A model generated the notes under the pieces. That model had not been told where the DNA came from, searched no databases, and was given only the letters and a program-made list of their open reading frames with translations. Below are positions 1 through 64,000 of a stretch of DNA of 64,000 bases, in pieces. The stretch comes from Aureimonas frigidaquae (GTDB lineage: Bacteria; Pseudomonadota; Alphaproteobacteria; Rhizobiales; Rhizobiaceae): positions 124,001 to 188,000 of the forward strand of contig NZ_BBWR01000005.1 in NCBI RefSeq assembly GCF_001463905.1. Reading direction: 5' to 3'. The position numbers were made by a program, and so were the translations under genes. Each line of letters starts with the position of its first letter. Positions within the stretch are counted from its first letter, which is position 1.

Positions 1-42
1 CAATGGCCGCGCCTCTGGTGGCATTAAAGCGGGGGGAGCCCG

Positions 43-1071
43 TTATCGAGCGCCCCAGGTGTCCGTCAGCCGATATCCGCCGGGCCAAGGGTCGCTCGGA
101 TCGAGCATATGCTGGTGAATGCCGGTAATCCAACCCCGCCCCGAGATTTCCGGCTGAATGGCAGGCCGGTCGCCGACCTGCGTCAAGCCAAGAATGCGGC
201 CGGAGAAGGTGGAGCCGATGAGCGACTGGCAGGTGAGCGTGTCGCCGAGTGTCATCTCGCCGCGAGCATGAAGCACAGCCATGCGTGCCGACAGGGCGGT
301 GCCGGTCGGTGAGCGGTCCACCTTGCCGGGACGGATCGCGACGGCCGAGCGCGCGGTGAGGCCCGCGCCCCTCCGCTCGACGGGTCCGGCAAAGAGGCAG
401 AACGAGAAATGCGTCCAGTCCGCGTCACCGGGGTGTCGGAAGCCAAGGGCCGCATCTGCCGCATTGGTGACGCGCACGCCCAGGCGCGCGATCTCGTGCG
501 CCTCGTCCGGCACGAGGGCGAAGCCGAGCGCTGCGGCGTCGACGATCACGAAGCTGTCGCCGCCATAGGCCGTGTCCACGGTGATCGTGCCGAGCCCTTC
601 CACCTCGAGCGGAACGCCGAGCCTGTCGGCGAAGCTCGGCAGGTTCTCAACGAAGATGCGCTCCGCCTTGCCCGCACGGCACTCGGCGCGCACCTTCACC
701 AGGCCGCCGGGTGCCTCCAGTATCATCTCGGTGATCGGTTCGCGCATCGGCAGGATACCGGCGTCGAGAAGCACGGTGGAAACGCAGATCGAGTTCGAAC
801 CCGACATGGGAGGCGTATCTTCGGGCTCCATGATGATGAATGCGGCCTGGGCCGAGGGGTGGCGCGGCGGCACCAGAAGATTGACGTGCCGGAAGACGCC
901 GCCGCGCGGCTCGTTCAGCATGAAATTGCGCAAGGTGCCATCGCGCGCGATCCAACGGCTCTGCTCCCAGACCGTGTCGCCGGGCGGCGGCGCAACGCCG
1001 CCGACGATGACGTCGCCGACCTCTCCTTCGGCATGCGCCGAGATCACATGAATCGTCTTCGAGCTACGCAT
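43..1071 (-). CDS. Proline racemase family enzyme, probable hydroxyproline epimerase or trans-3-hydroxy-L-proline dehydratase
   Basis: A 342-residue protein of the proline racemase superfamily, whose members epimerise or dehydrate proline and hydroxyproline using two opposed thiol or hydroxyl residues. The two active-site motifs are MSGSNSI (residues 89-95) and [11 protein letters not shown] (about 252-262), with the conserved [13 protein letters not shown] segment between them. Where proline racemases carry Cys, this protein has Ser90 and Thr256. Thr at the second position is typical of trans-3-hydroxyproline dehydratases; Ser at the first is known in some hydroxyproline enzymes. It is the last gene of a three-gene operon, its start overlapping the end of the aconitase X gene by 8 bases. 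The neighbours favour a 3-hydroxyproline role; the exact reaction is uncertain. Confidence 0.85.
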
Positions 1072-2776
1072 TGCCGTCTCCGATGGGTTTCAGCCAGGGC
1101 GGCAGGCGCGGCGGCGCATGCCCTGTCGTCAGCGCCTCGACGCAATCGTCGAGCGTGCCCAGGCGCACCGTGCAGCCGGACAGGCCGGGCCCGTAATGGG
1201 CGTATTTGCCCGACGTGGTCAGCACTGTCTTTGCACCGACCGGGAACACCGGGCGCGTGATGGAGCACCAGCAGAGATCCGTGATCAGATCGATCCCGGC
1301 TGCGGCCAGGCGGGCACGCGTGCCGTCCGCAGCGGCCGCGGCTGCCACGTGCCGCCCGGCCGTGACGATCGCCGCCATATGCGCAAGGCGGGACCGCCCC
1401 GCCATCGCCTCGGCCAGGGCGCGGCATTCATCGAGGGATGCGTGCGGGCTGCCGACCGCGACCAGCTCGACGGCGGAGGGGCCGTCGTTCAGCTCCTTCC
1501 ATGCCCGGGCAAGGTCGGCGCGGGTGACGGTCGATACCGGCGCGTCCGGTAGAGCGCAGCCTGCCGCTTCTGGCGTGATCCCCTCCACATGCAGCATGGG
1601 GGCCGATGAGGTCGTGCCGAAGGCCGCGCACATCGCCTTCAGGTCATCCCGGGTCGGGCGCGCCTTTGCAAGCCCACGCAGCAGGGGGATACGGTCCCCG
1701 GCAATCGTGCCGGCGAGGTGGCCGAGGAGCGGCCATACCGCGGCCCCGGCCTGGTCGGCAAGCTCGACATCGACCACGAGACTGGCCCGCCGCCCGCAAT
1801 CCAGGAAAGGGCCACACAGGGGCGCCCGGCCGGTGACGGCGATGCACAGGTCCAGGAAGTCCGCATGCTTGGCGGTCCGGGCTCCCAGAACGCTGTTGGC
1901 GAATATCACGGCGTTGGATTCCGACCAGCCGATTGCCTCGCCCTCGCTCGGCGCATTGTCGAGATGATAGGGCGCGCAGGTGAAAGTGGGCGCGCACCCC
2001 ATGCGCACATAGGCATCGGCCAACCGCGACGCCGGGTCGCCGAACGTCGCCGGTACGCCCTGGCGCTCCCAGTTGACCCGGTCCACGGAAATGGCGTTCA
2101 TCGTTGTGGGCACCCGCGTCCTGGCGCCCATGCCTTCCATGGTTTCGGCGAACAGAAGGTTGGCCGGACCGGCATAGATACAGCCGTCGATATGGGCGCG
2201 CGACACGTCTGTCAGCCGGGCAGCACCCTGCTGGCGCGCCATCTCGACCAGGATCCGCATGGCCAGCGCCGCGCCGTCCCCCATCTCCCCAGCCAGCATC
2301 CTCTCATCCGTGGGAGAAAGCTCCACCACGGTCTGGGATGCCTCAGCCACGGCGATCGCCAGACCACCCCCCTGGACAACTCCATCGTCGATCCGGACCG
2401 TCCCGGCGCGGGACAGGCTGTGATAGGCAGCAGGAGACAGGCGAAGGACCGGAATGGTCCGCCCGAACATCCGCGCCGCGACCAAGGCGCCGAGGGTTGC
2501 GACATCCTCCGGTTCCAAAATCAGGAGCGCGGCGGGTGCGTGTCCAGCCAGCGCCAGTTCCACGAGAACCCCGGAGCCGGAGCATGAGCCTCGGCTCGTG
2601 CGCATCATCAGGACCTTGCCCGCCACCGACGCTCCGTGCTGTGGATGATGCACGTCGATGATGCGCCCCGATCGGGGATCGATGCCGCCCCAGAAGCTGA
2701 TCGGCTCAGCCAGGGCCAGGACCGGCCCCTGGGCCGAGCCGCTGATCACTGGTAAGGCAGACAGGGCGACAGTCAC
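1064..2776 (-). CDS. Aconitase X, fused small and large domains (probable cis-3-hydroxy-L-proline dehydratase)
   Basis: A 570-residue single-chain aconitase X. The N-terminal 130 or so residues form the small swivelling domain (DUF126) with the SRGSCSGSG motif; the rest is the large AcnX domain (DUF521) with [14 protein letters not shown] and CGPFLDCG. In many bacteria the two parts are separate genes. Characterised bacterial AcnX proteins dehydrate cis-3-hydroxy-L-proline to delta1-pyrroline-2-carboxylate. The upstream gene encodes an ornithine cyclodeaminase-family protein of the kind that reduces that product to L-proline, which supports the call. The start is the ATG at 2776, 48 bases after the upstream stop. 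Soluble cytoplasmic enzyme. Confidence 0.88.
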
Positions 2777-2824
2777 GCGGCGTGGCTCATCTTCAGCATG
2801 TGAGTGTGGTGAACTGAAGGGGGG

Positions 2825-3793
2825 TCATCGGGCGCTGACGCCTGCGCCCGATGCAGCCTCGTAGACCATTCTGGCGGCCACGATGTCGGCGAGCGCCGAC
2901 CCGACGGCCTTGAAATAGGTAATCTCCTCGCGGTTCGTCCTGCCGGGGTTTTTGCCCGCGGCCAGATCGGCCAACGTGGCGCGAACGTGCGATCGGCCGA
3001 TGATCCCGGCTGCGAGCGGCTGCGTCAGATCGCCGGACTCTATCAGAGCTTCGAGCGTATCGATGAAGACGCTCGACATGACGACCGCATCATCATCAGC
3101 TTCCCGCATGCGCGGCGTAAAGCCGCCGATCAGGTCGATATGCGTGCCGGGACGAACCCAGGCGCCTTTCACGAGCGGTTCCGTTGCCAGCGTCGCGGCC
3201 GTCACGATATCCGCCGTCGATACGGCCGTTTCCAGGTCGGACACGACCTCCGCCTTCATGCCACTGCTTCGCAGAGTCTCGACAAACCGATCTGCCCGCG
3301 CCGCGTCGATATCCCAGACCAGAACGCGCTCGATGGGGCGGACCGCGCGATAGGCTTGGGGAAGCAGGCTCGCCACCCGGCCCGACCCGATGACAAGAAG
3401 CGTTTTAGAATCCTCGCGGGACAGGTATCTTGCAGCGAGGGCGGATGTCGCAACGGTTCTTCTGGCGGTGATGACGTTCCCGTCCAGCAAGGCCAGTTGC
3501 GCGCCCGATACGCCATCGTACAGGATGTAAGTGGATGTCAGGCCCGGTAATCCGCGCGCGGTGTTTCCGGGCACGACCATGACGATTTTCACACCCAGAT
3601 AACTCGGATCGTCCCGGCTGTGGGACCATGCGGGCATCAGGAGGAGCGTTGCATCCGGTTCATTGTTCCTGTCGATCGTATGATGGTGTCGAATGGGGGA
3701 AACGCATCCCGTGCGAAAGCCCTGGTTCAAAGCGTCGATCAAACCGTCAAACGGCAACAGCGCCCGGGTCATCTCTGCGTCGAGTATCTTCAT
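2825..3793 (-). CDS. lhpI: Ornithine cyclodeaminase/mu-crystallin family protein, probable delta1-pyrroline-2-carboxylate reductase
   Basis: A 322-residue protein of the ornithine cyclodeaminase/mu-crystallin family. The Rossmann nucleotide-binding motif GSGRVASLLPQAY lies near residues 137-149, followed by the acidic strand end LVWDID. Members beside hydroxyproline genes (LhpI) reduce delta1-pyrroline-2-carboxylate to L-proline with NAD(P)H. That is the product expected from aconitase X and from trans-3-hydroxyproline dehydratase, both encoded downstream in the same operon. It is the first gene of the operon; its ATG at 3793 lies about 27 bases from the edge of the palindromic promoter. Sequence alone does not exclude true ornithine cyclodeaminase or alanine dehydrogenase activity. 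Confidence 0.8.
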   Translation of the reverse strand: MKILDAEMTRALLPFDGLIDALNQGFRTGCVSPIRHHHTIDRNNEPDATLLLMPAWSHSRDDPSYLGVKIVMVVPGNTARGLPGLTSTYILYDGVSGAQLALLDGNVITARRTVATSALAARYLSREDSKTLLVIGSGRVASLLPQAYRAVRPIERVLVWDIDAARADRFVETLRSSGMKAEVVSDLETAVSTADIVTAATLATEPLVKGAWVRPGTHIDLIGGFTPRMREADDDAVVMSSVFIDTLEALIESGDLTQPLAAGIIGRSHVRATLADLAAGKNPGRTNREEITYFKAVGSALADIVAARMVYEAASGAGVSAR

Positions 3794-3819
3794 GATGGCC
3801 AGGCCTGCCTTACGCTGAG

Positions 3820-3851
3820 TGCATTATAGGAAACATGTTTCCTATAATGCA
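3820..3851. promoter_or_regulatory. Perfect 32-bp palindrome, probable operator-promoter of the hydroxyproline operon
   Basis: Two perfectly complementary 16-base arms, TGCATTATAGGAAACA and TGTTTCCTATAATGCA, abut with no spacer. Each arm contains TATAAT on one strand (3843-3848 on plus; 3823-3828 read on minus), so a repressor bound here would cover a -10 element in each direction. The core GGAAACATGTTTCC resembles IclR-type operators. It lies between the divergent lhpI-like gene (start 3793) and the DUF429 gene (start 3932). No regulator gene is adjacent within the window. Confidence 0.75.
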
Positions 3852-3931
3852 TCAAGCCAGCCGCAGCAAGTCGTGGTCAAAACGCCTGGCGCAAGTCCGG
3901 CATGTTTTCTTATCCTCAGGAGGCACGGCGA

Positions 3932-4780
3932 ATGCGCCCCTATCGCGACTGCATCATCGGTTTCGATTCGGCCTGGACGGACAAGCCGGGCGCCCCCGGG
4001 GCGATCTGCGCCATCCTGGTGGACCGACGCGGCGCCCGCCATTTCGTCACGCCGCGCATGGCGACCTTCCGGCAGGCGCTCGCCTTCATCGACGAGACGG
4101 GCGCACAGGCGGAGCGATGCCTTGTCGCGCTGGACCAGCCGACCATCGTGCCCAACGCATCGGGGATGCGGCCTGCCGAGCGCGTCGCGGCGTCTCTCGT
4201 GTCCTGGCTCGGTGGCGGCGTGCAGCCGGCGAACCGGGGCAAGCTCGGCATGTTCGACGATGCCGCGCCGCTCTGGCCCTTCCTGAAGGCGCTCGATGCG
4301 GTGGAGGATCCGGAAGGCGCGCGCCGGGCCAGGTCCGGCCGCTTCCTCATTGAGGTCTTTCCAGCTCTGGCGGTGGCTTCGCTCGAGGCCGGCTTTCTCG
4401 GCCGGCGCCTTGGCCCGCGCTACAACCCGGCGCGCCGCAAGACATTCCGCATGGATGACTGGACGCGGCTTGTCGCGGCACTGGCCACCTATGGCGCGCG
4501 CGACGGGATCGACGGGCTGGCCGGCTTTGTCGCGGAACTCGCCACCCCGTCCGCACCGCGCAAGGCGGATCAGGACCGGCTCGATGCCGCCCTCTGTGCG
4601 ATCATCGGGCTGGAGTGGCTTCTCGGCCCGCGGGAGCGTTCGATCATGATCGGCGATCTTGCCTCCGGATACATCGTCGCCCCGGCCGCACCGCAAGCGC
4701 GCCAGCGCCTGGAAGAGGCGGCGGCGCGCTACGGGGTGCCGGTGGACGGCCGGCCGGCCAGGCCCGCCTCAACCGCCTAG
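3932..4780 (+). CDS. DUF429 family protein (predicted RNase H-fold)
   Basis: A 282-residue DUF429 protein. The opening motif IIGFDSAWTDK places an acidic residue (Asp12) at the end of the first strand, as in RNase H-like folds; no function is established for the family. The start is ATG 3932 because AGGAGG at 3918-3923 sits 8 bases ahead of it; an in-frame ATG at 3902 lacks a ribosome site. The 3' end overlaps the convergent mgtE gene by 12 bases. It is transcribed away from the palindromic operator, so it may share control with the hydroxyproline genes. Confidence 0.75.
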   Translation: MRPYRDCIIGFDSAWTDKPGAPGAICAILVDRRGARHFVTPRMATFRQALAFIDETGAQAERCLVALDQPTIVPNASGMRPAERVAASLVSWLGGGVQPANRGKLGMFDDAAPLWPFLKALDAVEDPEGARRARSGRFLIEVFPALAVASLEAGFLGRRLGPRYNPARRKTFRMDDWTRLVAALATYGARDGIDGLAGFVAELATPSAPRKADQDRLDAALCAIIGLEWLLGPRERSIMIGDLASGYIVAPAAPQARQRLEEAAARYGVPVDGRPARPASTA

Positions 4781-6160
4781 GTTCAGCAGCGCCGTGGCGA
4801 TGCCGAAATAGACGAGCACTCCTGCGGCATCGGTGATCGAGGTGACGAGCGGCGCCGACGCGGTGGCAGGGTCCAGCCTGAAGCGCTGCAGAAGGAAGGG
4901 CAGGGTCATGCCGACCAGGCTGCCGATCATCACGATGAGCGTCATGGCCAGTGCCACCACCAGCGCAACCTCCGCCCCGCCGCGCACGGCACCCAGGACA
5001 GATACCGCCACGGCCATGGTGAGCCCGAGGCTCACGGCGACGACGATCTCGCGACTCAGCATGCGGCCGAAATCGGAGAAGCGGACATCCCCCGTGGCCA
5101 GTGCCCGGACCATGAGCGTCGCCGATTGCGACCCCGCATTGCCGCCGGATCCGATCAGCAGTGGCAGGAAGAAGACCAGCACGACATAGGCCGAGATCGT
5201 GTCCTCGAAATAGGCGATGCCGAGGCCCGACAGGATATTGCCGAAGACGAGCAGGATCAGCCAGGTGATCCGCGCCCGGTACAGCATGCCGATGCCGGCT
5301 TCGCGCAGGCTGGCGGACAGATTCGGTACGGTGCCGACACGGTGGAAATCCTCCGTGGCTTCCTCTTCCACCACATCCATCGCATCGTCCTGCGTGACGA
5401 TGCCGACGAGGCGGCCCATCTCGTCGATGACGGGCAGCGCGATGAGATCGTAGCGGGCGATCTGACGGGCCGCCTCTTCCCGTGGGGCGGTCGCGGGAAC
5501 GCTCACGACGAAACCATGCATCAGCCGGGCGATGGGCATTTGGGGCATGGCCAGGACCAGATCGCGCAGCTCGACCGTGCCGATGGGCCGGGCCTGCGCG
5601 TCCACGACGCAGACCTCGTAGATGGTTTCGGAACCCGGCGCCTGCATCCGCAGCGCGTCCAGGGCCTGCCCGGCCGTCAGATCCGGCGCCAGCACGGCAT
5701 AGTCCGATGTCATGATGGAGCCGGCCGTGCCTTCCGCATAGGCGGCGAGGCGGTTCAGATCCTCCCGCTCGGCCTCGGCAAGCGCCGGCAGGAGATGGGC
5801 CTGTTCGTCTCGCTCAAGGGCTTTGAAGAGATCGGTCCGCTCGTCATGCGACATGGCCGAGACGATCGCGGCCAAAGCGCCGCGCTCCATCAGCCCGGCC
5901 ATGGCCGTCTGCTGCCGGGCATCGAGATAGCCGAACACCCTGGCCTGCCGCTCCTGGGCGATGGCACGCAGGCTGCGCACCGCATCGGCCGGCGTCAGGA
6001 GGTTGAGCGTCTGGGCGATATCAGCATCGTGCGAGCGGGCGACCACGGCATCAAGAGCCGCATTGCGGCCATCGGCCAGCCAATCGGCCAGGGCCCGTTC
6101 GAGGGTCAGGGTGCCGGCGTCCAGGGTGCCGGTGGTCTGGTGGATCGTGTGCTTGGTCAT
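4769..6160 (-). CDS. mgtE: Magnesium transporter MgtE
   Basis: A 463-residue MgtE Mg2+ channel/transporter. An N-terminal superhelical domain (about residues 15-140) precedes two CBS domains (about 145-270, including GSIMTSDYAVL and LPVIDEMGRLVGIVTQDDAM). The C-terminal five-helix pore begins near residue 290 and contains the family motif PLLIGSGGNAGSQSATL and the conserved DPATASAPLVTSITDAAGV. In characterised MgtE the cytosolic domains sense Mg2+ and close the pore. Transcription probably starts near 6346, giving a leader of about 185 bases that encodes a possible proline-rich peptide. Its 3' end overlaps the convergent DUF429 gene. Confidence 0.95.
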   Translation of the reverse strand: MTKHTIHQTTGTLDAGTLTLERALADWLADGRNAALDAVVARSHDADIAQTLNLLTPADAVRSLRAIAQERQARVFGYLDARQQTAMAGLMERGALAAIVSAMSHDERTDLFKALERDEQAHLLPALAEAEREDLNRLAAYAEGTAGSIMTSDYAVLAPDLTAGQALDALRMQAPGSETIYEVCVVDAQARPIGTVELRDLVLAMPQMPIARLMHGFVVSVPATAPREEAARQIARYDLIALPVIDEMGRLVGIVTQDDAMDVVEEEATEDFHRVGTVPNLSASLREAGIGMLYRARITWLILLVFGNILSGLGIAYFEDTISAYVVLVFFLPLLIGSGGNAGSQSATLMVRALATGDVRFSDFGRMLSREIVVAVSLGLTMAVAVSVLGAVRGGAEVALVVALAMTLIVMIGSLVGMTLPFLLQRFRLDPATASAPLVTSITDAAGVLVYFGIATALLNLGG

Positions 6161-6210
6161 TGTGCGTCTTCTCCATCCGCGCGCGGCGCGAACGGAGAAG
6201 CCGCCGGAGA

Positions 6211-6309
6211 TCAGGCCGGAAGGCTCCTTCCGTCCGGCAGGGCCGGCGCGGCAGCTTGGTCAGGTTGGGCAGCGCTTGCAGGCAAGCGCCGACTGGAGCC
6301 GTCGTCCAT
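6211..6309 (-). CDS. Possible proline-rich leader peptide upstream of mgtE
   Basis: A 32-codon frame beginning MDDGSSRRLPAS, with five prolines and many alanines, ending 50 bases before mgtE. It lies between the predicted promoter and mgtE, and a short stem (GGAAGG with CCTTCC) overlaps its last codons. Proline-rich leader peptides (MgtL and relatives) regulate Mg2+ transporter genes in enteric bacteria by Mg2+- and proline-sensitive translation; the similarity here is in position and composition only. The ribosome-binding sequence is weak (GGACGAACC). This may be coincidental open frame in GC-rich DNA. Confidence 0.35.
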   Translation of the reverse strand: MDDGSSRRLPASAAQPDQAAAPALPDGRSLPA

Positions 6310-6352
6310 GGTTCGTCCGTTGCGATTGTCGCCGCGACAAGGCGGCACGGGT

Positions 6353-6381
6353 GCTATCGTCCCGTGAGCGGAGCTTGTCAA
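6353..6381 (-). promoter_or_regulatory. Candidate mgtE promoter
   Basis: On the minus strand, TTGACA (6381-6376) and GATAGC (6358-6353) are separated by 17 bases. The -35 is a perfect match and the -10 is weak. It is placed to produce a leader of roughly 185 bases ahead of mgtE. Confidence 0.45.
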
Positions 6382-6408
6382 TGATCGGGGGTGCAAAGCT
6401 CTGGCCGG

Positions 6409-6798
6409 TCAGTCCTGACCGGTGGGCCGGTCCGTCTGATAGCGGTGCGTGACGGGAAAGTCGGGAAGGAACGCCTCGCGCCGCAGGGTCCAGCACTCGT
6501 ATTGCGGAACGAAAACGTCCTGCGCATCGAACGCCCCCAAGGGAAGCTCGATCTCGTCGCCCGTGCGGGCAAAGACTGAACTTCCACAGGCAGGGCAAAA
6601 GTGCCGTCCGGCGAAGCTGTGCGTCGTGCCCGTGACGCGGACCTTCGCCACATGAAAGATCGCCGCGGCATAGAAGAGCGCGCCATGGTGCTTGCGGCAA
6701 TCCCGGCAATGGCAGATCCCGACCCGCTCGGGCGCGCCATCCGCCTCGAAGCGCACGGCGCCGCACAGGCACCCTCCGGCATGTCCCGTCCCGTCCAT
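6409..6798 (-). CDS. GFA (glutathione-dependent formaldehyde-activating)/CENP-V family protein
   Basis: A 129-residue GFA-domain protein. The zinc ligands are visible: Cys10 and Cys12 (GGCLCGAVRF), Cys29, Cys31 and Cys34 (CHCRDCRKHHG), Cys68 and Cys71 (CPACGSS). This matches the two-zinc fold of Gfa, which was reported to speed formation of S-hydroxymethylglutathione. Many family members have no proven role. It follows tauC by 27 bases on the same strand and may be the last gene of the tau operon, but nothing specific ties it to sulfonate use. Confidence 0.85.
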   Translation of the reverse strand: MDGTGHAGGCLCGAVRFEADGAPERVGICHCRDCRKHHGALFYAAAIFHVAKVRVTGTTHSFAGRHFCPACGSSVFARTGDEIELPLGAFDAQDVFVPQYECWTLRREAFLPDFPVTHRYQTDRPTGQD

Positions 6799-6825
6799 CC
6801 TCGCTCCTCCGGCCTCAAACGGCCG

Positions 6826-7656
6826 TCAGCGATGCCGCGACCAGGGCAGGAGGATATGCTCGATCAGGCGGAAGACCAGCTCGAAGGTGAAGGCGAGCGC
6901 TGAAATGACCAGGATGCCGACGATCACCACGTCCGTCACCAGGAACTGCGCTGCGGACTGGATCATGTAGCCAAGGCCCCGTGTTGCGGCCACGAGCTCG
7001 GCGGCGACCAGCGTCGTCCAACCCGCACCGAGCGCGATGCGGATGCCGGCGACGATCGAGGGCAGGGCCGCCGGAATGAGGACAAATCGCAGAAGCTGGA
7101 GGCGCGTGGCGCCGAGCGAGCGTACGGCATTGATCTGCGAACGGGTGGCGCTGCGCACGCCGAGCGCTGTCGCGATGGCGACGGGCGCGAACATGGCGAT
7201 GCCGATGACCAGGATCTTGCTCGGCTCGCCGATGCCGAACCAGATGATGACGAGCGGCAGATAGGCGAGCGGGGGCAGGGGCCGGATGAATTCGATGATC
7301 GGATCGAGAAAGCCCCGCCCGACAGGGCTGAGCGCCATGAGAAGACCGGCAGGCACCGCGATGGCGACGGTTGCGGCGAGTGCCGTGACCACCCGCACCA
7401 GACTGGCGAGCGCATGCTGGGCAAGGGTGGCGTCGGCATAGCCGCGCAGGCTTGCCGCCTGTGCCGCGCGCCAGACCCGCTGCGGCGATGGAAGGAAGAC
7501 GGCCGAGACCCACCCGAATGTCGAGGCCGCCCACCAGAGGGCGAGGATGAGCGTCAGCGTCGTTGCGGCGGCCAGATACGGCCAGGGAAGGGCGCTTGTC
7601 GAACGCACGCGACGCGCCTGCGCCGGTGGCTCCGCCCGGGCCGTCTGCGTGCTCAT
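6826..7656 (-). CDS. tauC: Taurine/sulfonate ABC transporter permease
   Basis: A 276-residue inner-membrane permease of the TauC/SsuC/NitT type. About six hydrophobic segments are evident, the first near residues 28-48, and the binding-protein-dependent permease loop (region 180-215) contains GIRIALGAGWTTLVAAELV. Its ATG overlaps the stop of the ATPase gene by four bases, implying coupled translation. It should form the membrane channel with TauB, served by TauA. The taurine call rests mainly on the TauA-like binding protein; other aliphatic sulfonates are possible. Confidence 0.85.
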   Translation of the reverse strand: MSTQTARAEPPAQARRVRSTSALPWPYLAAATTLTLILALWWAASTFGWVSAVFLPSPQRVWRAAQAASLRGYADATLAQHALASLVRVVTALAATVAIAVPAGLLMALSPVGRGFLDPIIEFIRPLPPLAYLPLVIIWFGIGEPSKILVIGIAMFAPVAIATALGVRSATRSQINAVRSLGATRLQLLRFVLIPAALPSIVAGIRIALGAGWTTLVAAELVAATRGLGYMIQSAAQFLVTDVVIVGILVISALAFTFELVFRLIEHILLPWSRHR

Positions 7657-8450
7657 GCGGGCGCATCCTCCGTTTCGTGAATGGCGTCGGTCAGCGCTTC
7701 GCGCAGAGCGGTGAAGCCGGGGTCCGACCGTATGGACCGGGCTGGCTTGCCGGAAAGGAAATCCTGCGAGAACGAAATCTCGACCGATTGGGCGATGCGG
7801 CCCGGCCGACCGGACAGGACGATCACGCGGGTCCCGAGGAACAGCGCTTCCTCGACGCTGTGGGTGATCAGCATGACGCCTGCGCCGCTGGCATTCCAGG
7901 TCCGCAGGATCAGCTCCTGCATGCGCTCGCGTGTCATGGCATCGAGCGCACCGAGCGGCTCGTCCATCAACAGAAAGTGCGGGTCGGCTGCCAGTGCCCT
8001 GGCAATGCCGACCCGTTGGCGCTGGCCGCCGGAAAGCTCCCAGACATGGCGCTGCCCGAACTCGGGAAGGCCGACGGCCTGCAGAAGGGCATTGGTGCGC
8101 TCGGCCTGATGCGCGCGGCTGAGGCCCCGGAGGCGCAAGGGCAGCGCGATATTCTCTGCGACACTGAGCCAGGGCAGCAGCGCATCGTCCTGAAAGACCA
8201 CGGCCCGTTCGGGACCCGGCCCAAGAACGGGCACACCGTCACAGGCGATGCTGCCCTTGGTGGGCAGGACGAAGCCTGCAGCGAGGTTCAGGAGCGAGGT
8301 CTTGCCGGCACCCGAGCGCCCGAGCACGGTGACGAAGGCGCCCCGCTCGATGACGAGATCGACCCCATCGAGCACCGCCGCCGCCGGGGCACTGTCCCGG
8401 CGGCTCGGGCGATAGGCAAGGCCTACCCGATCGAAGACGAGGCTGCCCAC
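7653..8450 (-). CDS. tauB: Taurine/sulfonate ABC transporter ATP-binding protein
   Basis: A 265-residue ABC ATPase. Walker A is GRSGAGKT (residues 44-51), the Q-loop is VFQDDALLPW, the signature is LSGGQRQRVGIARAL, and Walker B is FLLMDEPLGALD. The aromatic-rich stretch after the Q-loop (ALLPWLSVAENIALPLRL) is typical of the nitrate/sulfonate/taurine subgroup. The start codon is GTG at 8450, three bases after the tauA stop. It powers import with the adjacent permease. Confidence 0.88.
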   Translation of the reverse strand: MGSLVFDRVGLAYRPSRRDSAPAAAVLDGVDLVIERGAFVTVLGRSGAGKTSLLNLAAGFVLPTKGSIACDGVPVLGPGPERAVVFQDDALLPWLSVAENIALPLRLRGLSRAHQAERTNALLQAVGLPEFGQRHVWELSGGQRQRVGIARALAADPHFLLMDEPLGALDAMTRERMQELILRTWNASGAGVMLITHSVEEALFLGTRVIVLSGRPGRIAQSVEISFSQDFLSGKPARSIRSDPGFTALREALTDAIHETEDAPA

Positions 8451-8453
8451 GCG

Positions 8454-9431
8454 TCAGTCCCCGGCCTTCTCGGCGAAGGACTTGTCGACATAGGGGCTGT
8501 AGTCGTCGAGCGCGGTCGCGATCGTGCCCTGCTCCACCAGGAAGGCCGCGGTGGCGGCCACTGCCTTGGCCGTGCCGCCGCCCAGGAAGGCCTCACTCGT
8601 CTGGGCTTTCAGATCCGCGAACTCGTAGCCCTTCAGAAGCTGCGGAACGTCCTGTGCGGGTGCGCCGGTCAGCTTGGCGATGGCTTGCGCCTGGCTCGAG
8701 GTCGCGTCCCAGGCGGCCGGGTTGGACAGGTAGTCGGCCGTCGCCTCGCCCGTGACCTTGACGAAGGCTTCGACGATATCGGGATGCGCCTCTGCATAGT
8801 CCTTGCGCACGATCCAGGCGTCGAAGGTCGGCCCGCCCCAGTCGGCGACATCCTTCGACGTGGCGATCACCGTGCCGCCGGTGGTCTTGATCGTGTTGAG
8901 GACCGGGTCCCAGACATAGGCGCCATCGATATCCCCGCGTTCCCAGGCGGCCGCGATATCCTGGGGTCGAAGGTTCACCAGCTCCAGGCTGGACGGTGCG
9001 ATCCCCCAATGCGACAGCGCCGTCAGGAGCGAGTAGTGGGCGGTCGAGGCGAAGGGCGTTGCGATCTTGTGTCCGGCAAGTTCGGCCGGAGAGGCGATGT
9101 TGCGGACCGCCAGGGCCTCGGCCTCGCCGATATTGCCGACGATGTAGATGGCCTCGATGGGCAGTTCCTGGCTGGCCGCAGCGGTCAGCGGACTGGACCC
9201 GACATAGCCGATGTCGATGGCGCCGGAGGCGATCGCCGCAATCACGTCGGCGCCGCCTCCGAACAGGTTCCAGGTGATGTCCGCCCTGGTTTCCGCCTCA
9301 TAAGTGCCGGCGGCCTGCGGAACCCTCGATGGCTCCACGATCTGCTGCCAGCCGATGCGCAGCTCCGCCGCATGCGCGGTGCCGGCCATGAGCAGGCTTG
9401 CCGCCAGCGCCGCAATCCGTCCGAATGTCAT
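8454..9431 (-). CDS. tauA: Taurine ABC transporter substrate-binding protein
   Basis: A 325-residue periplasmic binding protein with a signal peptide (about residues 1-21, ending GTAHA) and TauA family features: RIGWQQIVEPSRVPQA at the mature N terminus, GAIDIGYVGSSPLTAA, and WERGDIDGAYVWDPVL. Family members bind taurine (2-aminoethanesulfonate) for use as a sulfur or carbon source. First gene of tauABC. An inverted repeat lies 77-118 bases upstream and is the best candidate control site. No desulfonating enzyme (tauD, tpa or xsc) is in the window. Confidence 0.88.
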   Translation of the reverse strand: MTFGRIAALAASLLMAGTAHAAELRIGWQQIVEPSRVPQAAGTYEAETRADITWNLFGGGADVIAAIASGAIDIGYVGSSPLTAAASQELPIEAIYIVGNIGEAEALAVRNIASPAELAGHKIATPFASTAHYSLLTALSHWGIAPSSLELVNLRPQDIAAAWERGDIDGAYVWDPVLNTIKTTGGTVIATSKDVADWGGPTFDAWIVRKDYAEAHPDIVEAFVKVTGEATADYLSNPAAWDATSSQAQAIAKLTGAPAQDVPQLLKGYEFADLKAQTSEAFLGGGTAKAVAATAAFLVEQGTIATALDDYSPYVDKSFAEKAGD

Positions 9432-9507
9432 TGCCCTTACCCCCTTCTGGAAACGATGGGATAAGTCTACTGAATGGATGGACTGTGTAGAGGCACAAAC
9501 AAGCGTT

Positions 9508-9549
9508 TTGCGTATCGCAGGTGTGAATGCTTTACCGCGCGATACGCAA
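9508..9549. promoter_or_regulatory. Spaced inverted repeat upstream of tauABC
   Basis: TTGCGTATCGC (9508-9518) and its exact complement GCGATACGCAA (9539-9549) are separated by 20 bases, so the arm centres are 31 bp apart, close to three helical turns. This spacing suits two protein half-sites on one face of the helix. The repeat lies in the 157-bp gap between tauA and the preceding serine hydrolase gene. The binding protein is unknown. Confidence 0.55.
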
Positions 9550-9588
9550 GGCTTGGGATTTTCCGCCCCCGTGCGGGGGCCACGACCG

Positions 9589-10821
9589 TCAGTCCAGCGC
9601 CGCGGCGACGGCGTCGAAGAAGACGAGCGGGTCGATCGGCTCCTTGCCCGTGGGCTTGGGCTGCGCGCCGAAGGTCACGATGACCACCTTGCGCGCCGGG
9701 TTGATGTAGATGTTCTGCCCCTGGATGCCGATGGCCGCATAGGCGCCATCGGCGATGGCCGGTTCCGTCCAGCCCGTCCACCACATATAGCCGTAGTCGA
9801 GCGCCGTTCCGTCCTTCAGCCGGGTCGGGCCGGCGGCCTCGCGCGTCCAGCCATCGGGCAGGATCGAGGCGCCGTCGATCACCCCCTCGTTCAGGAAGAA
9901 CAGCCCGAAGCGCCCGTAATCGCGCAATGTGGCGCTGATGCCGCTGCCGCCGATCTCCACCCCGTCCGGGGAATCGAGCCACCAGGTCGCGTCCGCTTCC
10001 ATGCCGTAGGGGATCCAGATCTTCTCCGACAGATAATCTGCCAGGGGGCGCCCCACGGCGCCGTGCACGATCTCTCCCAGGACCTGCGTTTCGCCGGTGC
10101 TGTAATTGTTGACGGTACCGGGTTCGGCCGCACGCGGCAGGCGCGCCATCAGGGCCATGGCCGAGCCCGGCTTCTGGCCGATCTGCGCCTGCAAGAGCGC
10201 ACGGCGGTCGGATTGCGGGTCGGTATAGGTCTCGTTCCAGCGCACGCCAGACGACATCATCAGAACGTCGCGCACGCTCACCCCGTCATAGGCGCTGCCC
10301 TTCAAGGCCGGCACGTAATCGACGACCGGCGCGTCGAGCCCGGCCAGGAGGCCCTCCTTGATGGCGATGGCGGCCAGCGTGGAGGTGATGGATTTGGCGA
10401 CCGACATGGACATCCAGCGCGTCTCCTGCCGGTTGCCGCGCTGGTAGCTTTCGAAGGCGATCTTGCCGTCCTTCAGGACGAGCAGCGCCGTGAAGTTGTC
10501 GAGCGCCATGACATCGAAGAGATCGTAGGTCTGGCCGTCCAGTTCGAAACTCACATCGCCCAGCTGGCGCTCGGCACGTGGCAGGTCCCGGACCGTGCCG
10601 CCGGCCCGGATGGTGCGCGTGGGAAACAGCCGGTCGATGTTGCGGAAGGTCGCCACCGCATCGTCGGGCAGCAGCGCCCCATCATAGATCTGCTCGACAG
10701 TGCCGATCGCCTCTCCGGCATGTGGATAGCTCGTATCCGCAGCCCGCGCGCCCGTGCAGGCCAGGGCGATGCCGAGGCTTAAGAGAAGCCCGCGGCCTGT
10801 GCATAAGCTGTGAACGGACAT
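9589..10821 (-). CDS. Serine hydrolase, class C beta-lactamase family (NylB/esterase-like)
   Basis: A 410-residue secreted serine hydrolase of the penicillin-binding/class C beta-lactamase fold. A signal peptide ends near residue 28 (ARA-ADTSYP). The catalytic S-x-x-K is SVAK (residues 140-143), preceded by RWMSM; a YSTGETQVLGE segment and GGSGISATLRDYGRFGLFF follow the pattern of 6-aminohexanoate-oligomer hydrolases and related esterases rather than true AmpC. The start at 10821 is preferred over upstream frames because it begins the signal peptide and has GGGGGAG upstream. The substrate cannot be inferred; resistance to beta-lactams should not be assumed. Confidence 0.8.
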   Translation of the reverse strand: MSVHSLCTGRGLLLSLGIALACTGARAADTSYPHAGEAIGTVEQIYDGALLPDDAVATFRNIDRLFPTRTIRAGGTVRDLPRAERQLGDVSFELDGQTYDLFDVMALDNFTALLVLKDGKIAFESYQRGNRQETRWMSMSVAKSITSTLAAIAIKEGLLAGLDAPVVDYVPALKGSAYDGVSVRDVLMMSSGVRWNETYTDPQSDRRALLQAQIGQKPGSAMALMARLPRAAEPGTVNNYSTGETQVLGEIVHGAVGRPLADYLSEKIWIPYGMEADATWWLDSPDGVEIGGSGISATLRDYGRFGLFFLNEGVIDGASILPDGWTREAAGPTRLKDGTALDYGYMWWTGWTEPAIADGAYAAIGIQGQNIYINPARKVVIVTFGAQPKPTGKEPIDPLVFFDAVAAALD

Positions 10822-10993
10822 GTGACATACTCCCCCTTCATGGCCATCGGGCGGCCGGTCCGGGACGGACAATATCGCGGCAGGCGGCGCCGGCAAGGCT
10901 TCCGGCGCGCCCCGCAAGTTTTGGAGCGTCGCCGAAAGCCGAAGAATTGCGGGTCGTGCGTGCCCGTACCGTGAAGGCCGAGCCGATCCGGCT

Positions 10994-12007
10994 CTACCAC
11001 TCGACAACGATCTTGCCGAAATGGCCGGCAGTTTCCTGGTGGCGGAAGGCGGCTGCCAGCTCGTCGAGCGGGTAGGTCCGGTCGATGACCGGGCGCATGC
11101 CCGTTGCCTCCAGGGCGGCGATATAGTCGAGCTGGTCCTGGCGGCTGCCGACGATGAGGCCCTGAAGGCGTGCCTGGCGCGCCATCAGGAGCGCGGTCGG
11201 AACATCGCCCTGCCGGCCGGTCAGAACGCCGATCAACGCGATGTGCCCGCCCACGCGCACCGCGCGAATGGACTGGGCCAGCGTTCCGGCGCCGCCGACC
11301 TCCACCACATGGTCGACGCCCTCGCCGCCCGTCAGTTCCTGGACGCGGGCCCCCCATTCGGGCGTCTGACGGTAATTGATCGTCTCGTCCGCGCCGAGGT
11401 CGCGGGCCCGGGCGAGCTTGTCGTCGGAGGAGGATGTCAGGATCACCCGCGCGCCCATCGCCTTGGCGATCTGCAGCGCGGCGATGGAGACGCCGCCCGT
11501 GCCGAGCAGGAGGACGCTCGCCCCCGGCTTCAGGCCGCCATCCACGACCAGCGCCCGCCAGGCCGTCAGGCCGGCCGTCGTGATGGTGGACGCCTCGGCA
11601 TGGCTCCATCCCTGCGGCGCGCGGGTAAAGTCGGTGGCCGCCCGCACGGCGAACTGCGTCGCATAGCCATCGATCCCGTCGCCCGGCGTGCCGCGGAAGT
11701 TCCCCACCGCGCCGAAGGGCCGCCCGGCCGGCCACTTCGGGAAGAAGCAGGAGACGACGGGATCGCCGGGCTTGAACTGCGTCACGCCCGCGCCGACCGC
11801 TTCCACCGTGCCGCCGGCATCGGACATGGGAATGCGCCGGTCCTGCGTGGGAATGCCGCCATTGGCGACCATGAGGTCGTGATAGTTCAGCGAGGTCGCA
11901 TGGAGCGCCACGCGGATCTGGCCGGGGCCGGGCGCGCCGGGGTCCGCAATGTCGGCGGCTTCGAGCCGGTCCAGCCCACCTGGGGCACGTACGAGAATGG
12001 CTTTCAT
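10994..12007 (-). CDS. NAD(P)-dependent medium-chain alcohol dehydrogenase/quinone oxidoreductase family protein
   Basis: A 337-residue MDR-superfamily oxidoreductase. The N-terminal GroES-like domain contains TSLNYHDLMVANG but not the structural-zinc cysteine cluster. The Rossmann domain has LLLGTGGVSIAALQIAKAMGA (region about 167-187). It lies 34 bases downstream of another MDR gene on the same strand, so the two are probably co-transcribed. Zinc-free members typically reduce quinones or enones with NADPH. The substrate is not predictable. Confidence 0.82.
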   Translation of the reverse strand: MKAILVRAPGGLDRLEAADIADPGAPGPGQIRVALHATSLNYHDLMVANGGIPTQDRRIPMSDAGGTVEAVGAGVTQFKPGDPVVSCFFPKWPAGRPFGAVGNFRGTPGDGIDGYATQFAVRAATDFTRAPQGWSHAEASTITTAGLTAWRALVVDGGLKPGASVLLLGTGGVSIAALQIAKAMGARVILTSSSDDKLARARDLGADETINYRQTPEWGARVQELTGGEGVDHVVEVGGAGTLAQSIRAVRVGGHIALIGVLTGRQGDVPTALLMARQARLQGLIVGSRQDQLDYIAALEATGMRPVIDRTYPLDELAAAFRHQETAGHFGKIVVEW

Positions 12008-12041
12008 GGATACACCTCTTTCACATGCTGCTCAGTGTGGG

Positions 12042-13067
12042 TCATGCGTTTATGCGGATAACGAGCTTGCCGAAATTGCGTCCTTCCAGAAGACCGATGA
12101 AGGCCTCCGGAGCGTTTTCCAGGCCATCGACGATGTCTTCGCGGATCGTCATGCGGCCCTCGCGCAGCCATCCTGTCATGTCGCGCAGGAACTCTTCATG
12201 GTCCGGCCCGTAATGATCGGCGATGATGAAGCCCTGCACCAGGATGCGCTTGACCAGCAGGCCGGCCATGACGGGTGCGAGCCGGTCGGGCCCGGAGGGC
12301 TCTGCGGTCCTGTTGTAATTGGCGATCAGGCCGCAGAGGGGAATGCGCGCGTGATCGTTGAGGCGCGGGAAGACGGCGTCGAAGACCGCGCCGCCGACAT
12401 TCTCGAAATAGACGTCGATGCCCTCCTGCGTCGCCTGTTCCAGGGCGGCCGGAAAGTCCGGGGACCGGTGGTCGACGCAGGCGTCGAAGCCCAGTTCCTC
12501 CATCGCGAAGCGGCACTTGTCCTGCCCGCCGGCAATGCCGACGGCCCGGGCGCCCCGGATCCTGGCGATCTGGCCGACGACCGACCCAACCGCCCCCGTT
12601 GCCGCAGCCACGACGACCGTTTCGCCCGCCTTCGGCGCGCCGATCTTCAACAGGCCATGCCAGGCCGTAAAGCCCGGCATGCCGAGAAGGCTGAGCGCAT
12701 GGGAAGGATGGGCAAGCTCGGGATCGAGCGCCATGACGCCGCGTCCATCCGACAGGGCATAGTCCTGCCAGCCGCCGAAGGCGAGCACCAGGGCACCATC
12801 CTGGAAATCCGCATTGCGGGACGCTTCGACACGGGCCACCGTCGCCCCGCCCATGACGTCGTCGAGCGGGTTGGGTGCGGCATAGGAGGCCGCGTCGCTC
12901 ATTCGGCCGCGCATATAGGGATCGAGCGACAGGTAAAGGTTGCGCAACCGGAACTGGCCGTCCGCCGGCTCGGGGAGGGGCTCCTCTTCCAGGCGGAAAT
13001 TGTCCGGAACCGGGGCGCCCGTCGGACGTGAGGCCAGGACGATACGGCGATTGCGGGCTTGCGACAT
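12042..13067 (-). CDS. NADP-dependent oxidoreductase, CurA/prostaglandin reductase-like
   Basis: A 341-residue MDR protein of the leukotriene B4 12-hydroxydehydrogenase/CurA branch. Diagnostic segments are NLYLSLDPYMRGRM near residues 43-56, the nucleotide-binding VVVAAATGAVGSVVGQIARI, and VDVYFENVGG-like IDVYFENVGG. Such enzymes reduce the C=C bond of alpha,beta-unsaturated aldehydes and ketones using NADPH. It is the first gene of a probable two-gene unit. No regulator is adjacent. Confidence 0.85.
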   Translation of the reverse strand: MSQARNRRIVLASRPTGAPVPDNFRLEEEPLPEPADGQFRLRNLYLSLDPYMRGRMSDAASYAAPNPLDDVMGGATVARVEASRNADFQDGALVLAFGGWQDYALSDGRGVMALDPELAHPSHALSLLGMPGFTAWHGLLKIGAPKAGETVVVAAATGAVGSVVGQIARIRGARAVGIAGGQDKCRFAMEELGFDACVDHRSPDFPAALEQATQEGIDVYFENVGGAVFDAVFPRLNDHARIPLCGLIANYNRTAEPSGPDRLAPVMAGLLVKRILVQGFIIADHYGPDHEEFLRDMTGWLREGRMTIREDIVDGLENAPEAFIGLLEGRNFGKLVIRINA

Positions 13068-13223
13068 GGCATGTGCCTCCTCATACGCGTCCCCCCGGAC
13101 TGGCCTTCAGCCGGCGCGGGCGGAGCGAGCGTTTCCTCCCCGCCACATCGTGGCCGACGCGGCAGGGTCAAGGGGGGAAGGCGAAGGGTTCGGACGGAAA
13201 GACGGCCCGCAGAAGCGGCCCGG

Positions 13224-13826
13224 TCAGACGGCGGGGCGCGCGGGCCGGTCCAGAAGGACGGCGCGAATCTTGGCGATGGCCTCTTCCTGCGTGGCCTCGT
13301 AGGGGATCAGCCCTGCCAGGCGCCCATTGGCGCCGACGAGCAGAAGGGATGTCGTATGGCGCATGCTGTAGCGCTCCGCCGTGCCGCGCTGCTCGGCGGT
13401 GACGAGCCAGCCATCCGTGACCTTGCGCACCTCCTGCGGATCCCCCGTAATACCGGTGATCCGGTCGGAGAATGCTGCAAGATAGGGTTTGAGAATGTCC
13501 ACCGTGTCACGCTCGGGATCGACGGTGAAGAAGAGCGTCTGCAGGTCCTTGCCCTCGTCTCCGAGGGCCTGGAGCCAGCCGGACACCTCGTACAGCGTGG
13601 TCGGGCAGACTTCCGGGCAATGGGTGTAGCCGAAATAGACGATGGAGGGCCGGCCCTTGAAGATCGATTGATCGACGGTTCCGCCGCGCGTGCTCACGAG
13701 CTGAAAGGGAGCATCGGGCGAGCCGGAGGGCTTGTCGAGCGCCGTCCAGGCAATGACGCCGAGGAGGAGCGTCATCAGAGCGCCGATGGCGCCGATGGCA
13801 AGAAGGCGGCCGGGTCGGTTTGCCAT
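13224..13826 (-). CDS. SCO1/SenC family copper chaperone
   Basis: A 200-residue membrane-anchored thioredoxin-fold protein. One N-terminal transmembrane segment (about residues 8-29) precedes the copper-binding site: Cys70 and Cys74 in HCPEVCPTT, with the third ligand His157 in SMRHTTSLLLV. Sco proteins deliver or reduce copper for oxidase assembly. The start at 13826 is chosen for the upstream GGAGG; an ATG overlapping the preceding stop (about 13856) would add ten residues. It is the last gene of the cyo-surf1-pcuAC-sco series. Sco normally serves the CuA centre, which this quinol oxidase lacks. Confidence 0.9.
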   Translation of the reverse strand: MANRPGRLLAIGAIGALMTLLLGVIAWTALDKPSGSPDAPFQLVSTRGGTVDQSIFKGRPSIVYFGYTHCPEVCPTTLYEVSGWLQALGDEGKDLQTLFFTVDPERDTVDILKPYLAAFSDRITGITGDPQEVRKVTDGWLVTAEQRGTAERYSMRHTTSLLLVGANGRLAGLIPYEATQEEAIAKIRAVLLDRPARPAV

Positions 13827-13855
13827 GGAAGGGTCCTCCGCTTGCTTTCCCGTCA

Positions 13856-14404
13856 TCAATGCGCGCCGTGGCCCTGGTGCCCGCCATGGGCATCGTGACC
13901 CTGCGGCGCCGTGTCGGCAGCGCCCGCGCCTGCCGGGCCCCGCGCGCCGAGCGAACCGACCGACAGGGTCGTCTCGACCGTGCCGGCGCTTTCGAAGCGC
14001 AGCGTCAGGGGGATCGTCTCGCCTTCCGCAAGCGGCGTCGGAAGGTCGACCAGCATGAGGTGGTAGCCGTTGGGCGCCAGCGCCAGGCTGCCATGCGCCG
14101 GCACCTCCAGCCCGTCCGGCAGGGCATCCATCTGCATCATGCCGCCTTGCGTCGACATGACATGGATCTCCACGCTCTCGGCGCGAGGGCTGGAGGCGCC
14201 GAGCAGCCGGTCGGCCGCCGCGCCGGAATTGGTGATCGTCAGATAGCCGGCGCCGACCCGCGCGCCCGGCGCCGTCGCACGGCTCCAGCCGGCGGAGACG
14301 GCAAGCTCGCCCTTGAGGACGGTATCTTCGGCGGACCATGCCGGCAGCGCCAGGAAGGCGCAGGCGGCGAGGGCGGCCAGTCGGGTCTTGGCGAAGGGCA
14401 GCAT
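13856..14404 (-). CDS. Periplasmic copper chaperone PCu(A)C
   Basis: A 182-residue periplasmic copper chaperone with a signal peptide (about residues 1-25). The Cu(I) ligands are His81, Met92, His115 and Met117, in the arrangement typical of PCuAC. The C terminus is His-rich (GHDAHGGHQGHGAH), a common extension that could hold extra copper. PCuAC cooperates with Sco to metallate respiratory oxidases, and sco lies immediately downstream. SURF1 is 21 bases upstream on the same strand. Confidence 0.9.
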   Translation of the reverse strand: MLPFAKTRLAALAACAFLALPAWSAEDTVLKGELAVSAGWSRATAPGARVGAGYLTITNSGAAADRLLGASSPRAESVEIHVMSTQGGMMQMDALPDGLEVPAHGSLALAPNGYHLMLVDLPTPLAEGETIPLTLRFESAGTVETTLSVGSLGARGPAGAGAADTAPQGHDAHGGHQGHGAH

Positions 14405-14425
14405 GGATAAGCTCCTTTCAGATCG

Positions 14426-15187
14426 TCAGGGCAGGGGCGGACAGGCCGCACGCCGCCGCGTATCGTCGCGCAGCACGAAGAGCGTGGCGCCGCCGACGAG
14501 GCCTGCCAGGCAGAACCAGGTGATGGCGTAGATCAGATGCGAATTGCGGAAGGTGACGACCGTCAGCCCGCCCACCGGGAAGCCGCCCGGATTGGCCGTC
14601 GCATCGGCATCGATGAAATAGGGTGCGACGGGGCCGAGCCCCCGGGCGGCAGCGATGGCCGCCACATCGCGTGAGAACCAGCGGTCGCCCGCCGCATCGT
14701 TGGAGCGCAGGAAGCCGCCGCCGGGCTCGGTCGGGCGCAGGAGCCCCGTCACCGTCGCCACCGCCTGGGGGGACGCCGGCGCCGCGGCATCGCGCCTGTC
14801 TGCCGGAACGAAGCCCCGATTGATCAGGACCGGCGGCCCGTCCTCGCGCAGGAGGGGCGTCATGACCCAGAAGCCGGGTCCAAGCTCCGTGACCGCCTGG
14901 ACGAAGGTCTGCGCATCCCCGAGCCAATGCCCGCGCAGCGTGACGTGCCTGTAGGCGTCGGCCGCCGGATCGAAGGCGTCCGCGGTCGGCGGCGCGGCCG
15001 GCGGGGCATGGATGCGGGCGTCGACGCTGGCGATAAGATCGAGCTTCCATTGCAGGCGCTCGATCTGCCAGATGCCGAGCGCCAGGAAGGCGAGCGCCAG
15101 GAGGGCGCCCAGGGCCGCCACGATGATGCTTCGGCGGCGTGTCGGCACGCGCGGGGAAGGCGTCTCGTGGTGGCCCGATGCGGTCAC
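14426..15187 (-). CDS. SURF1 family oxidase assembly protein
   Basis: A 253-residue SURF1 protein. It has the expected two transmembrane helices, near residues 22-42 (with the GIWQIERLQWK motif after the first) and near the C terminus (AITWFCLAGLVGGATLFVL), with a periplasmic domain containing GFWVMTPL and LINRGFVP. SURF1 helps insert heme into oxidase subunit I. The start is GTG at 15187, overlapping the cyoD stop in a GTGA arrangement, which is preferred over a longer frame running back into cyoD. Confidence 0.87.
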   Translation of the reverse strand: MTASGHHETPSPRVPTRRRSIIVAALGALLALAFLALGIWQIERLQWKLDLIASVDARIHAPPAAPPTADAFDPAADAYRHVTLRGHWLGDAQTFVQAVTELGPGFWVMTPLLREDGPPVLINRGFVPADRRDAAAPASPQAVATVTGLLRPTEPGGGFLRSNDAAGDRWFSRDVAAIAAARGLGPVAPYFIDADATANPGGFPVGGLTVVTFRNSHLIYAITWFCLAGLVGGATLFVLRDDTRRRAACPPLP

Positions 15188-15573
15188 GGCGTGTAGCCGG
15201 CCGGCCGCATGTCGTCCATCGGCATCATATTGGTGTTCAGGTGGTACATGACCCACAGCGAGCCGGCCAGCATGATGACCGTGATGACGAGGGTGAAGAC
15301 CAGCGCCAGCATGTTCCAGCCGCCTTCCGAGCGGGTGTTCATATGCAGGAAGTAGACCATGTGGACGACGATCTGCACCGCCGCGAAGCCCATGATGACG
15401 AAGGCCGTCACCTGCGGGCCCATTCCCGTTTCACGCATGGCGATCAGAAAGGGAATGACGGTCAGGACGACCGACAGGACGAAGCCGATCACATAGCCCT
15501 TCATCGTCCCGTGGGCGCCGTCCTGGTGATGATGCTCCGCGCCCGTATGGGCGGAATGGGTGTGCTCGCTCAT
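15184..15573 (-). CDS. cyoD: Cytochrome o ubiquinol oxidase subunit IV
   Basis: A 129-residue subunit IV with a His-rich N terminus (residues 1-22) and three transmembrane segments, the second containing GPQVTAFVIMGFAAVQIVVH and followed by MVYFLHMN. CyoD assists assembly of subunits I-III. The ATG at 15573 overlaps the cyoC stop by four bases. The 3' end overlaps the GTG of surf1. Confidence 0.93.
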   Translation of the reverse strand: MSEHTHSAHTGAEHHHQDGAHGTMKGYVIGFVLSVVLTVIPFLIAMRETGMGPQVTAFVIMGFAAVQIVVHMVYFLHMNTRSEGGWNMLALVFTLVITVIMLAGSLWVMYHLNTNMMPMDDMRPAGYTP

Positions 15574-16208
15574 GACAGGGAACCGATCAGGTAAACGAAG
15601 GAGAAGACGCCGATCCACACGACGTCGAGGAAGTGCCAGAACATGGACAGGCACATCAGCCGGCGCTGGTTGGCCGGGATCAGCCCATGCCGCGCGACCT
15701 GGATCATCAGAACGCAGAGCCAGACGCAGCCGAAGAAGACGTGCAGCCCGTGCGTTCCCACCAGCGTGAAGAAGGCCGACAGGAAGGCGCTGCGCTGCGG
15801 GCCGGCCCCGATCTCGATCAGGTGGTGGAACTCGTAGAGCTCCATGCCGAGGAAGGCGACGCCGAGCACGCCGGTGACGGCGAGCCAGAACATCATCGCG
15901 CCCTTGCGCCCGATCTGCATGGCCATCATGGCCATGCCGAAGGTCAGGGACGAGATCAGAAGCATGGCCGTGGCCACGGCGACGAGGTTCAGGTCGAACA
16001 GGTCGGCGCCGGACGGGCCGGCGGCGAAGGCCTGGCTGTAGACGCCGAAGCAGGCGAAGAGGACCGCGAAGATGAGGCAGTCGCTCATCAGGTAGATCCA
16101 GAAGCCGAGCAGCGTGCCGCCGTCCGACTCCGCGTGGTGGTGCTCCTCCTCGACGACGTAGAAGCTGACGGGCTCTGTACCGGCGGTTGCGATCTGTGCG
16201 TTCGCCAT
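15570..16208 (-). CDS. cyoC: Cytochrome o ubiquinol oxidase subunit III
   Basis: A 212-residue subunit III of the heme-copper oxidase family with five transmembrane helices. Recognisable segments are GFWIYLMSDCLIFAVLFACF (first helix), FLGMELYEFHHLI, and GTHGLHVFFGCVWL. It follows cyoB by three bases. It stabilises the catalytic subunit and may aid proton uptake, as in other family members. Confidence 0.95.
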   Translation of the reverse strand: MANAQIATAGTEPVSFYVVEEEHHHAESDGGTLLGFWIYLMSDCLIFAVLFACFGVYSQAFAAGPSGADLFDLNLVAVATAMLLISSLTFGMAMMAMQIGRKGAMMFWLAVTGVLGVAFLGMELYEFHHLIEIGAGPQRSAFLSAFFTLVGTHGLHVFFGCVWLCVLMIQVARHGLIPANQRRLMCLSMFWHFLDVVWIGVFSFVYLIGSLS

Positions 16209-16211
16209 GGC

Positions 16212-18215
16212 TCAGGCTCCGGCTGCGAGGGCTTGGGTGCGGCGGTCTTCCTGGAGCGCCACTTCGTCGGCCGGGATGTAGTAGTCCCAGTCGTAGTTGA
16301 AGGTGTGCAGGATGGCGGTGACGAGGATGCCCCCGAAGGCGAGCGCCGCCAGCCACCAGATGTACCAGACCATGGCGAAGCCGAGGATGAGCGCCAGCGC
16401 CGACAGGACCGCCCCGGCCGCCGTGTTGCGGGGCATGTGGATCGGCTGGTAGCCGCCCACCGGCCGCTCATGGCCGCGCTGCTTCATGTCCCACCACGCA
16501 TCCTGCTGGTGGACGACCGGCGCGAAGGCGAAGTTGTAGGCCGGCGGCGGCGAGGACGTCGCCCACTCCAGGGTCCGGCCGTTCCAGGGATCGCCCGTCA
16601 CGTCCCGCAGCGCCTCGCGGTTGCGGTAGCTCACATAGAGCTGGATCAGGAAGCAGGCGATGCCGATGGCCACCAGAACCGCCCCGAAGGCCGCGATGAT
16701 GAACCAGATCTGGAGCGAGGGGTCCTCGAAATGGTTGACGCGGCGCGTCACCCCCATCAGCCCGAGCACGTAGAGCGGCGTGAAGGCGAACCAGTAGCCG
16801 GCGAGCCAGAACCAGAAGCTCATCTTGCCCCAGAAGGGATCGAGCCGGTAGCCGAAGGCCTTCGGGAACCAGTAGTTCATTCCGGCAAACAGGCCGAACA
16901 CCACGCCGCCGATGATGACGTTGTGGAAATGCGCCACCAGGAAGAGCGAGTTGTGGAGCACGAAGTCGGCCGGCGGAACCGCCAGGAGAACGCCCGTCAT
17001 GCCGCCCACCGTGAAGGTGACCATGAAGCCCATCACCCAGAGCATCGGCACGTCGAAGCGGATCCGCCCGCGATACATGGTGAAGAGCCAGTTGAAGATC
17101 TTCGCCCCGGTGGGGATCGAGATGATCATGGTGGTGATGCCGAAGAAGGAGTTGACGCTGGCACCCGCGCCCATGGTGAAGAAGTGGTGCAGCCACACCA
17201 GGTAGGACAGGATCGTGATGACGACCGTGGCATAGACCATCGACACGTAGCCGAAGAGCCGCTTGCCGGAATAGGTGGACACGACTTCGGAGAAGATGCC
17301 GAAGACGGGCAGGATCAGGATGTAGACTTCCGGATGGCCCCAGATCCAGATGAGGTTCACGTACATCATCGGATTGCCGCCGAGATCGTTCGTGAAGAAG
17401 TTGGTGCCGACATAGCGGTCGAGCGTCAGCAGCGTGACGACGACGGTCAGGATGGGGAAGGACGCCACGATCAGGACGTTGGTGCAGAGCGAGGTCCAGG
17501 TGAAGATCGGCATCTGCATCATGCCCATGCCCTTGGCGCGCATCTTCACGATGGTCACGATCAGGTTGATGCCGGACAGGGTGGTGCCGACGCCTGCGAT
17601 CTGCAGGGCCCATAGGTAGTAATCGACGCCGACGCCCGGACTGTAGGCCGCGCCCGACAGGGGCGGATAGGCTAGCCAGCCGGTGCGTGCGAACTCACCG
17701 ACGAAGAGCGACAGCATGACGAGGACCGCACCGGCCGTCGTCAGCCAGAAGGACAGGTTGTTCAGGAAGGGAAAGGCGACGTCGCGGGCGCCGATCTGCA
17801 AGGGCATGACGTAGTTCATCAGACCGGTGACCAGCGGCATCGCCACGAAGAAGATCATGATCACGCCGTGCGCCGTGAAGATCTGGTCATAGTGATGCGG
17901 TGGCAGGAAGCCTTCATTGCCGCCGAAGGCCATGGCCTGCTGCGCGCGCATCAGGAGCGCGTCGGAAAAGCCGCGCAGCAGCATCACGATGCCGAGGATC
18001 ATGTACATGATGCCGATCTTCTTGTGATCGACGGTCGTGATCCAGTCGCGCCAGAGCGGGCCCCACAGGCGGTAATAGGTGATGGCGGCCAGGAGCGCGC
18101 TGCCGATGAGCGCCACCCCGATGAAGGTCACGACCAGGATGGGGTCGTGATAGGGGATCGCTTCCAGGCTCAGCCGGCCGAAGATCAATTCCGTAAGGCC
18201 CGTGTTGGATAGCAT
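16212..18215 (-). CDS. cyoB: Cytochrome o ubiquinol oxidase subunit I
   Basis: A 667-residue catalytic subunit of a bo3-type quinol oxidase. Helix-II heme ligation is in [14 protein letters not shown]; the CuB/Tyr site is [12 protein letters not shown]; the two further CuB histidines are in [11 protein letters not shown]; and the heme ligands are in [12 protein letters not shown]. The length and the extra N- and C-terminal helices match CyoB. The ATG at 18215 with upstream AGGAA is preferred to a GTG seven codons earlier. It oxidises ubiquinol and reduces oxygen while pumping protons. Confidence 0.95.
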
Positions 18216-18268
18216 GGCGTCTGTCGTTCCTTGCACGTTCGCGGATGGGCCGCCGGCCCTGACGAATT

Positions 18269-19516
18269 CTAGTTCTGCAGCTGGTCCGGTGCGGCCGAGC
18301 CCGGCGCCGGGCCGTCATCGCCACTCTGGCCGCTCCCATTCTGCGTGCCACTCTGCCCCTCGTCGGGCGCCTGACGGGGGCCCTCATGCGGGCCTTCATG
18401 GGGCGCGCCCTGCGGTGCGGCGTCGTCCGCCGGCTCTTCCGAGCGCGGGCGGCGGTCGGATGCCGGGAAGGTGGCTCCGGGGGCTTCCGCGCCGCCCGCC
18501 TCGCCCGCGCCGGCATAGCCGGAGGGGCCATGGCCGAAATGCGAATCATGCGCGCGGTTGGTGTCGTAGATCAGCCGGTCCATGTGGTGCAGGCTGTCCA
18601 GGCCACCGCCGCCCTGCATGTCGATATGCATCATCTCGTCCATGCACATGCGGCCGGGTTCGACGCACATGTTCAGGATGGCGCGGAACAGTCCGCGATC
18701 GACCTGCGAATAGTAGTGGACGGGCTCCATCTCGCTCGGCGCCTCTACCTCCAGGTAGCGCTCGCGGGTGAGCGGCTGGCCTTGCGCGCGCACCCGCGCC
18801 ACCCATTCATCGAAGCCGTCCTGCGACATGCCGAGGAACTTGAAGTGCATGTTGGAGAAGCCGGGCCCGGAATAGTTGGACGCGATGCCCTCATAGGTGC
18901 CTTCCCGGTTGATGACGGCGTGGAGCTGCGTCTGCATGCCGGGCATTGCGTAGATCATTCCCGACAGGGCGGGGATGTAGAAGGAGTTCATGATGGAGGA
19001 GGAGGTCAGGCGGAAGGCGATCGGCGTGTCCACCGGGGCGGCCAGCTCGTTGACGGTCGCGATGCCGAGCTCGGGATAGATGAACATCCATTTCCAGTCG
19101 AGCGCGACGACTTCGACGGTCAGGGTGCGCGTTTCCTCCGTCACGGGCTGGCCCGGCGCGATACGGGTGAGCGGGCGGTAGGGATCGAGCAGATGGGTGA
19201 ACAGCCAGGTCATGGCGCCGAGCGCGATGATGATCATCAGCGGCGCGGTCCAGATCAGGACTTCCAGCTTGGTCGAGTGATTCCACTCCGGATCGTAGGT
19301 GGCGTCGCGGTTGGAGGCGCGGTACTTCCAGGCAAAGAACAGCGTGAAGAGGATCACCGGCACGATGATCAGGAGCATCAGCCCGGTCGACCACAGGATC
19401 AGGTTGGCCTGGCGCGTGGCGACATCGCCGGCCGGATTCATCACGACGAGGTTGCAGCCGCCCAGAAGGAGCATGAGCGGCGCGAGCACGGCGAGGCGGA
19501 ACGGTTTGAACGGCAA
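18269..19516 (-). CDS. cyoA: Cytochrome o ubiquinol oxidase subunit II (lipoprotein, extended C terminus)
   Basis: A 415-residue subunit II. A lipoprotein signal ends LLLGGC (Cys21); two transmembrane helices follow (about residues 40-62 and 88-110), then the cupredoxin domain with [19 protein letters not shown]. The CuA ligand motif is absent, as expected for a quinol rather than cytochrome c oxidase. The last 80 or so residues, rich in Gly, Pro, Glu and Asp, extend beyond the usual end and are probably disordered. The start codon appears to be TTG at 19516, needed to keep the signal peptide. First gene of the cyoABCD-surf1-pcuAC-sco series. Confidence 0.92.
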
Positions 19517-19675
19517 GACGAGCCCTCGACCCTGAACTGTTCGGACTCTTGCGTGTTAATTCCTTGAGGCAGCACAGGGGATTGGACGTTTTGTCCACCC
19601 CCCGACCCTTTGACGACACGCCGCCCCTGCGACTAATGGCTGTTGCAGGGACGTGAACTTCGCCCGGGCGAGGGT

Positions 19676-19689
19676 TTGACCAGCATCAA
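19676..19689. promoter_or_regulatory. FNR/FixK-like box
   Basis: TTGACCAGCATCAA matches the FNR/FixK consensus TTGAT-N4-ATCAA at nine of ten positions and keeps the TTGA-N6-TCAA core. It sits between divergent cyoA (start 19516) and the MFS gene (start 19704), abutting the latter's ribosome site. Regulation by oxygen is inferred from the motif and the cyo context. Confidence 0.45.
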
Positions 19690-19703
19690 GGAGGCTCTTC
19701 GGC

Positions 19704-21059
19704 ATGAGCTCGAGCACCGCGCAAACAGCGTCGTCGACGGAGATGGAGCGCCATGCGCGGCAGGTGTCGGGTGGGTCGCACGTCTCACCCGGGGAGCTGG
19801 CGCTGGGCGTCGTCATCGGCCGTGCGTCGGAAGCCTTCGACTTCTTCGTCTTCGGCATCGCCTGCGTCATCGTCTTCCCGGCCATCATGTTCCCCTTTGC
19901 CGATCCGGTGCTCGGCACGCTCTATTCCTTCGCCGTGTTCAGCCTGGCCTTCATCGCCCGGCCCGTCGGCTCCATCCTCTTCCTGGCGGTGGATCGCAAT
20001 TACGGCCGCAGCACTAAGCTGACCATCGCCCTGTTCCTCCTCGGCGGGTCCACGGCGGCGATCGCCTTCCTGCCGGGTTACGAGACCATCGGCATCTATG
20101 CCATCCTGGCGCTCGTCCTGTTCCGGCTCGGCCAGGGCTTCGCGCTCGGCGGTGCCTATGACGGCCTGGCCTCGCTGCTCGCGCTCAACGCGCCCGAAAA
20201 GCACCGCGCCTGGTATGCCATGATGCCGCAGATGGGCGCGCCGATCGGCTTCATCGTGGCGAGCGGGCTCTTCGCCTTCTTCTACCTGAACCTGACCGAG
20301 ACGGATTTCCTGAACTGGGGCTGGCGCTACCCGTTCTTCGTGGCCTTCACCATCAACGTGGTGGCGCTCTTCGCGCGGCTGCGCCTGATCGCCACGCAGG
20401 AATATGCCGAGCTCTACGAGAGCCAGAAGCTGGCGCCCGTCCGGGTGAAGAACCTCGTGGAAAGCCGCGGCCGCGACGTGATCATCGGCGCCTTCGTGCC
20501 GCTGGCGAGCTTCGCCCTGTTCCACCTCGTGACGATCTTCCCGATCTCCTACATCGAACTCTATTCGGACCGCGAGATCGGCGAGTTCCTGCTGACCCAG
20601 CTCGGCGGGGCGGTCCTGTGCCTCATCTGCGTGGTCCTGTCCGGCGCGATCGCCGACCGCATCGGCCGCCGCAAATATCTCGGCTTCTGCGCGGGCGGCA
20701 TCGCCCTGCTCAGCGTGGCGACGCCCTTCCTCTTCGCGGCGGGGCTGCCGGGGCAGACGGCCTTCATCCTGATCGGCTTTGCGCTGCTCGGCCTGTCGCA
20801 CGGGCAGGCGGCCGGCGCGGTGGCCTCCAACTTCGCCAATCAGTTCCGCTATACCGGCTCGGCCATCACCTCCGACCTTGCCTGGCTGATCGGCGCCGGC
20901 TTCGCGCCGCTTGTCGCCCTGGCGCTGACGGCCGAGTTCGGTGTCGGCTCCATCGGCCTCTATCTGATGTCGGGTGCCGTCTGCACGCTGGTCGCGCTGT
21001 GGTTCAACCGCAATTACCGGCTGAACGAGTTGTCCGGCCCTTCGCCGGACGGCGCCTGA
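19704..21059 (+). CDS. MFS transporter, metabolite:H+ symporter type
   Basis: A 451-residue major facilitator with about twelve transmembrane segments. Family signs are IGRASEAFDFFVFGIA in helix 1, the ARPVGSILF stretch, the glycine-rich GQGFALGGAYDG, and the second-half loop GAIADRIGRRKYLGF. This pattern fits the metabolite:H+ symporter (MHS) branch, which imports organic acids, proline/betaine and similar compounds; the substrate is unknown. AAGGAGG lies just before the ATG. It is divergent from cyoA and convergent with actR (16 bases apart). A GC stem followed by GCTTTT at about 21065-21097 could terminate it. Confidence 0.82.
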   Translation: MSSSTAQTASSTEMERHARQVSGGSHVSPGELALGVVIGRASEAFDFFVFGIACVIVFPAIMFPFADPVLGTLYSFAVFSLAFIARPVGSILFLAVDRNYGRSTKLTIALFLLGGSTAAIAFLPGYETIGIYAILALVLFRLGQGFALGGAYDGLASLLALNAPEKHRAWYAMMPQMGAPIGFIVASGLFAFFYLNLTETDFLNWGWRYPFFVAFTINVVALFARLRLIATQEYAELYESQKLAPVRVKNLVESRGRDVIIGAFVPLASFALFHLVTIFPISYIELYSDREIGEFLLTQLGGAVLCLICVVLSGAIADRIGRRKYLGFCAGGIALLSVATPFLFAAGLPGQTAFILIGFALLGLSHGQAAGAVASNFANQFRYTGSAITSDLAWLIGAGFAPLVALALTAEFGVGSIGLYLMSGAVCTLVALWFNRNYRLNELSGPSPDGA

Positions 21060-21075
21060 CCGCGGGCCCGGCCCG

Positions 21076-21606
21076 TCAGCGGACCGGGCGCTTTTCCAGC
21101 TTGCGGGCCAGGGTGCGGCGGTGCATGCCGAGCCTGCGCGCCGTTTCGGATATGTTGAAATCGGCATCCACCAGTGTCTGGTGGATGCGTTCCCATTCCA
21201 GATTCTTCAGTGATGTCGGACGCCCGTCCACCGCGACGCTCGCATCGCCACCCTCACGCTCGAAGGCGCGTTCGATATCGTCCGTATTGGCCGGCTTGGG
21301 CAGGTAGTGCGCCGCGCCGAGCTTCACCGCCTCGACCGCGGTGGCGATGCTCGCAAAGCCCGTCAGCACCACGATCCGCATGGCCGGATCGGCCGCATGC
21401 AGCCGCTTCACACAGTCGAGGCCGGATGGGCCGACGAGCTTCAGATCGACGACGGCATAGGCGGGGAGGAACGTTGCGAGCAGCCGCTCCATCGCCTCGT
21501 AATCGGTGACGTGGCGGACCGTGTAGCCGCGGCGCTCGAAGGACCGGCTGAGCGCCTTGGCCAGGGCCAGGTCATCCTCGACGATCAGAAGCGTTCCTTC
21601 GCTCAC
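21076..21606 (-). CDS. actR: Redox response regulator ActR/RegA
   Basis: A 176-residue response regulator: receiver domain with Asp11, Asp12 and phospho-acceptor Asp54 (VVDLKLVGPSG), then a Fis-type helix-turn-helix at the C terminus (NISETARRLGMHRRTLARKL). This short two-domain form without an ATPase domain is the RegA/PrrA/ActR type, which controls respiration, nitrogen and carbon genes in response to redox state. Its ATG overlaps the stop of the kinase gene by four bases. The nearby terminal oxidase operon is a plausible target. Confidence 0.93.
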   Translation of the reverse strand: MSEGTLLIVEDDLALAKALSRSFERRGYTVRHVTDYEAMERLLATFLPAYAVVDLKLVGPSGLDCVKRLHAADPAMRIVVLTGFASIATAVEAVKLGAAHYLPKPANTDDIERAFEREGGDASVAVDGRPTSLKNLEWERIHQTLVDADFNISETARRLGMHRRTLARKLEKRPVR

Positions 21607-22898
21607 GGCGTATCCCTTCCCATGGATGCGAGGGGCAGGCGCAGGGTGACGACCGCACCACCATGGCTTTGGTTGCGGGCGGTGAGGCGGCCGCCGAGCT
21701 TGCGCACGACGTTGGTCACCAGGAAGAGCCCGAGGCCCGCCCCGGGACGGCCCTTGGTGGATAGATAGGGCTTGCCGAGCCCTTCGAGTACCTGCGGCGC
21801 GAAGCCCGGCCCGTCGTCGGACACGGTCAGAACCACGGCATCCTCATCCCGCGCCAGCTCGACCGTGACGTGGCTTCCCGCTTCGAGGGCATTGTCGAGA
21901 AGGTTGAAGACCACCTGCTCCAGCGCCAGATCCGCGATCATCGGAGCATCGGGCGCGAAGTCGTCGACATAGTCGAAGCCCTTGGGCTGGCGCACCCCCT
22001 TCCAGCGCTCGACCACCGTGGTGAAGAAGCTGGCGACGCTCGTGTGGAGCGTGCCTTCGCCCCGCGTCTGGCCGGCCGAGGTCAGGATGCTCGACACGAT
22101 GGCCTTGCAGCGGTCGAGCTGCGCCTCCGCTTCGCTGAGCTCCTGGGCCAGTTCGCCGTCCGATCGAAAGGCCGGCGCGCGGCTCCAGTCGTTCAGGATG
22201 ACCGACAGCGTGGCGAGCGGCGTGCCCAGCTCATGCGCGGCGCCGGAGGCCAGAAGGCCGATGCGCACGATATGGTCCTCTTCGGCGGCCTGCTGGCGCA
22301 GCTCGGCCAGCCCGGCATCGCGGATCGCGAGGTTACGGTTGATGCGGATCACGAAATAGACCAGGAGCACCGCCACGAGCAGGAAGGCGATGAAGAGCCC
22401 CTGCACGAACAGGCTCGCCGCTGCCGGCCCGGCCGGGTGCGGAATGGCGATGGGCTCGTAGGCAATGGCCAGCCCCGCAAAGCACAGGGTCGTCACCACG
22501 GTGAGCGCCCAGGCAAAGTCGGCCGTCAGCAGCACGGCGCCCAGAATGGTCTGCAGGAGATACAGCGATACGAAGGGATTGAGCGCGCCGCCGCTGAAGT
22601 AAAGCTGCGCCGTCAGCGCCGCGACGTCGATGAGGAGCTGCAGGAACAGCTCCGTATCGGAAATTCCCTGACGGAACCAATAGCGTGCATAGCTTGCCAG
22701 ATTGGCAAGGACGATGAGCGCCAGAACGGTGCCCATTTCCCGCAGGGGGAGGGCGATGCCGAGCTTGGTGTGCACGAGCGCGATCGTGGCCACCTGACCT
22801 GCGACGGCGATCCAGCGCAGCTGGATGACGAGCAGGAGATTGGTCCGGTTCGCGGCTTCGGCAGCCGGGATCGTCCCGCGTGATCGTGTCTCGGCCAT
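21603..22898 (-). CDS. actS: Redox sensor histidine kinase ActS/RegB
   Basis: A 431-residue membrane kinase with six N-terminal transmembrane segments. The quinone-sensing motif GGALNPF is at residues 103-109, the phospho-accepting His222 lies in HELGTPLAT, and Cys264 (LDRCKAIV) matches the redox-active cysteine of RegB. The ATPase domain contains DNALEAGS and DDGPGFAPQ. The start at 22898 has AGGAGGGAG upstream. It phosphorylates ActR according to the quinone-pool redox state. It is divergent from the Ugp-like operon. Confidence 0.93.
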   Translation of the reverse strand: MAETRSRGTIPAAEAANRTNLLLVIQLRWIAVAGQVATIALVHTKLGIALPLREMGTVLALIVLANLASYARYWFRQGISDTELFLQLLIDVAALTAQLYFSGGALNPFVSLYLLQTILGAVLLTADFAWALTVVTTLCFAGLAIAYEPIAIPHPAGPAAASLFVQGLFIAFLLVAVLLVYFVIRINRNLAIRDAGLAELRQQAAEEDHIVRIGLLASGAAHELGTPLATLSVILNDWSRAPAFRSDGELAQELSEAEAQLDRCKAIVSSILTSAGQTRGEGTLHTSVASFFTTVVERWKGVRQPKGFDYVDDFAPDAPMIADLALEQVVFNLLDNALEAGSHVTVELARDEDAVVLTVSDDGPGFAPQVLEGLGKPYLSTKGRPGAGLGLFLVTNVVRKLGGRLTARNQSHGGAVVTLRLPLASMGRDTP

Positions 22899-22977
22899 CG
22901 GCTTTCTCCCTCCTGATGATCCTCCACGTCCCCGGTAGCGGAAACTGGCAGCCGCATGCAACCGCGGCCGTGCCGGG

Positions 22978-23017
22978 CTTTCATCGCCCTGTCATGCACA
23001 CGTCATCCCCTCGTTAC
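22978..23017 (+). promoter_or_regulatory. Tandem PHO-box-like repeats upstream of the Ugp-like operon
   Basis: Four 7-mers recur every 11 bases: CTTTCAT (22978), CTGTCAT (22989), ACGTCAT (23000) and TCGTTAC (23011), each separated by four bases. The middle pair closely matches the PhoB-binding repeat CTGTCAT-N4-CTGTCAT. The array ends 42 bases before the ATPase start codon, a suitable place for PhoB activation under phosphate limitation. Confidence 0.65.
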
Positions 23018-23059
23018 GCGGTACGCCGATATGGCTGCGCAACCGGAAGGAGTCGTTAC

Positions 23060-24208
23060 ATGGAGCAACAGTCACTGGAGCTTGCGAACATCGGCAAGCG
23101 CTTCGGTGCCGAGGAGGTGCTGAAGGGAATCGATCTTTCGATCCGGTCGGGCGAGTTCCTGTCCCTTGTCGGCATGTCCGGCTGCGGCAAGTCCACGCTG
23201 CTGCGCATCATTTCCGGGCTCGAGACGCCCGATCGCGGGACCGTCTCCATCGGTGGCCGGGACGTCACGGCGCTGGATCCGAGCGATCGCAACCTTGCCA
23301 TGGTGTTCCAGTCCTACGCCCTGTACCCGCACATGACCGTGCGGCAGAACATCGCGACGCCGCTGCGCATGCGGCGTCTGCCGGCATCGGCCCGTTTGCC
23401 CCTTCTGGGGCACCTGGTGCCGGGCCACGCTGCCACCCGCGCGGGGATCGAGGCGGCCGTGCGGGACGCGGCCGAGCTCCTCCAGATCGGGGCGCTGCTG
23501 GACCGCCGTCCCGGCCAGTTGTCCGGCGGGCAGCGCCAGCGCGTCGCCCTGGCGCGCGCGCTGGTGCGCCAGCCCGCTGCTTTCCTGATGGACGAGCCGC
23601 TCTCCAACCTCGATGCCAAGCTGCGCGCCCATATGCGCGAGGAACTGGCGCTTCTGCATCGCCGGCTCGGCGCCACCTTCGTCTATGTCACGCATGACCA
23701 GGTCGAGGCGATGACCATGTCCGACCGCATCGCCTTGATGGAGGGCGGGCGCATCCTGCAATTGGGCACACCTGCCGATCTGTACGAGCGGCCATCCTGC
23801 CTGGCCGTGGCGCGCTTCATCGGCACGCCGGCGATCAACCTTCTGCCGGCAGAGATCGACAGAAGCGGCCGCGTCGCGGTGGCGGGGGCCGACCAGGACA
23901 TGCATGCCCCGGACGCGCAGGCCGGCCCGGCAACGTTGGGGGTGCGGCCGGAGGATCTCGTCTTCCGGGCCGGCGGCCTGGCCGCGCGGGTCCTGCGCAC
24001 CGAACTGCACGGGGCAGACCGCTATGTCAGCCTGACGGTCCCGGCGCTCGATCATGCACGCCTGACGCTGCGCCTTGGCGCCGGCGAACCGCTGCCCGTC
24101 GGGGCGGACGGGCGTGCCGCGATCGGCTTCACGGCGCGGCGGGCGCACCTTTTCGGCGCCGACGGTCAGCGCACCGCGCTCAAGGTGCGCGAGCGGGTGG
24201 CGGCATGA
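23060..24208 (+). CDS. Ugp-like ABC transporter ATP-binding protein
   Basis: A 382-residue ABC ATPase of the MalK/UgpC class: Walker A GMSGCGKST (about residues 38-46), signature LSGGQRQRVALARAL, Walker B FLMDEPLSNLD, and a C-terminal OB-fold regulatory domain with GVRPEDLVF. A stretch between the Q-loop and the signature (about 95-125) is longer than in typical MalK. GGAAGGAG precedes the ATG at 23060. First gene of a five-gene operon under PHO-like repeats; the set points to glycerophosphodiester or glycerol-3-phosphate uptake. Confidence 0.85.
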   Translation: MEQQSLELANIGKRFGAEEVLKGIDLSIRSGEFLSLVGMSGCGKSTLLRIISGLETPDRGTVSIGGRDVTALDPSDRNLAMVFQSYALYPHMTVRQNIATPLRMRRLPASARLPLLGHLVPGHAATRAGIEAAVRDAAELLQIGALLDRRPGQLSGGQRQRVALARALVRQPAAFLMDEPLSNLDAKLRAHMREELALLHRRLGATFVYVTHDQVEAMTMSDRIALMEGGRILQLGTPADLYERPSCLAVARFIGTPAINLLPAEIDRSGRVAVAGADQDMHAPDAQAGPATLGVRPEDLVFRAGGLAARVLRTELHGADRYVSLTVPALDHARLTLRLGAGEPLPVGADGRAAIGFTARRAHLFGADGQRTALKVRERVAA

Positions 24209-25122
24209 GCGCCGCAACTCTGCCCCTCGATGCGGGCGCGCCTGCCACCCAACGCCGCCGACGCAGCGGCGCATGGGTGGCTTATGCCTTTGCCGGGCCG
24301 GCCGTCACGCTGCTTCTGGCCATCTACATCCTGCCCATGCTGCTGCTCGCCGTCTTTTCGGTCACCGACTACCAGCTCGGCGCCCTGTCCTTCGAGTTCG
24401 TCGGCCTGGACAATTTCCGCGCGGCCTTTGCCGACCCGGTCTTCATGCGGGCGCTCGGCAATACGCTCGTCTACGCCCTTCTGGTCATTCCCTTCGGCGT
24501 TCTGCTGGGCCTCGGCGTGGCGCTGCTCGTCAATGGCACGCGCCGCAGCCGCCCCTTCTGGGAGGTCGCCTACTTCCTGCCCGTCACCGCCACGCTGGTG
24601 GCTATGGCAACGGTCTGGCAATTCCTGCTCCATCCCTCGCTCGGGCCGGTGAACGCGGCCATCACCTGGCTCGGCTTCGATCCGGTCTACTTCCTGTCGA
24701 ACCCGGCGCTGCTCATCCCGACCCTTGCGCTGATGGGCATCTGGCAGGTGCTCGGCTTCAACATGGTCCTGTTCCTGGCGGGGCTGACGGCCATCCCGCA
24801 GGATCTCTACGAAGCCGCGCGCCTGGATGGCGCGCGCAGCCCGGTGGACCGCTTCCTGACCGTCACTTGGCCCATGCTCGGGCCGACGACGATGTTCGTC
24901 CTGGTCACGACATCCATCACCGCGCTGAAAGTCTTCGAAACCGTGGCCGTCCTGACCAAGGGCAAGGCGGGCTCGGAGACGGTCCTCTACGCGCTGTACC
25001 TGGAAGGCTTCGAATACGCCAACACGGGTTATGCCGCCGCGCTGACCCTCATCTTCCTGGTGCTCGTCCTGATCCTGTCGATCGGGCAGACGCTCCATCT
25101 CGACCGCAAGGTGCACTATTGA
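24205..25122 (+). CDS. Ugp-like ABC transporter permease (UgpA type)
   Basis: A 305-residue permease of the carbohydrate uptake CUT1 family, with about six transmembrane segments starting near residue 28. The cytoplasmic coupling motif is DLYEAARLDGARSPVDRFL. Its ATG overlaps the end of the ATPase gene by four bases. It pairs with the next permease to form the channel. Confidence 0.85.
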   Translation: MSAATLPLDAGAPATQRRRRSGAWVAYAFAGPAVTLLLAIYILPMLLLAVFSVTDYQLGALSFEFVGLDNFRAAFADPVFMRALGNTLVYALLVIPFGVLLGLGVALLVNGTRRSRPFWEVAYFLPVTATLVAMATVWQFLLHPSLGPVNAAITWLGFDPVYFLSNPALLIPTLALMGIWQVLGFNMVLFLAGLTAIPQDLYEAARLDGARSPVDRFLTVTWPMLGPTTMFVLVTTSITALKVFETVAVLTKGKAGSETVLYALYLEGFEYANTGYAAALTLIFLVLVLILSIGQTLHLDRKVHY

Positions 25123-25943
25123 TGGCCCGCCTTCGCCGATACCTGCCGCATGTGGTCCTGGCGGCGGGCGCCGCCGTCATGCTCCTGCCTTTCTACTGGA
25201 TGGTGCTGACGTCCATCCGCTCGCCGGCCGAGATCTTCGACGTCTCGCTCCTGCCCTTCGTCCGGCATGCGGACGTGGCAGAGAACTATTATCGCGCGGC
25301 CAGCCAGGTCCCCATGGGACGCTTCATGCTGAACGGCGTCATCGTCTGCCTCGGCATTCTCGTGGTGCAGATCCTGACCGCCGTGCCGGCCGCCTACGCG
25401 CTCGCCAAGCTGCGGTTCCGCGGGCAGAAGCTCCTTCTGACCTTGGTGATTGCAGCCCTGTGCGTGCCGGTCCAGGCCCTCGCGCTTCCGCTCTATGTGG
25501 GCCTTGCGCAGGCGCAGCTCCTGAACACCTATTTCGCGATGATGGCGCCGTTCTTTCTGTCGGTCTTTGCCATCTTCCTGTTCCGGCAGTCCTTCCGGTC
25601 GTATCCGGACGAGATCATCGAAGCCGCCCGCCTCGACGGTTTCTCGCACACCGAAATCTGCTGGGGGCTGGTGCTGCGCGGTTCGCTGCCGGCCCTCGCG
25701 GCCTTCTCCGTCTTCTCGGTCGTGGCACACTGGAACGATCTCTACTGGCCGATGATCGTGGTGTCCGACACCGCGCTCGCCCCGCCGCCGCTGGGCATGC
25801 TGTATTTCTCGGACGTGGAATCCGGCGCCAATTACGGAGCGCTGATGGCAGGCGCCACGCTGATCACCGCACCGATGGTGCTGTGCTTCCTCCTGGCCCG
25901 CCGCAACTTCATCGCCGGCATAACGATGACGGGCGTCAAATGA
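25122..25943 (+). CDS. Ugp-like ABC transporter permease (UgpE type)
   Basis: A 273-residue CUT1 permease with six transmembrane segments and the coupling motif DEIIEAARLDGFSHTEICWG. PFYWMVLTSIRSPAEIF after the first helix is typical of MalG/UgpE proteins. The ATG shares bases with the preceding stop (TGATG), so translation is coupled. Second half of the membrane channel. Confidence 0.85.
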   Translation: MARLRRYLPHVVLAAGAAVMLLPFYWMVLTSIRSPAEIFDVSLLPFVRHADVAENYYRAASQVPMGRFMLNGVIVCLGILVVQILTAVPAAYALAKLRFRGQKLLLTLVIAALCVPVQALALPLYVGLAQAQLLNTYFAMMAPFFLSVFAIFLFRQSFRSYPDEIIEAARLDGFSHTEICWGLVLRGSLPALAAFSVFSVVAHWNDLYWPMIVVSDTALAPPPLGMLYFSDVESGANYGALMAGATLITAPMVLCFLLARRNFIAGITMTGVK

Positions 25944-25987
25944 CCCGCAGCCGGACGCAACCTCCCACAGGACTGACAGGAGTTCCC

Positions 25988-27271
25988 ATGACCCTCTCCA
26001 CCCGCCTTGCGGCCGGGGCGCTCGCGCTCGGCCTCGTCCTGCCCGGCGCCGCCGGGGCGGCCGAGGTCGAATTGCAGGTGCTCTACAACCTGCCCGGCTT
26101 CACCAAATTCCACCAGCCGCTGGCCGACCAGTTCATGAAGGACAACCCGGACATCGCCATCAACTTCCTGGCGCCGGCGGCCGGCTATAACGAAGGCCAG
26201 CAGCAGGTGCTGCGCGCCGCCGTGACCGGGAACCTGCCGGACGTCTATTTCTCCGGTTACAACCTGACCGCGGAACTCGTCGGCAGGCTCGCGCCGCGCG
26301 GCCAGATCACCGATCTGGCGCCCTTCATCGAGGCAGAAGGCGGCGCCGCCTTCATGGACGCCAACTTTACCCAAAAGATGGCCGCGCTCGGCCAGGTCGA
26401 TGGCCGCCAGTACGGCCTGCCGGTCAACGCGTCTTCGCCGATCATATATGTGAATGCGGATCTGGTGCGTGCCGCCGGTGGCGATCCCGATGCCATGCCC
26501 GATACGTTCGACGGACTGATCGCCCTTGCCGCAAAGATCGACGCACTCGATCCCCGCTATGCAGGCATGGGCTACGATATCAACGGCTGGCCCGACGACT
26601 GGCTGTGGCAGGCGCTGATCTTCCAGCAGGGCGGCCAGCTCGTCGATGCGAAGACGGGAACCGTCGCCTTCGATGGAGAGACCGGGCTGGAGGCGATGCG
26701 CCTCGTTCGCCGCTTCGTGACGGAAGGCGGCCAGGACCTTCTGGACTGGGACCAGTCGCGCCAGCAGTTCGGCGCCGGACTGACCGGCTTCATCTTTTCC
26801 ACTCCGGCCCATGTTCAGACCATCGAGGCGCTCGTGGGCGAACGCTTCGAGCTGACCACGGCCACATTCCCCATCGCCGACAAGACGGCCGGCGGGGTTC
26901 CGACCGGCGGTAACTCCGCCGTCATCCTGACGCAGGACAAGGCCAGGCAGGACGCGGCCTGGAAGTACCTGAAGTGGATCACCGGCCCGGAGGCCCAGAA
27001 CCAGATCGTGCGCATCACCGGCTACCTGCCGACCAACAAGATGGCGACCGGTGCCGATTACCTCGCGCCCTACTACGCCGAGCATCCCAACGTCGAAACC
27101 GCATCGCGGCAGGCCGACCGGTCCTGGCCCTGGGCCGGCTACCCCGGCGGCGATTCGGTGCGCATCTGGCGCACCCAGCGCGACATCATCGGCACGGTCA
27201 TGCGCGGCGAGGCGACGCCGCAGGACGGGCTGAAGCGCCTGGTCAATGAAACCAACGCCCTGATGCAGTGA
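25988..27271 (+). CDS. Ugp-like ABC transporter substrate-binding protein
   Basis: A 427-residue extracellular solute-binding protein family 1 member with a signal peptide (about residues 1-22). The mature protein has the family pattern, e.g. FHQPLADQFMKDNPDIAINF and GGNSAVILTQDKARQDAAWK near residue 300. The W-rich WPDDWLWQALIF segment is also typical. AGGAG lies upstream of the ATG at 25988. The linked phosphodiesterase and PHO-box-like repeats suggest a glycerophosphodiester or sn-glycerol-3-phosphate ligand, but the fold serves many sugars. Confidence 0.83.
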   Translation: MTLSTRLAAGALALGLVLPGAAGAAEVELQVLYNLPGFTKFHQPLADQFMKDNPDIAINFLAPAAGYNEGQQQVLRAAVTGNLPDVYFSGYNLTAELVGRLAPRGQITDLAPFIEAEGGAAFMDANFTQKMAALGQVDGRQYGLPVNASSPIIYVNADLVRAAGGDPDAMPDTFDGLIALAAKIDALDPRYAGMGYDINGWPDDWLWQALIFQQGGQLVDAKTGTVAFDGETGLEAMRLVRRFVTEGGQDLLDWDQSRQQFGAGLTGFIFSTPAHVQTIEALVGERFELTTATFPIADKTAGGVPTGGNSAVILTQDKARQDAAWKYLKWITGPEAQNQIVRITGYLPTNKMATGADYLAPYYAEHPNVETASRQADRSWPWAGYPGGDSVRIWRTQRDIIGTVMRGEATPQDGLKRLVNETNALMQ

Positions 27272-27331
27272 GGCGCCAGCGCGCCATGGGCGGGTGCGGC
27301 GCGGTCCGCGCCCGCTGCAAGGAGTATGTGA

Positions 27332-28132
27332 ATGAAGATCATCCAGATCACCGATACGCATCTCGTCCCGTCGGGGGGCGTGGTCAACGGTGTCGACCCC
27401 GAGCGCCAGCTCCGCGCGGTGGTGGCGGATATCGTTGCGCGTCATGGCGATGCCGACCTCGTCACCATCACGGGGGACCTGTGCAATGACGGCGAGCCGG
27501 AGGCCTATCGCCTCCTGTCCGACATCGTCCGCCCGCTTGCCTGCCCCGTTCGTTTGTTGCTCGGCAATCACGATCGCCGCCCCGCCTTCCTCGACGCCTT
27601 CCCGGACCACCCGCGCGATGCCTCGGGCTATGTCCAGTCGGTGCTCGACACGCCGCATGGCCGCCTTCTCTTCCTCGACAGCCACGAGGCGGGAACGATC
27701 GGGGGCATATACGGCGCCGACCGCCTCTGCTGGCTGGAGGAGAGCCTCGCATCCGCCGGGCCCGAGCCGGTCACCGTCTTCATCCACCACCCGCCCTTCG
27801 ATGCCGGGATCGGTCATTTCGAACGGATCGGGATGCATGATGGCGGGGCGATCCTGCGGCGGCTCGCCGCCCATGCCGGCGGCGTGCGCCACATCGTGTT
27901 CGGCCATATCCACGTGCCGATGGCGGGAACGAGCGCGGAGGGGATCGCCTACAGTTCCGGCCAGTCGCCGGCGCATCGCTTCATCACCGATCTGGCGCTG
28001 CGCGACCCGTGGTGGACGAGCGGCAACCCCTGCTACCGGATCCTCATGCTGGACGGGCAGGGCCTGCGTGCCTATGGCGTGGAGGTCGGCCAGGTGCCGA
28101 CCGCGCGCGCACCGGTCTGCGACGGCCCTTGA
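27332..28132 (+). CDS. Metallophosphoesterase, GpdQ-like glycerophosphodiesterase/cyclic-nucleotide phosphodiesterase
   Basis: A 266-residue class III phosphodiesterase. The two-metal site is complete: Asp8 and His10 (TDTH), Asp49 (GDL), Asn79 and His80 (GNHD), His152/153 (IHHPP), His192 and His194 (FGHIH). Spacing matches GpdQ closely. No signal peptide, so it acts in the cytoplasm. As the last gene of the PHO-linked importer operon it probably splits imported glycerophosphodiesters to glycerol-3-phosphate and an alcohol. Cyclic AMP hydrolysis (CpdA-like) is an alternative. Confidence 0.85.
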   Translation: MKIIQITDTHLVPSGGVVNGVDPERQLRAVVADIVARHGDADLVTITGDLCNDGEPEAYRLLSDIVRPLACPVRLLLGNHDRRPAFLDAFPDHPRDASGYVQSVLDTPHGRLLFLDSHEAGTIGGIYGADRLCWLEESLASAGPEPVTVFIHHPPFDAGIGHFERIGMHDGGAILRRLAAHAGGVRHIVFGHIHVPMAGTSAEGIAYSSGQSPAHRFITDLALRDPWWTSGNPCYRILMLDGQGLRAYGVEVGQVPTARAPVCDGP

Positions 28133-28155
28133 GCCGCCCGTGAGACATTGGCGGG

Positions 28156-28959
28156 TTAAAGGCCCGCCGGAATAAAGACTGTCGGCCTGCGCGGCAGATC
28201 CCGGGCCGACAGCGTCAGGCTGTTGCCATCCATCGGCACGATGTCGAAGCGGCCCCCGAGCCGGTCGGTGAACTCGGAGATTCCCGTGGCCTGGCGGTGC
28301 ATCGGCAGCACCACTGATGCCGACAGGCGCCCGGTGATCTCGCCCATCGTGGCGAGTGTCGCCGTCAGCCCGCCATCGACGGGCACCATCACCACGTCCA
28401 GGCGCCCGATCGCCGCATAATGCCGATCCTCCAGCGCGTGGTGGAGGTGGCCGAGATGGCCGATGCACAGGCCCGCCACCTCGAAGATGAAGATCGAATT
28501 GGCATCCGGCTCCTGCGTGCCCCAGCGGCGGATGTCGGTGGTCACGTTGCGGATCAGGACGTCGCCGACGGTCAGCGCATGGCGGGCCGGCGCGCCCGCC
28601 CTGTCGCCCCAGCCCCGCAGAACATGGGCGATCCCGGGATCGGGCCTGTCCGTATAGTGCGTCCGGTGCGCCTTGTTCATGGTCACGACCATGGGCAGCG
28701 GCTCGCTGCCATAGATGCCGGAATAGTCGGTGGCGATGGTGACGCCCTCCGGCGTCTCGATCCGGTAGGTCGAGTGGCCCGCATAGGCGATCTCGACGAT
28801 CCCGGTAGAGGAGGGCGCCTGCGCATAGGCCACCTTGATGGGCGCCGGCATGGCGTTCGCCATGGCCAGGCAGGTGCTCGACACCGGCTCCTGCGCCACC
28901 GCCACGGTGGTAAAGAGGATGCCGGCCAGGAGGCCGAACGCCTTGAGCGATGCATGCAT
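28156..28959 (-). CDS. Secreted metallo-beta-lactamase-fold protein with altered metal motif
   Basis: A 267-residue protein with a signal peptide (about residues 1-22, ending AVA-QEP) and an UlaG-like MBL-fold core opening with EIAYAGHSTYRIETPEGVTI. The usual HxHxDH motif is replaced by AHRTHYTD, an H-x2-H-x2-D pattern; later HLGHLHH and VLPMHR could supply further ligands. Activity and substrate are unknown. The ATG at 28959 has GGGAG upstream; longer frames on this strand run into the divergent macA-like gene and are rejected. It stands alone, convergent with the GpdQ-like gene. Confidence 0.75.
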   Translation of the reverse strand: MHASLKAFGLLAGILFTTVAVAQEPVSSTCLAMANAMPAPIKVAYAQAPSSTGIVEIAYAGHSTYRIETPEGVTIATDYSGIYGSEPLPMVVTMNKAHRTHYTDRPDPGIAHVLRGWGDRAGAPARHALTVGDVLIRNVTTDIRRWGTQEPDANSIFIFEVAGLCIGHLGHLHHALEDRHYAAIGRLDVVMVPVDGGLTATLATMGEITGRLSASVVLPMHRQATGISEFTDRLGGRFDIVPMDGNSLTLSARDLPRRPTVFIPAGL

Positions 28960-29199
28960 GGATGAACTCCCGCTGCCACCACTGCCGAGCTTACGCGAGG
29001 GGGCTGCGCCTGCGAACCGACGGCCTTGCGGCGCAGGACACTTTCCCGTGACGCATGGTCCCTCTTGTTCCGCCCCCGCGCTTGCAACGATCGGACACAA
29101 TTTGAAAAGGAGCGGAAGGCGGCGAAGTGCTAGATCTTGCCGCAAAGGACGGCGCCGCGAAATCTGAGCGGGCGCCGGTCGAAACAGGTTCACGGCACC

Positions 29200-30414
29200 A
29201 TGCTCCAGCGCACCGAACCCCTCACCATGCGGCCCGCCGCCGCGCCGCGCCGCCGGCGGCGCGCAGGCCCGCGCATCCTGGCCGCTCTGGCGGCCTTCGG
29301 CGCGCTCGCGGCCGCCATCTTCATCGGGCTCGGCGAGCGGGGCGCCGCACCGCCATCCTACCGCTTCGCGCCGGTCCTGCGCGCCGATGTGGAAGACACG
29401 GTGGCCGCTGTCGGAACGCTCGCCGCCATACGCTCGGTGGATGTCGGCGCGCAGATTTCCGGCCAGCTCAAGACGGTGCATGTGGCCGTGGGAGACACGG
29501 TGGAGAACGGGCAGCTCCTGGCCGAGATGGACCCCGCCATTACGGTCTATACGGTGGACGCCACGCGCGCGCAGATCGCCAATCTGGAGGCGCAGATCGT
29601 CAATGCGCAGGCGCAGCTCATCCTGGCGGGTCAGACCCTGCAGCGCCAAAGGGAGCTGATCCGCGCCAATACGTCGGCCGCCAGCGCCCTGGACACGGCC
29701 GTCGCCGGCGAGGCCGCGGCGCAAGGGGCGCTCGACAGCCTGAAGGCGCAGCTGGCCGAGCGCCAGTCCGACCTTCGGCGCGCCGAGGCCAATCTCGGCT
29801 ATACGAAGATCTATTCCCCGCTGGCCGGCACGGTGGTGTCCCAAACGTCCCAGCAGGGGCAGACCCTTGCCGCCACGCAGACGGCCCCCGTCATCGTGAC
29901 GGTGGCGGATCTGTCCACCATGACGGTCGAAGCCAAGGTTTCGGAAGCCGATATCATGCGGCTGACGCCCGGCATGACCGGCTGGTTCACGACACTGGGT
30001 GGCAGCAGCGAGCGCTGGGAAGGGCGTTTGCGGCTGATCGAGCCGACGCCCGAAATCGAGAACAACGTCGTCCTGTACAAGGCGCTGTTCGACGTGCCGA
30101 ACAGGGATGGCAAGCTGATGCTCAACATGACGGCGCAGGTCTTCTTCGTGGTGGCAAAGGCCGAGAACGTGCTGACCGTGCCGGCATCGGCCGTCGAGAC
30201 CGGGCCGCAGGGCAGCGTGGTGCGCGTGCGCAGCTCGGACGGGATCGTGTCCCGCCCGGTCGAGACGGGACTGGCCACCCGCGCGGTGGTGGAGATCCGG
30301 TCCGGCCTGGCGGAGGGCGAGGAGGTCGTGACCGGCACGGATACGGCCCGCGCCGCCGCCCCCGCGGCATCCGGCCAGGGGCGCCCCCGTGGCGGCCCCC
30401 CGACCATCTTCTGA
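29200..30414 (+). CDS. macA: MacA-like periplasmic adaptor (membrane fusion protein)
   Basis: A 404-residue HlyD/RND-type adaptor. One N-terminal membrane anchor (about residues 25-45) is followed by a biotinyl-lipoyl-like domain ([20 protein letters not shown]), a coiled-coil hairpin (about 120-200) and beta-barrel domains. It lies 17 bases before a MacB-type ATPase/permease, so the two form an ABC efflux pump. No outer-membrane TolC gene is adjacent. The start is uncertain: ATG 29200 is chosen, with ATG 29227 and a TTG at 29137 as alternatives. Confidence 0.85.
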
Positions 30415-30431
30415 ACCGGGGAGAAGATCCT

Positions 30432-32414
30432 ATGACGGCTTCCCTTCCGACGATCGACGGCGCGGTTGCGGCCCGGGTGCGGCCGGCGCGGCTCAGCCTC
30501 AGCAATGTCGGCCGGCGCTTCGGGGCCGCTCCCTCCGAGGTCACGGTGCTGCACGATGTCAGCCTGACCATCGAGCCCGGCGAGTTCGTCGCCATCATGG
30601 GACAGTCGGGCAGCGGCAAATCCACCCTCATGAACATTCTGGGCTGTCTCGACCGGCCGAGCCAGGGGCACTACGCGATCGACGGGCAGGATGTGGCCAC
30701 GCTGTCGCCAGACGCCTTGTCGCATCTGCGGCGCGACATGTTCGGCTTCATCTTCCAGAGCTACCACCTGATCCCAGGCTCCAGCGCGCTGCGCAATGTC
30801 GAGCTGCCGGGCATCTATTCGGGCATGTCGGCCGAGGCGCGGGCCAGCCGCGCCGAGGCGCTGCTCAGCCGGCTGGGCCTGTCCGAACGGCTGGACCACC
30901 GCCCCGCGCAATTGTCCGGCGGGCAGCAGCAGCGCGTGTCCATCGCCCGGGCCTTGATGAATGGCGGCTCGATCATCCTGGCCGACGAGCCGACCGGGGC
31001 GCTCGACACGGCGTCCGGCCGTGAGGTCATGGCACTCCTGCGCAGCCTGCATGCGAGCGGGCACACGGTGATCGTCATCACCCATGATCGTGCCGTTGCG
31101 CAGGAGGCCGAACGGATCATCGAAATCCGCGATGGCCGCATCCTGTCGGACAGCGGCGCGGCGCGGCCGGTGGACAGCCCCGCGCCTGCGCGCTCGCAGG
31201 CTCCGCTTCCGGCCGGGGCCGGCATGTCCGGCCTGTCGGAGGCGGCCCGCATGGCGGGGCGCTCGCTCGCGGCGCAGCCGCTGCGCACGCTCCTGACCCT
31301 TCTCGGCATGATGATCGGCGTGTCCGCCGTCATCGTCATGCTGGCCATCGGCAACGGTTCGCGGCAGGACGTGGTGGACCGCATCAGCGCCATGGGGTCG
31401 AACCAGCTTCTGGTTCGGCCCGGGGCCCCTGGCCAGCGCACGCCCGACGGCGTCACCGCGACGCTCGTTCCCGACGATGCACGCGCCATCGCCGCCCTGC
31501 CCAATGTCGCGGCCGTGGTGCCGGAAATCCAGGGCAGCGTCACGCTGCGGGCGGGGGCGGTGGACTATCAGTCGACCGCTTCGGGGACGTGGCCGGACTT
31601 TCCCGATGCGCGCAACTGGCCGCTCGCCACGGGCACCTTCGTGACGCAGGCGGACGAGCGCAGCTACGCGCCGACGCTCGTGCTCGGCCGCACCGTCGCC
31701 GATATCCTGTTCCCGGACGGGCGTGACCCGGTCGGCCAGTATGTGCTCGTCAACGCCAACCCGTTCCTCGTCGTCGGCACCATGTCGCAAAAGGGTGCGT
31801 CGCCCATGGGAACCGACCAGGACGACATCGTCTTCGTTCCCCTGTCCACCGGCGGCCTGCGCCTGTTCGGCCAGCGGCACCTGCGCTCCATATCGGTCAT
31901 GGTGGAGGATACGTCCCGCATCGATGCGACGCAGGCTCAGATTCAGGATCTCCTGGATGCGCGCCACCATGTCCGCGATACGAGCATCCGCAACATGGCC
32001 TCGCTTCTCGACGCCGTCAGTCAGACGGCCTCGACCATGACGATCCTGCTCGGTTCGGTGGCGGCAATCTCGCTTCTGGTCGGGGGCATCGGCATCATGA
32101 ACATCATGCTGGTGAACGTGACCGAGCGCACGCGTGAGATCGGCATCCGCATGGCGGCCGGCGCCTCACGCGGGGACATACTGCGCCAGTTCAACACGGA
32201 GGCGGTCGTCGTCTCGGCCATCGGTGGCGGGGTCGGCTGTATCATCGGCCTCGGCGTCGCGCTCGCCTTGCGCTCCCTCGGCATATCGACCGCGATCACC
32301 GCCGGCCCGGTTCTGATCGCCTTCGGGACCGCCTTCCTGTCCGGACTCGTCTTCGGCTACCTGCCCGCACGCAAGGCGGCGCGGCTCGATCCGGCCGCAG
32401 CGCTGACCAGCTAG
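30432..32414 (+). CDS. macB: MacB-like ABC exporter (ATPase fused to FtsX-type permease)
   Basis: A 660-residue fusion. The N-terminal ABC domain has Walker [10 protein letters not shown] (about residues 56-64), signature [15 protein letters not shown] and Walker [12 protein letters not shown]. The C-terminal half has the MacB arrangement: one helix near residue 295, a large periplasmic domain, then three helices including [20 protein letters not shown] and a final DPAAAL. GGGGAG precedes the ATG. With the MacA-like protein it probably exports peptides, macrolide-like compounds or siderophores; the substrate is unknown. Confidence 0.92.
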
Positions 32415-32446
32415 CGACGGGGCGGCCTGGTGCGGGCTGGCGCGGC

Positions 32447-33490
32447 TCAGGCCGCCTGCCAGACTGCCTCATAGACCGCCGCCAGCTCCTCAACCTCGCG
32501 CGCCAGCGGAAAGTCCTCTTGTGCATGGGCAAAGGCGGCGCGCGCTGCGGCCGCCAGGCGCTCGGGATCGTCCAGGAAGTCCGCGATGCCCGCCATCAGC
32601 GCGGCGGCGTCGTCGGCGGGAACGATCGTCCCGCAGCCGGGCGCGACCACATCGGAAAAGACGCCCACATCGGCCGCGACGACGGGCACGCCGCTGGCCA
32701 TGGCCTCCAGGGGGGTCAGCCCGAAGCCTTCCCAGCGCTGCGGCGCGACGAAGAGGTCGAGCGTACGGTAATGCGGCGCGACATCCGGGAATTCCCCAAG
32801 AAAGAGGATCCGGTCGGAAAGGCCCGCGGTAGCGATGTCTGCGCGCAGCCTGGCCTCGAAAGCGCGGTGCTCGGCCGTTGCCCGGCCGCAGATGATGGCC
32901 TGCCATTGCGGACGCTGCGGCAGCAGCGCGATCATCGCCGCCACGAAAAGATCGGTGCCCTTCTGCGCGCGGATCCGCCCGAAGCAGCCGATGGTGCGCC
33001 GCTCGGGCAGGCCGAGCTCCTCGCGGGCGGCATCGCGGCTGGCCGGTGGGTGGAAGCGCTGCAGGTCGATGCCATGCATGACCACGTGGTGCGGCACGCT
33101 CAGGTAATCCGCCGTCTTGCGGCTCGTGGCGATGACGCCATTCATGCGGTTGATCAGGAAGCGGGTCCAGCCCGTGTGGCGCCGCTGCGAGGCGGAGGTG
33201 AAGACGAGCTTCAACGGCATGCGCAGGAGATCCCGCAACACGACCCCGGCGAGCATTTCCACGTTGCGGCGCGCATGCCAGATGCGGAATGGCCGGCCAT
33301 GCGGCCGGCGCCACAGCGCCGGCAGCATGCGCAGCGGAAGGCGCGGAACATGCGGCGGCAGGCCCGGCCCGAGCGCCACCGCCTTCGAACGCGCGGCCTG
33401 CAGCGGCAGGAGCTGGATGATGGTCGAGGTGACACCCGACAGGCGGCGCTTGAAGTTCGGCGCGATCACCAGAATGTCGGATGTTCGCAT
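32447..33490 (-). CDS. lpcC: Family 4 glycosyltransferase, probable LPS core mannosyltransferase LpcC
   Basis: A 347-residue GT4 enzyme with the N-terminal segment VIAPNFKRRLSGVTSTIIQL and the C-terminal nucleotide-sugar motif PQRWEGFGLTPLEAMASGVP. The opening segment and the greA neighbour recall rhizobial LpcC, which adds mannose to Kdo in the lipopolysaccharide inner core. It follows greA by 17 bases, so it may be transcribed with it. Its 3' end faces macB. Assignment beyond GT4 rests on recall of the family. Confidence 0.75.
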   Translation of the reverse strand: MRTSDILVIAPNFKRRLSGVTSTIIQLLPLQAARSKAVALGPGLPPHVPRLPLRMLPALWRRPHGRPFRIWHARRNVEMLAGVVLRDLLRMPLKLVFTSASQRRHTGWTRFLINRMNGVIATSRKTADYLSVPHHVVMHGIDLQRFHPPASRDAAREELGLPERRTIGCFGRIRAQKGTDLFVAAMIALLPQRPQWQAIICGRATAEHRAFEARLRADIATAGLSDRILFLGEFPDVAPHYRTLDLFVAPQRWEGFGLTPLEAMASGVPVVAADVGVFSDVVAPGCGTIVPADDAAALMAGIADFLDDPERLAAAARAAFAHAQEDFPLAREVEELAAVYEAVWQAA

Positions 33491-33507
33491 GCCGCTGATC
33501 CCGCGCG

Positions 33508-33981
33508 TCAGGCCCAGCGGATTTCGAGCACCTCGTAGGACCGTGCGCCGCCCGGCGCGGCGACCTCCACCGTGTCGCCCTCGCTCTTGCCGATCAGGGC
33601 ACGGGCGATGGGGGAGGTGATGGAGATCCGGCCGTTCTTCACGTCGGCTTCCTGCTCGCCGACGATCTGGTAGGTCTTCTCTTCTTCCGTGTCCTCGTCC
33701 ACGAGCTTGACCGTGGCTCCGAACTTGACGCGATCGCCCGACAGCTTGCTGAGGTCGATCACCTCCGCACGGGCCAGGAGATCCTCCAGCTCGGCGATGC
33801 GCCCTTCGTTCAGGCTCTGCGCCTCCTTGGCGGAATGGTATTCGGCATTCTCCGACAGGTCGCCATGCGCGCGGGCCTCGGAAATCGCGGTGATGATGCG
33901 CGGGCGTTCTTCCTGCTGCCGGCGGCGAAGCTCTTCCTTGAGAGCTTCGAAGCCCGAGGTGGTCATAGGAACCTTTTCCAT
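33508..33981 (-). CDS. greA: Transcription elongation factor GreA
   Basis: A 157-residue GreA. The N-terminal coiled coil (about residues 5-75) carries the tip motif [18 protein letters not shown], whose acidic residues stimulate RNA polymerase transcript cleavage; the C-terminal FKBP-like domain contains [18 protein letters not shown]. The start at 33981 gives the normal family length and has AAGG eight bases upstream; a longer frame to 34158 would overlap carB. It lies downstream of carB on the same strand. Confidence 0.95.
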
Positions 33982-34117
33982 GCCGATACCCTTGCTCGCC
34001 GCCGCGGTGGAGGCCTGACGGCGGCGATACGAATTAAAAGAAAGACCGGCGCCCTGGGGCGCCAGCCTCAACAGAATCATTTCTGCCTGCTGATCAAACA
34101 CCCCGGAGGGCGGAAGT

Positions 34118-37100
34118 TCAAGCCGCCGGAAAGTAGGACTGGAGCGAGCGCACTTCAAGATTGCCGGCCCGCAGGGCCGCGATCGCCTCCGCCGCCGCCG
34201 CCATTCCGGCCAGGGTCGTGTAGTAGGGGACCTTGTGCATCAGGGCGGCGCGGCGCAGCGAACGCGAATCCGAAACCGCCTTGGCGCCTTCGGTCGTGTT
34301 GAGGACGATCTGCATCTGACGGTTGCGGATCGCATCCTCGATATGCGGCCGGCCTTCCAGCACCTTGTTCACCTTGTCGGCGACGATCCCATGCTCGGCC
34401 AGGAAGGCCTGCGTGCCCTTGGTCGCCGAGACGCTGAAGCCCAGTTCCACCAGCTTGCGGATGGGCCCGAGCACGGCCGTCTTGTCGGCATCGCGCACCG
34501 ACACGAAGACGCTGCCGTCGCGCGGCAGGTCCACCCCGGCGCCGAGCTGCGCCTTGGCGAAGGCCAGCGCATAATCCACGTCGAGCCCCATGACCTCGCC
34601 CGTGGAGCGCATTTCAGGCCCCAGCAGCGTGTCGACGCCGGGGAAGCGCGCAAAGGGGAAGACCGCTTCCTTGACCGCGATATGGCGCAGGTTCTTCACG
34701 TCCGGGCGGCCGCCATAGGCCGCAAAGGCGCTTTCCAGCGTTTCGCCTGCCATGACGCGCGCGGCGATCTTGGCGACGGGGGCGCCGATGGTCTTAGCCA
34801 CGAAGGGCACCGTGCGGGAGGCGCGGGGGTTCACCTCCAGAACGTAGATGTCCTCACCCTTGATGGCGAACTGGACATTCATGAGCCCACCCACCTTGAG
34901 CGCGATGGCCATGGCGCGGGTCTGTTCCTCCAGCGCGTCGGTGATGGCGGTCGACAGCGAATGGACGGGCAGGGAGCAGGCGGAATCGCCCGAATGGATG
35001 CCCGCCTCTTCAATATGTTCCATGATGCCGGCAACGAAGGTGTCCGTGCCGTCGCACAGGCAGTCGACATCCACCTCGATCGCGTCGGACAGGTAGGAGT
35101 CGATCAGCACCGGCGACTTGCCGGACACGACGACGGCTTCCTTCATGTAGCGTTCGAACTGCGCATCGTGCCGCACGATCTCCATGGCGCGCCCGCCCAG
35201 CACATAGGAGGGGCGGATGACGACGGGATAGCCGATCCGCTCCACGATGGCGCGGGCTTCCTCGACCGAGCGGGCAATGCCGTTTTCGGGCTGGCGCAGA
35301 TCGAGCGCGTGGAGAAGCTTCTGGAAACGGTCGCGGTCCTCGGCCAGATCGATCGCATCGGGCGAGGTGCCCAGGATGGGAATGCCGGCCTTTTCCAGCG
35401 CTTCGGCGAGCTTGAGGGGCGTCTGCCCGCCGAACTGCACGATGACGCCCAGGAGCGTCCCGCGCTCCTGTTCGGCCCGCAGGATCTCCAGAACGTCCTC
35501 GGCCGTCAGCGGCTCGAAATAGAGCCGATCCGACGTGTCGTAATCGGTCGACACGGTTTCCGGGTTGCAGTTGATCATGATGGCTTCCAGCCCCGCATCC
35601 TTCAGGGCGAAGGCCGCGTGGCAGCAGCAATAGTCGAACTCGATGCCCTGGCCGATCCGGTTGGGACCGCCGCCCAGGATCACGACCTTGCGCCGGTCGC
35701 TCACCTCGGCTTCCGAGCGGGGCATGCCGGCAAAGGGCAATTCGTAGGTCGAGTACATGTAGGGCGTGGGAGAGGCGAACTCCGCCGCGCAGGTGTCGAT
35801 CCGCTTGAAGACCGGCCGCACGTCGAGCCGCGCCCGCAGCTCGGACACGGCCTCGGCGCTCGTACCCGCCAGGCGGGCGAGCCGCGCATCGGAAAAGCCC
35901 ATGCTCTTCAGGTAACGCAGGTTCTGCGCATCCTGCGGCAGGCCATGCTCGCGGATCCGCGCCTCGGTCGCCACGATCGCTTCCAGCTTGTCGAGGAACC
36001 AGGGGTCGATCTTGCAGGCCTGATGGATCCGGTCCTTGCCCATGCCCATGCGCAGGGCCTGTGCGACCATGCGCAGCCGGTCGGGCGTCGGCCGGCCGAG
36101 CGCTTCGAGGACCGCATTGGTGTCGTCGTCCTCGCCCAGGCCGGGGATCTCGATGTCGTCGAGCCCTTCGAGCCCGGTTTCCAGGCCGCGCAGCGCCTTC
36201 TGCAGCGATTCCTCGAAGGTCCGGCCGATGGCCATGACCTCACCCACCGACTTCATGGCGGTGGTCAGGGTCGGCTCGGCGCCCGGGAACTTCTCGAAGG
36301 CGAAGCGCGGCACCTTAGTGACGACGTAGTCGATGGAGGGTTCGAAGCTCGCCGGTGTGGCGCCGCCGGTGATGTCGTTCTTGAGTTCGTCCAGCGTGTA
36401 GCCGACGGCCAGCTTGGCCGCCACCTTGGCGATCGGGAAGCCCGTCGCCTTGGAGGCCAGCGCCGAGGAGCGCGACACGCGGGGGTTCATCTCGATCACG
36501 ACGAGGCGGCCGTCGGCCGGGTTCACGGCGAACTGCACGTTCGAGCCGCCGGTTTCCACCCCGATCTCGCGCAGGACCGCGATCGAGGCGTTGCGCATGA
36601 CCTGGTATTCCTTGTCGGTCAGCGTCAGCGCCGGGGCCACGGTGATGGAATCGCCCGTATGCACGCCCATCGGATCGATGTTCTCGATGGAGCAGACGAT
36701 GATGCAGTTGTCGGCGCGGTCGCGCACGACCTCCATCTCGTATTCCTTCCAGCCGAGCACGGATTCCTCGATGAGGACTTCCGTCGTGGGGGAGGCGTCG
36801 AGCCCGCCTTCCACGATCTCGAAGAATTCCGACCGGTTATAGGCGATGCCGCCGCCGGTCCCGCCCATGGTGAAGGAGGGGCGGATGATGGCCGGCAGGC
36901 CGACAGCCTCCAGTCCCTCGGCCGCAGCGGCGAGCGCCCGCGCCATGTAGCGCTGCTTGCGGTCGGTTTCGGCAAGGTTCCACTGGTTCTCGAGCTGCGC
37001 CAGGGCGGCGTCCCGCTCGGGGCCGGCCTCGAGCGTGCGGATGATCTCGGCGCGCTTTTCCTCGTGCACCAGCCGGTCGGCATGCTTGGCTTCGGTGGCG

Positions 37101-37549
37101 TTGGCCAGGAAGGAGCGGGGCGTCGCCAGGCCGATCCGGCCCATCGCCTCGCGGAAGAGGGCGCGATCCTCGGCCATGTCGATCGCGGTGGCGTCGGCGC
37201 CGATCATCTCCACGCCATAGGTGTCGAGCACGCCCATGCGCTTGAGGGAGAGGGCCGTGTTCAGCGCGGTCTGCCCGCCCATGGTCGGCAGGATCGCATC
37301 GGGGCGTTCCTTGGCGATGATCCGGGCCACGACGTCCGGGGTGATGGGCTCGATATAGGTGGCGTCAGCCAGGTCCGGATCCGTCATGATGGTCGCCGGA
37401 TTGGAGTTGACCAGGATGATCCGGTAGCCTTCCTCACGCAGGGCCTTGCAGGCCTGCGTTCCGGAATAGTCGAACTCGCATGCCTGACCGATGATGATGG
37501 GGCCCGCGCCGACGATGAGGATGGATTTGATATCGTTGCGTTTGGGCAT
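34118..37549 (-). CDS. carB: Carbamoyl-phosphate synthase large subunit
   Basis: A 1143-residue CarB with two homologous ATP-grasp halves. The first half opens with [20 protein letters not shown] and the second with [19 protein letters not shown]; the C-terminal MGS-like allosteric domain contains [17 protein letters not shown]. It makes carbamoyl phosphate from bicarbonate, ATP and glutamine-derived ammonia for pyrimidine and arginine synthesis. It lies 160 bases downstream of carA; a TATAAG element read on the minus strand at about 37647-37642 could provide its own promoter. Confidence 0.97.
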
Positions 37550-37709
37550 CTTGGATCCGTCTGTTCGTTCGTGCGCGCATGCATCCGCGCCGGGAAACGG
37601 CCGGATGGCGATCGGGAGTCGTGAATTTGGCTAAGGCCGCCTTATAGGCGAGGCGGCGGCGGGACGGAAGGGGGCAGGTCCAAGCGATTTCGCCCGCCCC
37701 CCGCCCATC

Positions 37710-38891
37710 TCAGGCGGCCTTGCGACGATGGTCGTCGATCAGCTGGAAGAACCGCTGGAACAGGTAGTGGGAATCCTGCGGCCCGGGCGAGGCTTCCGGA
37801 TGATGCTGAACCGAGAAGACCGGCCGGTCCCGCAGGCGGATGCCGCAATTGGTCCCGTCGAAGAGCGAAATGTGGGTTTCCTCCACATCGGCGGGCAGCG
37901 ATTCCCGATCCACCGCGAAGCCGTGATTCATGGAGACGATCTCCACCTTGCCGGTGGTGAAGTCCTTGACCGGGTGGTTCGCGCCGTGATGGCCCTGGTG
38001 CATCTTTTCGGTGCGCGCACCCAGCGCCAGCGCCAGGAGCTGGTGCCCGAGGCAGATGCCGAAGATGGGAATTCCCGTCTGCGCAAGGCTGCGGATGGTC
38101 GGCGCGGCATAGTGCGCCGTGGCGGCCGGATCGCCCGGGCCATTGGACAGGAAGATGCCGTCCGGCTTGTGGGCCAGCACCTCGTCCGCGCTGGCCGTTG
38201 CGGGCAGGATCACGACCTGCGCGCCATGGCCGGACATCAGCCGCAGGATGTTGCGCTTGGCGCCGTAATCGATGGCGACGATCGTGTAGGCGGCATCGGC
38301 CTTGGGCGCGTAGCCGGCGTTCCAGGCCCAGGGCCCCTCGTTCCAGACTTCCGCGTGGTTGGACGCCGCGTCACGCGCCAGGTCCAGCCCGACGAGGCCC
38401 GACCATTCCCGCGCCTTGGCAATGAGCGCTGGCACGTCGAAGACGCCGTCCGGGCTGTGGGCGATCACCGCATTGGGCATGCCCTTTTCGCGGATCATGG
38501 CGGTGAGGGCGCGGGTGTCGACGCCCGACATGGCGACCACGCCGCGCGCCTTCAGCCAGGTGTCGAGCCCCTGCGCGGACCGGTAATTGGACGGCGCCGA
38601 CACGGCGGCGCGGAAGATCGCGCCGACGGCCCCGACGGCATTGTCCGGCGCCAGATCCTCGATATCCTCGGCATTGGCGCCGACATTGCCGATATGGGGA
38701 AAGGTGAAGGTGACGATCTGCCGGGCGTAGGAGGGATCGGTCAGGATCTCCTGGTAGCCGGTCAGGGCGGTGTTGAAGCACACCTCGCCCAGTGCCTCGC
38801 CGGTGGCGCCGATACCCTCTCCCTCGATCACCGTTCCATCGGCGAGCACGAGTAGGGCGGTCGGCTTGCGCTGTGTCCAACCTTCGCTCAT
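37710..38891 (-). CDS. carA: Carbamoyl-phosphate synthase small subunit
   Basis: A 393-residue glutamine amidotransferase subunit. The class I amidotransferase domain has the nucleophile in FGICLGHQLLALA and the His/Glu pair in VQHHPEASPGP; the N-terminal domain begins LLVLADGTVIEGEGIG and includes FNTALTGYQEILTDPSY. It supplies ammonia to CarB. The ATG at 38891 has AAGGAAGG upstream and normal family length. A stem-loop at 38920-38952 lies in the probable leader. Confidence 0.96.
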   Translation of the reverse strand: MSEGWTQRKPTALLVLADGTVIEGEGIGATGEALGEVCFNTALTGYQEILTDPSYARQIVTFTFPHIGNVGANAEDIEDLAPDNAVGAVGAIFRAAVSAPSNYRSAQGLDTWLKARGVVAMSGVDTRALTAMIREKGMPNAVIAHSPDGVFDVPALIAKAREWSGLVGLDLARDAASNHAEVWNEGPWAWNAGYAPKADAAYTIVAIDYGAKRNILRLMSGHGAQVVILPATASADEVLAHKPDGIFLSNGPGDPAATAHYAAPTIRSLAQTGIPIFGICLGHQLLALALGARTEKMHQGHHGANHPVKDFTTGKVEIVSMNHGFAVDRESLPADVEETHISLFDGTNCGIRLRDRPVFSVQHHPEASPGPQDSHYLFQRFFQLIDDHRRKAA

Positions 38892-38919
38892 GGGGGCCTT
38901 CCTTGGCTTCGCGCGGCAT

Positions 38920-38952
38920 GGCTGGCGGGCCGTGCGCCATGCGGCGCCAGCC
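38920..38952 (-). promoter_or_regulatory. Stem-loop in the probable carA leader
   Basis: GGCTGGCG (38920-38927) and CGCCAGCC (38945-38952) are exact complements around a 17-base loop, 29 bases upstream of the carA start codon. It could be an mRNA stabiliser or control hairpin. No attenuator-type poly-U follows. Confidence 0.35.
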
Positions 38953-39175
38953 CGTTCGTCGTGAATGCCGGTCGTTTCGGTTGAGCTATGCATATCGCCG
39001 CTGTGAGCTTCCCGCGCAACCCCCCTTGCGGCCCGGTCGGGCAGATATTAATCCCTGTGGCGCAAACAGGGCATGCGGCGCACACGGCGCCTCGCCCGAT
39101 TTCGGTGCCGTTCCCGACGGGCAATGGCTGCCGCAAGCTTTATGGACCCATCGATCGAGGGAAAGCTTAAGGGAA

Positions 39176-39625
39176 ATGCGCGACCAAATCGCCGCGGCCC
39201 TGGACGACGCCCGGACCCGGAACGACCCATCACGCCTCTGCACGCTTCGGCTCATCGCCGCCGCCATCAAGGATCGCGACATCGCGCTTCGATCCGAAGG
39301 GCGCGAGCGGCTCGATGATTCGGGCCTTGCCGATCTTTTGGCCTGCATGCTCCGCCAGCACGAAATGAAGGCCGAGCTCCTGCGCGCGGATGGCGAGAGC
39401 GCCCGCGCCGACGAGGAGCGCCGCCTGGCGGGCATTCTTGCGGAGTTCCTGCCGCCGCCGCTGGACGCGCCGTCCATGCTGGCCGCCTGCCGCAAGGCGG
39501 TGGAAGACACCGGCGCGCGCGGCCTGCGCGATGTCGGCCGGTGCATGAGCGCGCTGAAGACGGCGCATGGCGCCGCCCTGGACCTGCCGGCGGCCGGAGA
39601 GATGGTCCGCGGCCTTTTGCGGTGA
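39176..39625 (+). CDS. GatB/YqeY domain protein
   Basis: A 149-residue GatB/YqeY protein. This helical domain resembles the C terminus of the amidotransferase GatB and is thought to contact tRNA; the free-standing protein has no firmly proven role. Family-like segments are TLRLIAAAIKDRDIA (about residues 24-38), ILAEFLPPPLD and the terminal DVGRCMSALK. Its place beside dnaG and rpoD is conserved in many bacteria. The start at 39176 gives the usual length with AAGGGAA directly upstream. Confidence 0.85.
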   Translation: MRDQIAAALDDARTRNDPSRLCTLRLIAAAIKDRDIALRSEGRERLDDSGLADLLACMLRQHEMKAELLRADGESARADEERRLAGILAEFLPPPLDAPSMLAACRKAVEDTGARGLRDVGRCMSALKTAHGAALDLPAAGEMVRGLLR

Positions 39626-39642
39626 GCCGTCCGGCCGAGCCC

Positions 39643-39671
39643 GTGGAAAGCTGTGGAAAGCTGTGGACAGC
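39643..39671 (+). repeat. Three tandem decamers upstream of dnaG
   Basis: GTGGAAAGCT occurs twice in tandem (39643-39652 and 39653-39662), followed by a third near copy beginning GTGGACAGC (39663-39671). The 10-base period places the copies on one helical face. TGTGGAAAG differs from the complement of the DnaA box consensus TTWTNCACA at one base. Confidence 0.55.
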
Positions 39672-39737
39672 GGGCGAAACATGCGCGCCTGCGCCTGCGG
39701 GCTGGATTTGGCGGCGCGGGCGGACGATATGTCCGGC

Positions 39738-41693
39738 ATGAGGTTTCCGCCCCACTTCCTGGAAGAGATCAAGAGCCGCATCCCGATTTCCGAGGTGATC
39801 GCCCGGCGCGTCACCTGGGATCGCCGCAAGACGCAGGCCGGCAAGGGCGACTTCTGGGCCTGCTGCCCTTTCCATGGCGAGAAGACGCCATCCTTCCATT
39901 GCGAGGATTCCAAGGGCCGCTACCATTGCTTCGGCTGCGGCGTGTCGGGCGATCATTTCCGCTTCATGACCGAGCTCGACGGCATGAGCTTCCCGGAGGC
40001 GGTCGAACGCCTGGCGGCGGAAGCCGGCGTGCCGATGCCCGAACGCGACGCCGCCGCCGAGCGCCGGGACGAGCAGCGCGCCAGCGTCATGGATGCGCTG
40101 GCCCTGGCCCGCGGCTTCTTCCGCCAGACCCTGCAGGAGGCCGACGGCGCCAAAGCACGCGCCTATCTGCGCGATCGTGGCATCACCAGCGCGGTCCAGG
40201 CCGAGTTCGGCCTCGGCTATGCGCCCGACAGTCGCTCGCGGCTCAAGGAGTTCCTGGCCGGGCGCGGCGTCGGCAAGGCCGAGATCGAGGGGGCGGGGCT
40301 CGTCGTCCATGGCGATGGCATCCCGGTTTCCTACGATCGCTTCCGCGACAGGGTCATGTTCCCCATCGAGGACGTGCGCGAGCGCGCCATCGCCTTTGGC
40401 GGGCGTGCGCTGGCCGCGGGCGTCCCCGCCAAATATCTGAACTCGCCGGAGACGGACGTCTTCCACAAGGGCCAGACGCTCTACAACCTGGCGCGGGCGC
40501 GCCGGGCCGCACGGACGCTCGGCACGCTGATCGTGGTCGAGGGTTATGTCGATGTCATCGCCCTTCACCAGGCGGGCTTCGGCCATGCCGTCGCGCCGCT
40601 CGGCACGGCGCTGACGGACCGGCAGCTCGACCTTCTATGGCGCACGGCCGGCGAGCCGATCCTGTGTTTCGACGGCGATGCGGCCGGGCTGAAGGCGGCG
40701 CAGCGCGCCGCCGATGTCGCCCTGCCGCTGCTCAAGCCCGGGCGTTCGCTCCGCTTCGCGCTCCTCCCGGCCGGCCAGGATCCGGACGACCTGGTGCGCG
40801 ATGGTGGGGCAGAGGCCTTCACGCAGGTGCTGGAGCGCGCGCGCCCGCTCGCCGACATGCTGTGGTCCCGCGAGACGGCCGGCGGTGTCTACGATACGCC
40901 GGAGCGGCGCGCCGAGCTGGAGGGGCGGCTCAAGGGCCTCGTGCGGCAGATCACCGATGAAAGCGTGCGGCGCCATTACCAGCAGGACATGCAGGAGCGG
41001 CTCGACGGCTTTTTCGGCCCGGCCCCGGCCTCCCGCCGCGACTATGAGCGTGGCCAGGGCAACTGGCGGAGCGGTGGCAGTCGGGGCGACGGCCGGGCCG
41101 GGTCGAACCGCGGCGCAGCCGCCCGGCGCAGCGCCGTCTCCGACCGGCTGATCCGCTCGGGCCTCGCCTCCGCGCAGGGCCGCGCGGCGCCCCCCACCAT
41201 GCGTGAGATCGGCATCGTCATCGGCTTCATCAGCCATCCCTCGCTCCTGAACGAGGCCTTCGACTATTTCGCCGATCTGGAACTGCCCGACGGCGAGCTG
41301 GCGCGGCTGCGCTCGCTCGTGCTCGATGTGGCGATGACCGCGCCGCTGATCAGCCGCGACGCGGTGATGGACGCTTTCGAGGCGGCCGGGGTTACGGATG
41401 TGTTCACCGGCTTCGAGCGGCGGGTGCGCATGAACCGGGACTGGGCCTTCCTGCCGGAGGCGGCCGTGGAGGATGCGCGGGAGGCCTTGCGACAGGCGCT
41501 TCACTTGCAGCACCGCCACCGGTCACTACATAGGGAACTCCGGAATGCGGAAGCGGCGTTCGCCACCGAGCAGACGGAGCAGGCCTATGCGCAGATCGTG
41601 GAAATCAAGCGAGAGATGGACAATCTGGCCGGAACCGAGGCGCTGATCGACGGTTTCGGACTCTTGTCGGGGCGGCCTGCCCGCAGCGTCTGA
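39738..41693 (+). CDS. dnaG: DNA primase
   Basis: A 651-residue DnaG primase. The CHC2 zinc finger has Cys43, His46, Cys64 and Cys67. The catalytic core contains YDRFRDRVMFPI and the TOPRIM domain with TLIVVEGYVDVIAL and CFDGDAAG. The C-terminal region would bind the DnaB helicase, and a Gly/Arg-rich linker lies near residues 440-475. The start at MRFPPHF follows the family pattern; an in-frame ATG three codons earlier (39729) is possible. It primes Okazaki fragments. It precedes rpoD, as in the macromolecular-synthesis operon of many bacteria. Confidence 0.95.
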   Translation: MRFPPHFLEEIKSRIPISEVIARRVTWDRRKTQAGKGDFWACCPFHGEKTPSFHCEDSKGRYHCFGCGVSGDHFRFMTELDGMSFPEAVERLAAEAGVPMPERDAAAERRDEQRASVMDALALARGFFRQTLQEADGAKARAYLRDRGITSAVQAEFGLGYAPDSRSRLKEFLAGRGVGKAEIEGAGLVVHGDGIPVSYDRFRDRVMFPIEDVRERAIAFGGRALAAGVPAKYLNSPETDVFHKGQTLYNLARARRAARTLGTLIVVEGYVDVIALHQAGFGHAVAPLGTALTDRQLDLLWRTAGEPILCFDGDAAGLKAAQRAADVALPLLKPGRSLRFALLPAGQDPDDLVRDGGAEAFTQVLERARPLADMLWSRETAGGVYDTPERRAELEGRLKGLVRQITDESVRRHYQQDMQERLDGFFGPAPASRRDYERGQGNWRSGGSRGDGRAGSNRGAAARRSAVSDRLIRSGLASAQGRAAPPTMREIGIVIGFISHPSLLNEAFDYFADLELPDGELARLRSLVLDVAMTAPLISRDAVMDAFEAAGVTDVFTGFERRVRMNRDWAFLPEAAVEDAREALRQALHLQHRHRSLHRELRNAEAAFATEQTEQAYAQIVEIKREMDNLAGTEALIDGFGLLSGRPARSV

Positions 41694-41807
41694 ATGGCGC
41701 GCCGAGCGCCGCCAACGCGTCTAGTTTTTTTGTGCAGAGCCTTGACTCTCAAGGGTGAAATCGAAAGAGACGGATGCCAATAGCGGCATCAATGAAATTT
41801 GGATTGG

Positions 41808-41813
41808 TATAAT
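41808..41813 (+). promoter_or_regulatory. Candidate -10 element of an rpoD promoter
   Basis: A perfect TATAAT lies 154 bases before the rpoD start, in an AT-richer part of the 274-base gap after dnaG. No good -35 hexamer is seen at the standard spacing. A separate TTGACT occurs at about 41742. An rpoD-specific promoter here is plausible but weakly supported. Confidence 0.3.
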
Positions 41814-41967
41814 TGGCGGAGCCAGGCGGTTCGGGGCGAATCGCAGTGGCGCCGTGCAGTCGGGCGGCTATGGCCGCCGGTCCGGTTTATCAGGCATTTA
41901 CCGCCCTGCCTTATGATCAGGGCGCGGCACGCCGGGCGCGACCGACGCGAATTGGAGAGATACGCGA

Positions 41968-43935
<1,968 letters not shown>

Positions 43936-43957
43936 TCGCAGGAACGCGATGACGCAT

Positions 43958-43995
43958 AAAAAGGCCGGCCCCGCCTGGGGACCGGCCTTTTTCAA
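43958..43995 (+). terminator. Rho-independent terminator after rpoD
   Basis: AAAAAGGCCGGCCCC pairs with GGGGACCGGCCTTTTT around GCCT, with one bulged A. The A run and T run make it usable from both strands, so it may also serve the convergent SapC gene. Confidence 0.9.
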
Positions 43996-44006
43996 TGCCC
44001 GGCCGG

Positions 44007-44891
44007 TCAGGCGGCCTGAAGCTGCAGGGAGCGGCGCTCGGCAAGGCCCTGCCAGGCGAATTGCGATGCCAGGTGCAGGACGATCAGATCGAGCCACCCC
44101 TTGGTATGGAATGCGAGCACCTTTTCGGCGGGCAGGTCGCGATAGGCCTGTTCGTCGATCTGCCAGAAGCCTTCGACCGAACCGGTCGTGCCGTTGCCGA
44201 AGCGCAGGTTGATGGACTGCTGGCGCAAAAGCCCGGCCTCTGCCAGGGCCGCACCGAAGGCGCGGGTCGTCACGTGATCGTCGGCATAGGCCTGGCAGAA
44301 GTTCATCGCCTCCTGCGCATGGGTGGTCGGCGTGCCGTCGACCTCGAACAGGGGGGCCGATCCATCCGCGTCCGATCCGGCGCCGAGCAGCGGGCTGGCC
44401 CGGTCGAAGCCGAGGACAGGCGTGGCGCCGGGCGCCGATGCGACGGCGATAAAGGGATAGCGCCGGACATAGGCCGGGACATAGGTTCCCGCCGCCCATT
44501 GGCCTTCTGCCGTCAGGAACAGGTTCGCCTCCGGCTCGACGCCCACAACGGCAAGCGGCATGGGATCGACGATGTCGGAGAAAACGATCGGGTAGTGCCG
44601 CCCGGCGGCCGCGAACTCGGCACTGGTCAGTGGCAGTGCGGCGGCGTTGCGCGCAAAGTCGAAGCCCTGGCCCGTACGCAGGCAAAGGCCGGCATGATCG
44701 GGATGGCGCAGGATGGCCGGGTCCTTGTAGAACAGGGGCGGCGGGGTGGCCTGCGCGGTTTCGGCAACAGCGGGACCGGCCGCAGCAGGAATGGCCGCAG
44801 CGGGATGGGCCGATTCGGCCGGTGCCGCCGATCCACCGCTGCGCGGGCGCGCGGCCGCGCCCTTCTTCGCGCGTGAAGGCTTGGTGCTCAT
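44007..44891 (-). CDS. SapC family protein
   Basis: A 294-residue SapC-family protein. The first 45 residues are Ala/Pro-rich and low in complexity. The core starts with HAGLCLRTGQGFDFARNAAAL and includes HYPIVFSDI, GTYVPAYVRRYPFI and the C-terminal LPAEKVLAFHTKGWLDLIVLH segments. SapC was first described as an S-layer-associated protein in Campylobacter; in proteobacteria its role is unclear. No signal peptide is evident. A TATAGT element on the minus strand near 44970 is a candidate promoter. Confidence 0.8.
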   Translation of the reverse strand: MSTKPSRAKKGAAARPRSGGSAAPAESAHPAAAIPAAAGPAVAETAQATPPPLFYKDPAILRHPDHAGLCLRTGQGFDFARNAAALPLTSAEFAAAGRHYPIVFSDIVDPMPLAVVGVEPEANLFLTAEGQWAAGTYVPAYVRRYPFIAVASAPGATPVLGFDRASPLLGAGSDADGSAPLFEVDGTPTTHAQEAMNFCQAYADDHVTTRAFGAALAEAGLLRQQSINLRFGNGTTGSVEGFWQIDEQAYRDLPAEKVLAFHTKGWLDLIVLHLASQFAWQGLAERRSLQLQAA

Positions 44892-45125
44892 AAGGGGTTG
44901 CCCTTCGATCGTCTCTTACATGGCCCTGGCCGCCGGTATGAACCGGCATGCGGGATCGGGCGGCACTATAGGTTCGATATCATCCAACGTACAGATAATA
45001 TCTCTATTCCGTCGTTCCTGAACCCGTTCTGAACGCGGCCTTCGAAGCGGGTTCAGTTCCCGAAGCGCAGGATCGCCTCCAAGGTCAGGCCGCATCGGGC
45101 GGCCATATGTCAGGAGGTAGAGATC

Positions 45126-45497
45126 ATGATCCGACGGTTCATGCGTGCGGCCATCATGGCGATGGCACTTGGCGGCGGTGTCGCTGCCGGCATGGGCGGC
45201 GCTCAAGCCCAGGAGTTGCGCTTTGGTGTGACGGCTGCCCAGGCGCCGACATTCCAGGAGGTCCAGTATGGCCGGGACCGGTGGCACGACCATCGGCGCG
45301 ACCGCTGGCGCGACGACCGGCGCGGCGGCTGCGACGCGCGGCAGGCTCTGCGCAAGGCGGACCGCATGGGCGTCCACCGCGCACGCATCGTCGATGCCGG
45401 GCGCCGCTCGGTAACGGTTGCCGGACGCGATCGCGGCGGGCGCACCTTCATCCGCTTCGCCAATGTGCGGGGATGCCCTGTGGTCGGCGGTCGCTGA
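45126..45497 (+). CDS. Small secreted protein of unknown function
   Basis: A 123-residue protein with a signal peptide (about residues 1-30, ending AQA). The mature part has an Arg/Asp/His-rich stretch (WHDHRRDRWRDDRR) and a C-terminal domain bounded by two cysteines, CDARQALRKADRMGV and RFANVRGC, which could form a disulfide. Similar short proteins are common in Rhizobiales, with no assigned function. AGGAGG is well placed before the ATG. A candidate small RNA occupies the downstream gap, so this transcript may end in it. Confidence 0.7.
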   Translation: MIRRFMRAAIMAMALGGGVAAGMGGAQAQELRFGVTAAQAPTFQEVQYGRDRWHDHRRDRWRDDRRGGCDARQALRKADRMGVHRARIVDAGRRSVTVAGRDRGGRTFIRFANVRGCPVVGGR

Positions 45498-45504
45498 AAC
45501 TCCG

Positions 45505-45650
45505 CTATCCGGCGGATGCATGGCTGCCATGCATTGCGCCGGGTAGCTCACCCCCGCGGGATATGCGATCAACATTGCCAGCGGGCATCCTCCTCCCAGC
45601 CCGCAACTTTAGAAGCCCGCCCGGTCCTCCCCCGGTGCGGGCTTTTTCTT
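45505..45650 (+). ncRNA. Candidate trans-acting small RNA, alpha-r14/NfeR1-like
   Basis: Three consecutive stem-loops fill the gap. Hairpin 1 (45509-45542) pairs CCGGCG with CGCCGG and TGCATGG with CCATGCA. Hairpin 2 (45581-45604) pairs GCGGGC with GCCCGC and shows CCTCCTCCC in its 12-base loop. Hairpin 3 (45615-45642) is a terminator with TCCTCCC in the loop. Unpaired anti-Shine-Dalgarno CCUCCUCCC motifs in loops are the hallmark of the alpha-r14 family of Rhizobiales. The 5' end is uncertain; no clear promoter is seen, so it could also be the 3' part of the upstream mRNA. Confidence 0.6.
45612..45650 (+). terminator. Rho-independent terminator (third hairpin of the sRNA candidate)
   Basis: GCCCGCCCGG pairs with CCGGTGCGGGC around a TCCTCCC loop, followed by TTTTTCTT. 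A strong terminator, 115 bases past the stop of the upstream secreted-protein gene. Confidence 0.85.
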
Positions 45651-45745
45651 TGGCTGGAACGAATGTCGCACCTGGCAGTTGTTTGTTAGCGATTTGTTAA
45701 GCCGCGGCGGTTGGCGCGCGGCCGCCAGAGGGAAAGGTGCGTATC

Positions 45746-46030
45746 ATGAGGAAATTGACTATTGCCGGTTGTTCGGCCTTGCTCCTTGCCGTTACGGGCT
45801 GCCAGTCGGTCGACCGCGAGATCGCGGCGCCGGCGGCCATTGGCGGTCTTGGTGGAGCGGCCATCGGCGCCGCGGCAACGGGTGATCTGGGCGGAGCGCT
45901 GATCGGCGGTGCCATCGGTACGGCGGCGGGCGCGCTGGTCGGCGCCTCCACGCGCCGCGGCGAATGCGTCTACCGCGACGATTACGGCCGCCGTTACACG
46001 GCCCAGTGCCCGCGCGGCTATCGCGGCTGA
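45746..46030 (+). CDS. Small glycine-zipper lipoprotein
   Basis: A 94-residue protein with a lipoprotein signal ending LLLAVTGC (Cys near residue 19). It is followed by glycine-zipper repeats (AAIGGLGGAAIGAAATGDLG, then GGALIGGAIGTAAGALVGAS), as in SlyB/OsmB-like outer-membrane lipoproteins. The C terminus has two cysteines and the sequence YRDDYGRRYTAQCPRGY. ATG 45746 is chosen because GGAAAGG precedes it; a GTG three codons earlier is possible. Confidence 0.8.
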   Translation: MRKLTIAGCSALLLAVTGCQSVDREIAAPAAIGGLGGAAIGAAATGDLGGALIGGAIGTAAGALVGASTRRGECVYRDDYGRRYTAQCPRGYRG

Positions 46031-46092
46031 GCCGCCGGCCGGGCTTGGCCTTTGCTGGTGGGCCCGGCAGCCGGGAGAGGATCAGGGAGCAG

Positions 46093-46557
46093 ATGATGGG
46101 AATGGCAGCCAAGTCGCGCAGGTGGATCGCTCCGGTCCTCCTGATCATGGCCACCGGCTGGACAGCACCGCAGGCGGCTGCCGCACCGGTGGCGCCGTCC
46201 CGGCCGGCGGCGGCGTCCACCACCGCGGCAGGGCCGATCCAGCTTGTGCAGGGCACGACGGATTTCGGAGAGATCCTGCGCGGCGTCCAGCGCGACCAGG
46301 ACATACGCGAAGGACGCCGCCCGCCGCCGCGCTACCGCGACGACCGGCGCTGGGACCGCAACGACCGCTGGGAGCGTGAACGCCGCTGGGAGCGGGACCG
46401 GCGGGACCGCCGCCGGTGGGAGCGGCCCTACGAGCCGCGCGCCTATCGTGGATTAAGCCGCCGCCAGGCAGCCTGCGCCCAACGCTACCGAACCTACGAT
46501 CCGCGGACGAACACCTTCTTCATCCGCCCGGGCGTGCGCGCCGTCTGCCGGCTCTGA
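46093..46557 (+). CDS. BA14K-like secreted protein
   Basis: A 154-residue protein with a signal peptide (about residues 1-32, ending AAA). The middle (about 75-120) is almost wholly Arg, Asp, Glu and Trp, with repeats of the type RWDRNDRWERERRWERD. The C terminus, CAQRYRTYDPRTNTFFIRPG, has the BA14K pattern (Cys, RYR-Y, N-T-F, final Cys), first described in an immunoreactive Brucella antigen with lectin-like properties. GGGAG precedes the ATG. A strong terminator follows. Confidence 0.72.
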   Translation: MMGMAAKSRRWIAPVLLIMATGWTAPQAAAAPVAPSRPAAASTTAAGPIQLVQGTTDFGEILRGVQRDQDIREGRRPPPRYRDDRRWDRNDRWERERRWERDRRDRRRWERPYEPRAYRGLSRRQAACAQRYRTYDPRTNTFFIRPGVRAVCRL

Positions 46558-46583
46558 CGCTCCGGCATATCGATGCAGGATGG

Positions 46584-46616
46584 ACCGGCCGCGCCTCAGG
46601 CGCGGCCGGTCTTTTT
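46584..46616 (+). terminator. Rho-independent terminator
   Basis: ACCGGCCGCGCC pairs exactly with GGCGCGGCCGGT around TCA, followed by CTTTTT. It terminates the BA14K-like gene and overlaps the 3' end of the convergent permease gene. Confidence 0.88.
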
Positions 46617-47558
46617 GCCTCCGGCAATGGTGATGATGGCAATGATGATGAGGCCGGTGATCAGCAGGCGCAGCCCTGCGCTCACGCCGAACGTGTTCAG
46701 CATCGTGACCAGCAGATAGAGGAAGAGCGAGGCGCCCCACAGCCCGGCGACATTGGCCTGACCGCCCGCTACAGAGGTTCCGCCCACCACAACGACGGCG
46801 ATGGAGGCGAGGAGATATTCCTCCCCCATGTTCAGCGACGCGCCGCCCGAGAATGCCGCAAGCACCGCGCCGCACAGCGCTGCCATGACGGCCGACAGGA
46901 CGTAGGTGGCCCAGCGGACGCGATCGACGCGGATTCCCGCCAGGCCGGCGGCCCGCTGGTTCTGACCGATGGCCGTGACCGAGCGGCCGTAGAGGGTCCG
47001 GTGCAGGAGCACGGCCATCAGGACGGCCAGGACCAGCGTGGCGATGGCCAGGATCGGTATGCCGAGGACGCGCCCGGTGGCAAAATCCGCGAAGGCTTCC
47101 GGCGGCCGCACGCGAAGGCCCCGCCCATAGGCGATGGCCGTGGACTGCACCAGGAAGCTCGCCGACAGCGTGGCGATGATCGGCGGAATGGAGAGAAGGC
47201 GGATCAGCCCGTAATTGAAGCAGCCGACGAGGGCGCCGACGCTCAGTGCTGCGGCGAGCCCCGGAAGGATCATCGCATTGTCGCCCCCCATGACCTTCAT
47301 GGCGACCGCCCCGGCCAGGGCGATGGTGGCGGGGATGGACAGGTCGATATTGCCTGGCCCCGTGGTGATGACGAACATCTGGCCGAGCCCGACGATGACA
47401 TACATCGTGGCGAAGGTCAGCGCCGTCGTCAGGACCTGGCCGGACCCTTGACCGCCGGAGAAGGCGATGGTTGCCAGAAAGATCAGCAGCGCGCCCAGGA
47501 AGGAAAAGGCGGACGGGACGCGCTGGCCGAAGTCCCGCGCGGCGGTGAAAAGAGCCAT
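46596..47558 (-). CDS. Sugar ABC transporter permease (RbsC family), second permease
   Basis: A 320-residue permease of the monosaccharide CUT2 class. It has eight to ten hydrophobic segments and the motifs ITTGPGNIDLSIPATIALAG and LLASIAVVVVGGTSVAGGQAN. The start ATG at 47558 shares bases with the stop of the preceding permease gene (TGATG). Two different permeases in one operon suggest a heterodimeric channel. The last gene of the set; sugar specificity is unknown. Confidence 0.85.
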   Translation of the reverse strand: MALFTAARDFGQRVPSAFSFLGALLIFLATIAFSGGQGSGQVLTTALTFATMYVIVGLGQMFVITTGPGNIDLSIPATIALAGAVAMKVMGGDNAMILPGLAAALSVGALVGCFNYGLIRLLSIPPIIATLSASFLVQSTAIAYGRGLRVRPPEAFADFATGRVLGIPILAIATLVLAVLMAVLLHRTLYGRSVTAIGQNQRAAGLAGIRVDRVRWATYVLSAVMAALCGAVLAAFSGGASLNMGEEYLLASIAVVVVGGTSVAGGQANVAGLWGASLFLYLLVTMLNTFGVSAGLRLLITGLIIIAIITIAGGKKTGRA

Positions 47559-48499
47559 CAGGCAGCCCTCCGTTCGGCCCGGTTGACCAGCGCCCGCAGC
47601 GCCAGGACAAGAATGAGGATGGCGCCCTGCGCCCCGATCTGCCAGTCGGGCGATATGCGCAGGAAGGCCAGGAGCGAGCCGGCGAGGGTCAGCGTGAGGG
47701 CGCCGAGCACGGCGCCGATAGGAGAGACCCGGCCGCCGGTGAACTCGCCGCCCCCGAGGATAACCCCGGCAATCGACAGAAGCGTGTAGCGCAGCGCGAT
47801 ATTGGCGTCGGCCGAGGTGGTGAGGCCAACCAGCGCAAGGCCCGACAGGACACCGAACAGCCCGGCCAGCGCATACATGATCATCTTGACGCGCAGGAGC
47901 GACCAGCCCGCCCGCGCAATGGCCTGCGGGTTGCCGCCCGCGCCCCGCAGCACTGCCCCGAATGCCGAGCGCATCAGGAAGAGGTGCATGACGATGGCCA
48001 GGATGCCGCTGGCGATGAGCGCGAAGGGGATGAAGGGCGTGCGCAGCTTGACCAGCGCCTGCAGCCAGGCCGGCGCGCTGCCGCCCGGTGACGGCAGGAG
48101 CAACACGGCCGCGCCCAGCCAGACGAAGGACATGCCGAGCGTGACCACGATGGACGGAAGGTTGCGCCAGTGGATCAAGGCGCCGACCAGCGCATAGACG
48201 AGGACGCAGCCCGCAAGCGCGGCCACGCCGAGGAGCGGCGTGTCGTTCAGGAGGGTGGCCCCGATGCAGGCCGTGAAGGAGACGAAGCTGCCGATCGACA
48301 GGTCGATATCGTTGACGGCGATGATGAAGAGCTGCGCGATGGTCGCAAAGGCGATGGGCAGCGCCAGGTTGAGCATCAGGTTGAGCCCCATGAAGCTCAT
48401 GGCACGGGGCTGGATGATGAAGATCGCTGCCAGAAGCAGGGCGAGCGATACGGGCGGCAGCAGCGCGCGCAGGTGACGCGGGGTCAGGACGGACGTCAT
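47558..48499 (-). CDS. Sugar ABC transporter permease (RbsC family), first permease
   Basis: A 313-residue CUT2-class permease with IIAVNDIDLSIGSFVSFTAC and SIAGVILGGGEFTGGRVSPIG, the two conserved patches of RbsC-like proteins. Its ATG overlaps the stop of the ATPase gene by one base. Paired with the next permease. Ligand unknown; the DIDLSIGS and GGGEFTGG motifs fit pentose, hexose or autoinducer-type transporters alike. Confidence 0.85.
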   Translation of the reverse strand: MTSVLTPRHLRALLPPVSLALLLAAIFIIQPRAMSFMGLNLMLNLALPIAFATIAQLFIIAVNDIDLSIGSFVSFTACIGATLLNDTPLLGVAALAGCVLVYALVGALIHWRNLPSIVVTLGMSFVWLGAAVLLLPSPGGSAPAWLQALVKLRTPFIPFALIASGILAIVMHLFLMRSAFGAVLRGAGGNPQAIARAGWSLLRVKMIMYALAGLFGVLSGLALVGLTTSADANIALRYTLLSIAGVILGGGEFTGGRVSPIGAVLGALTLTLAGSLLAFLRISPDWQIGAQGAILILVLALRALVNRAERRAA

Positions 48500-49980
48500 C
48501 AAGCGGCATCCTCGGTGAAGGAGCTCTGCAGGACGCGGGCCTCGGTCAATTCGCTCTGTGGCATCTCGGCGACGATCCGGCCGGACCGAAAGACATAGGT
48601 GTGGTCGCAGCTTCGCAACTCGTCGAACTCCGTCGTGTACCAGATGAAGGTCCGCCCCCGCGCGGCTTCCGCGCGGATCAAGGCATAGACATCCTGCTTG
48701 GTGCCGATGTCGACGCCGCGCATCGGGTCGTCCATCAGGATGATGTCGGCATCCGAGGCGAGGGCGCGTGCAAAGAGGGCCTTCTGCTGGTTGCCGCCCG
48801 ACAGGGTCAGGATGTTGTTGCCCATGTCCGGCGTGCGGATGCCGATGCGCTGGCGCCACTCATCGGCCATGGCCGCTTCTGCGGCCGTATCGATGAGGCC
48901 CATGCGGCGCAGCCGCGCCAGCGACCGGACCGTGATGTTGCCGCCGATCGACCAGAGCGGAAAGACGCCGTCGCTCTGCCTGTCGCCCGCGACGAAGGCA
49001 ACCTTGCCGGTCAGCTGCGCATAGCGCGAGCGGGCCATCGCCGCATTCTGCATGAGCACGAGGAGCGCCGTCTGCCCGTGGCCGGCCAGCCCCGCCAGTC
49101 CGACGATCTCGCCGCGATGGGCTTTCAGGGCCAGCCCGCCGGTCTGGCGCGGCGGCGTGGCCTGTGCGACGACCGGCCCGCTGCGGACACCGGCGGCGGC
49201 CGCCACGCTCGGGGCCTGCGCCGCCACATGGCCCATGGCTTCGACGAGGCCTGTCCGGGTGAAGCCGGCGGCCGGCCGCAGCGCCGTGACGCGCCCGTCG
49301 CTCATGACGGCGATGCGGTCGCAGGTGGAGAGGATTTCCCCCAATATGTGCGAGATGAGGACGATGCTGCCGCCCTCGGCCACGAAGCGGCGCACCTGCG
49401 CCAGAAGCTGCGCGGCGACGGTCTGGTCCAGCGAGGATGTCGGCTCGTCCAGGATGATGAGCCGCGGCGCCGTGTCGGATACGGCGAAGACGATGGCGAT
49501 TTCCACCATCTGCCGTTGCCCGAGCGCAAGGTCGGACAGGAGATCGTCGGGCCGGATGCCGTGGCCGGGGAAAATCCGGTCGAGCGTCTCCCGCACCAGG
49601 GCGGAGGCGCGCCGACGCCAGGACAGGCCGCGGATCGCCGGATGGCGGATGCGCATGTTCTCGGCCACCGTGAGGTTGGGGCAGAGCGATAGTTCCTGGA
49701 AGACGCAGCGTATGCCGAGCCTGTTGGCCTGCGCGACGCCGTAGCGCCCCGTCTCGTCCGTGCCGGCGACGGCGAGCGTCCCTGTATCGGGAGAAAGATT
49801 GCCGGCCAGAACCTGCATCAAGGTGGACTTGCCGGCGCCGTTGTGGCCGGCAAGGCCGATGCACTCGCCCGGCATGATGGCAAGGCTCACGCCCGCAAGG
49901 GCCCGGACCGCGCCGAAGCTGCGTTCGATGTCCCGCAGATCGACGAGAGGGGGCGTTGCCCCCGCGCGATTGTCCGCCAT
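48499..49980 (-). CDS. Sugar ABC transporter ATP-binding protein (RbsA family)
   Basis: A 493-residue tandem ATPase. The first domain has Walker [10 protein letters not shown] and Walker [13 protein letters not shown], with a degenerate signature LALGQRQM. The second domain lacks Walker A lysine ([10 protein letters not shown]), as usual in RbsA, and has signature LSGGNQQK. Its Walker B reads [11 protein letters not shown], where most relatives have DEPTRGVD. GGGAGGGT lies upstream of the ATG. The binding-protein gene is 82 bases upstream, and the permeases follow with one-base overlaps. Confidence 0.86.
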
Positions 49981-50062
49981 CCGATCTTTAGACCCTCCCC
50001 GGTCGTGCATGACGGGCGGCGGCGTGCCGGCGCCGCATGGGACGCCGGCACGCCGCAACGCC

Positions 50063-51076
50063 TTAGTTGGTGCCTGCGATGACCTTCTGGGCGTCTTCCA
50101 GCGTGTATTCCACGTTGGCGACGCCGCCTTCCGGCGTGGTCTTCAGCGCATCTTCGAGGCCGGCCTGGTCGATGGCCAGGAACGGCACCACGAGGTCCTT
50201 GGGCACGTCCTTGCCATCCAGGATCTGCTGGGCGACCCAGAAGGCCAGCGTGCTCACGCCCGGCGCGATGGAGACCGACATGGTCTCATAGCCATTGGCG
50301 TCCTTCTGCTGCTTCCACCACAGGAGCTCGTCCTGGCGGTTGCCCATGATGATGGTGGGCGTGGGGCGGCCGGCCGCGGCGAAGGCTTCGGCCGCGCCGA
50401 AACCGTCACCGCCCTGCGTTACCACGCCGACGACCTCGGGAATGCTGGGCAGAACGCCGGCGACGGAGCGCTGGGCCACGGTCTGCGTCCAGTCGCCCTG
50501 CACTTCGGAGACGACCTTGAAGTTCGGATGCTTCTGGGCGCCAGCGGCGATGCCGGCATGAATTTCCGAATCGACCGAGGTGCCGGCGAGGCCGCGGATC
50601 TCCAGGAGATTGCCGCCATCGGGATAGCGGCCAGCGAGGTAGTCGAGCTGGTCGGACCCCATTTTCTTGAAGTCGACCGCCACGCGCCAGGCGCAGGGCT
50701 CGGTCACGATGCCGTCGAAGGATACGACGGTGATGCCCGCGTCGCAGGCTTCCTTGACGGCGCCGTTCAGCGCGGTGGGGGAGGCGGCGTTGATGACGAT
50801 GGCGTCGTAACCCTGCAGGATCATGTTCTGGATCTGCGCGGCCTGCTCCGTCGCCTGGTTCTCGGCCGTGGTGAAGGCGTCCGCCGAGGCGACGACCCCG
50901 TCCGCGACGGCCTTGCCCGTGACGGTCTGCCAGCTCTGCAGCATGGCCTGGCGCCAGGAGTTGCCGGCATAATTGTTGGACAAGGCGATGGTCTTGTCCG
51001 ACGTATCGGCGGATGCGGCGCCGGCCGTGCACATAACGGCGGCGGCGGACAGCCAGATGGCATGACGTTTCAGCAT
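50063..51076 (-). CDS. Sugar ABC transporter substrate-binding protein (RbsB-like)
   Basis: A 337-residue periplasmic binding protein with a signal peptide (about residues 1-23, ending ASA). The type I fold is shown by [39 protein letters not shown] and [14 protein letters not shown]. It is first in the four-gene transporter operon, with GGGAGGA upstream. A strong hairpin lies 37-67 bases upstream of the ATG. It is divergent from a two-component system, a hint of regulated expression. Confidence 0.87.
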
Positions 51077-51112
51077 GAAGAATCCTCCCGGTTCGGATGC
51101 AACGCGGCCCCC

Positions 51113-51143
51113 CGCTCCTCCGGGGTGCGCCCCGTCCGGAGCG
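51113..51143 (-). promoter_or_regulatory. Stem-loop upstream of the sugar-binding protein gene
   Basis: CGCTCC (51113-51118) pairs with GGAGCG (51138-51143), and CGGGG with CCCCG inside it, around TGCG. If transcribed from the minus strand it sits in the 5' leader of the binding-protein mRNA. The rest of the 226-base divergent gap shows no clear promoter. Confidence 0.4.
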
Positions 51144-51302
51144 TGCCGCAATCCGGATGGGAGTGTTTCCACTTCCACCCGGCCTGTCCAACCCTTTCGT
51201 CGCAGATCGGATGCGGGTTCCCGCATATGCCCTGCGGGCAATCTTCCGCTTTGCGCTGGAAAGTCGGTTGGCGACGTGCATGAAACATGATGCGCTAGGG
51301 GG

Positions 51303-52589
51303 ATGGGAAGCGTGAGACAGGTTGCGACAGACTCGGGGGACCGCCCGGCGCGCAGGCCGGGCATGCGGCACGAGACGGTGTATCGGCACCTTCTGCGGGT
51401 CAGCCGGGCGCTGGCCGGTCAGCTGGACTTCCAGTCGGCCATCCACGCCGTATCGCACGAGCTGCATGAGATCCTGCCGCACGATCACCTGGACATCTGC
51501 ATCATCCGGCGGGACATGCATGTCGCCTACGAGGCGGGGCTGCATACGGACTGGGGCCTGACGCCGACGCCCCATCCGGTGATCGGCAGCCCGATCCGCG
51601 ATCTGTTGAACGGGCTTGAACCCTTCCTCATTTCGGACGACGCCATCAACGATCCGCGCTTCAGCTTCGACGGCGCCTTCAGCCACCCGATCCATGACCA
51701 GAACCTGCGCAGCCGCCTGCATGTGCCGCTGATCGTCCACGGGGAGATCATCGGCGCCCTGTCCTGTTCCAGCCATGCGACGGGCTTCTACCGCCGCACC
51801 GACATTCCCCTGGCGCAGCACCTGGCGGACACGCTGGCGCCCTATCTCTACGCGCTGCGCGCGGCCGAGGATCTGCGCCGCTCGGCCATAGACGAGGCGG
51901 CCGGCCGCGCGCGGGAGGAGGGCCTGCGCGAAGGCGCGCTGCGCCTGACGGAGGAGCTGGAGCAGGAGCGCCAGCGCATCGGCATGGACCTGCATGACCA
52001 GACGCTGGCCGACCTGACGCGCATCGAGCGCCGCATCGCGCGCCTTGCACAGGCGCCCGGCGGCGCGTCCGGGGAACTGGCGGCCGTGGGGCAGGGGCTG
52101 CAGCGCTGCATGGCGGAGCTGCGCGAAATCATCGACGATGCGCGCCCCAACGTGCTCGAACTCTTCGGCTTTGCCGATGGCGTGGAGGACTTCCTGAACC
52201 GCGCGCTCGCCGATGGCGGCGGCATTGCCCATGGCCTGACCGACGACAGCGCCGGCGCCTTCGACCGGCTGGCGCCGACCCTGCGCCTCGCCCTCTTCCG
52301 CATCGTGCAGGAGGCGGTCAACAATGCGGCGCGCCATGCCGAACCCTCGACCATCCTGGTGGAGCTTGCCGCGGGGAGGGACGCGGCGGGTGGCCGCCTG
52401 ACCATCATCGTCAGCGATGACGGGATCGGCTTCGATACGGCCGTGCGGCGCAAGCGGCTGGGTGGCCTGCGCAATATGCAGACGCGCGCGCGCCTCGTCT
52501 CGGCGGCGCTGGATATCGACCGCCGCGAGGATGGGCCGGGCACACGGGTCCGCCTGTCGCTTTCGGCGCCGCTGGGAGGGCAGGGCTGA
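51303..52589 (+). CDS. GAF-domain sensor histidine kinase, NarX/DegS-type
   Basis: A 428-residue soluble kinase. A GAF domain spans about residues 35-185 (LRSRLHVPLIVHGEIIGALS), a coiled coil about 195-225, then a HisKA_3 phosphoacceptor with His231 in RQRIGMDLHDQTLADL. The HATPase domain has VQEAVNNAARHAEPSTI and SDDGIGFD. No membrane segment, so it senses a cytoplasmic signal. ATG 51303 has its AGGGGG too close; the in-frame GTG at 51312 may be the real start. The ATG of the response regulator gene overlaps its stop. Confidence 0.88.
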   Translation: MGSVRQVATDSGDRPARRPGMRHETVYRHLLRVSRALAGQLDFQSAIHAVSHELHEILPHDHLDICIIRRDMHVAYEAGLHTDWGLTPTPHPVIGSPIRDLLNGLEPFLISDDAINDPRFSFDGAFSHPIHDQNLRSRLHVPLIVHGEIIGALSCSSHATGFYRRTDIPLAQHLADTLAPYLYALRAAEDLRRSAIDEAAGRAREEGLREGALRLTEELEQERQRIGMDLHDQTLADLTRIERRIARLAQAPGGASGELAAVGQGLQRCMAELREIIDDARPNVLELFGFADGVEDFLNRALADGGGIAHGLTDDSAGAFDRLAPTLRLALFRIVQEAVNNAARHAEPSTILVELAAGRDAAGGRLTIIVSDDGIGFDTAVRRKRLGGLRNMQTRARLVSAALDIDRREDGPGTRVRLSLSAPLGGQG

Positions 52590-53323
52590 TGGACATCCTG
52601 ATCGTGGAGGACGATGCCGTCCACCGCAGCTTCCTGCGCGACGTCATCGCCGCGACCCTGCCCGGCTCCAGCCTGCACGAGGCGGCCGACGGAGAGGAGG
52701 GGGAAAGCCTGGCGCGGCGGCTGGGCGCACGCAATGTGGTGGTGGACCTGCAGATGCCACGCCGCACCGGTGTGGACATGGCGCGTGCTGTGTGGCGCGA
52801 GCGGCCGGATACGGCCATCATGTTCTGGTCCAACTATGCGGACGAGGCCTATGTGCGGGGCGTCTCGCGCATCGTGCCGCCCGGCGCGGCCTATGGCTAT
52901 GTCCTCAAATCGGCTTCGGAGGAGCGCCTGAGCCTGGCCGTTCGCAGCATCTTCGTGGAAGGCCAGTGCGTGATCGACCGGGAGATCCGCACCGTGCAGC
53001 AGAAGGCTGCCAGCCATTTCGAAGGCCTGTCGGATGTGGAATACGAAATCCTCATCGACCTTGCCCTCGGCATGACCGATCGGCTCATCGCGGAGCGGCG
53101 GGGCCTGTCGCTGCGCAGCGTCCAGAACCGGCTGCAGCAGATCTATGACAAGCTCGGCATCTACCAGCAGGACCTGCCGGCCGATGCGGTCAATTTCCGC
53201 ACGCGGGCCGTCAGCCTGGCCCTGCTGCGCCGGCTCATCAACCGCGCCGGCCTGGAAGAGGCCGATGCCGATATGCGGCGCTGGCTGGAGCAGCGCGAGC
53301 GCCGCGCCGCATCAGCCGGCTAG
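52589..53323 (+). CDS. Response regulator, receiver plus LuxR-type helix-turn-helix
   Basis: A 244-residue regulator. The receiver has Asp8, Asp9, phospho-acceptor Asp53 (VVVDLQMPRRTGVD), and a conserved Lys in YVLKSASEE. The DNA-binding domain (about residues 145-195) contains MTDRLIAERRGLSLRSVQNR, a LuxR/NarL-like helix-turn-helix. A C-terminal extension of about 50 residues is Arg/Glu-rich. It is coupled to the kinase by a one-base overlap. The 3' end overlaps the convergent GntR gene by 12 bases. The divergent sugar transporter is a candidate target. Confidence 0.87.
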   Translation: MDILIVEDDAVHRSFLRDVIAATLPGSSLHEAADGEEGESLARRLGARNVVVDLQMPRRTGVDMARAVWRERPDTAIMFWSNYADEAYVRGVSRIVPPGAAYGYVLKSASEERLSLAVRSIFVEGQCVIDREIRTVQQKAASHFEGLSDVEYEILIDLALGMTDRLIAERRGLSLRSVQNRLQQIYDKLGIYQQDLPADAVNFRTRAVSLALLRRLINRAGLEEADADMRRWLEQRERRAASAG

Positions 53324-54028
53324 GCCATGCGTGCGGATCAGATCGATGGCCATGGCGTCGCCGCGCTCGCGGTGGATCTGCAGCAGCCGGGCGGCCTCGA
53401 ACTCGTCGCCGGAGGCCAGCGCCGCAAACAGCGCCCGATGTTCCTGGTTGGACCGCACGGGCAGCGGGCGGAAGGGGACGATGGCCATGCGGGCGCGGTA
53501 CTGCTCGGCCCAGCAAGTGCGCAGCGACGCCTGCAGGCGCAGATTGCCGCTCGCCTGCGCGATGCGGGAGTGAAACGCATCGTCGAGCCGTGACCAGCCG
53601 GCAATGTCCTCTTGCCGCGTCGCGCGTTCCATATCGTCCATGAGCTTTTGAAGCGCGGCGGCATCACCCGCGCCCATGCCATCGCGCGCGACGATCCGGC
53701 AGGCCATCGCCTCCAGCGCCGAATAGACCTCGTAGATCTGCACCAGGCTGGAGGTCGAGGGGCGCCGCACCGTCATGCCGTGTCGCGGGCGGATGTCCAC
53801 GAGGTTTTCATTCTGCAGGAGCAGCAAGGCTTCGCGCACCGGCGTGCGGCTCATGGCCAGCCGTTCGGCCACCGCCGATTCGAGAAGCGTCGTGCCGGGC
53901 GCCAGTTCGCCGCTCAATATCTGCGCACGCAACGCCAGATAGGCTCGGTCCCGGGCAGGACCCACGATTTCGTGATCGCAGCTCCAGTCGGTGCCGTTGC
54001 TGGCCTGCGGCGGTTTCCGCCCGTCCAT
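53312..54028 (-). CDS. GntR family transcriptional regulator (FadR/FCD subfamily)
   Basis: A 238-residue regulator. The winged helix is at about residues 25-95, with LESAVAERLAMSRTPVREAL. The all-helical FCD domain (about 100-230) carries the metal/ligand-type residues DDAFHSRIAQASGN and EHRALFAAL. FCD regulators bind small organic acids. It is divergent from tctCBA, and a GTATAC palindrome lies just upstream of its start codon, so it most likely regulates itself and the tricarboxylate transporter. The ATG at 54028 begins the conserved part. Confidence 0.88.
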   Translation of the reverse strand: MDGRKPPQASNGTDWSCDHEIVGPARDRAYLALRAQILSGELAPGTTLLESAVAERLAMSRTPVREALLLLQNENLVDIRPRHGMTVRRPSTSSLVQIYEVYSALEAMACRIVARDGMGAGDAAALQKLMDDMERATRQEDIAGWSRLDDAFHSRIAQASGNLRLQASLRTCWAEQYRARMAIVPFRPLPVRSNQEHRALFAALASGDEFEAARLLQIHRERGDAMAIDLIRTHGLAG

Positions 54029-54044
54029 AGCGCGTCTCCCAACG

Positions 54045-54054
54045 ACGTATACGT
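54045..54054. promoter_or_regulatory. GTATAC-type GntR operator candidate
   Basis: ACGTATACGT is a perfect 10-bp palindrome centred on GTATAC, the core found in several FCD-GntR operators. It lies 17 bases upstream of the GntR start codon and touches TTGACA (54054-54059), a possible -35 for tctC. Confidence 0.5.
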
Positions 54055-54173
54055 TGACAGTAGGGCAACGAGTTTCGACAGTGCGTGTCAAGAGGCCGCA
54101 AAAGGCCCCAGGGAAACGTCTTCGGCGCAAGGCCGCCGCTCAATGGATTCGTCGCGGACGAATGGGAGGATAC

Positions 54174-55157
54174 ATGGTCGCACGCACTCTTGTACTTGCA
54201 ACGGCGCTTGCCCTGACGGGCACTGTGGCCATGCCCGCCATGGCGCAATCGGATTATCCGCAGCGGCCGATCCAGATGATCGTGCCCTGGGGCGCGGGTG
54301 GCGGCACGGATGCGGTGGGGCGCATCGTCGCCACGCTGCTGCAGCAGGAGCTCGGCGTTCCGGTCAACGTGGTCAACCGGACGGGCGGATCGGGGGTCGT
54401 CGGACACAGTGCCATCGCCAATGCGCGGCCGGACGGTTACACGATCGGCATCATGACGATCGAGATCGACATGATGCACTGGATGGGCCTGACCGACCTG
54501 ACCTATGAGAATTTCGACGTCCTGGCCATGATGAACGCCGATCCGGCCGGGCTGATGGTCTCGGCCGATTCCCCGCACCAGACGGCCGAGGCGCTTCTGA
54601 AGGCCATTCGCGAGCAGCCGGCGGGGACCTTCAAGGCGTCCGGCACCGGGCAGGGCGGCATCTGGCACCTCGGACTGGCCGGCTGGCTCATGTCGCACGA
54701 TCTGGCGCCCAATCACGTCACGTTCGTTCCAAGCCAGGGCGCCGCATCCGGCATCACCGACATGGTGGCGGGCGGGGTGGACCTGATCCCGTCCTCGCTG
54801 GCGGAAGGGCGCTCGATGATCGATGCGGGCCGTGTGAAGGCGCTGGGCACCATGTCGGCCGAGCGGCAGGAACTCTTCCCCGACGTTCCGACCATCCAGG
54901 AATCCATCGGCTCCGACTGGACCCTGTCCGTCTGGCGCACCGTCGCGGCGCCCAAGGGCCTGCCGGACGACGTGAAGGTGCGGCTCGAGACAGCCCTCAA
55001 GGCCGTCTATGATTCCGAAGATTACCGAAGCTTCATGGCCGACCGCGGCTTCGGCATGCGCTGGGCCGATGGGCAGGAAGCCACCGCCATTGTGGCCGCG
55101 GACGATGCCACGCTCGGCGCCGTCATGAAGGAAGCCGGGCTGGCGCAGCAGCAATAG
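54174..55157 (+). CDS. Tripartite tricarboxylate transporter substrate-binding protein (TctC family)
   Basis: A 327-residue periplasmic protein with a signal peptide (about residues 1-24, ending AMA). Family segments are YPQRPIQMIVPWGAGGGTDA, VVNRTGGSGVVGHSAIANA and PDGYTIG, which line the carboxylate-binding pocket in the Bug/TctC fold. GGGAGGA precedes the ATG at 54174. First gene of tctCBA; the ligand is probably a di- or tricarboxylate. Confidence 0.9.
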   Translation: MVARTLVLATALALTGTVAMPAMAQSDYPQRPIQMIVPWGAGGGTDAVGRIVATLLQQELGVPVNVVNRTGGSGVVGHSAIANARPDGYTIGIMTIEIDMMHWMGLTDLTYENFDVLAMMNADPAGLMVSADSPHQTAEALLKAIREQPAGTFKASGTGQGGIWHLGLAGWLMSHDLAPNHVTFVPSQGAASGITDMVAGGVDLIPSSLAEGRSMIDAGRVKALGTMSAERQELFPDVPTIQESIGSDWTLSVWRTVAAPKGLPDDVKVRLETALKAVYDSEDYRSFMADRGFGMRWADGQEATAIVAADDATLGAVMKEAGLAQQQ

Positions 55158-55247
55158 GCACGCGGGCCAAGCGCCCATGGTCCGGCCGGCCGCTCGAAGC
55201 GCCGGCCGGACATCGCGTCCATTCCTCATAGAGGCGAGCCTCTCCCG

Positions 55248-55724
55248 ATGATCAAGCTCAGCGAGTTCCACCTCGGCCTGTTGACGGCCGTCCTGGCCGC
55301 TTTCCTCGTCTACGCCTCCCGCAGCTTCGGGCCGATCCCCGGACAGGATTACGGGGCGGGCACCATGCCGCGCCTGATCGGCTGGTGCGGCGTCGCGCTG
55401 GGCGTCTACATGATGCTGGCCAGCCTGCGCAGCCTGCCGGGCGCGCTGCGCCCGCATCTTGCGGAATGGACGGGCTCGCGCCGCAGCATCGCCTCGGCCC
55501 TGGCGGTGCTGGGCGTCATCCTTTTCTACATCCTGTTTTCCGAACAGTTGGGCTTCATCCCGACCTCGGTCCTGTCGCTGACGGGTTTGATGCTGGCCCT
55601 CGGCACCCGGCCGCTCGCGGCGATCGCCGTTGCCGTCACCGCCACGCTGGCGGTCTACTATACCTTCTCCAAGCTTCTCCTGGTGCCGCTGCCGCTCAGC
55701 CCGTACCTGACCTTCCTGGGGTAA
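55248..55724 (+). CDS. Tripartite tricarboxylate transporter small membrane subunit (TctB family)
   Basis: A 158-residue membrane protein with four hydrophobic segments (about 8-25, 44-60, 80-97 and 105-150). The motifs DYGAGTMPRLIGWCGVALG and FIPTSVLSLTGLML are typical of TctB. It lies 90 bases after tctC and seven before tctA. Its exact role in the complex is unclear, but it is needed with TctA. Confidence 0.88.
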   Translation: MIKLSEFHLGLLTAVLAAFLVYASRSFGPIPGQDYGAGTMPRLIGWCGVALGVYMMLASLRSLPGALRPHLAEWTGSRRSIASALAVLGVILFYILFSEQLGFIPTSVLSLTGLMLALGTRPLAAIAVAVTATLAVYYTFSKLLLVPLPLSPYLTFLG

Positions 55725-55731
55725 AGCTCAT

Positions 55732-57228
55732 ATGTTCGCGATCCTGGAACAAGCGGCAGGCCTGGTCTTCGACCCCTATGTGCTGCTGGTCATCCTCCTG
55801 TCCGCCATCTTCGGCATGTTCGTCGGCGCCATTCCGGGCCTGACGGCGACCATGGCGACGGCACTGCTCGTGCCGATCACCTTCTTCATGGAGCCGGTTC
55901 CGGCCATCGCGGCCATCGTCACCGCCACCGCCATGGCCATCTTTGCGGGGGATATCCCGGCGGCGCTCCTGCGCATGCCGGGCACGCCTGCCAATGCCGC
56001 CTATGTGGAGGACGCCTACCGCATGACGACGAGCGGACGGGGCGACGAGGCGCTCGGCGCAGCGCTCGTCTTCTCGGCCATCGGTGGGCTCTTCGGCTCG
56101 ATCGTCCTCATGACGTTGTCGCCCGCGCTGGCGGAGGTCGCGCTGCGCTTCAGTTCGGAAGAGTATTTCTTCCTGGTCCTTCTGGGCCTGTCCTGCGCCG
56201 TCTTCGTTTCGCCCGGCTCGCCGACGCGCGGGCTGATCTCGCTCCTGATCGGCCTGTTCCTCGCCACCATCGGCATCGACAATCCGGCAGGTCAGCCGCG
56301 TTTCTCCTTCGGCAATGTGGAGTTGATGGCGGGTATCCAGTTCATCCCCGCCATGATCGGCCTCTTCGCCGTGTCGGAGGTTCTGCGCACCGTCACGGCG
56401 ACGACGCCGCGCGGCCCCGTCGCGCGGGTCGAGGGGACGGGCATCTTCCGGAGCCAGTGGAAGAACCTGAAGCAATACCCCGTGCAATGCGGCCGCGGCT
56501 GCGTCACCGGCACGGCCATCGGCATCCTGCCCGGGGCCGGGGCGGACATCGCCGCCTGGATTTCCTATGCCATTTCCAAGCGCTTCTCCCGCATGAAGGA
56601 GCGTTACGGGCGCGGGCATGTGGAAGGGCTCGTGGAAGCGGGCGCCGCCAACAACTCGTCGGTCAGCGGCGCCTGGATTCCGGCGCTCGTCTTCGGCATT
56701 CCGGGCGATTCCATCACCGCCATCGTGATCGGCGTTCTGTATGTGAAGGGCATCAATCCGGGTCCGGCGATCTTCATCAACGATCCCGCGTCGATCTATG
56801 CGATCTTCATGACCTTCATCCTGGCCAATATCATCATGCTGCCGCTGGGCTGGCTGGCCATTCGCGGCGCACGGCCGATCCTGTCCATCCCGCCGGCCAT
56901 GCTGATGCCGATCATCCTGATCTTCTGCATCGTCGGCGCCTTTGCCATCAACAACTCGCTCGCCGGCGTCGTCATGATGTTCTGCTTCGGGCTTCTCGGC
57001 TTCTTCATGGAAGAGAACGACATTCCGATCGCCCCGGCGATCCTGGGCCTCGTCCTCGGGCCCATGCTGGAGCAGAACTTCATCTCCTCCATCATAAAGG
57101 CGGATGGCAACCCGCTGATGCTCTTCGAGCGTCCCATTGCCGGCGCGCTCGGTGTCTTCACGATTCTCGTGTGGCTGCTGCCGCTCGCCATGATGCTCCT
57201 GCGCAAGCGCCGGCATCAGCCTGCGTAA
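55732..57228 (+). CDS. Tripartite tricarboxylate transporter large membrane subunit (TctA family)
   Basis: A 498-residue TctA protein with about twelve transmembrane segments. Family motifs are FVGAIPGLTATMATALLVPI near residues 24-43, GDIPAALLRMPGTPANAAY, and in the second half GILPGAGADIAAWISYAISK and WIPALVFGIPGDSITAIVIG. It forms the transport channel. Its end is four bases from the convergent HPr gene. Confidence 0.93.
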   Translation: MFAILEQAAGLVFDPYVLLVILLSAIFGMFVGAIPGLTATMATALLVPITFFMEPVPAIAAIVTATAMAIFAGDIPAALLRMPGTPANAAYVEDAYRMTTSGRGDEALGAALVFSAIGGLFGSIVLMTLSPALAEVALRFSSEEYFFLVLLGLSCAVFVSPGSPTRGLISLLIGLFLATIGIDNPAGQPRFSFGNVELMAGIQFIPAMIGLFAVSEVLRTVTATTPRGPVARVEGTGIFRSQWKNLKQYPVQCGRGCVTGTAIGILPGAGADIAAWISYAISKRFSRMKERYGRGHVEGLVEAGAANNSSVSGAWIPALVFGIPGDSITAIVIGVLYVKGINPGPAIFINDPASIYAIFMTFILANIIMLPLGWLAIRGARPILSIPPAMLMPIILIFCIVGAFAINNSLAGVVMMFCFGLLGFFMEENDIPIAPAILGLVLGPMLEQNFISSIIKADGNPLMLFERPIAGALGVFTILVWLLPLAMMLLRKRRHQPA

Positions 57229-57232
57229 TGCG

Positions 57233-57529
57233 TCAGCACTCCTCTCCGAAGCGATCGGCGACAAGGGCGGCGATCGCCTCGAGTGCCTCCTGCGCATCGG
57301 GGCCGACGGCCGACACCTCGATCGAACTGCCCTGGCTTGCGGCCAGCATCATCAGGCCCATGATGGAGCGTCCGCCGACCGTATAGCCATCACGCGAGAT
57401 GGTCAGCTCCGCGTCGAACCCCTCGGCCGTCTGGACGAACTTGGCAGAGGCGCGGGCGTGCAGGCCGCGGCGGTTCAGGATGGGGAGGGTCCGCGACAGG
57501 CGGTGCTCGGTCGTGTCCTGCATGGTCAT
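57233..57529 (-). CDS. ptsH: Phosphocarrier protein HPr (regulatory PTS)
   Basis: A 98-residue HPr. His24 in RRGLHARASAKF is the phosphoryl acceptor from enzyme I, and Ser55 in GGRSIMGLMMLAA corresponds to the HPr kinase site. It overlaps the EIIA gene by four bases. In alphaproteobacteria this HPr works in a regulatory phosphorelay without sugar permeases. The HprK gene is two genes upstream. Confidence 0.94.
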   Translation of the reverse strand: MTMQDTTEHRLSRTLPILNRRGLHARASAKFVQTAEGFDAELTISRDGYTVGGRSIMGLMMLAASQGSSIEVSAVGPDAQEALEAIAALVADRFGEEC

Positions 57530-57927
57530 TTCCCGGCCAGGATGCGGCTGGCGACGGCGATGTATTTGCGCCCGGCCTCCTGGGCCTCTACCAGCGCGAC
57601 ATCCATGGGCCGCGTTTCGCGCACCCGGGCGAGCTTGATCAGCATGGGCAGGTTGACGCCGGCCAGGACATCCACGTTGCCTTCGTCCATCACCGAGATG
57701 GCGAGGTTCGACGGCGTGCCGCCGAACATATCCGTCAGGATGATGACGCCATCGCCCTTTTCTGCGGCGCGGACGGCGGCGACGATATCCTCGCGGCGCT
57801 GTTCCATATCGTCCTCCGGGCCGATCGACACGGTTTCGAACGCTTCCTGCGGCCCGACGACATGCTCGACGGCGGACTTGAACTCCCGCGCGAGTTGGCC
57901 GTGGGTTACGAGCACCAGTCCGATCAT
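57526..57927 (-). CDS. PTS EIIA component, mannose/fructose family
   Basis: A 133-residue EIIA(Man)-type protein. The phospho-acceptor His9 is in LVLVTHGQLA, and ILTDMFGGTPSNLAI forms the conserved centre. No EIIB, EIIC or EIID gene is nearby, so the protein is a regulator rather than part of a sugar permease, as in other Hyphomicrobiales with the hprK-EIIA-HPr set. A 194-base gap separates it from hprK. Confidence 0.92.
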   Translation of the reverse strand: MIGLVLVTHGQLAREFKSAVEHVVGPQEAFETVSIGPEDDMEQRREDIVAAVRAAEKGDGVIILTDMFGGTPSNLAISVMDEGNVDVLAGVNLPMLIKLARVRETRPMDVALVEAQEAGRKYIAVASRILAGK

Positions 57928-58121
57928 GCTTGCGATATGCTCCAGCTTGCTGCCGAATTGGGCGGCAGCGGCGGATTGTGCGCCTGCTTAGAAACTGCTG
58001 CAAGATGCCCATGCGGGTGAAGTGGAATTATTCGAGAATACAACGCAAAAGTGAGCCGGTGCGGCCTTTCGGCCACTTATAGCCGGCAATACGTCATTAT
58101 GCTGCGTTGCAATGTAAATCG

Positions 58122-58553
58122 TCAGCCTGCCGTCAAAATGGTCAGCACAACCTCTGCGCTCAGGCTGGCCTGGCGGGCGGGAAGATGCAGCTGGCGCACC
58201 GAAACGCCGTGCAGGGTCAGGGCTGGCGCGTCCGGCATGCGGGGCGGGTCGTCGCTCAAGGAAACGGCCAGGACCACCGGGGCCTCTGGCGCGTGCGGCA
58301 TGCGCAGAATGCCGACCCCGGATATCTCCATCAACCCGGCCAGGCTGTCCGGCGCGCGGCCGATAAGCCGCCCCGCCTGCGCGGACAGGAGGACCTGGTC
58401 GTCGGCGACGAGCGTGGCATCGTGCCCCTCCCGGCGCGCCAGCCGCAGGAGACACAGGCCGAGGGCCGACTTGCCGGACCGTGCCGGACCCAGGATCAGG
58501 ATTCCCGCGCCATCGATGGCGATGAGCCCACCATGCTGGTTGGCCCCGGTCAC
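58122..58553 (-). CDS. hprK: HPr kinase/phosphorylase, short alphaproteobacterial form
   Basis: A 143-residue protein corresponding to the C-terminal catalytic domain of HprK. The P-loop is GPARSGKS (residues 22-29), followed by LVADDQVLLS. It lacks the N-terminal domain of Gram-positive HprK, as is normal in this class. It phosphorylates HPr on serine. The start is GTG at 58553, overlapping the chvG stop (GTGA), so translation is coupled to the sensor kinase. Confidence 0.9.
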   Translation of the reverse strand: MTGANQHGGLIAIDGAGILILGPARSGKSALGLCLLRLARREGHDATLVADDQVLLSAQAGRLIGRAPDSLAGLMEISGVGILRMPHAPEAPVVLAVSLSDDPPRMPDAPALTLHGVSVRQLHLPARQASLSAEVVLTILTAG

Positions 58554-60355
58554 GCCGCAGCCGGAAGGGTCATGGTGAAGCGCGCGCCGGTGATGCGGGC
58601 GGGGGACTTCGGATCGCGGATATTCTCGGCGGTCAGCGTGCCGGCATGGGCTTCCACGATCTGCCGGCTGATCGAAAGGCCGAGCCCGGAATTCTGGCCG
58701 AAGGCTTCGCCGGCCGGACGGTCGGTGTAGAAGCGCTCGAAGATCCGGTCGATCTTCTCGGCCTGGATGCCCGGCCCGTTGTCCTCCACCGTCAGGACGA
58801 CACGGTTGCGGCTCCGGCGCAGCCGGACATGCACCTTGCCGCCCTCGTCCGGCACGAAGGAGCGTGCATTGTCGATGAGGTTCGTCAGGACCTGGCTCAG
58901 CCGCAGATCGTGCCCGGCGACGGCGAAGCCCTTGAGCCCCGCCGGCGGCGGCTCGACGGCAAGGTCGATGGCAACGATACGGCCATCGCGGCTGTGCGAG
59001 CGCGCACCTTCGACGACCGATCCGGCCAGCCGGTCCATATGGACGATGTCGGACAGTTCGCGCGCCAGTTCCGCATCCAGACGAGAGGCGTCGGAAATGT
59101 CGGTGATCAACCGGTCCAGCCGCTTCACATCGTGCTGGATCACCGCCAGCAGGCGTTGCCGGGAGTCTTCGCTGCGGGCGAGCGGAAGCGTCTCCACCGC
59201 GCTGCGCAGCGAGGTGAGGGGGTTCTTCAGCTCATGGCTGACATCCGCGGCAAAGGATTCGATGGCATCCATGCGAGCATAAAGCGCGTTGGTCATATCG
59301 CGCAGGGCGGTGGCAAGATGGCCGACCTCGTCGGCCCGGTCGCCGAAATCGGGGATCTCCTCGCGGGCATTGACTGAGCGGCGCACGCGGATGGCCGCGG
59401 CGGACAGGCGGCGCAGCGGCGTGGCGATGGTGGAGGCCAGGAAGATCGACAGAAACACCGTGACGAGCGCGGCCACCGCGAAGGTCCGCACGATGGCCAT
59501 GCGCTCCGCTTGCACGATCTTGTCGATATCTCCGCCCTGCGTGGACAAAAGGAGCACGCCCAGGACCGCCCGGAAGCGCTGGATCGGCACGGCGACGGAA
59601 ACGATCAACTCGCCATTCTCGGTGGAGCGCACGACCGTGGATGGGCCGCCCGTCAGGGCGCTCATCACTTCTGGATAGGTGCTGCCAGAGCCGCCCGGAG
59701 TCTCGCGGTAGACGGGCAGGCTGGAGTTGCGGAACAGGCGGCCAACCTCGTCGCCCAGCCATTCGCCGAAGTTGCGCTCCGCCGGCTCTACCGGCGGCAG
59801 ATTGTAGCGCAGGATCTGTCCGCGCGAATACAGATGGCGCGAATCGAGGATCAAATTGGCGTCCCGGTCGTAGATGCGGGCGCGGGTGCGTGTGGGGGAA
59901 ATGAGGCGGCGCAGGAGCGGTGCCACCCGCTCGGGATTGATCGGGAAATCCAGGCTGTCGGACAGGTCCATGCCGGGTTGCAGCGTGGAGCCGGCCTGCA
60001 ACTCCAGAAGCCGCTCCGGGTCGAGCGATATGGAGTTGGTTTCCACCGTCGCAGAGGACGCGATGGCGCTGGCGATGATCTCGCCCTGTGTCAAAAGGCT
60101 TTCGACACGCGCGTCGATCAGGCCGGCCCGGAACTGGTTCAGGTACAGAATGCCCGAGACCAGCACCAAAAGCGCCACGAGGTTCAGGAAGATGATGCGG
60201 CGCGTGAGCGAGGAAAAGATCGTGTGGCCCAGCACCCAGCGCAGGCGCAGGAGGCCGCGGCGAACCAGCGGGACGCGCCGCCAGCGCGCCCTGCGCCAGT
60301 GTGCCCGGCGTGCGGGGCGTCGCGTATCCTCTCGCGTGTCGGTGGTCGAAGCCAA
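58550..60355 (-). CDS. chvG: Sensor histidine kinase ChvG/ExoS
   Basis: A 601-residue sensor kinase. The N-terminal Arg-rich segment is followed by FSSLTRRIIFLNL and a transmembrane helix, then a periplasmic domain with LNQFRAGLIDARVESLLTQG, a second helix near residue 290, a HAMP domain, the phospho-acceptor in DVSHELKNPLTSLRSAVE, and an ATPase domain with NLIDNARSF and DNGPGI. The start appears to be TTG at 60355, giving the usual family N terminus with GGAACGGG upstream. It responds to acid or envelope stress in relatives. Confidence 0.94.
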   Translation of the reverse strand: MASTTDTREDTRRPARRAHWRRARWRRVPLVRRGLLRLRWVLGHTIFSSLTRRIIFLNLVALLVLVSGILYLNQFRAGLIDARVESLLTQGEIIASAIASSATVETNSISLDPERLLELQAGSTLQPGMDLSDSLDFPINPERVAPLLRRLISPTRTRARIYDRDANLILDSRHLYSRGQILRYNLPPVEPAERNFGEWLGDEVGRLFRNSSLPVYRETPGGSGSTYPEVMSALTGGPSTVVRSTENGELIVSVAVPIQRFRAVLGVLLLSTQGGDIDKIVQAERMAIVRTFAVAALVTVFLSIFLASTIATPLRRLSAAAIRVRRSVNAREEIPDFGDRADEVGHLATALRDMTNALYARMDAIESFAADVSHELKNPLTSLRSAVETLPLARSEDSRQRLLAVIQHDVKRLDRLITDISDASRLDAELARELSDIVHMDRLAGSVVEGARSHSRDGRIVAIDLAVEPPPAGLKGFAVAGHDLRLSQVLTNLIDNARSFVPDEGGKVHVRLRRSRNRVVLTVEDNGPGIQAEKIDRIFERFYTDRPAGEAFGQNSGLGLSISRQIVEAHAGTLTAENIRDPKSPARITGARFTMTLPAAA

Positions 60356-60486
60356 GCGTCAGCCCGTTCCTGCTGCCGCGCTCTGCGGCGGCGCCGCACG
60401 CCGTCGCCACGGACGGCCCCATGCGGCAAATCTACCTGTGAGCCCCGTGCCTTATCATGGCGGCGAGGGGCGCGCGAGGGCTCGGT

Positions 60487-61188
60487 TCAGATCTCGCGGA
60501 AGCGGTAGCCGACGCCGTACAGCGTCTCGATCATATCGAAATCGTCGTCGATCGCCTTGAACTTCTTGCGCAGCCGCTTGATGTGGCTGTCGATCGTGCG
60601 ATCGTCCACATAGACCTGCTCGTCATAGGCGGCATCCATCAAGGCGTCGCGGCTCTTCACCACGCCCGGGCGCTGCGCAAGCGCATGCAGGATGAGGAAT
60701 TCGGTCACTGTCAGCGTGACGGGCTTGCCCATCCAGGTACAGGTGTGCCGCTCCTGATCCATGACGAGTTGCCCCCGCTCGAGCGAGGATTCCGGCGTGG
60801 CGCCCGGCTTGGCGCCCGCTTCGCGCGGGGCGCCGCGCCGCAGGATGGCGCGCACGCGCTCGACCAGGAGGCGCTGGGAAAAGGGTTTGCGGATGTAATC
60901 GTCGGCGCCCATCTTCAGGCCGAACAATTCATCGATCTCCTCGTCCTTCGACGTCAGGAAGATCACCGGCAGATCGGACTTCTGGCGCAGGCGGCGCAGG
61001 AGTTCCATGCCGTCCATGCGCGGCATCTTGATGTCGAAGATCGCCAGATGCGGGGGGCGCGCCTGCAGGCCCTCCAGCGCGGATGCCCCATCCGTATAGG
61101 TCTCCACGCGATAGCCCTCGCTTTCAAGGGCGATCGAGACGGAGGTCAGGATGTTGCGGTCGTCATCGACCAGGGCAATCGTCGGCAT
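60487..61188 (-). CDS. chvI: Response regulator ChvI
   Basis: A 233-residue OmpR-type regulator. The receiver has acidic residues Asp8-Asp10 and the phospho-acceptor Asp52 ([11 protein letters not shown]); the winged helix includes [16 protein letters not shown] and ends [13 protein letters not shown]. It pairs with ChvG, encoded 131 bases downstream. Targets in relatives include exopolysaccharide, motility and envelope genes. The start at 61188 gives the standard length; the ribosome site (GGA) is weak. Confidence 0.95.
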
Positions 61189-61286
61189 CGCGTGTTCCGT
61201 ATTCAGACAAGTTCGCCTGGCCTGTGTGGACGGCAATTGTGGCATTTCTACCACAATTGCCGTCCCGCGGCCAGAGCGGGCCGGTG

Positions 61287-61760
61287 CTAGAGGTCCAGCT
61301 TCTCGTTGTGGCTGACATCCGGCCGGTCCTTGCCGCCCAGATAGGCGCGGGCGAATTCATAGGCCTGGCGGACCTTGCTCGTGTTCACATCCCAGATCTC
61401 GGCCTGCGTCGGCTCGATTGCCAGCACGGCGACGCCTGGGCCGTCCTTGCCCTGCGGCATCCAGGCCTCGGCCTCCGCATCCCAGGCATCGTCGATCAGC
61501 GCCTTGTCGGTCGATACGCGGGCGCGCCCGGACACGGAGACGTACTCGCCATGCCGGGTGAAGGACAAGGCAACCCGATCGTCGGCCTCGATCTCGTCGA
61601 CCTTGTGGGAATCGAGATCGGTGATGAAGAGGAGAAGGTCGCGGGCGCTGGAGAGTTTCAGCGCCATCGGGCGTGCCCGCAATTCCTGGCCGTCCCGCGT
61701 CACGACCATCGCCGTGTCGAACTTCTCGATCATATCCCAGAATTGCGTCGTATCCGTCAT
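61287..61760 (-). CDS. Pyridoxamine 5'-phosphate oxidase-fold protein (general stress protein 26-like)
   Basis: A 157-residue split-barrel flavin-binding protein of the pyridoxamine phosphate oxidase-like family. Segments include [38 protein letters not shown] and [19 protein letters not shown]. The family binds FMN or FAD; general stress proteins of this type are induced under salt or acid stress in some bacteria. Enzymatic pyridoxal synthesis is unlikely at this length. It is a single gene next to chvI and shares the 329-base gap (61761-62089) with pckA. Confidence 0.8.
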
Positions 61761-61945
61761 GTCAAAGCTCCGTTTCAGCACCGGTTCAGAACCCCGTCCG
61801 ATGGGGTGATCCCTCTCGACAACGCATGAGCGGCCGGAAAGTGCCTCAAGGGCGGGCATCCTGCCCGCGGGCCCTGCTCAAACAACGAACAGGCCCAAAA
61901 ACTGAATTTGCGCAGTGTAAAACGATTGAAAATCCGAAGACATCT

Positions 61946-61961
61946 TTTAAACCGATTGAAA
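61946..61961. promoter_or_regulatory. LacI-type operator candidate upstream of pckA
   Basis: TTTAAACCGATTGAAA is a 16-bp imperfect palindrome with central CG (12 of 16 positions symmetric), as bound by LacI/GalR regulators. A related half, AACGATTGAAAA, lies 30 bases upstream (61921-61932). In Sinorhizobium the LacI-family PckR controls pckA, so this is a plausible PckR site. The rest of the 61761-62089 gap is an AT-rich promoter region. Confidence 0.5.
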
Positions 61962-61982
61962 TACTTTTGGGCGTAAGTATTT
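61959..61982 (+). promoter_or_regulatory. Inverted repeat next to the pckA operator
   Basis: AAATACTT (61959-61966) and AAGTATTT (61975-61982) are exact complements around an 8-base centre. The left arm overlaps the last three bases of the LacI-type site. It may be a second operator or a leader hairpin of the pckA mRNA. Confidence 0.4.
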
Positions 61983-62089
61983 TGGCGGTTCGGACTTGCT
62001 GTCAGGTTCGGTTCCACGTATTGCCCGGAAGACAGGTGGGGTGGCAACGCGCTCCGCCGCCGACGGCTTGACCAGTGGAGCAATTGACG

Positions 62090-63700
62090 ATGGATGAGAT
62101 CGGGCAGCGCAACCCCGCGCGCGGCATCGAGACGACCGGCCTGTCCGGCGCCCTTTCCGTACGCTGGAACCTGACAGAGGCCGAGTTGGTGGAAACCGCC
62201 GTCCGCCGCGGCGAGGGGCGGCTGACGGCGCATGGCGCCTTCGTGGCGACGACCGGCCAGCACACCGGGCGCTCCCCGAAGGACAAGTATGTCGTGCGGG
62301 ATGCATCGACGGAGTCCACCCTGTGGTGGGACAACAACAACGCCATGACGCCAGAAGCCTTCGCGTTGCTTTACGAAGACTTCCAGAAGCACGCGGTGGG
62401 CAAGGACCTCTTCGTCCAAGACCTGATCGGCGGGGCCGACGAGACCTATGCCCTGCCGACCCGGGTCGTCACCGAGCAGGCCTGGCACTCGCTGTTCATC
62501 CGCAATCTTCTGATCCGGCCGGACGCCGAGGCGCTCGCCCGCTTCGATCCGGAACTGACCATCATCGACCTTCCCAGCTTCAAGGCCGATCCGGCGCGCT
62601 ATGGCGTCCGCTCGCAGACGGTGATCGCCTGCGATCTGACGCGCAAGATCATCCTGATCGGCGGCACGGCCTATGCCGGTGAAATGAAGAAATCCGTCTT
62701 CACCGTGCTCAACTACCTCCTGCCCGAGCGGCACGTCATGCCGATGCACTGTTCGGCCAATGTCGGCGCGGCGGGGGATGTCGCGGTGTTCTTCGGCCTG
62801 TCGGGCACCGGCAAGACGACGCTGTCGGCCGATCCGCGGCGCACGCTCATCGGCGACGACGAGCATGGCTGGGGCGAGCACGGCGTCTTCAATTTCGAAG
62901 GCGGCTGCTACGCCAAGACGATCCGCCTGTCGGCCGAAGCCGAGCCGGAGATCTTCTCGACCACTCGCCGCTTCGGCACCGTTCTGGAGAACGTCGTTCT
63001 GGATGCCGCCCGCGTTCCGGACTTCGACGATGGCAGCCTGACGGAAAACACCCGCGCGGCCTATCCGCTGCACTACATCGCCAATGCGAGCGACAGCGGG
63101 CGCGCCGGCCATCCGCGCAACATCGTGATGCTGACGGCCGATGCCTTCGGCGTCCTGCCGCCCATCGCCCGGCTGACGCCGGCGGAAGCCATGTATCACT
63201 TCCTGTCCGGCTACACGGCGAAGGTCGCGGGGACCGAGCGCGGCGTGACGGAGCCGGAGGCCACCTTCTCGACCTGCTTCGGTGCGCCCTTCATGCCGCG
63301 CCACCCATCGGAATACGGCAATCTCCTGCGCGATCTGATCGCCGAGCACCAGGTGGATTGCTGGCTGGTCTCGACGGGCTGGACGGGCGGCGCCTACGGG
63401 ACGGGCCGTCGCATGCCCATCCGGGTCACCCGCGCCCTTCTGTCGGGCGTGCTGGACGGCTCGCTGCGCGATGCCGAGTTCCGGGCGGACCCGAACTTCG
63501 GCTTCTCGGTTCCGGTCTCCGTCCCCGGCGTGGAGGATGCGATCCTCGACCCTCGTGAGACCTGGGCGGACAAGGCAGCCTATGACCGCCAGGCCCAGCG
63601 CCTCGCCGACATGTTCCGCCGCAACTTCGAGAAGTTCGAGCAGCATGTCGACGCCTCCGTCCTGAAGGCCGCCCCGAACCTCGCCATCGCCGCCGAATAA
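62090..63700 (+). CDS. pckA: Phosphoenolpyruvate carboxykinase (ATP)
   Basis: A 536-residue ATP-dependent PEP carboxykinase, the entry step of gluconeogenesis (oxaloacetate to phosphoenolpyruvate). The substrate motif is [12 protein letters not shown], the P-loop is [11 protein letters not shown], and the metal-binding DDEHGW follows, with [10 protein letters not shown] downstream. ATG 62090 begins [18 protein letters not shown], as in rhizobial enzymes of the same length; an in-frame GTG at 62075 is rejected because GGAG lies between them. The gene is divergent from the ChvI side and ends in a strong terminator. Confidence 0.97.
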
Positions 63701-63725
63701 GCAATCCGCCTCTCGCCCCCTATCA

Positions 63726-63760
63726 GGCCCGCCCGATGCTTCCCATCGGGCGGGCCTTTT
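63726..63760 (+). terminator. Rho-independent terminator after pckA
   Basis: GGCCCGCCCGATG pairs with CATCGGGCGGGCC around a short loop, followed by TTTT, starting 26 bases after the pckA stop. Confidence 0.9.
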
Positions 63761-63820
63761 CGTTACAAGGGGTGCAACGGGGCCGCGACGGGCTCCGCGC
63801 GGCAGGAACGGGGACGTGTC

Positions 63821-64000
63821 ATGATCGTGTCGGCTCGGGGTGACCTTGCCATATCCTCGCGCGTGACGATCCCGGCCGACGAGCTGGAGGAAAGCTTCAT
63901 CCGCGCCAGCGGGCCTGGCGGGCAGAACGTCAACAAGGTCGCGACGGCGGTTCAGCTGCGCTTCCTTGCCATGGCCTCCACCGTCCTGTCGGACGAGGTG
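63821..64000 (+). CDS. arfB: Alternative ribosome-rescue factor ArfB/peptide chain release factor-like (partial)
   Basis: The first 60 codons of a release-factor-type protein, cut by the window end. The GGQ motif that triggers peptidyl-tRNA hydrolysis is in RASGPGGQNVNKVATAVQLR (residues 28-47), close to the N terminus as in ArfB (YaeJ), which lacks the codon-recognition domain of RF1/RF2. It would free stalled ribosomes. The C-terminal basic tail cannot be checked. Confidence 0.85.
   Translation, partial: MIVSARGDLAISSRVTIPADELEESFIRASGPGGQNVNKVATAVQLRFLAMASTVLSDEV

Follow-up and report, generated by a model that had tools for sequence, protein, structure and literature searches.

Does the gap between two small forward-strand genes in the window (the whole 64,000-nt stretch of DNA analysed here, part of a 4.1 Mb genome from Aureimonas, family Aurantimonadaceae of the Alphaproteobacteria) hold a small-RNA gene, and, if so, which part of its strongly folding sequence belongs to the RNA? 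The gene upstream of the gap (45126–45497) codes for a 123-aa secreted-looking protein for which a Pfam search returned no match, and the gene downstream (45746–46030) for a glycine-zipper-like protein (Pfam match below cut-off). The initial annotation had read the gap as a three-hairpin RNA of the alpha-r14 family, whose members are discrete, Hfq-independent, stress-induced transcripts. As a fold, the three hairpins were borne out: the 146 nt at positions 45505–45650 reached −72.3 kcal/mol, versus a mean of −52.8 (SD 3.74) for dinucleotide shuffles (z = −5.21), and none of 200 shuffles was as stable. The main hairpins were H1 (45505–45546), H2 (45581–45604) and a terminator-like hairpin (about 45611–45646), with two small stems between H1 and H2. 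The proposed placement of two motifs in loops was likewise confirmed, with CCTCCTCCC (45589–45597) entirely within the 12-nt loop of H2, and TCCTCCC (45625–45631) making up all 7 nt of the loop in the last hairpin, behind which comes a U-rich tail. Counts of CCTCCTCCC were unremarkable, both in the window (2 observed, 1.06 expected) and genome-wide (46 sites versus 50 for the reversed pattern, i.e. no enrichment), so that the signal above chance lies in loop placement, the terminator-like hairpin and conservation rather than in motif number.

Covariance models supported the family assignment in part. At gathering scores, Rfam found nothing in the window; among relaxed matches the best was ar14 (RF02344), aligned at 45529–45649 with 38.8 bits (E = 1.8e−5 for the genome), short of the gathering cut-off of 58.8 and with non-standard pairs in its first helix. 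The CcsR1 model (RF02791) scored 17.2 bits at the locus against a cut-off of 65.3, and ar15 (RF02345), which as a positive check found AbcR in five of eight named loci, gave no match in 45400–45750 up to E = 10, nor elsewhere in the genome. According to passages of PMC10746234, alpha-r14 RNAs consist of three hairpins, each with CCUCCUCCC in its loop. In the window, the loop of H1 lacks the motif and the terminator loop carries UCCUCCC, leaving two motif hairpins rather than three. What stands of the alpha-r14 assignment, then, is that ar14 is the best Rfam family and that the loops are anti-Shine-Dalgarno in character; with both the score and the three-module structure falling short, we rejected strict membership.

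The part of the fold that we would read differently is H1. Its core is a perfect 15-bp dyad, GCATGGCTGCCATGC (45518–45532, no strand assigned), which agrees with GCAT-N3-TG-N3-T, a box that PMC7486931 puts forward for the VtlR of Brucella and Agrobacterium. The same box is placed at −61 to −49 of the S. meliloti abcR1 promoter (PabcR1) in an excerpt of PMC8844928, where trimming the promoter past it lowered activity more than 22-fold. NfeR1, the founding ar14 RNA, is activated by LsrB through a box TGCA-N6-GCAT at about −72 to −57 (PMC10746234), similar to the window dyad but not identical, whereas the fit to the LsrB/VtlR box is exact and the predicted position equals that in S. meliloti PabcR1. 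Judged by sequence, we therefore regard the dyad as a putative LsrB/VtlR operator, and H1 as more likely a DNA landing site for this regulator than an RNA hairpin: real as a fold, yet probably not part of the RNA.

That H1 belongs to the transcript, giving an alpha-r14 RNA of about 120–145 nt with three hairpins as first proposed, seems quite unlikely to us. Such an RNA would agree with the high stability of H1, with ar14 as the best family and with the extent of its alignment, and it would explain paired changes in the outer arms of H1 between the orthologous loci L032 and L033 (seen by eye), since an operator alone needs no pairing. It sits poorly with the sub-threshold score and the irregular first helix of that alignment, with the absence of CCUCC from the H1 loop, and with the recurrence of the dyad, at AbcR1-like spacing, upstream of paralogues that have no matching outer arms. 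These arms flank the dyad in an extended inverted repeat (45505–45546, forward strand); compared by eye, they are able to pair in the window and in the orthologous loci L032 and L033, each time with different letters, and also in L034, a third orthologue, there with two internal mismatches. They may extend the operator or may form a stem at the 3′ end of the upstream mRNA.

Across the genus, the dyad keeps close company with the RNA. When 21 loci were aligned from the upstream flank to the terminator, only one block ahead of the promoter region was strongly conserved, with the consensus GCATGGCNGCCATGC, and 21 of 22 terminator-anchored loci had the dyad (0–4 mismatches) centred 95–103 nt before the terminator loop, the exception being L060, with no dyad at the expected place. 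Its exact form, GCATRGCWGCYATGC, had 19 occurrences, spread over 13 of the 21 Aureimonas genomes, compared with a single site for the reversed control, and at 17 of these 19 sites (some of which are one locus in several species) TCCTCCC followed after 54–58 nt, always in the same orientation. The remaining two dyads, L092 (C17:35536 in the genome of the window) and L108 (G007:C1), have no TCCTCCC at this spacing and precede short ORFs whose DUF3563 matches stayed below cut-off; the operator may thus be common to small-protein genes as well.

In a sample of 151 family genomes, which includes two Aureimonas genomes and shares the genome of the window with the count above, the dyad was found at 68 sites in 53 genomes (reversed pattern, 5 sites), with TCCTCC 50–78 nt downstream at nine of the 68. 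Set against 17 of 19 in Aureimonas, this led us to reject the dyad as an exclusive mark of anti-Shine-Dalgarno RNAs; outside the genus it marks other genes too, or occurs by chance. Twenty of the other 59 family dyads were fetched, and three of them lay ahead of ORFs beginning MGF.TE.F, the rest lying before or inside other frames. At the three loci concerned (L252, L253 and L255) the dyad precedes a 54–56-aa ORF with MGF.TE.F..RPRP, and the ORF of L252 had a sub-cut-off match to DUF1127 (17.5 versus 23.3 bits).

The distance from the dyad also indicates where the RNA would begin. When 257 Gb of named genomes were scanned for dyads with TCCTCCC 45–75 nt behind them, 102 stretches came up, 80 of which were listed; the listed matches included plainly unrelated bacteria, attributable to chance, and many Rhizobiales with the dyad before AbcR1-like or multi-hairpin RNAs. 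Rfam searches of eight of the 80 listed stretches identified five as ar15/AbcR and three as ar14 over cut-off. From the dyad centre to the start of the AbcR1 model the distance was 54, 54, 54, 55 and 54 nt in the five loci, and to the start of the ar14 model a less constant 48, 50 and 110 nt. Applied to the window, the 54-nt spacing would place the RNA start at about 45579, just before the CCUCCUCCC hairpin. The predicted RNA (45579–45649, forward strand, about 71 nt) folds as two hairpins at −36.3 kcal/mol: H2 (45581–45604), a 6-bp stem closing the loop AUCCUCCUCCCA with its anti-Shine-Dalgarno CCUCCUCCC at 45589–45597, and the terminator-like hairpin (45611–45646), whose loop UCCUCCC (45625–45631) would be a second anti-Shine-Dalgarno element ahead of the U-rich tail. 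A promoter and terminator scanner run on the RNA locus did not call the 45611–45646 hairpin an intrinsic terminator.

Between dyad and RNA lies what appears to be a promoter. In a dyad-anchored profile of 20 loci (without L057, L060 and the three-hairpin loci), conserved blocks stood out at +15 to +22 (−35 region) and at +39 to +47 (extended −10), with flanking columns from −37 to −9 holding at most 0.66 bits. The corresponding candidate elements in the window, both on the forward strand, are a −35 region at 45543–45549 (GTAGCTC; for example CTGGT or TTGCT in aligned paralogues, with one invariant T) and an extended −10 at 45564–45572 (TGCGATCAA; TGGCATAAA or alike in several paralogues). The hexamers are weak, the window −10 (GATCAA) being among the poorest, and a consensus scanner reported no sigma-70 promoter at the RNA locus.

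The initial annotation had allowed for either an own promoter or release from the 3′ UTR of the upstream mRNA; the first finds support in a conserved, if predicted, promoter layout, and the second is disfavoured. We consider release from the upstream mRNA unlikely, even though the predicted RNA start lies only about 80 nt past the upstream stop codon and the upstream gene stays with the RNA in three orthologous loci (82–86% identity), where the upstream and downstream proteins, both beside the RNA, are 69–74% and 81% identical, respectively. Also in favour of such an origin is the DUF1127-like frame found upstream of 18 of 30 ar14 loci by a simple pattern, ending no more than about 14 nt from the match in 12 of them (L086 and L089 were unoriented, and the pattern overlooked L079, in which a DUF1127-like frame can be seen by eye). 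The upstream protein of the window, however, has no Pfam match, operator-like, −35 and −10 blocks intervene between gene and RNA, and the neighbour genes of the window were absent from all eight other paralogous loci tested, which nevertheless have the promoter layout in common. Two genes downstream of the RNA, positions 46096–46557 of the window encode a BA14K-domain protein over the Pfam cut-off.

We then considered whether the hairpins themselves are conserved. Using a 163-nt stretch as query, blastn hit 20 of the 21 Aureimonas genomes and one of 40 others (L049 in G023, without any TCCTCCC); many of the genus matches are confined to about 35 nt of terminator sequence. At E = 0.01, the ar14 model matched 15 of 20 blastn loci, six of them over cut-off, and was not found in L039, L040, L048, L049 and L058, four of which are two-hairpin loci. 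Across 22 aligned loci, the TCCTCCC of H2 was invariant, and the stems around it differed widely. As these loci had been selected by GTCCTCCC in the terminator loop, the invariance of that loop arises by construction and is no test. The expectation that loops would be better kept than stems thus held for H2, whose stems vary while pairing is maintained: among 28 distinct arm pairs (six from three-hairpin loci), own arms gave a mean helix of 6.3 compared with 4.7 for swapped arms, and none of 2000 permutations was as good, a statistic that ignores relatedness. The terminator showed two pairs with two-sided changes. RNAalifold run on alignment A1 did not recover H2, because MAFFT misaligned stems of differing sequence; L060 was part of A1 and left out of A2, and three-hairpin loci were excluded from both.

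These data bear on the simplest reading of the gap, namely that it holds a mere terminator of the upstream gene next to a chance CU-rich hairpin. We find this very improbable: a loop kept on a changing stem in H2 and promoter-like conservation upstream are hard to reconcile with it, for all that the last hairpin ends in a U-rich tail, CCTCCTCCC shows no genome-wide enrichment and many genus matches consist mainly of the terminator. At L112 and L119, two relatives beside a response-regulator gene, UUCCUCCC is kept in the first loop and the terminator loop lacks the motif.

Taken together, an independent small-RNA gene is the probable reading of this locus, with its own LsrB-dependent promoter and two anti-Shine-Dalgarno loops repressing translation, related to alpha-r14/NfeR1 and cuckoo RNAs. 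The gene is probably real, and would be a variant of the alpha-r14/cuckoo kind that has two modules and stands behind an LsrB-type operator. With alpha-r14/NfeR1 (RF02344; S. meliloti SmelA075) it shares anti-Shine-Dalgarno loops on variable stems, the conserved H2 loop among them, a terminator loop that bears a motif, multiple copies in the genome and, by sequence fit and spacing, an LsrB-type box upstream of the promoter. It differs in having two motif hairpins instead of three, a predicted length of about 71 nt instead of 115–123 nt, and UCCUCCC instead of CCUCCUCCC in the second loop. SmelC201 is a two-hairpin relative in S. meliloti.

Tandem anti-Shine-Dalgarno modules, two in the window, are also the hallmark of the cuckoo/CcsR group (RF02791), which includes the Rhodobacter RNA RS0680a, with two stem-loops that each carry an anti-Shine-Dalgarno motif; module number is variable among cuckoo RNAs, as set out in part of PMC3927594. 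CcsR RNAs arise by processing of a transcript shared with ccaF1, and a DUF1127 gene is linked to them at the CIN1 locus (PMC10253847, section on this locus), whereas no DUF1127 gene precedes the window copy. An excerpt of PMC5107571 lists Aureimonas among the organisms with homologues of Paracoccus sRNAs. AbcR1 (ar15, RF02345) offers an anti-Shine-Dalgarno seed and the same dyad at what is predicted to be the same distance; in S. meliloti, however, AbcR1 adjoins lsrB, while here lsrB lies on contig C19 and the window copy on C5. Given this separation and the lack of an ar15 match, AbcR1 orthology was rejected.

The genome has further candidate RNAs of this kind. Three ar14-type matches were found in it, at C18:195574 (91.2 bits), at C2:106263 (41.5 bits) and in the window (38.8 bits), only the first exceeding the cut-off; across 61 genomes, this one included, 37 had ar14 matches over cut-off, and none of 14 controls matched. 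The C18 copy (C18:195574–195694; about 1420–1700 of locus L103) is a canonical three-hairpin ar14 match, beginning about 11 nt after the stop codon of a 47-aa DUF1127 gene, a CIN1-like layout as in Rhodobacter ccaF1-CcsR.

A homologue of the presumed regulator was found in every Aureimonas genome searched. With the LysR gene beside the tandem AbcR RNAs of a Rhizobium locus as query, an arrangement also reported for S. meliloti, where lsrB adjoins AbcR1, each of 21 Aureimonas genomes gave one match at E = 1e−60 or better (65–68% identical); the copy in the genome of the window matches the query at 49 of its first 60 positions. Within 420 nt 3′ of lsrB, at least two TCCTCCC motifs were present in 20 of the 21 genomes (L223–L243, with L233 on C19 in the genome of the window), L242 having none. 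These motifs, in the position of AbcR1, come with a terminator-like hairpin by eye and are preceded by the strict box in 10 of 21 genomes and by a looser GCAT-N7-AT dyad in 16 of 21; the Rfam ar15 model found nothing in the genome of the window. It is conceivable, though we would put it forward only tentatively, that Aureimonas has anti-Shine-Dalgarno RNAs in two sets under separate control, one of canonical three-hairpin RNAs tied to DUF1127 genes and one of short, stand-alone two-hairpin copies behind LsrB operators, with LsrB acting in this genus largely via the latter as a duplicated group of small blockers of ribosome-binding sites, and that this operator is common to the lsrB-adjacent AbcR-like RNA and to DUF3563-like genes.

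The locus suggests that an anti-Shine-Dalgarno module reduced to two hairpins can persist throughout a genus that is not one of the rhizobia studied so far, apparently controlled by the same regulator as NfeR1 and AbcR1. It also cautions that a strong 'hairpin' adjoining an RNA gene may turn out to be an operator belonging to the promoter, and the dyad opens the Aureimonas LsrB regulon to direct testing. In the mechanism that we propose, the LysR-type regulator LsrB/VtlR would bind the dyad at 45518–45532, whose centre lies about 54 nt ahead of the RNA start, and activate a sigma-70-type promoter (−35 at about 45543–45549, extended −10 at 45564–45572), which would yield the two-hairpin RNA of about 71 nt (about 45579–45649). 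Its loops, AUCCUCCUCCCA and UCCUCCC, would serve as anti-Shine-Dalgarno seeds pairing with G-rich ribosome-binding sites, and could in this way block translation of several mRNAs, plausibly those of transporter and carbon-uptake genes. The anti-Shine-Dalgarno loops of NfeR1 block ribosome-binding sites redundantly (as described in part of PMC10746234), and by analogy the loops of the window RNA may do so as well.

Targets were predicted from 30 of the 46 occurrences of CCTCCTCCC in the genome, among which five motif complements lay 4–9 nt before ORFs of at least 238 aa (with putative start codons). The products were a glycerol kinase, a sugar-type periplasmic binding protein, a UrtD/LivG-like ABC ATPase, a carboxyltransferase and a RuBisCO-like protein. 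Transporter and carbon-uptake targets, here predicted without a control set, would fit NfeR1. Three shorter frames, of 50, 77 and 191 aa, came up as well.
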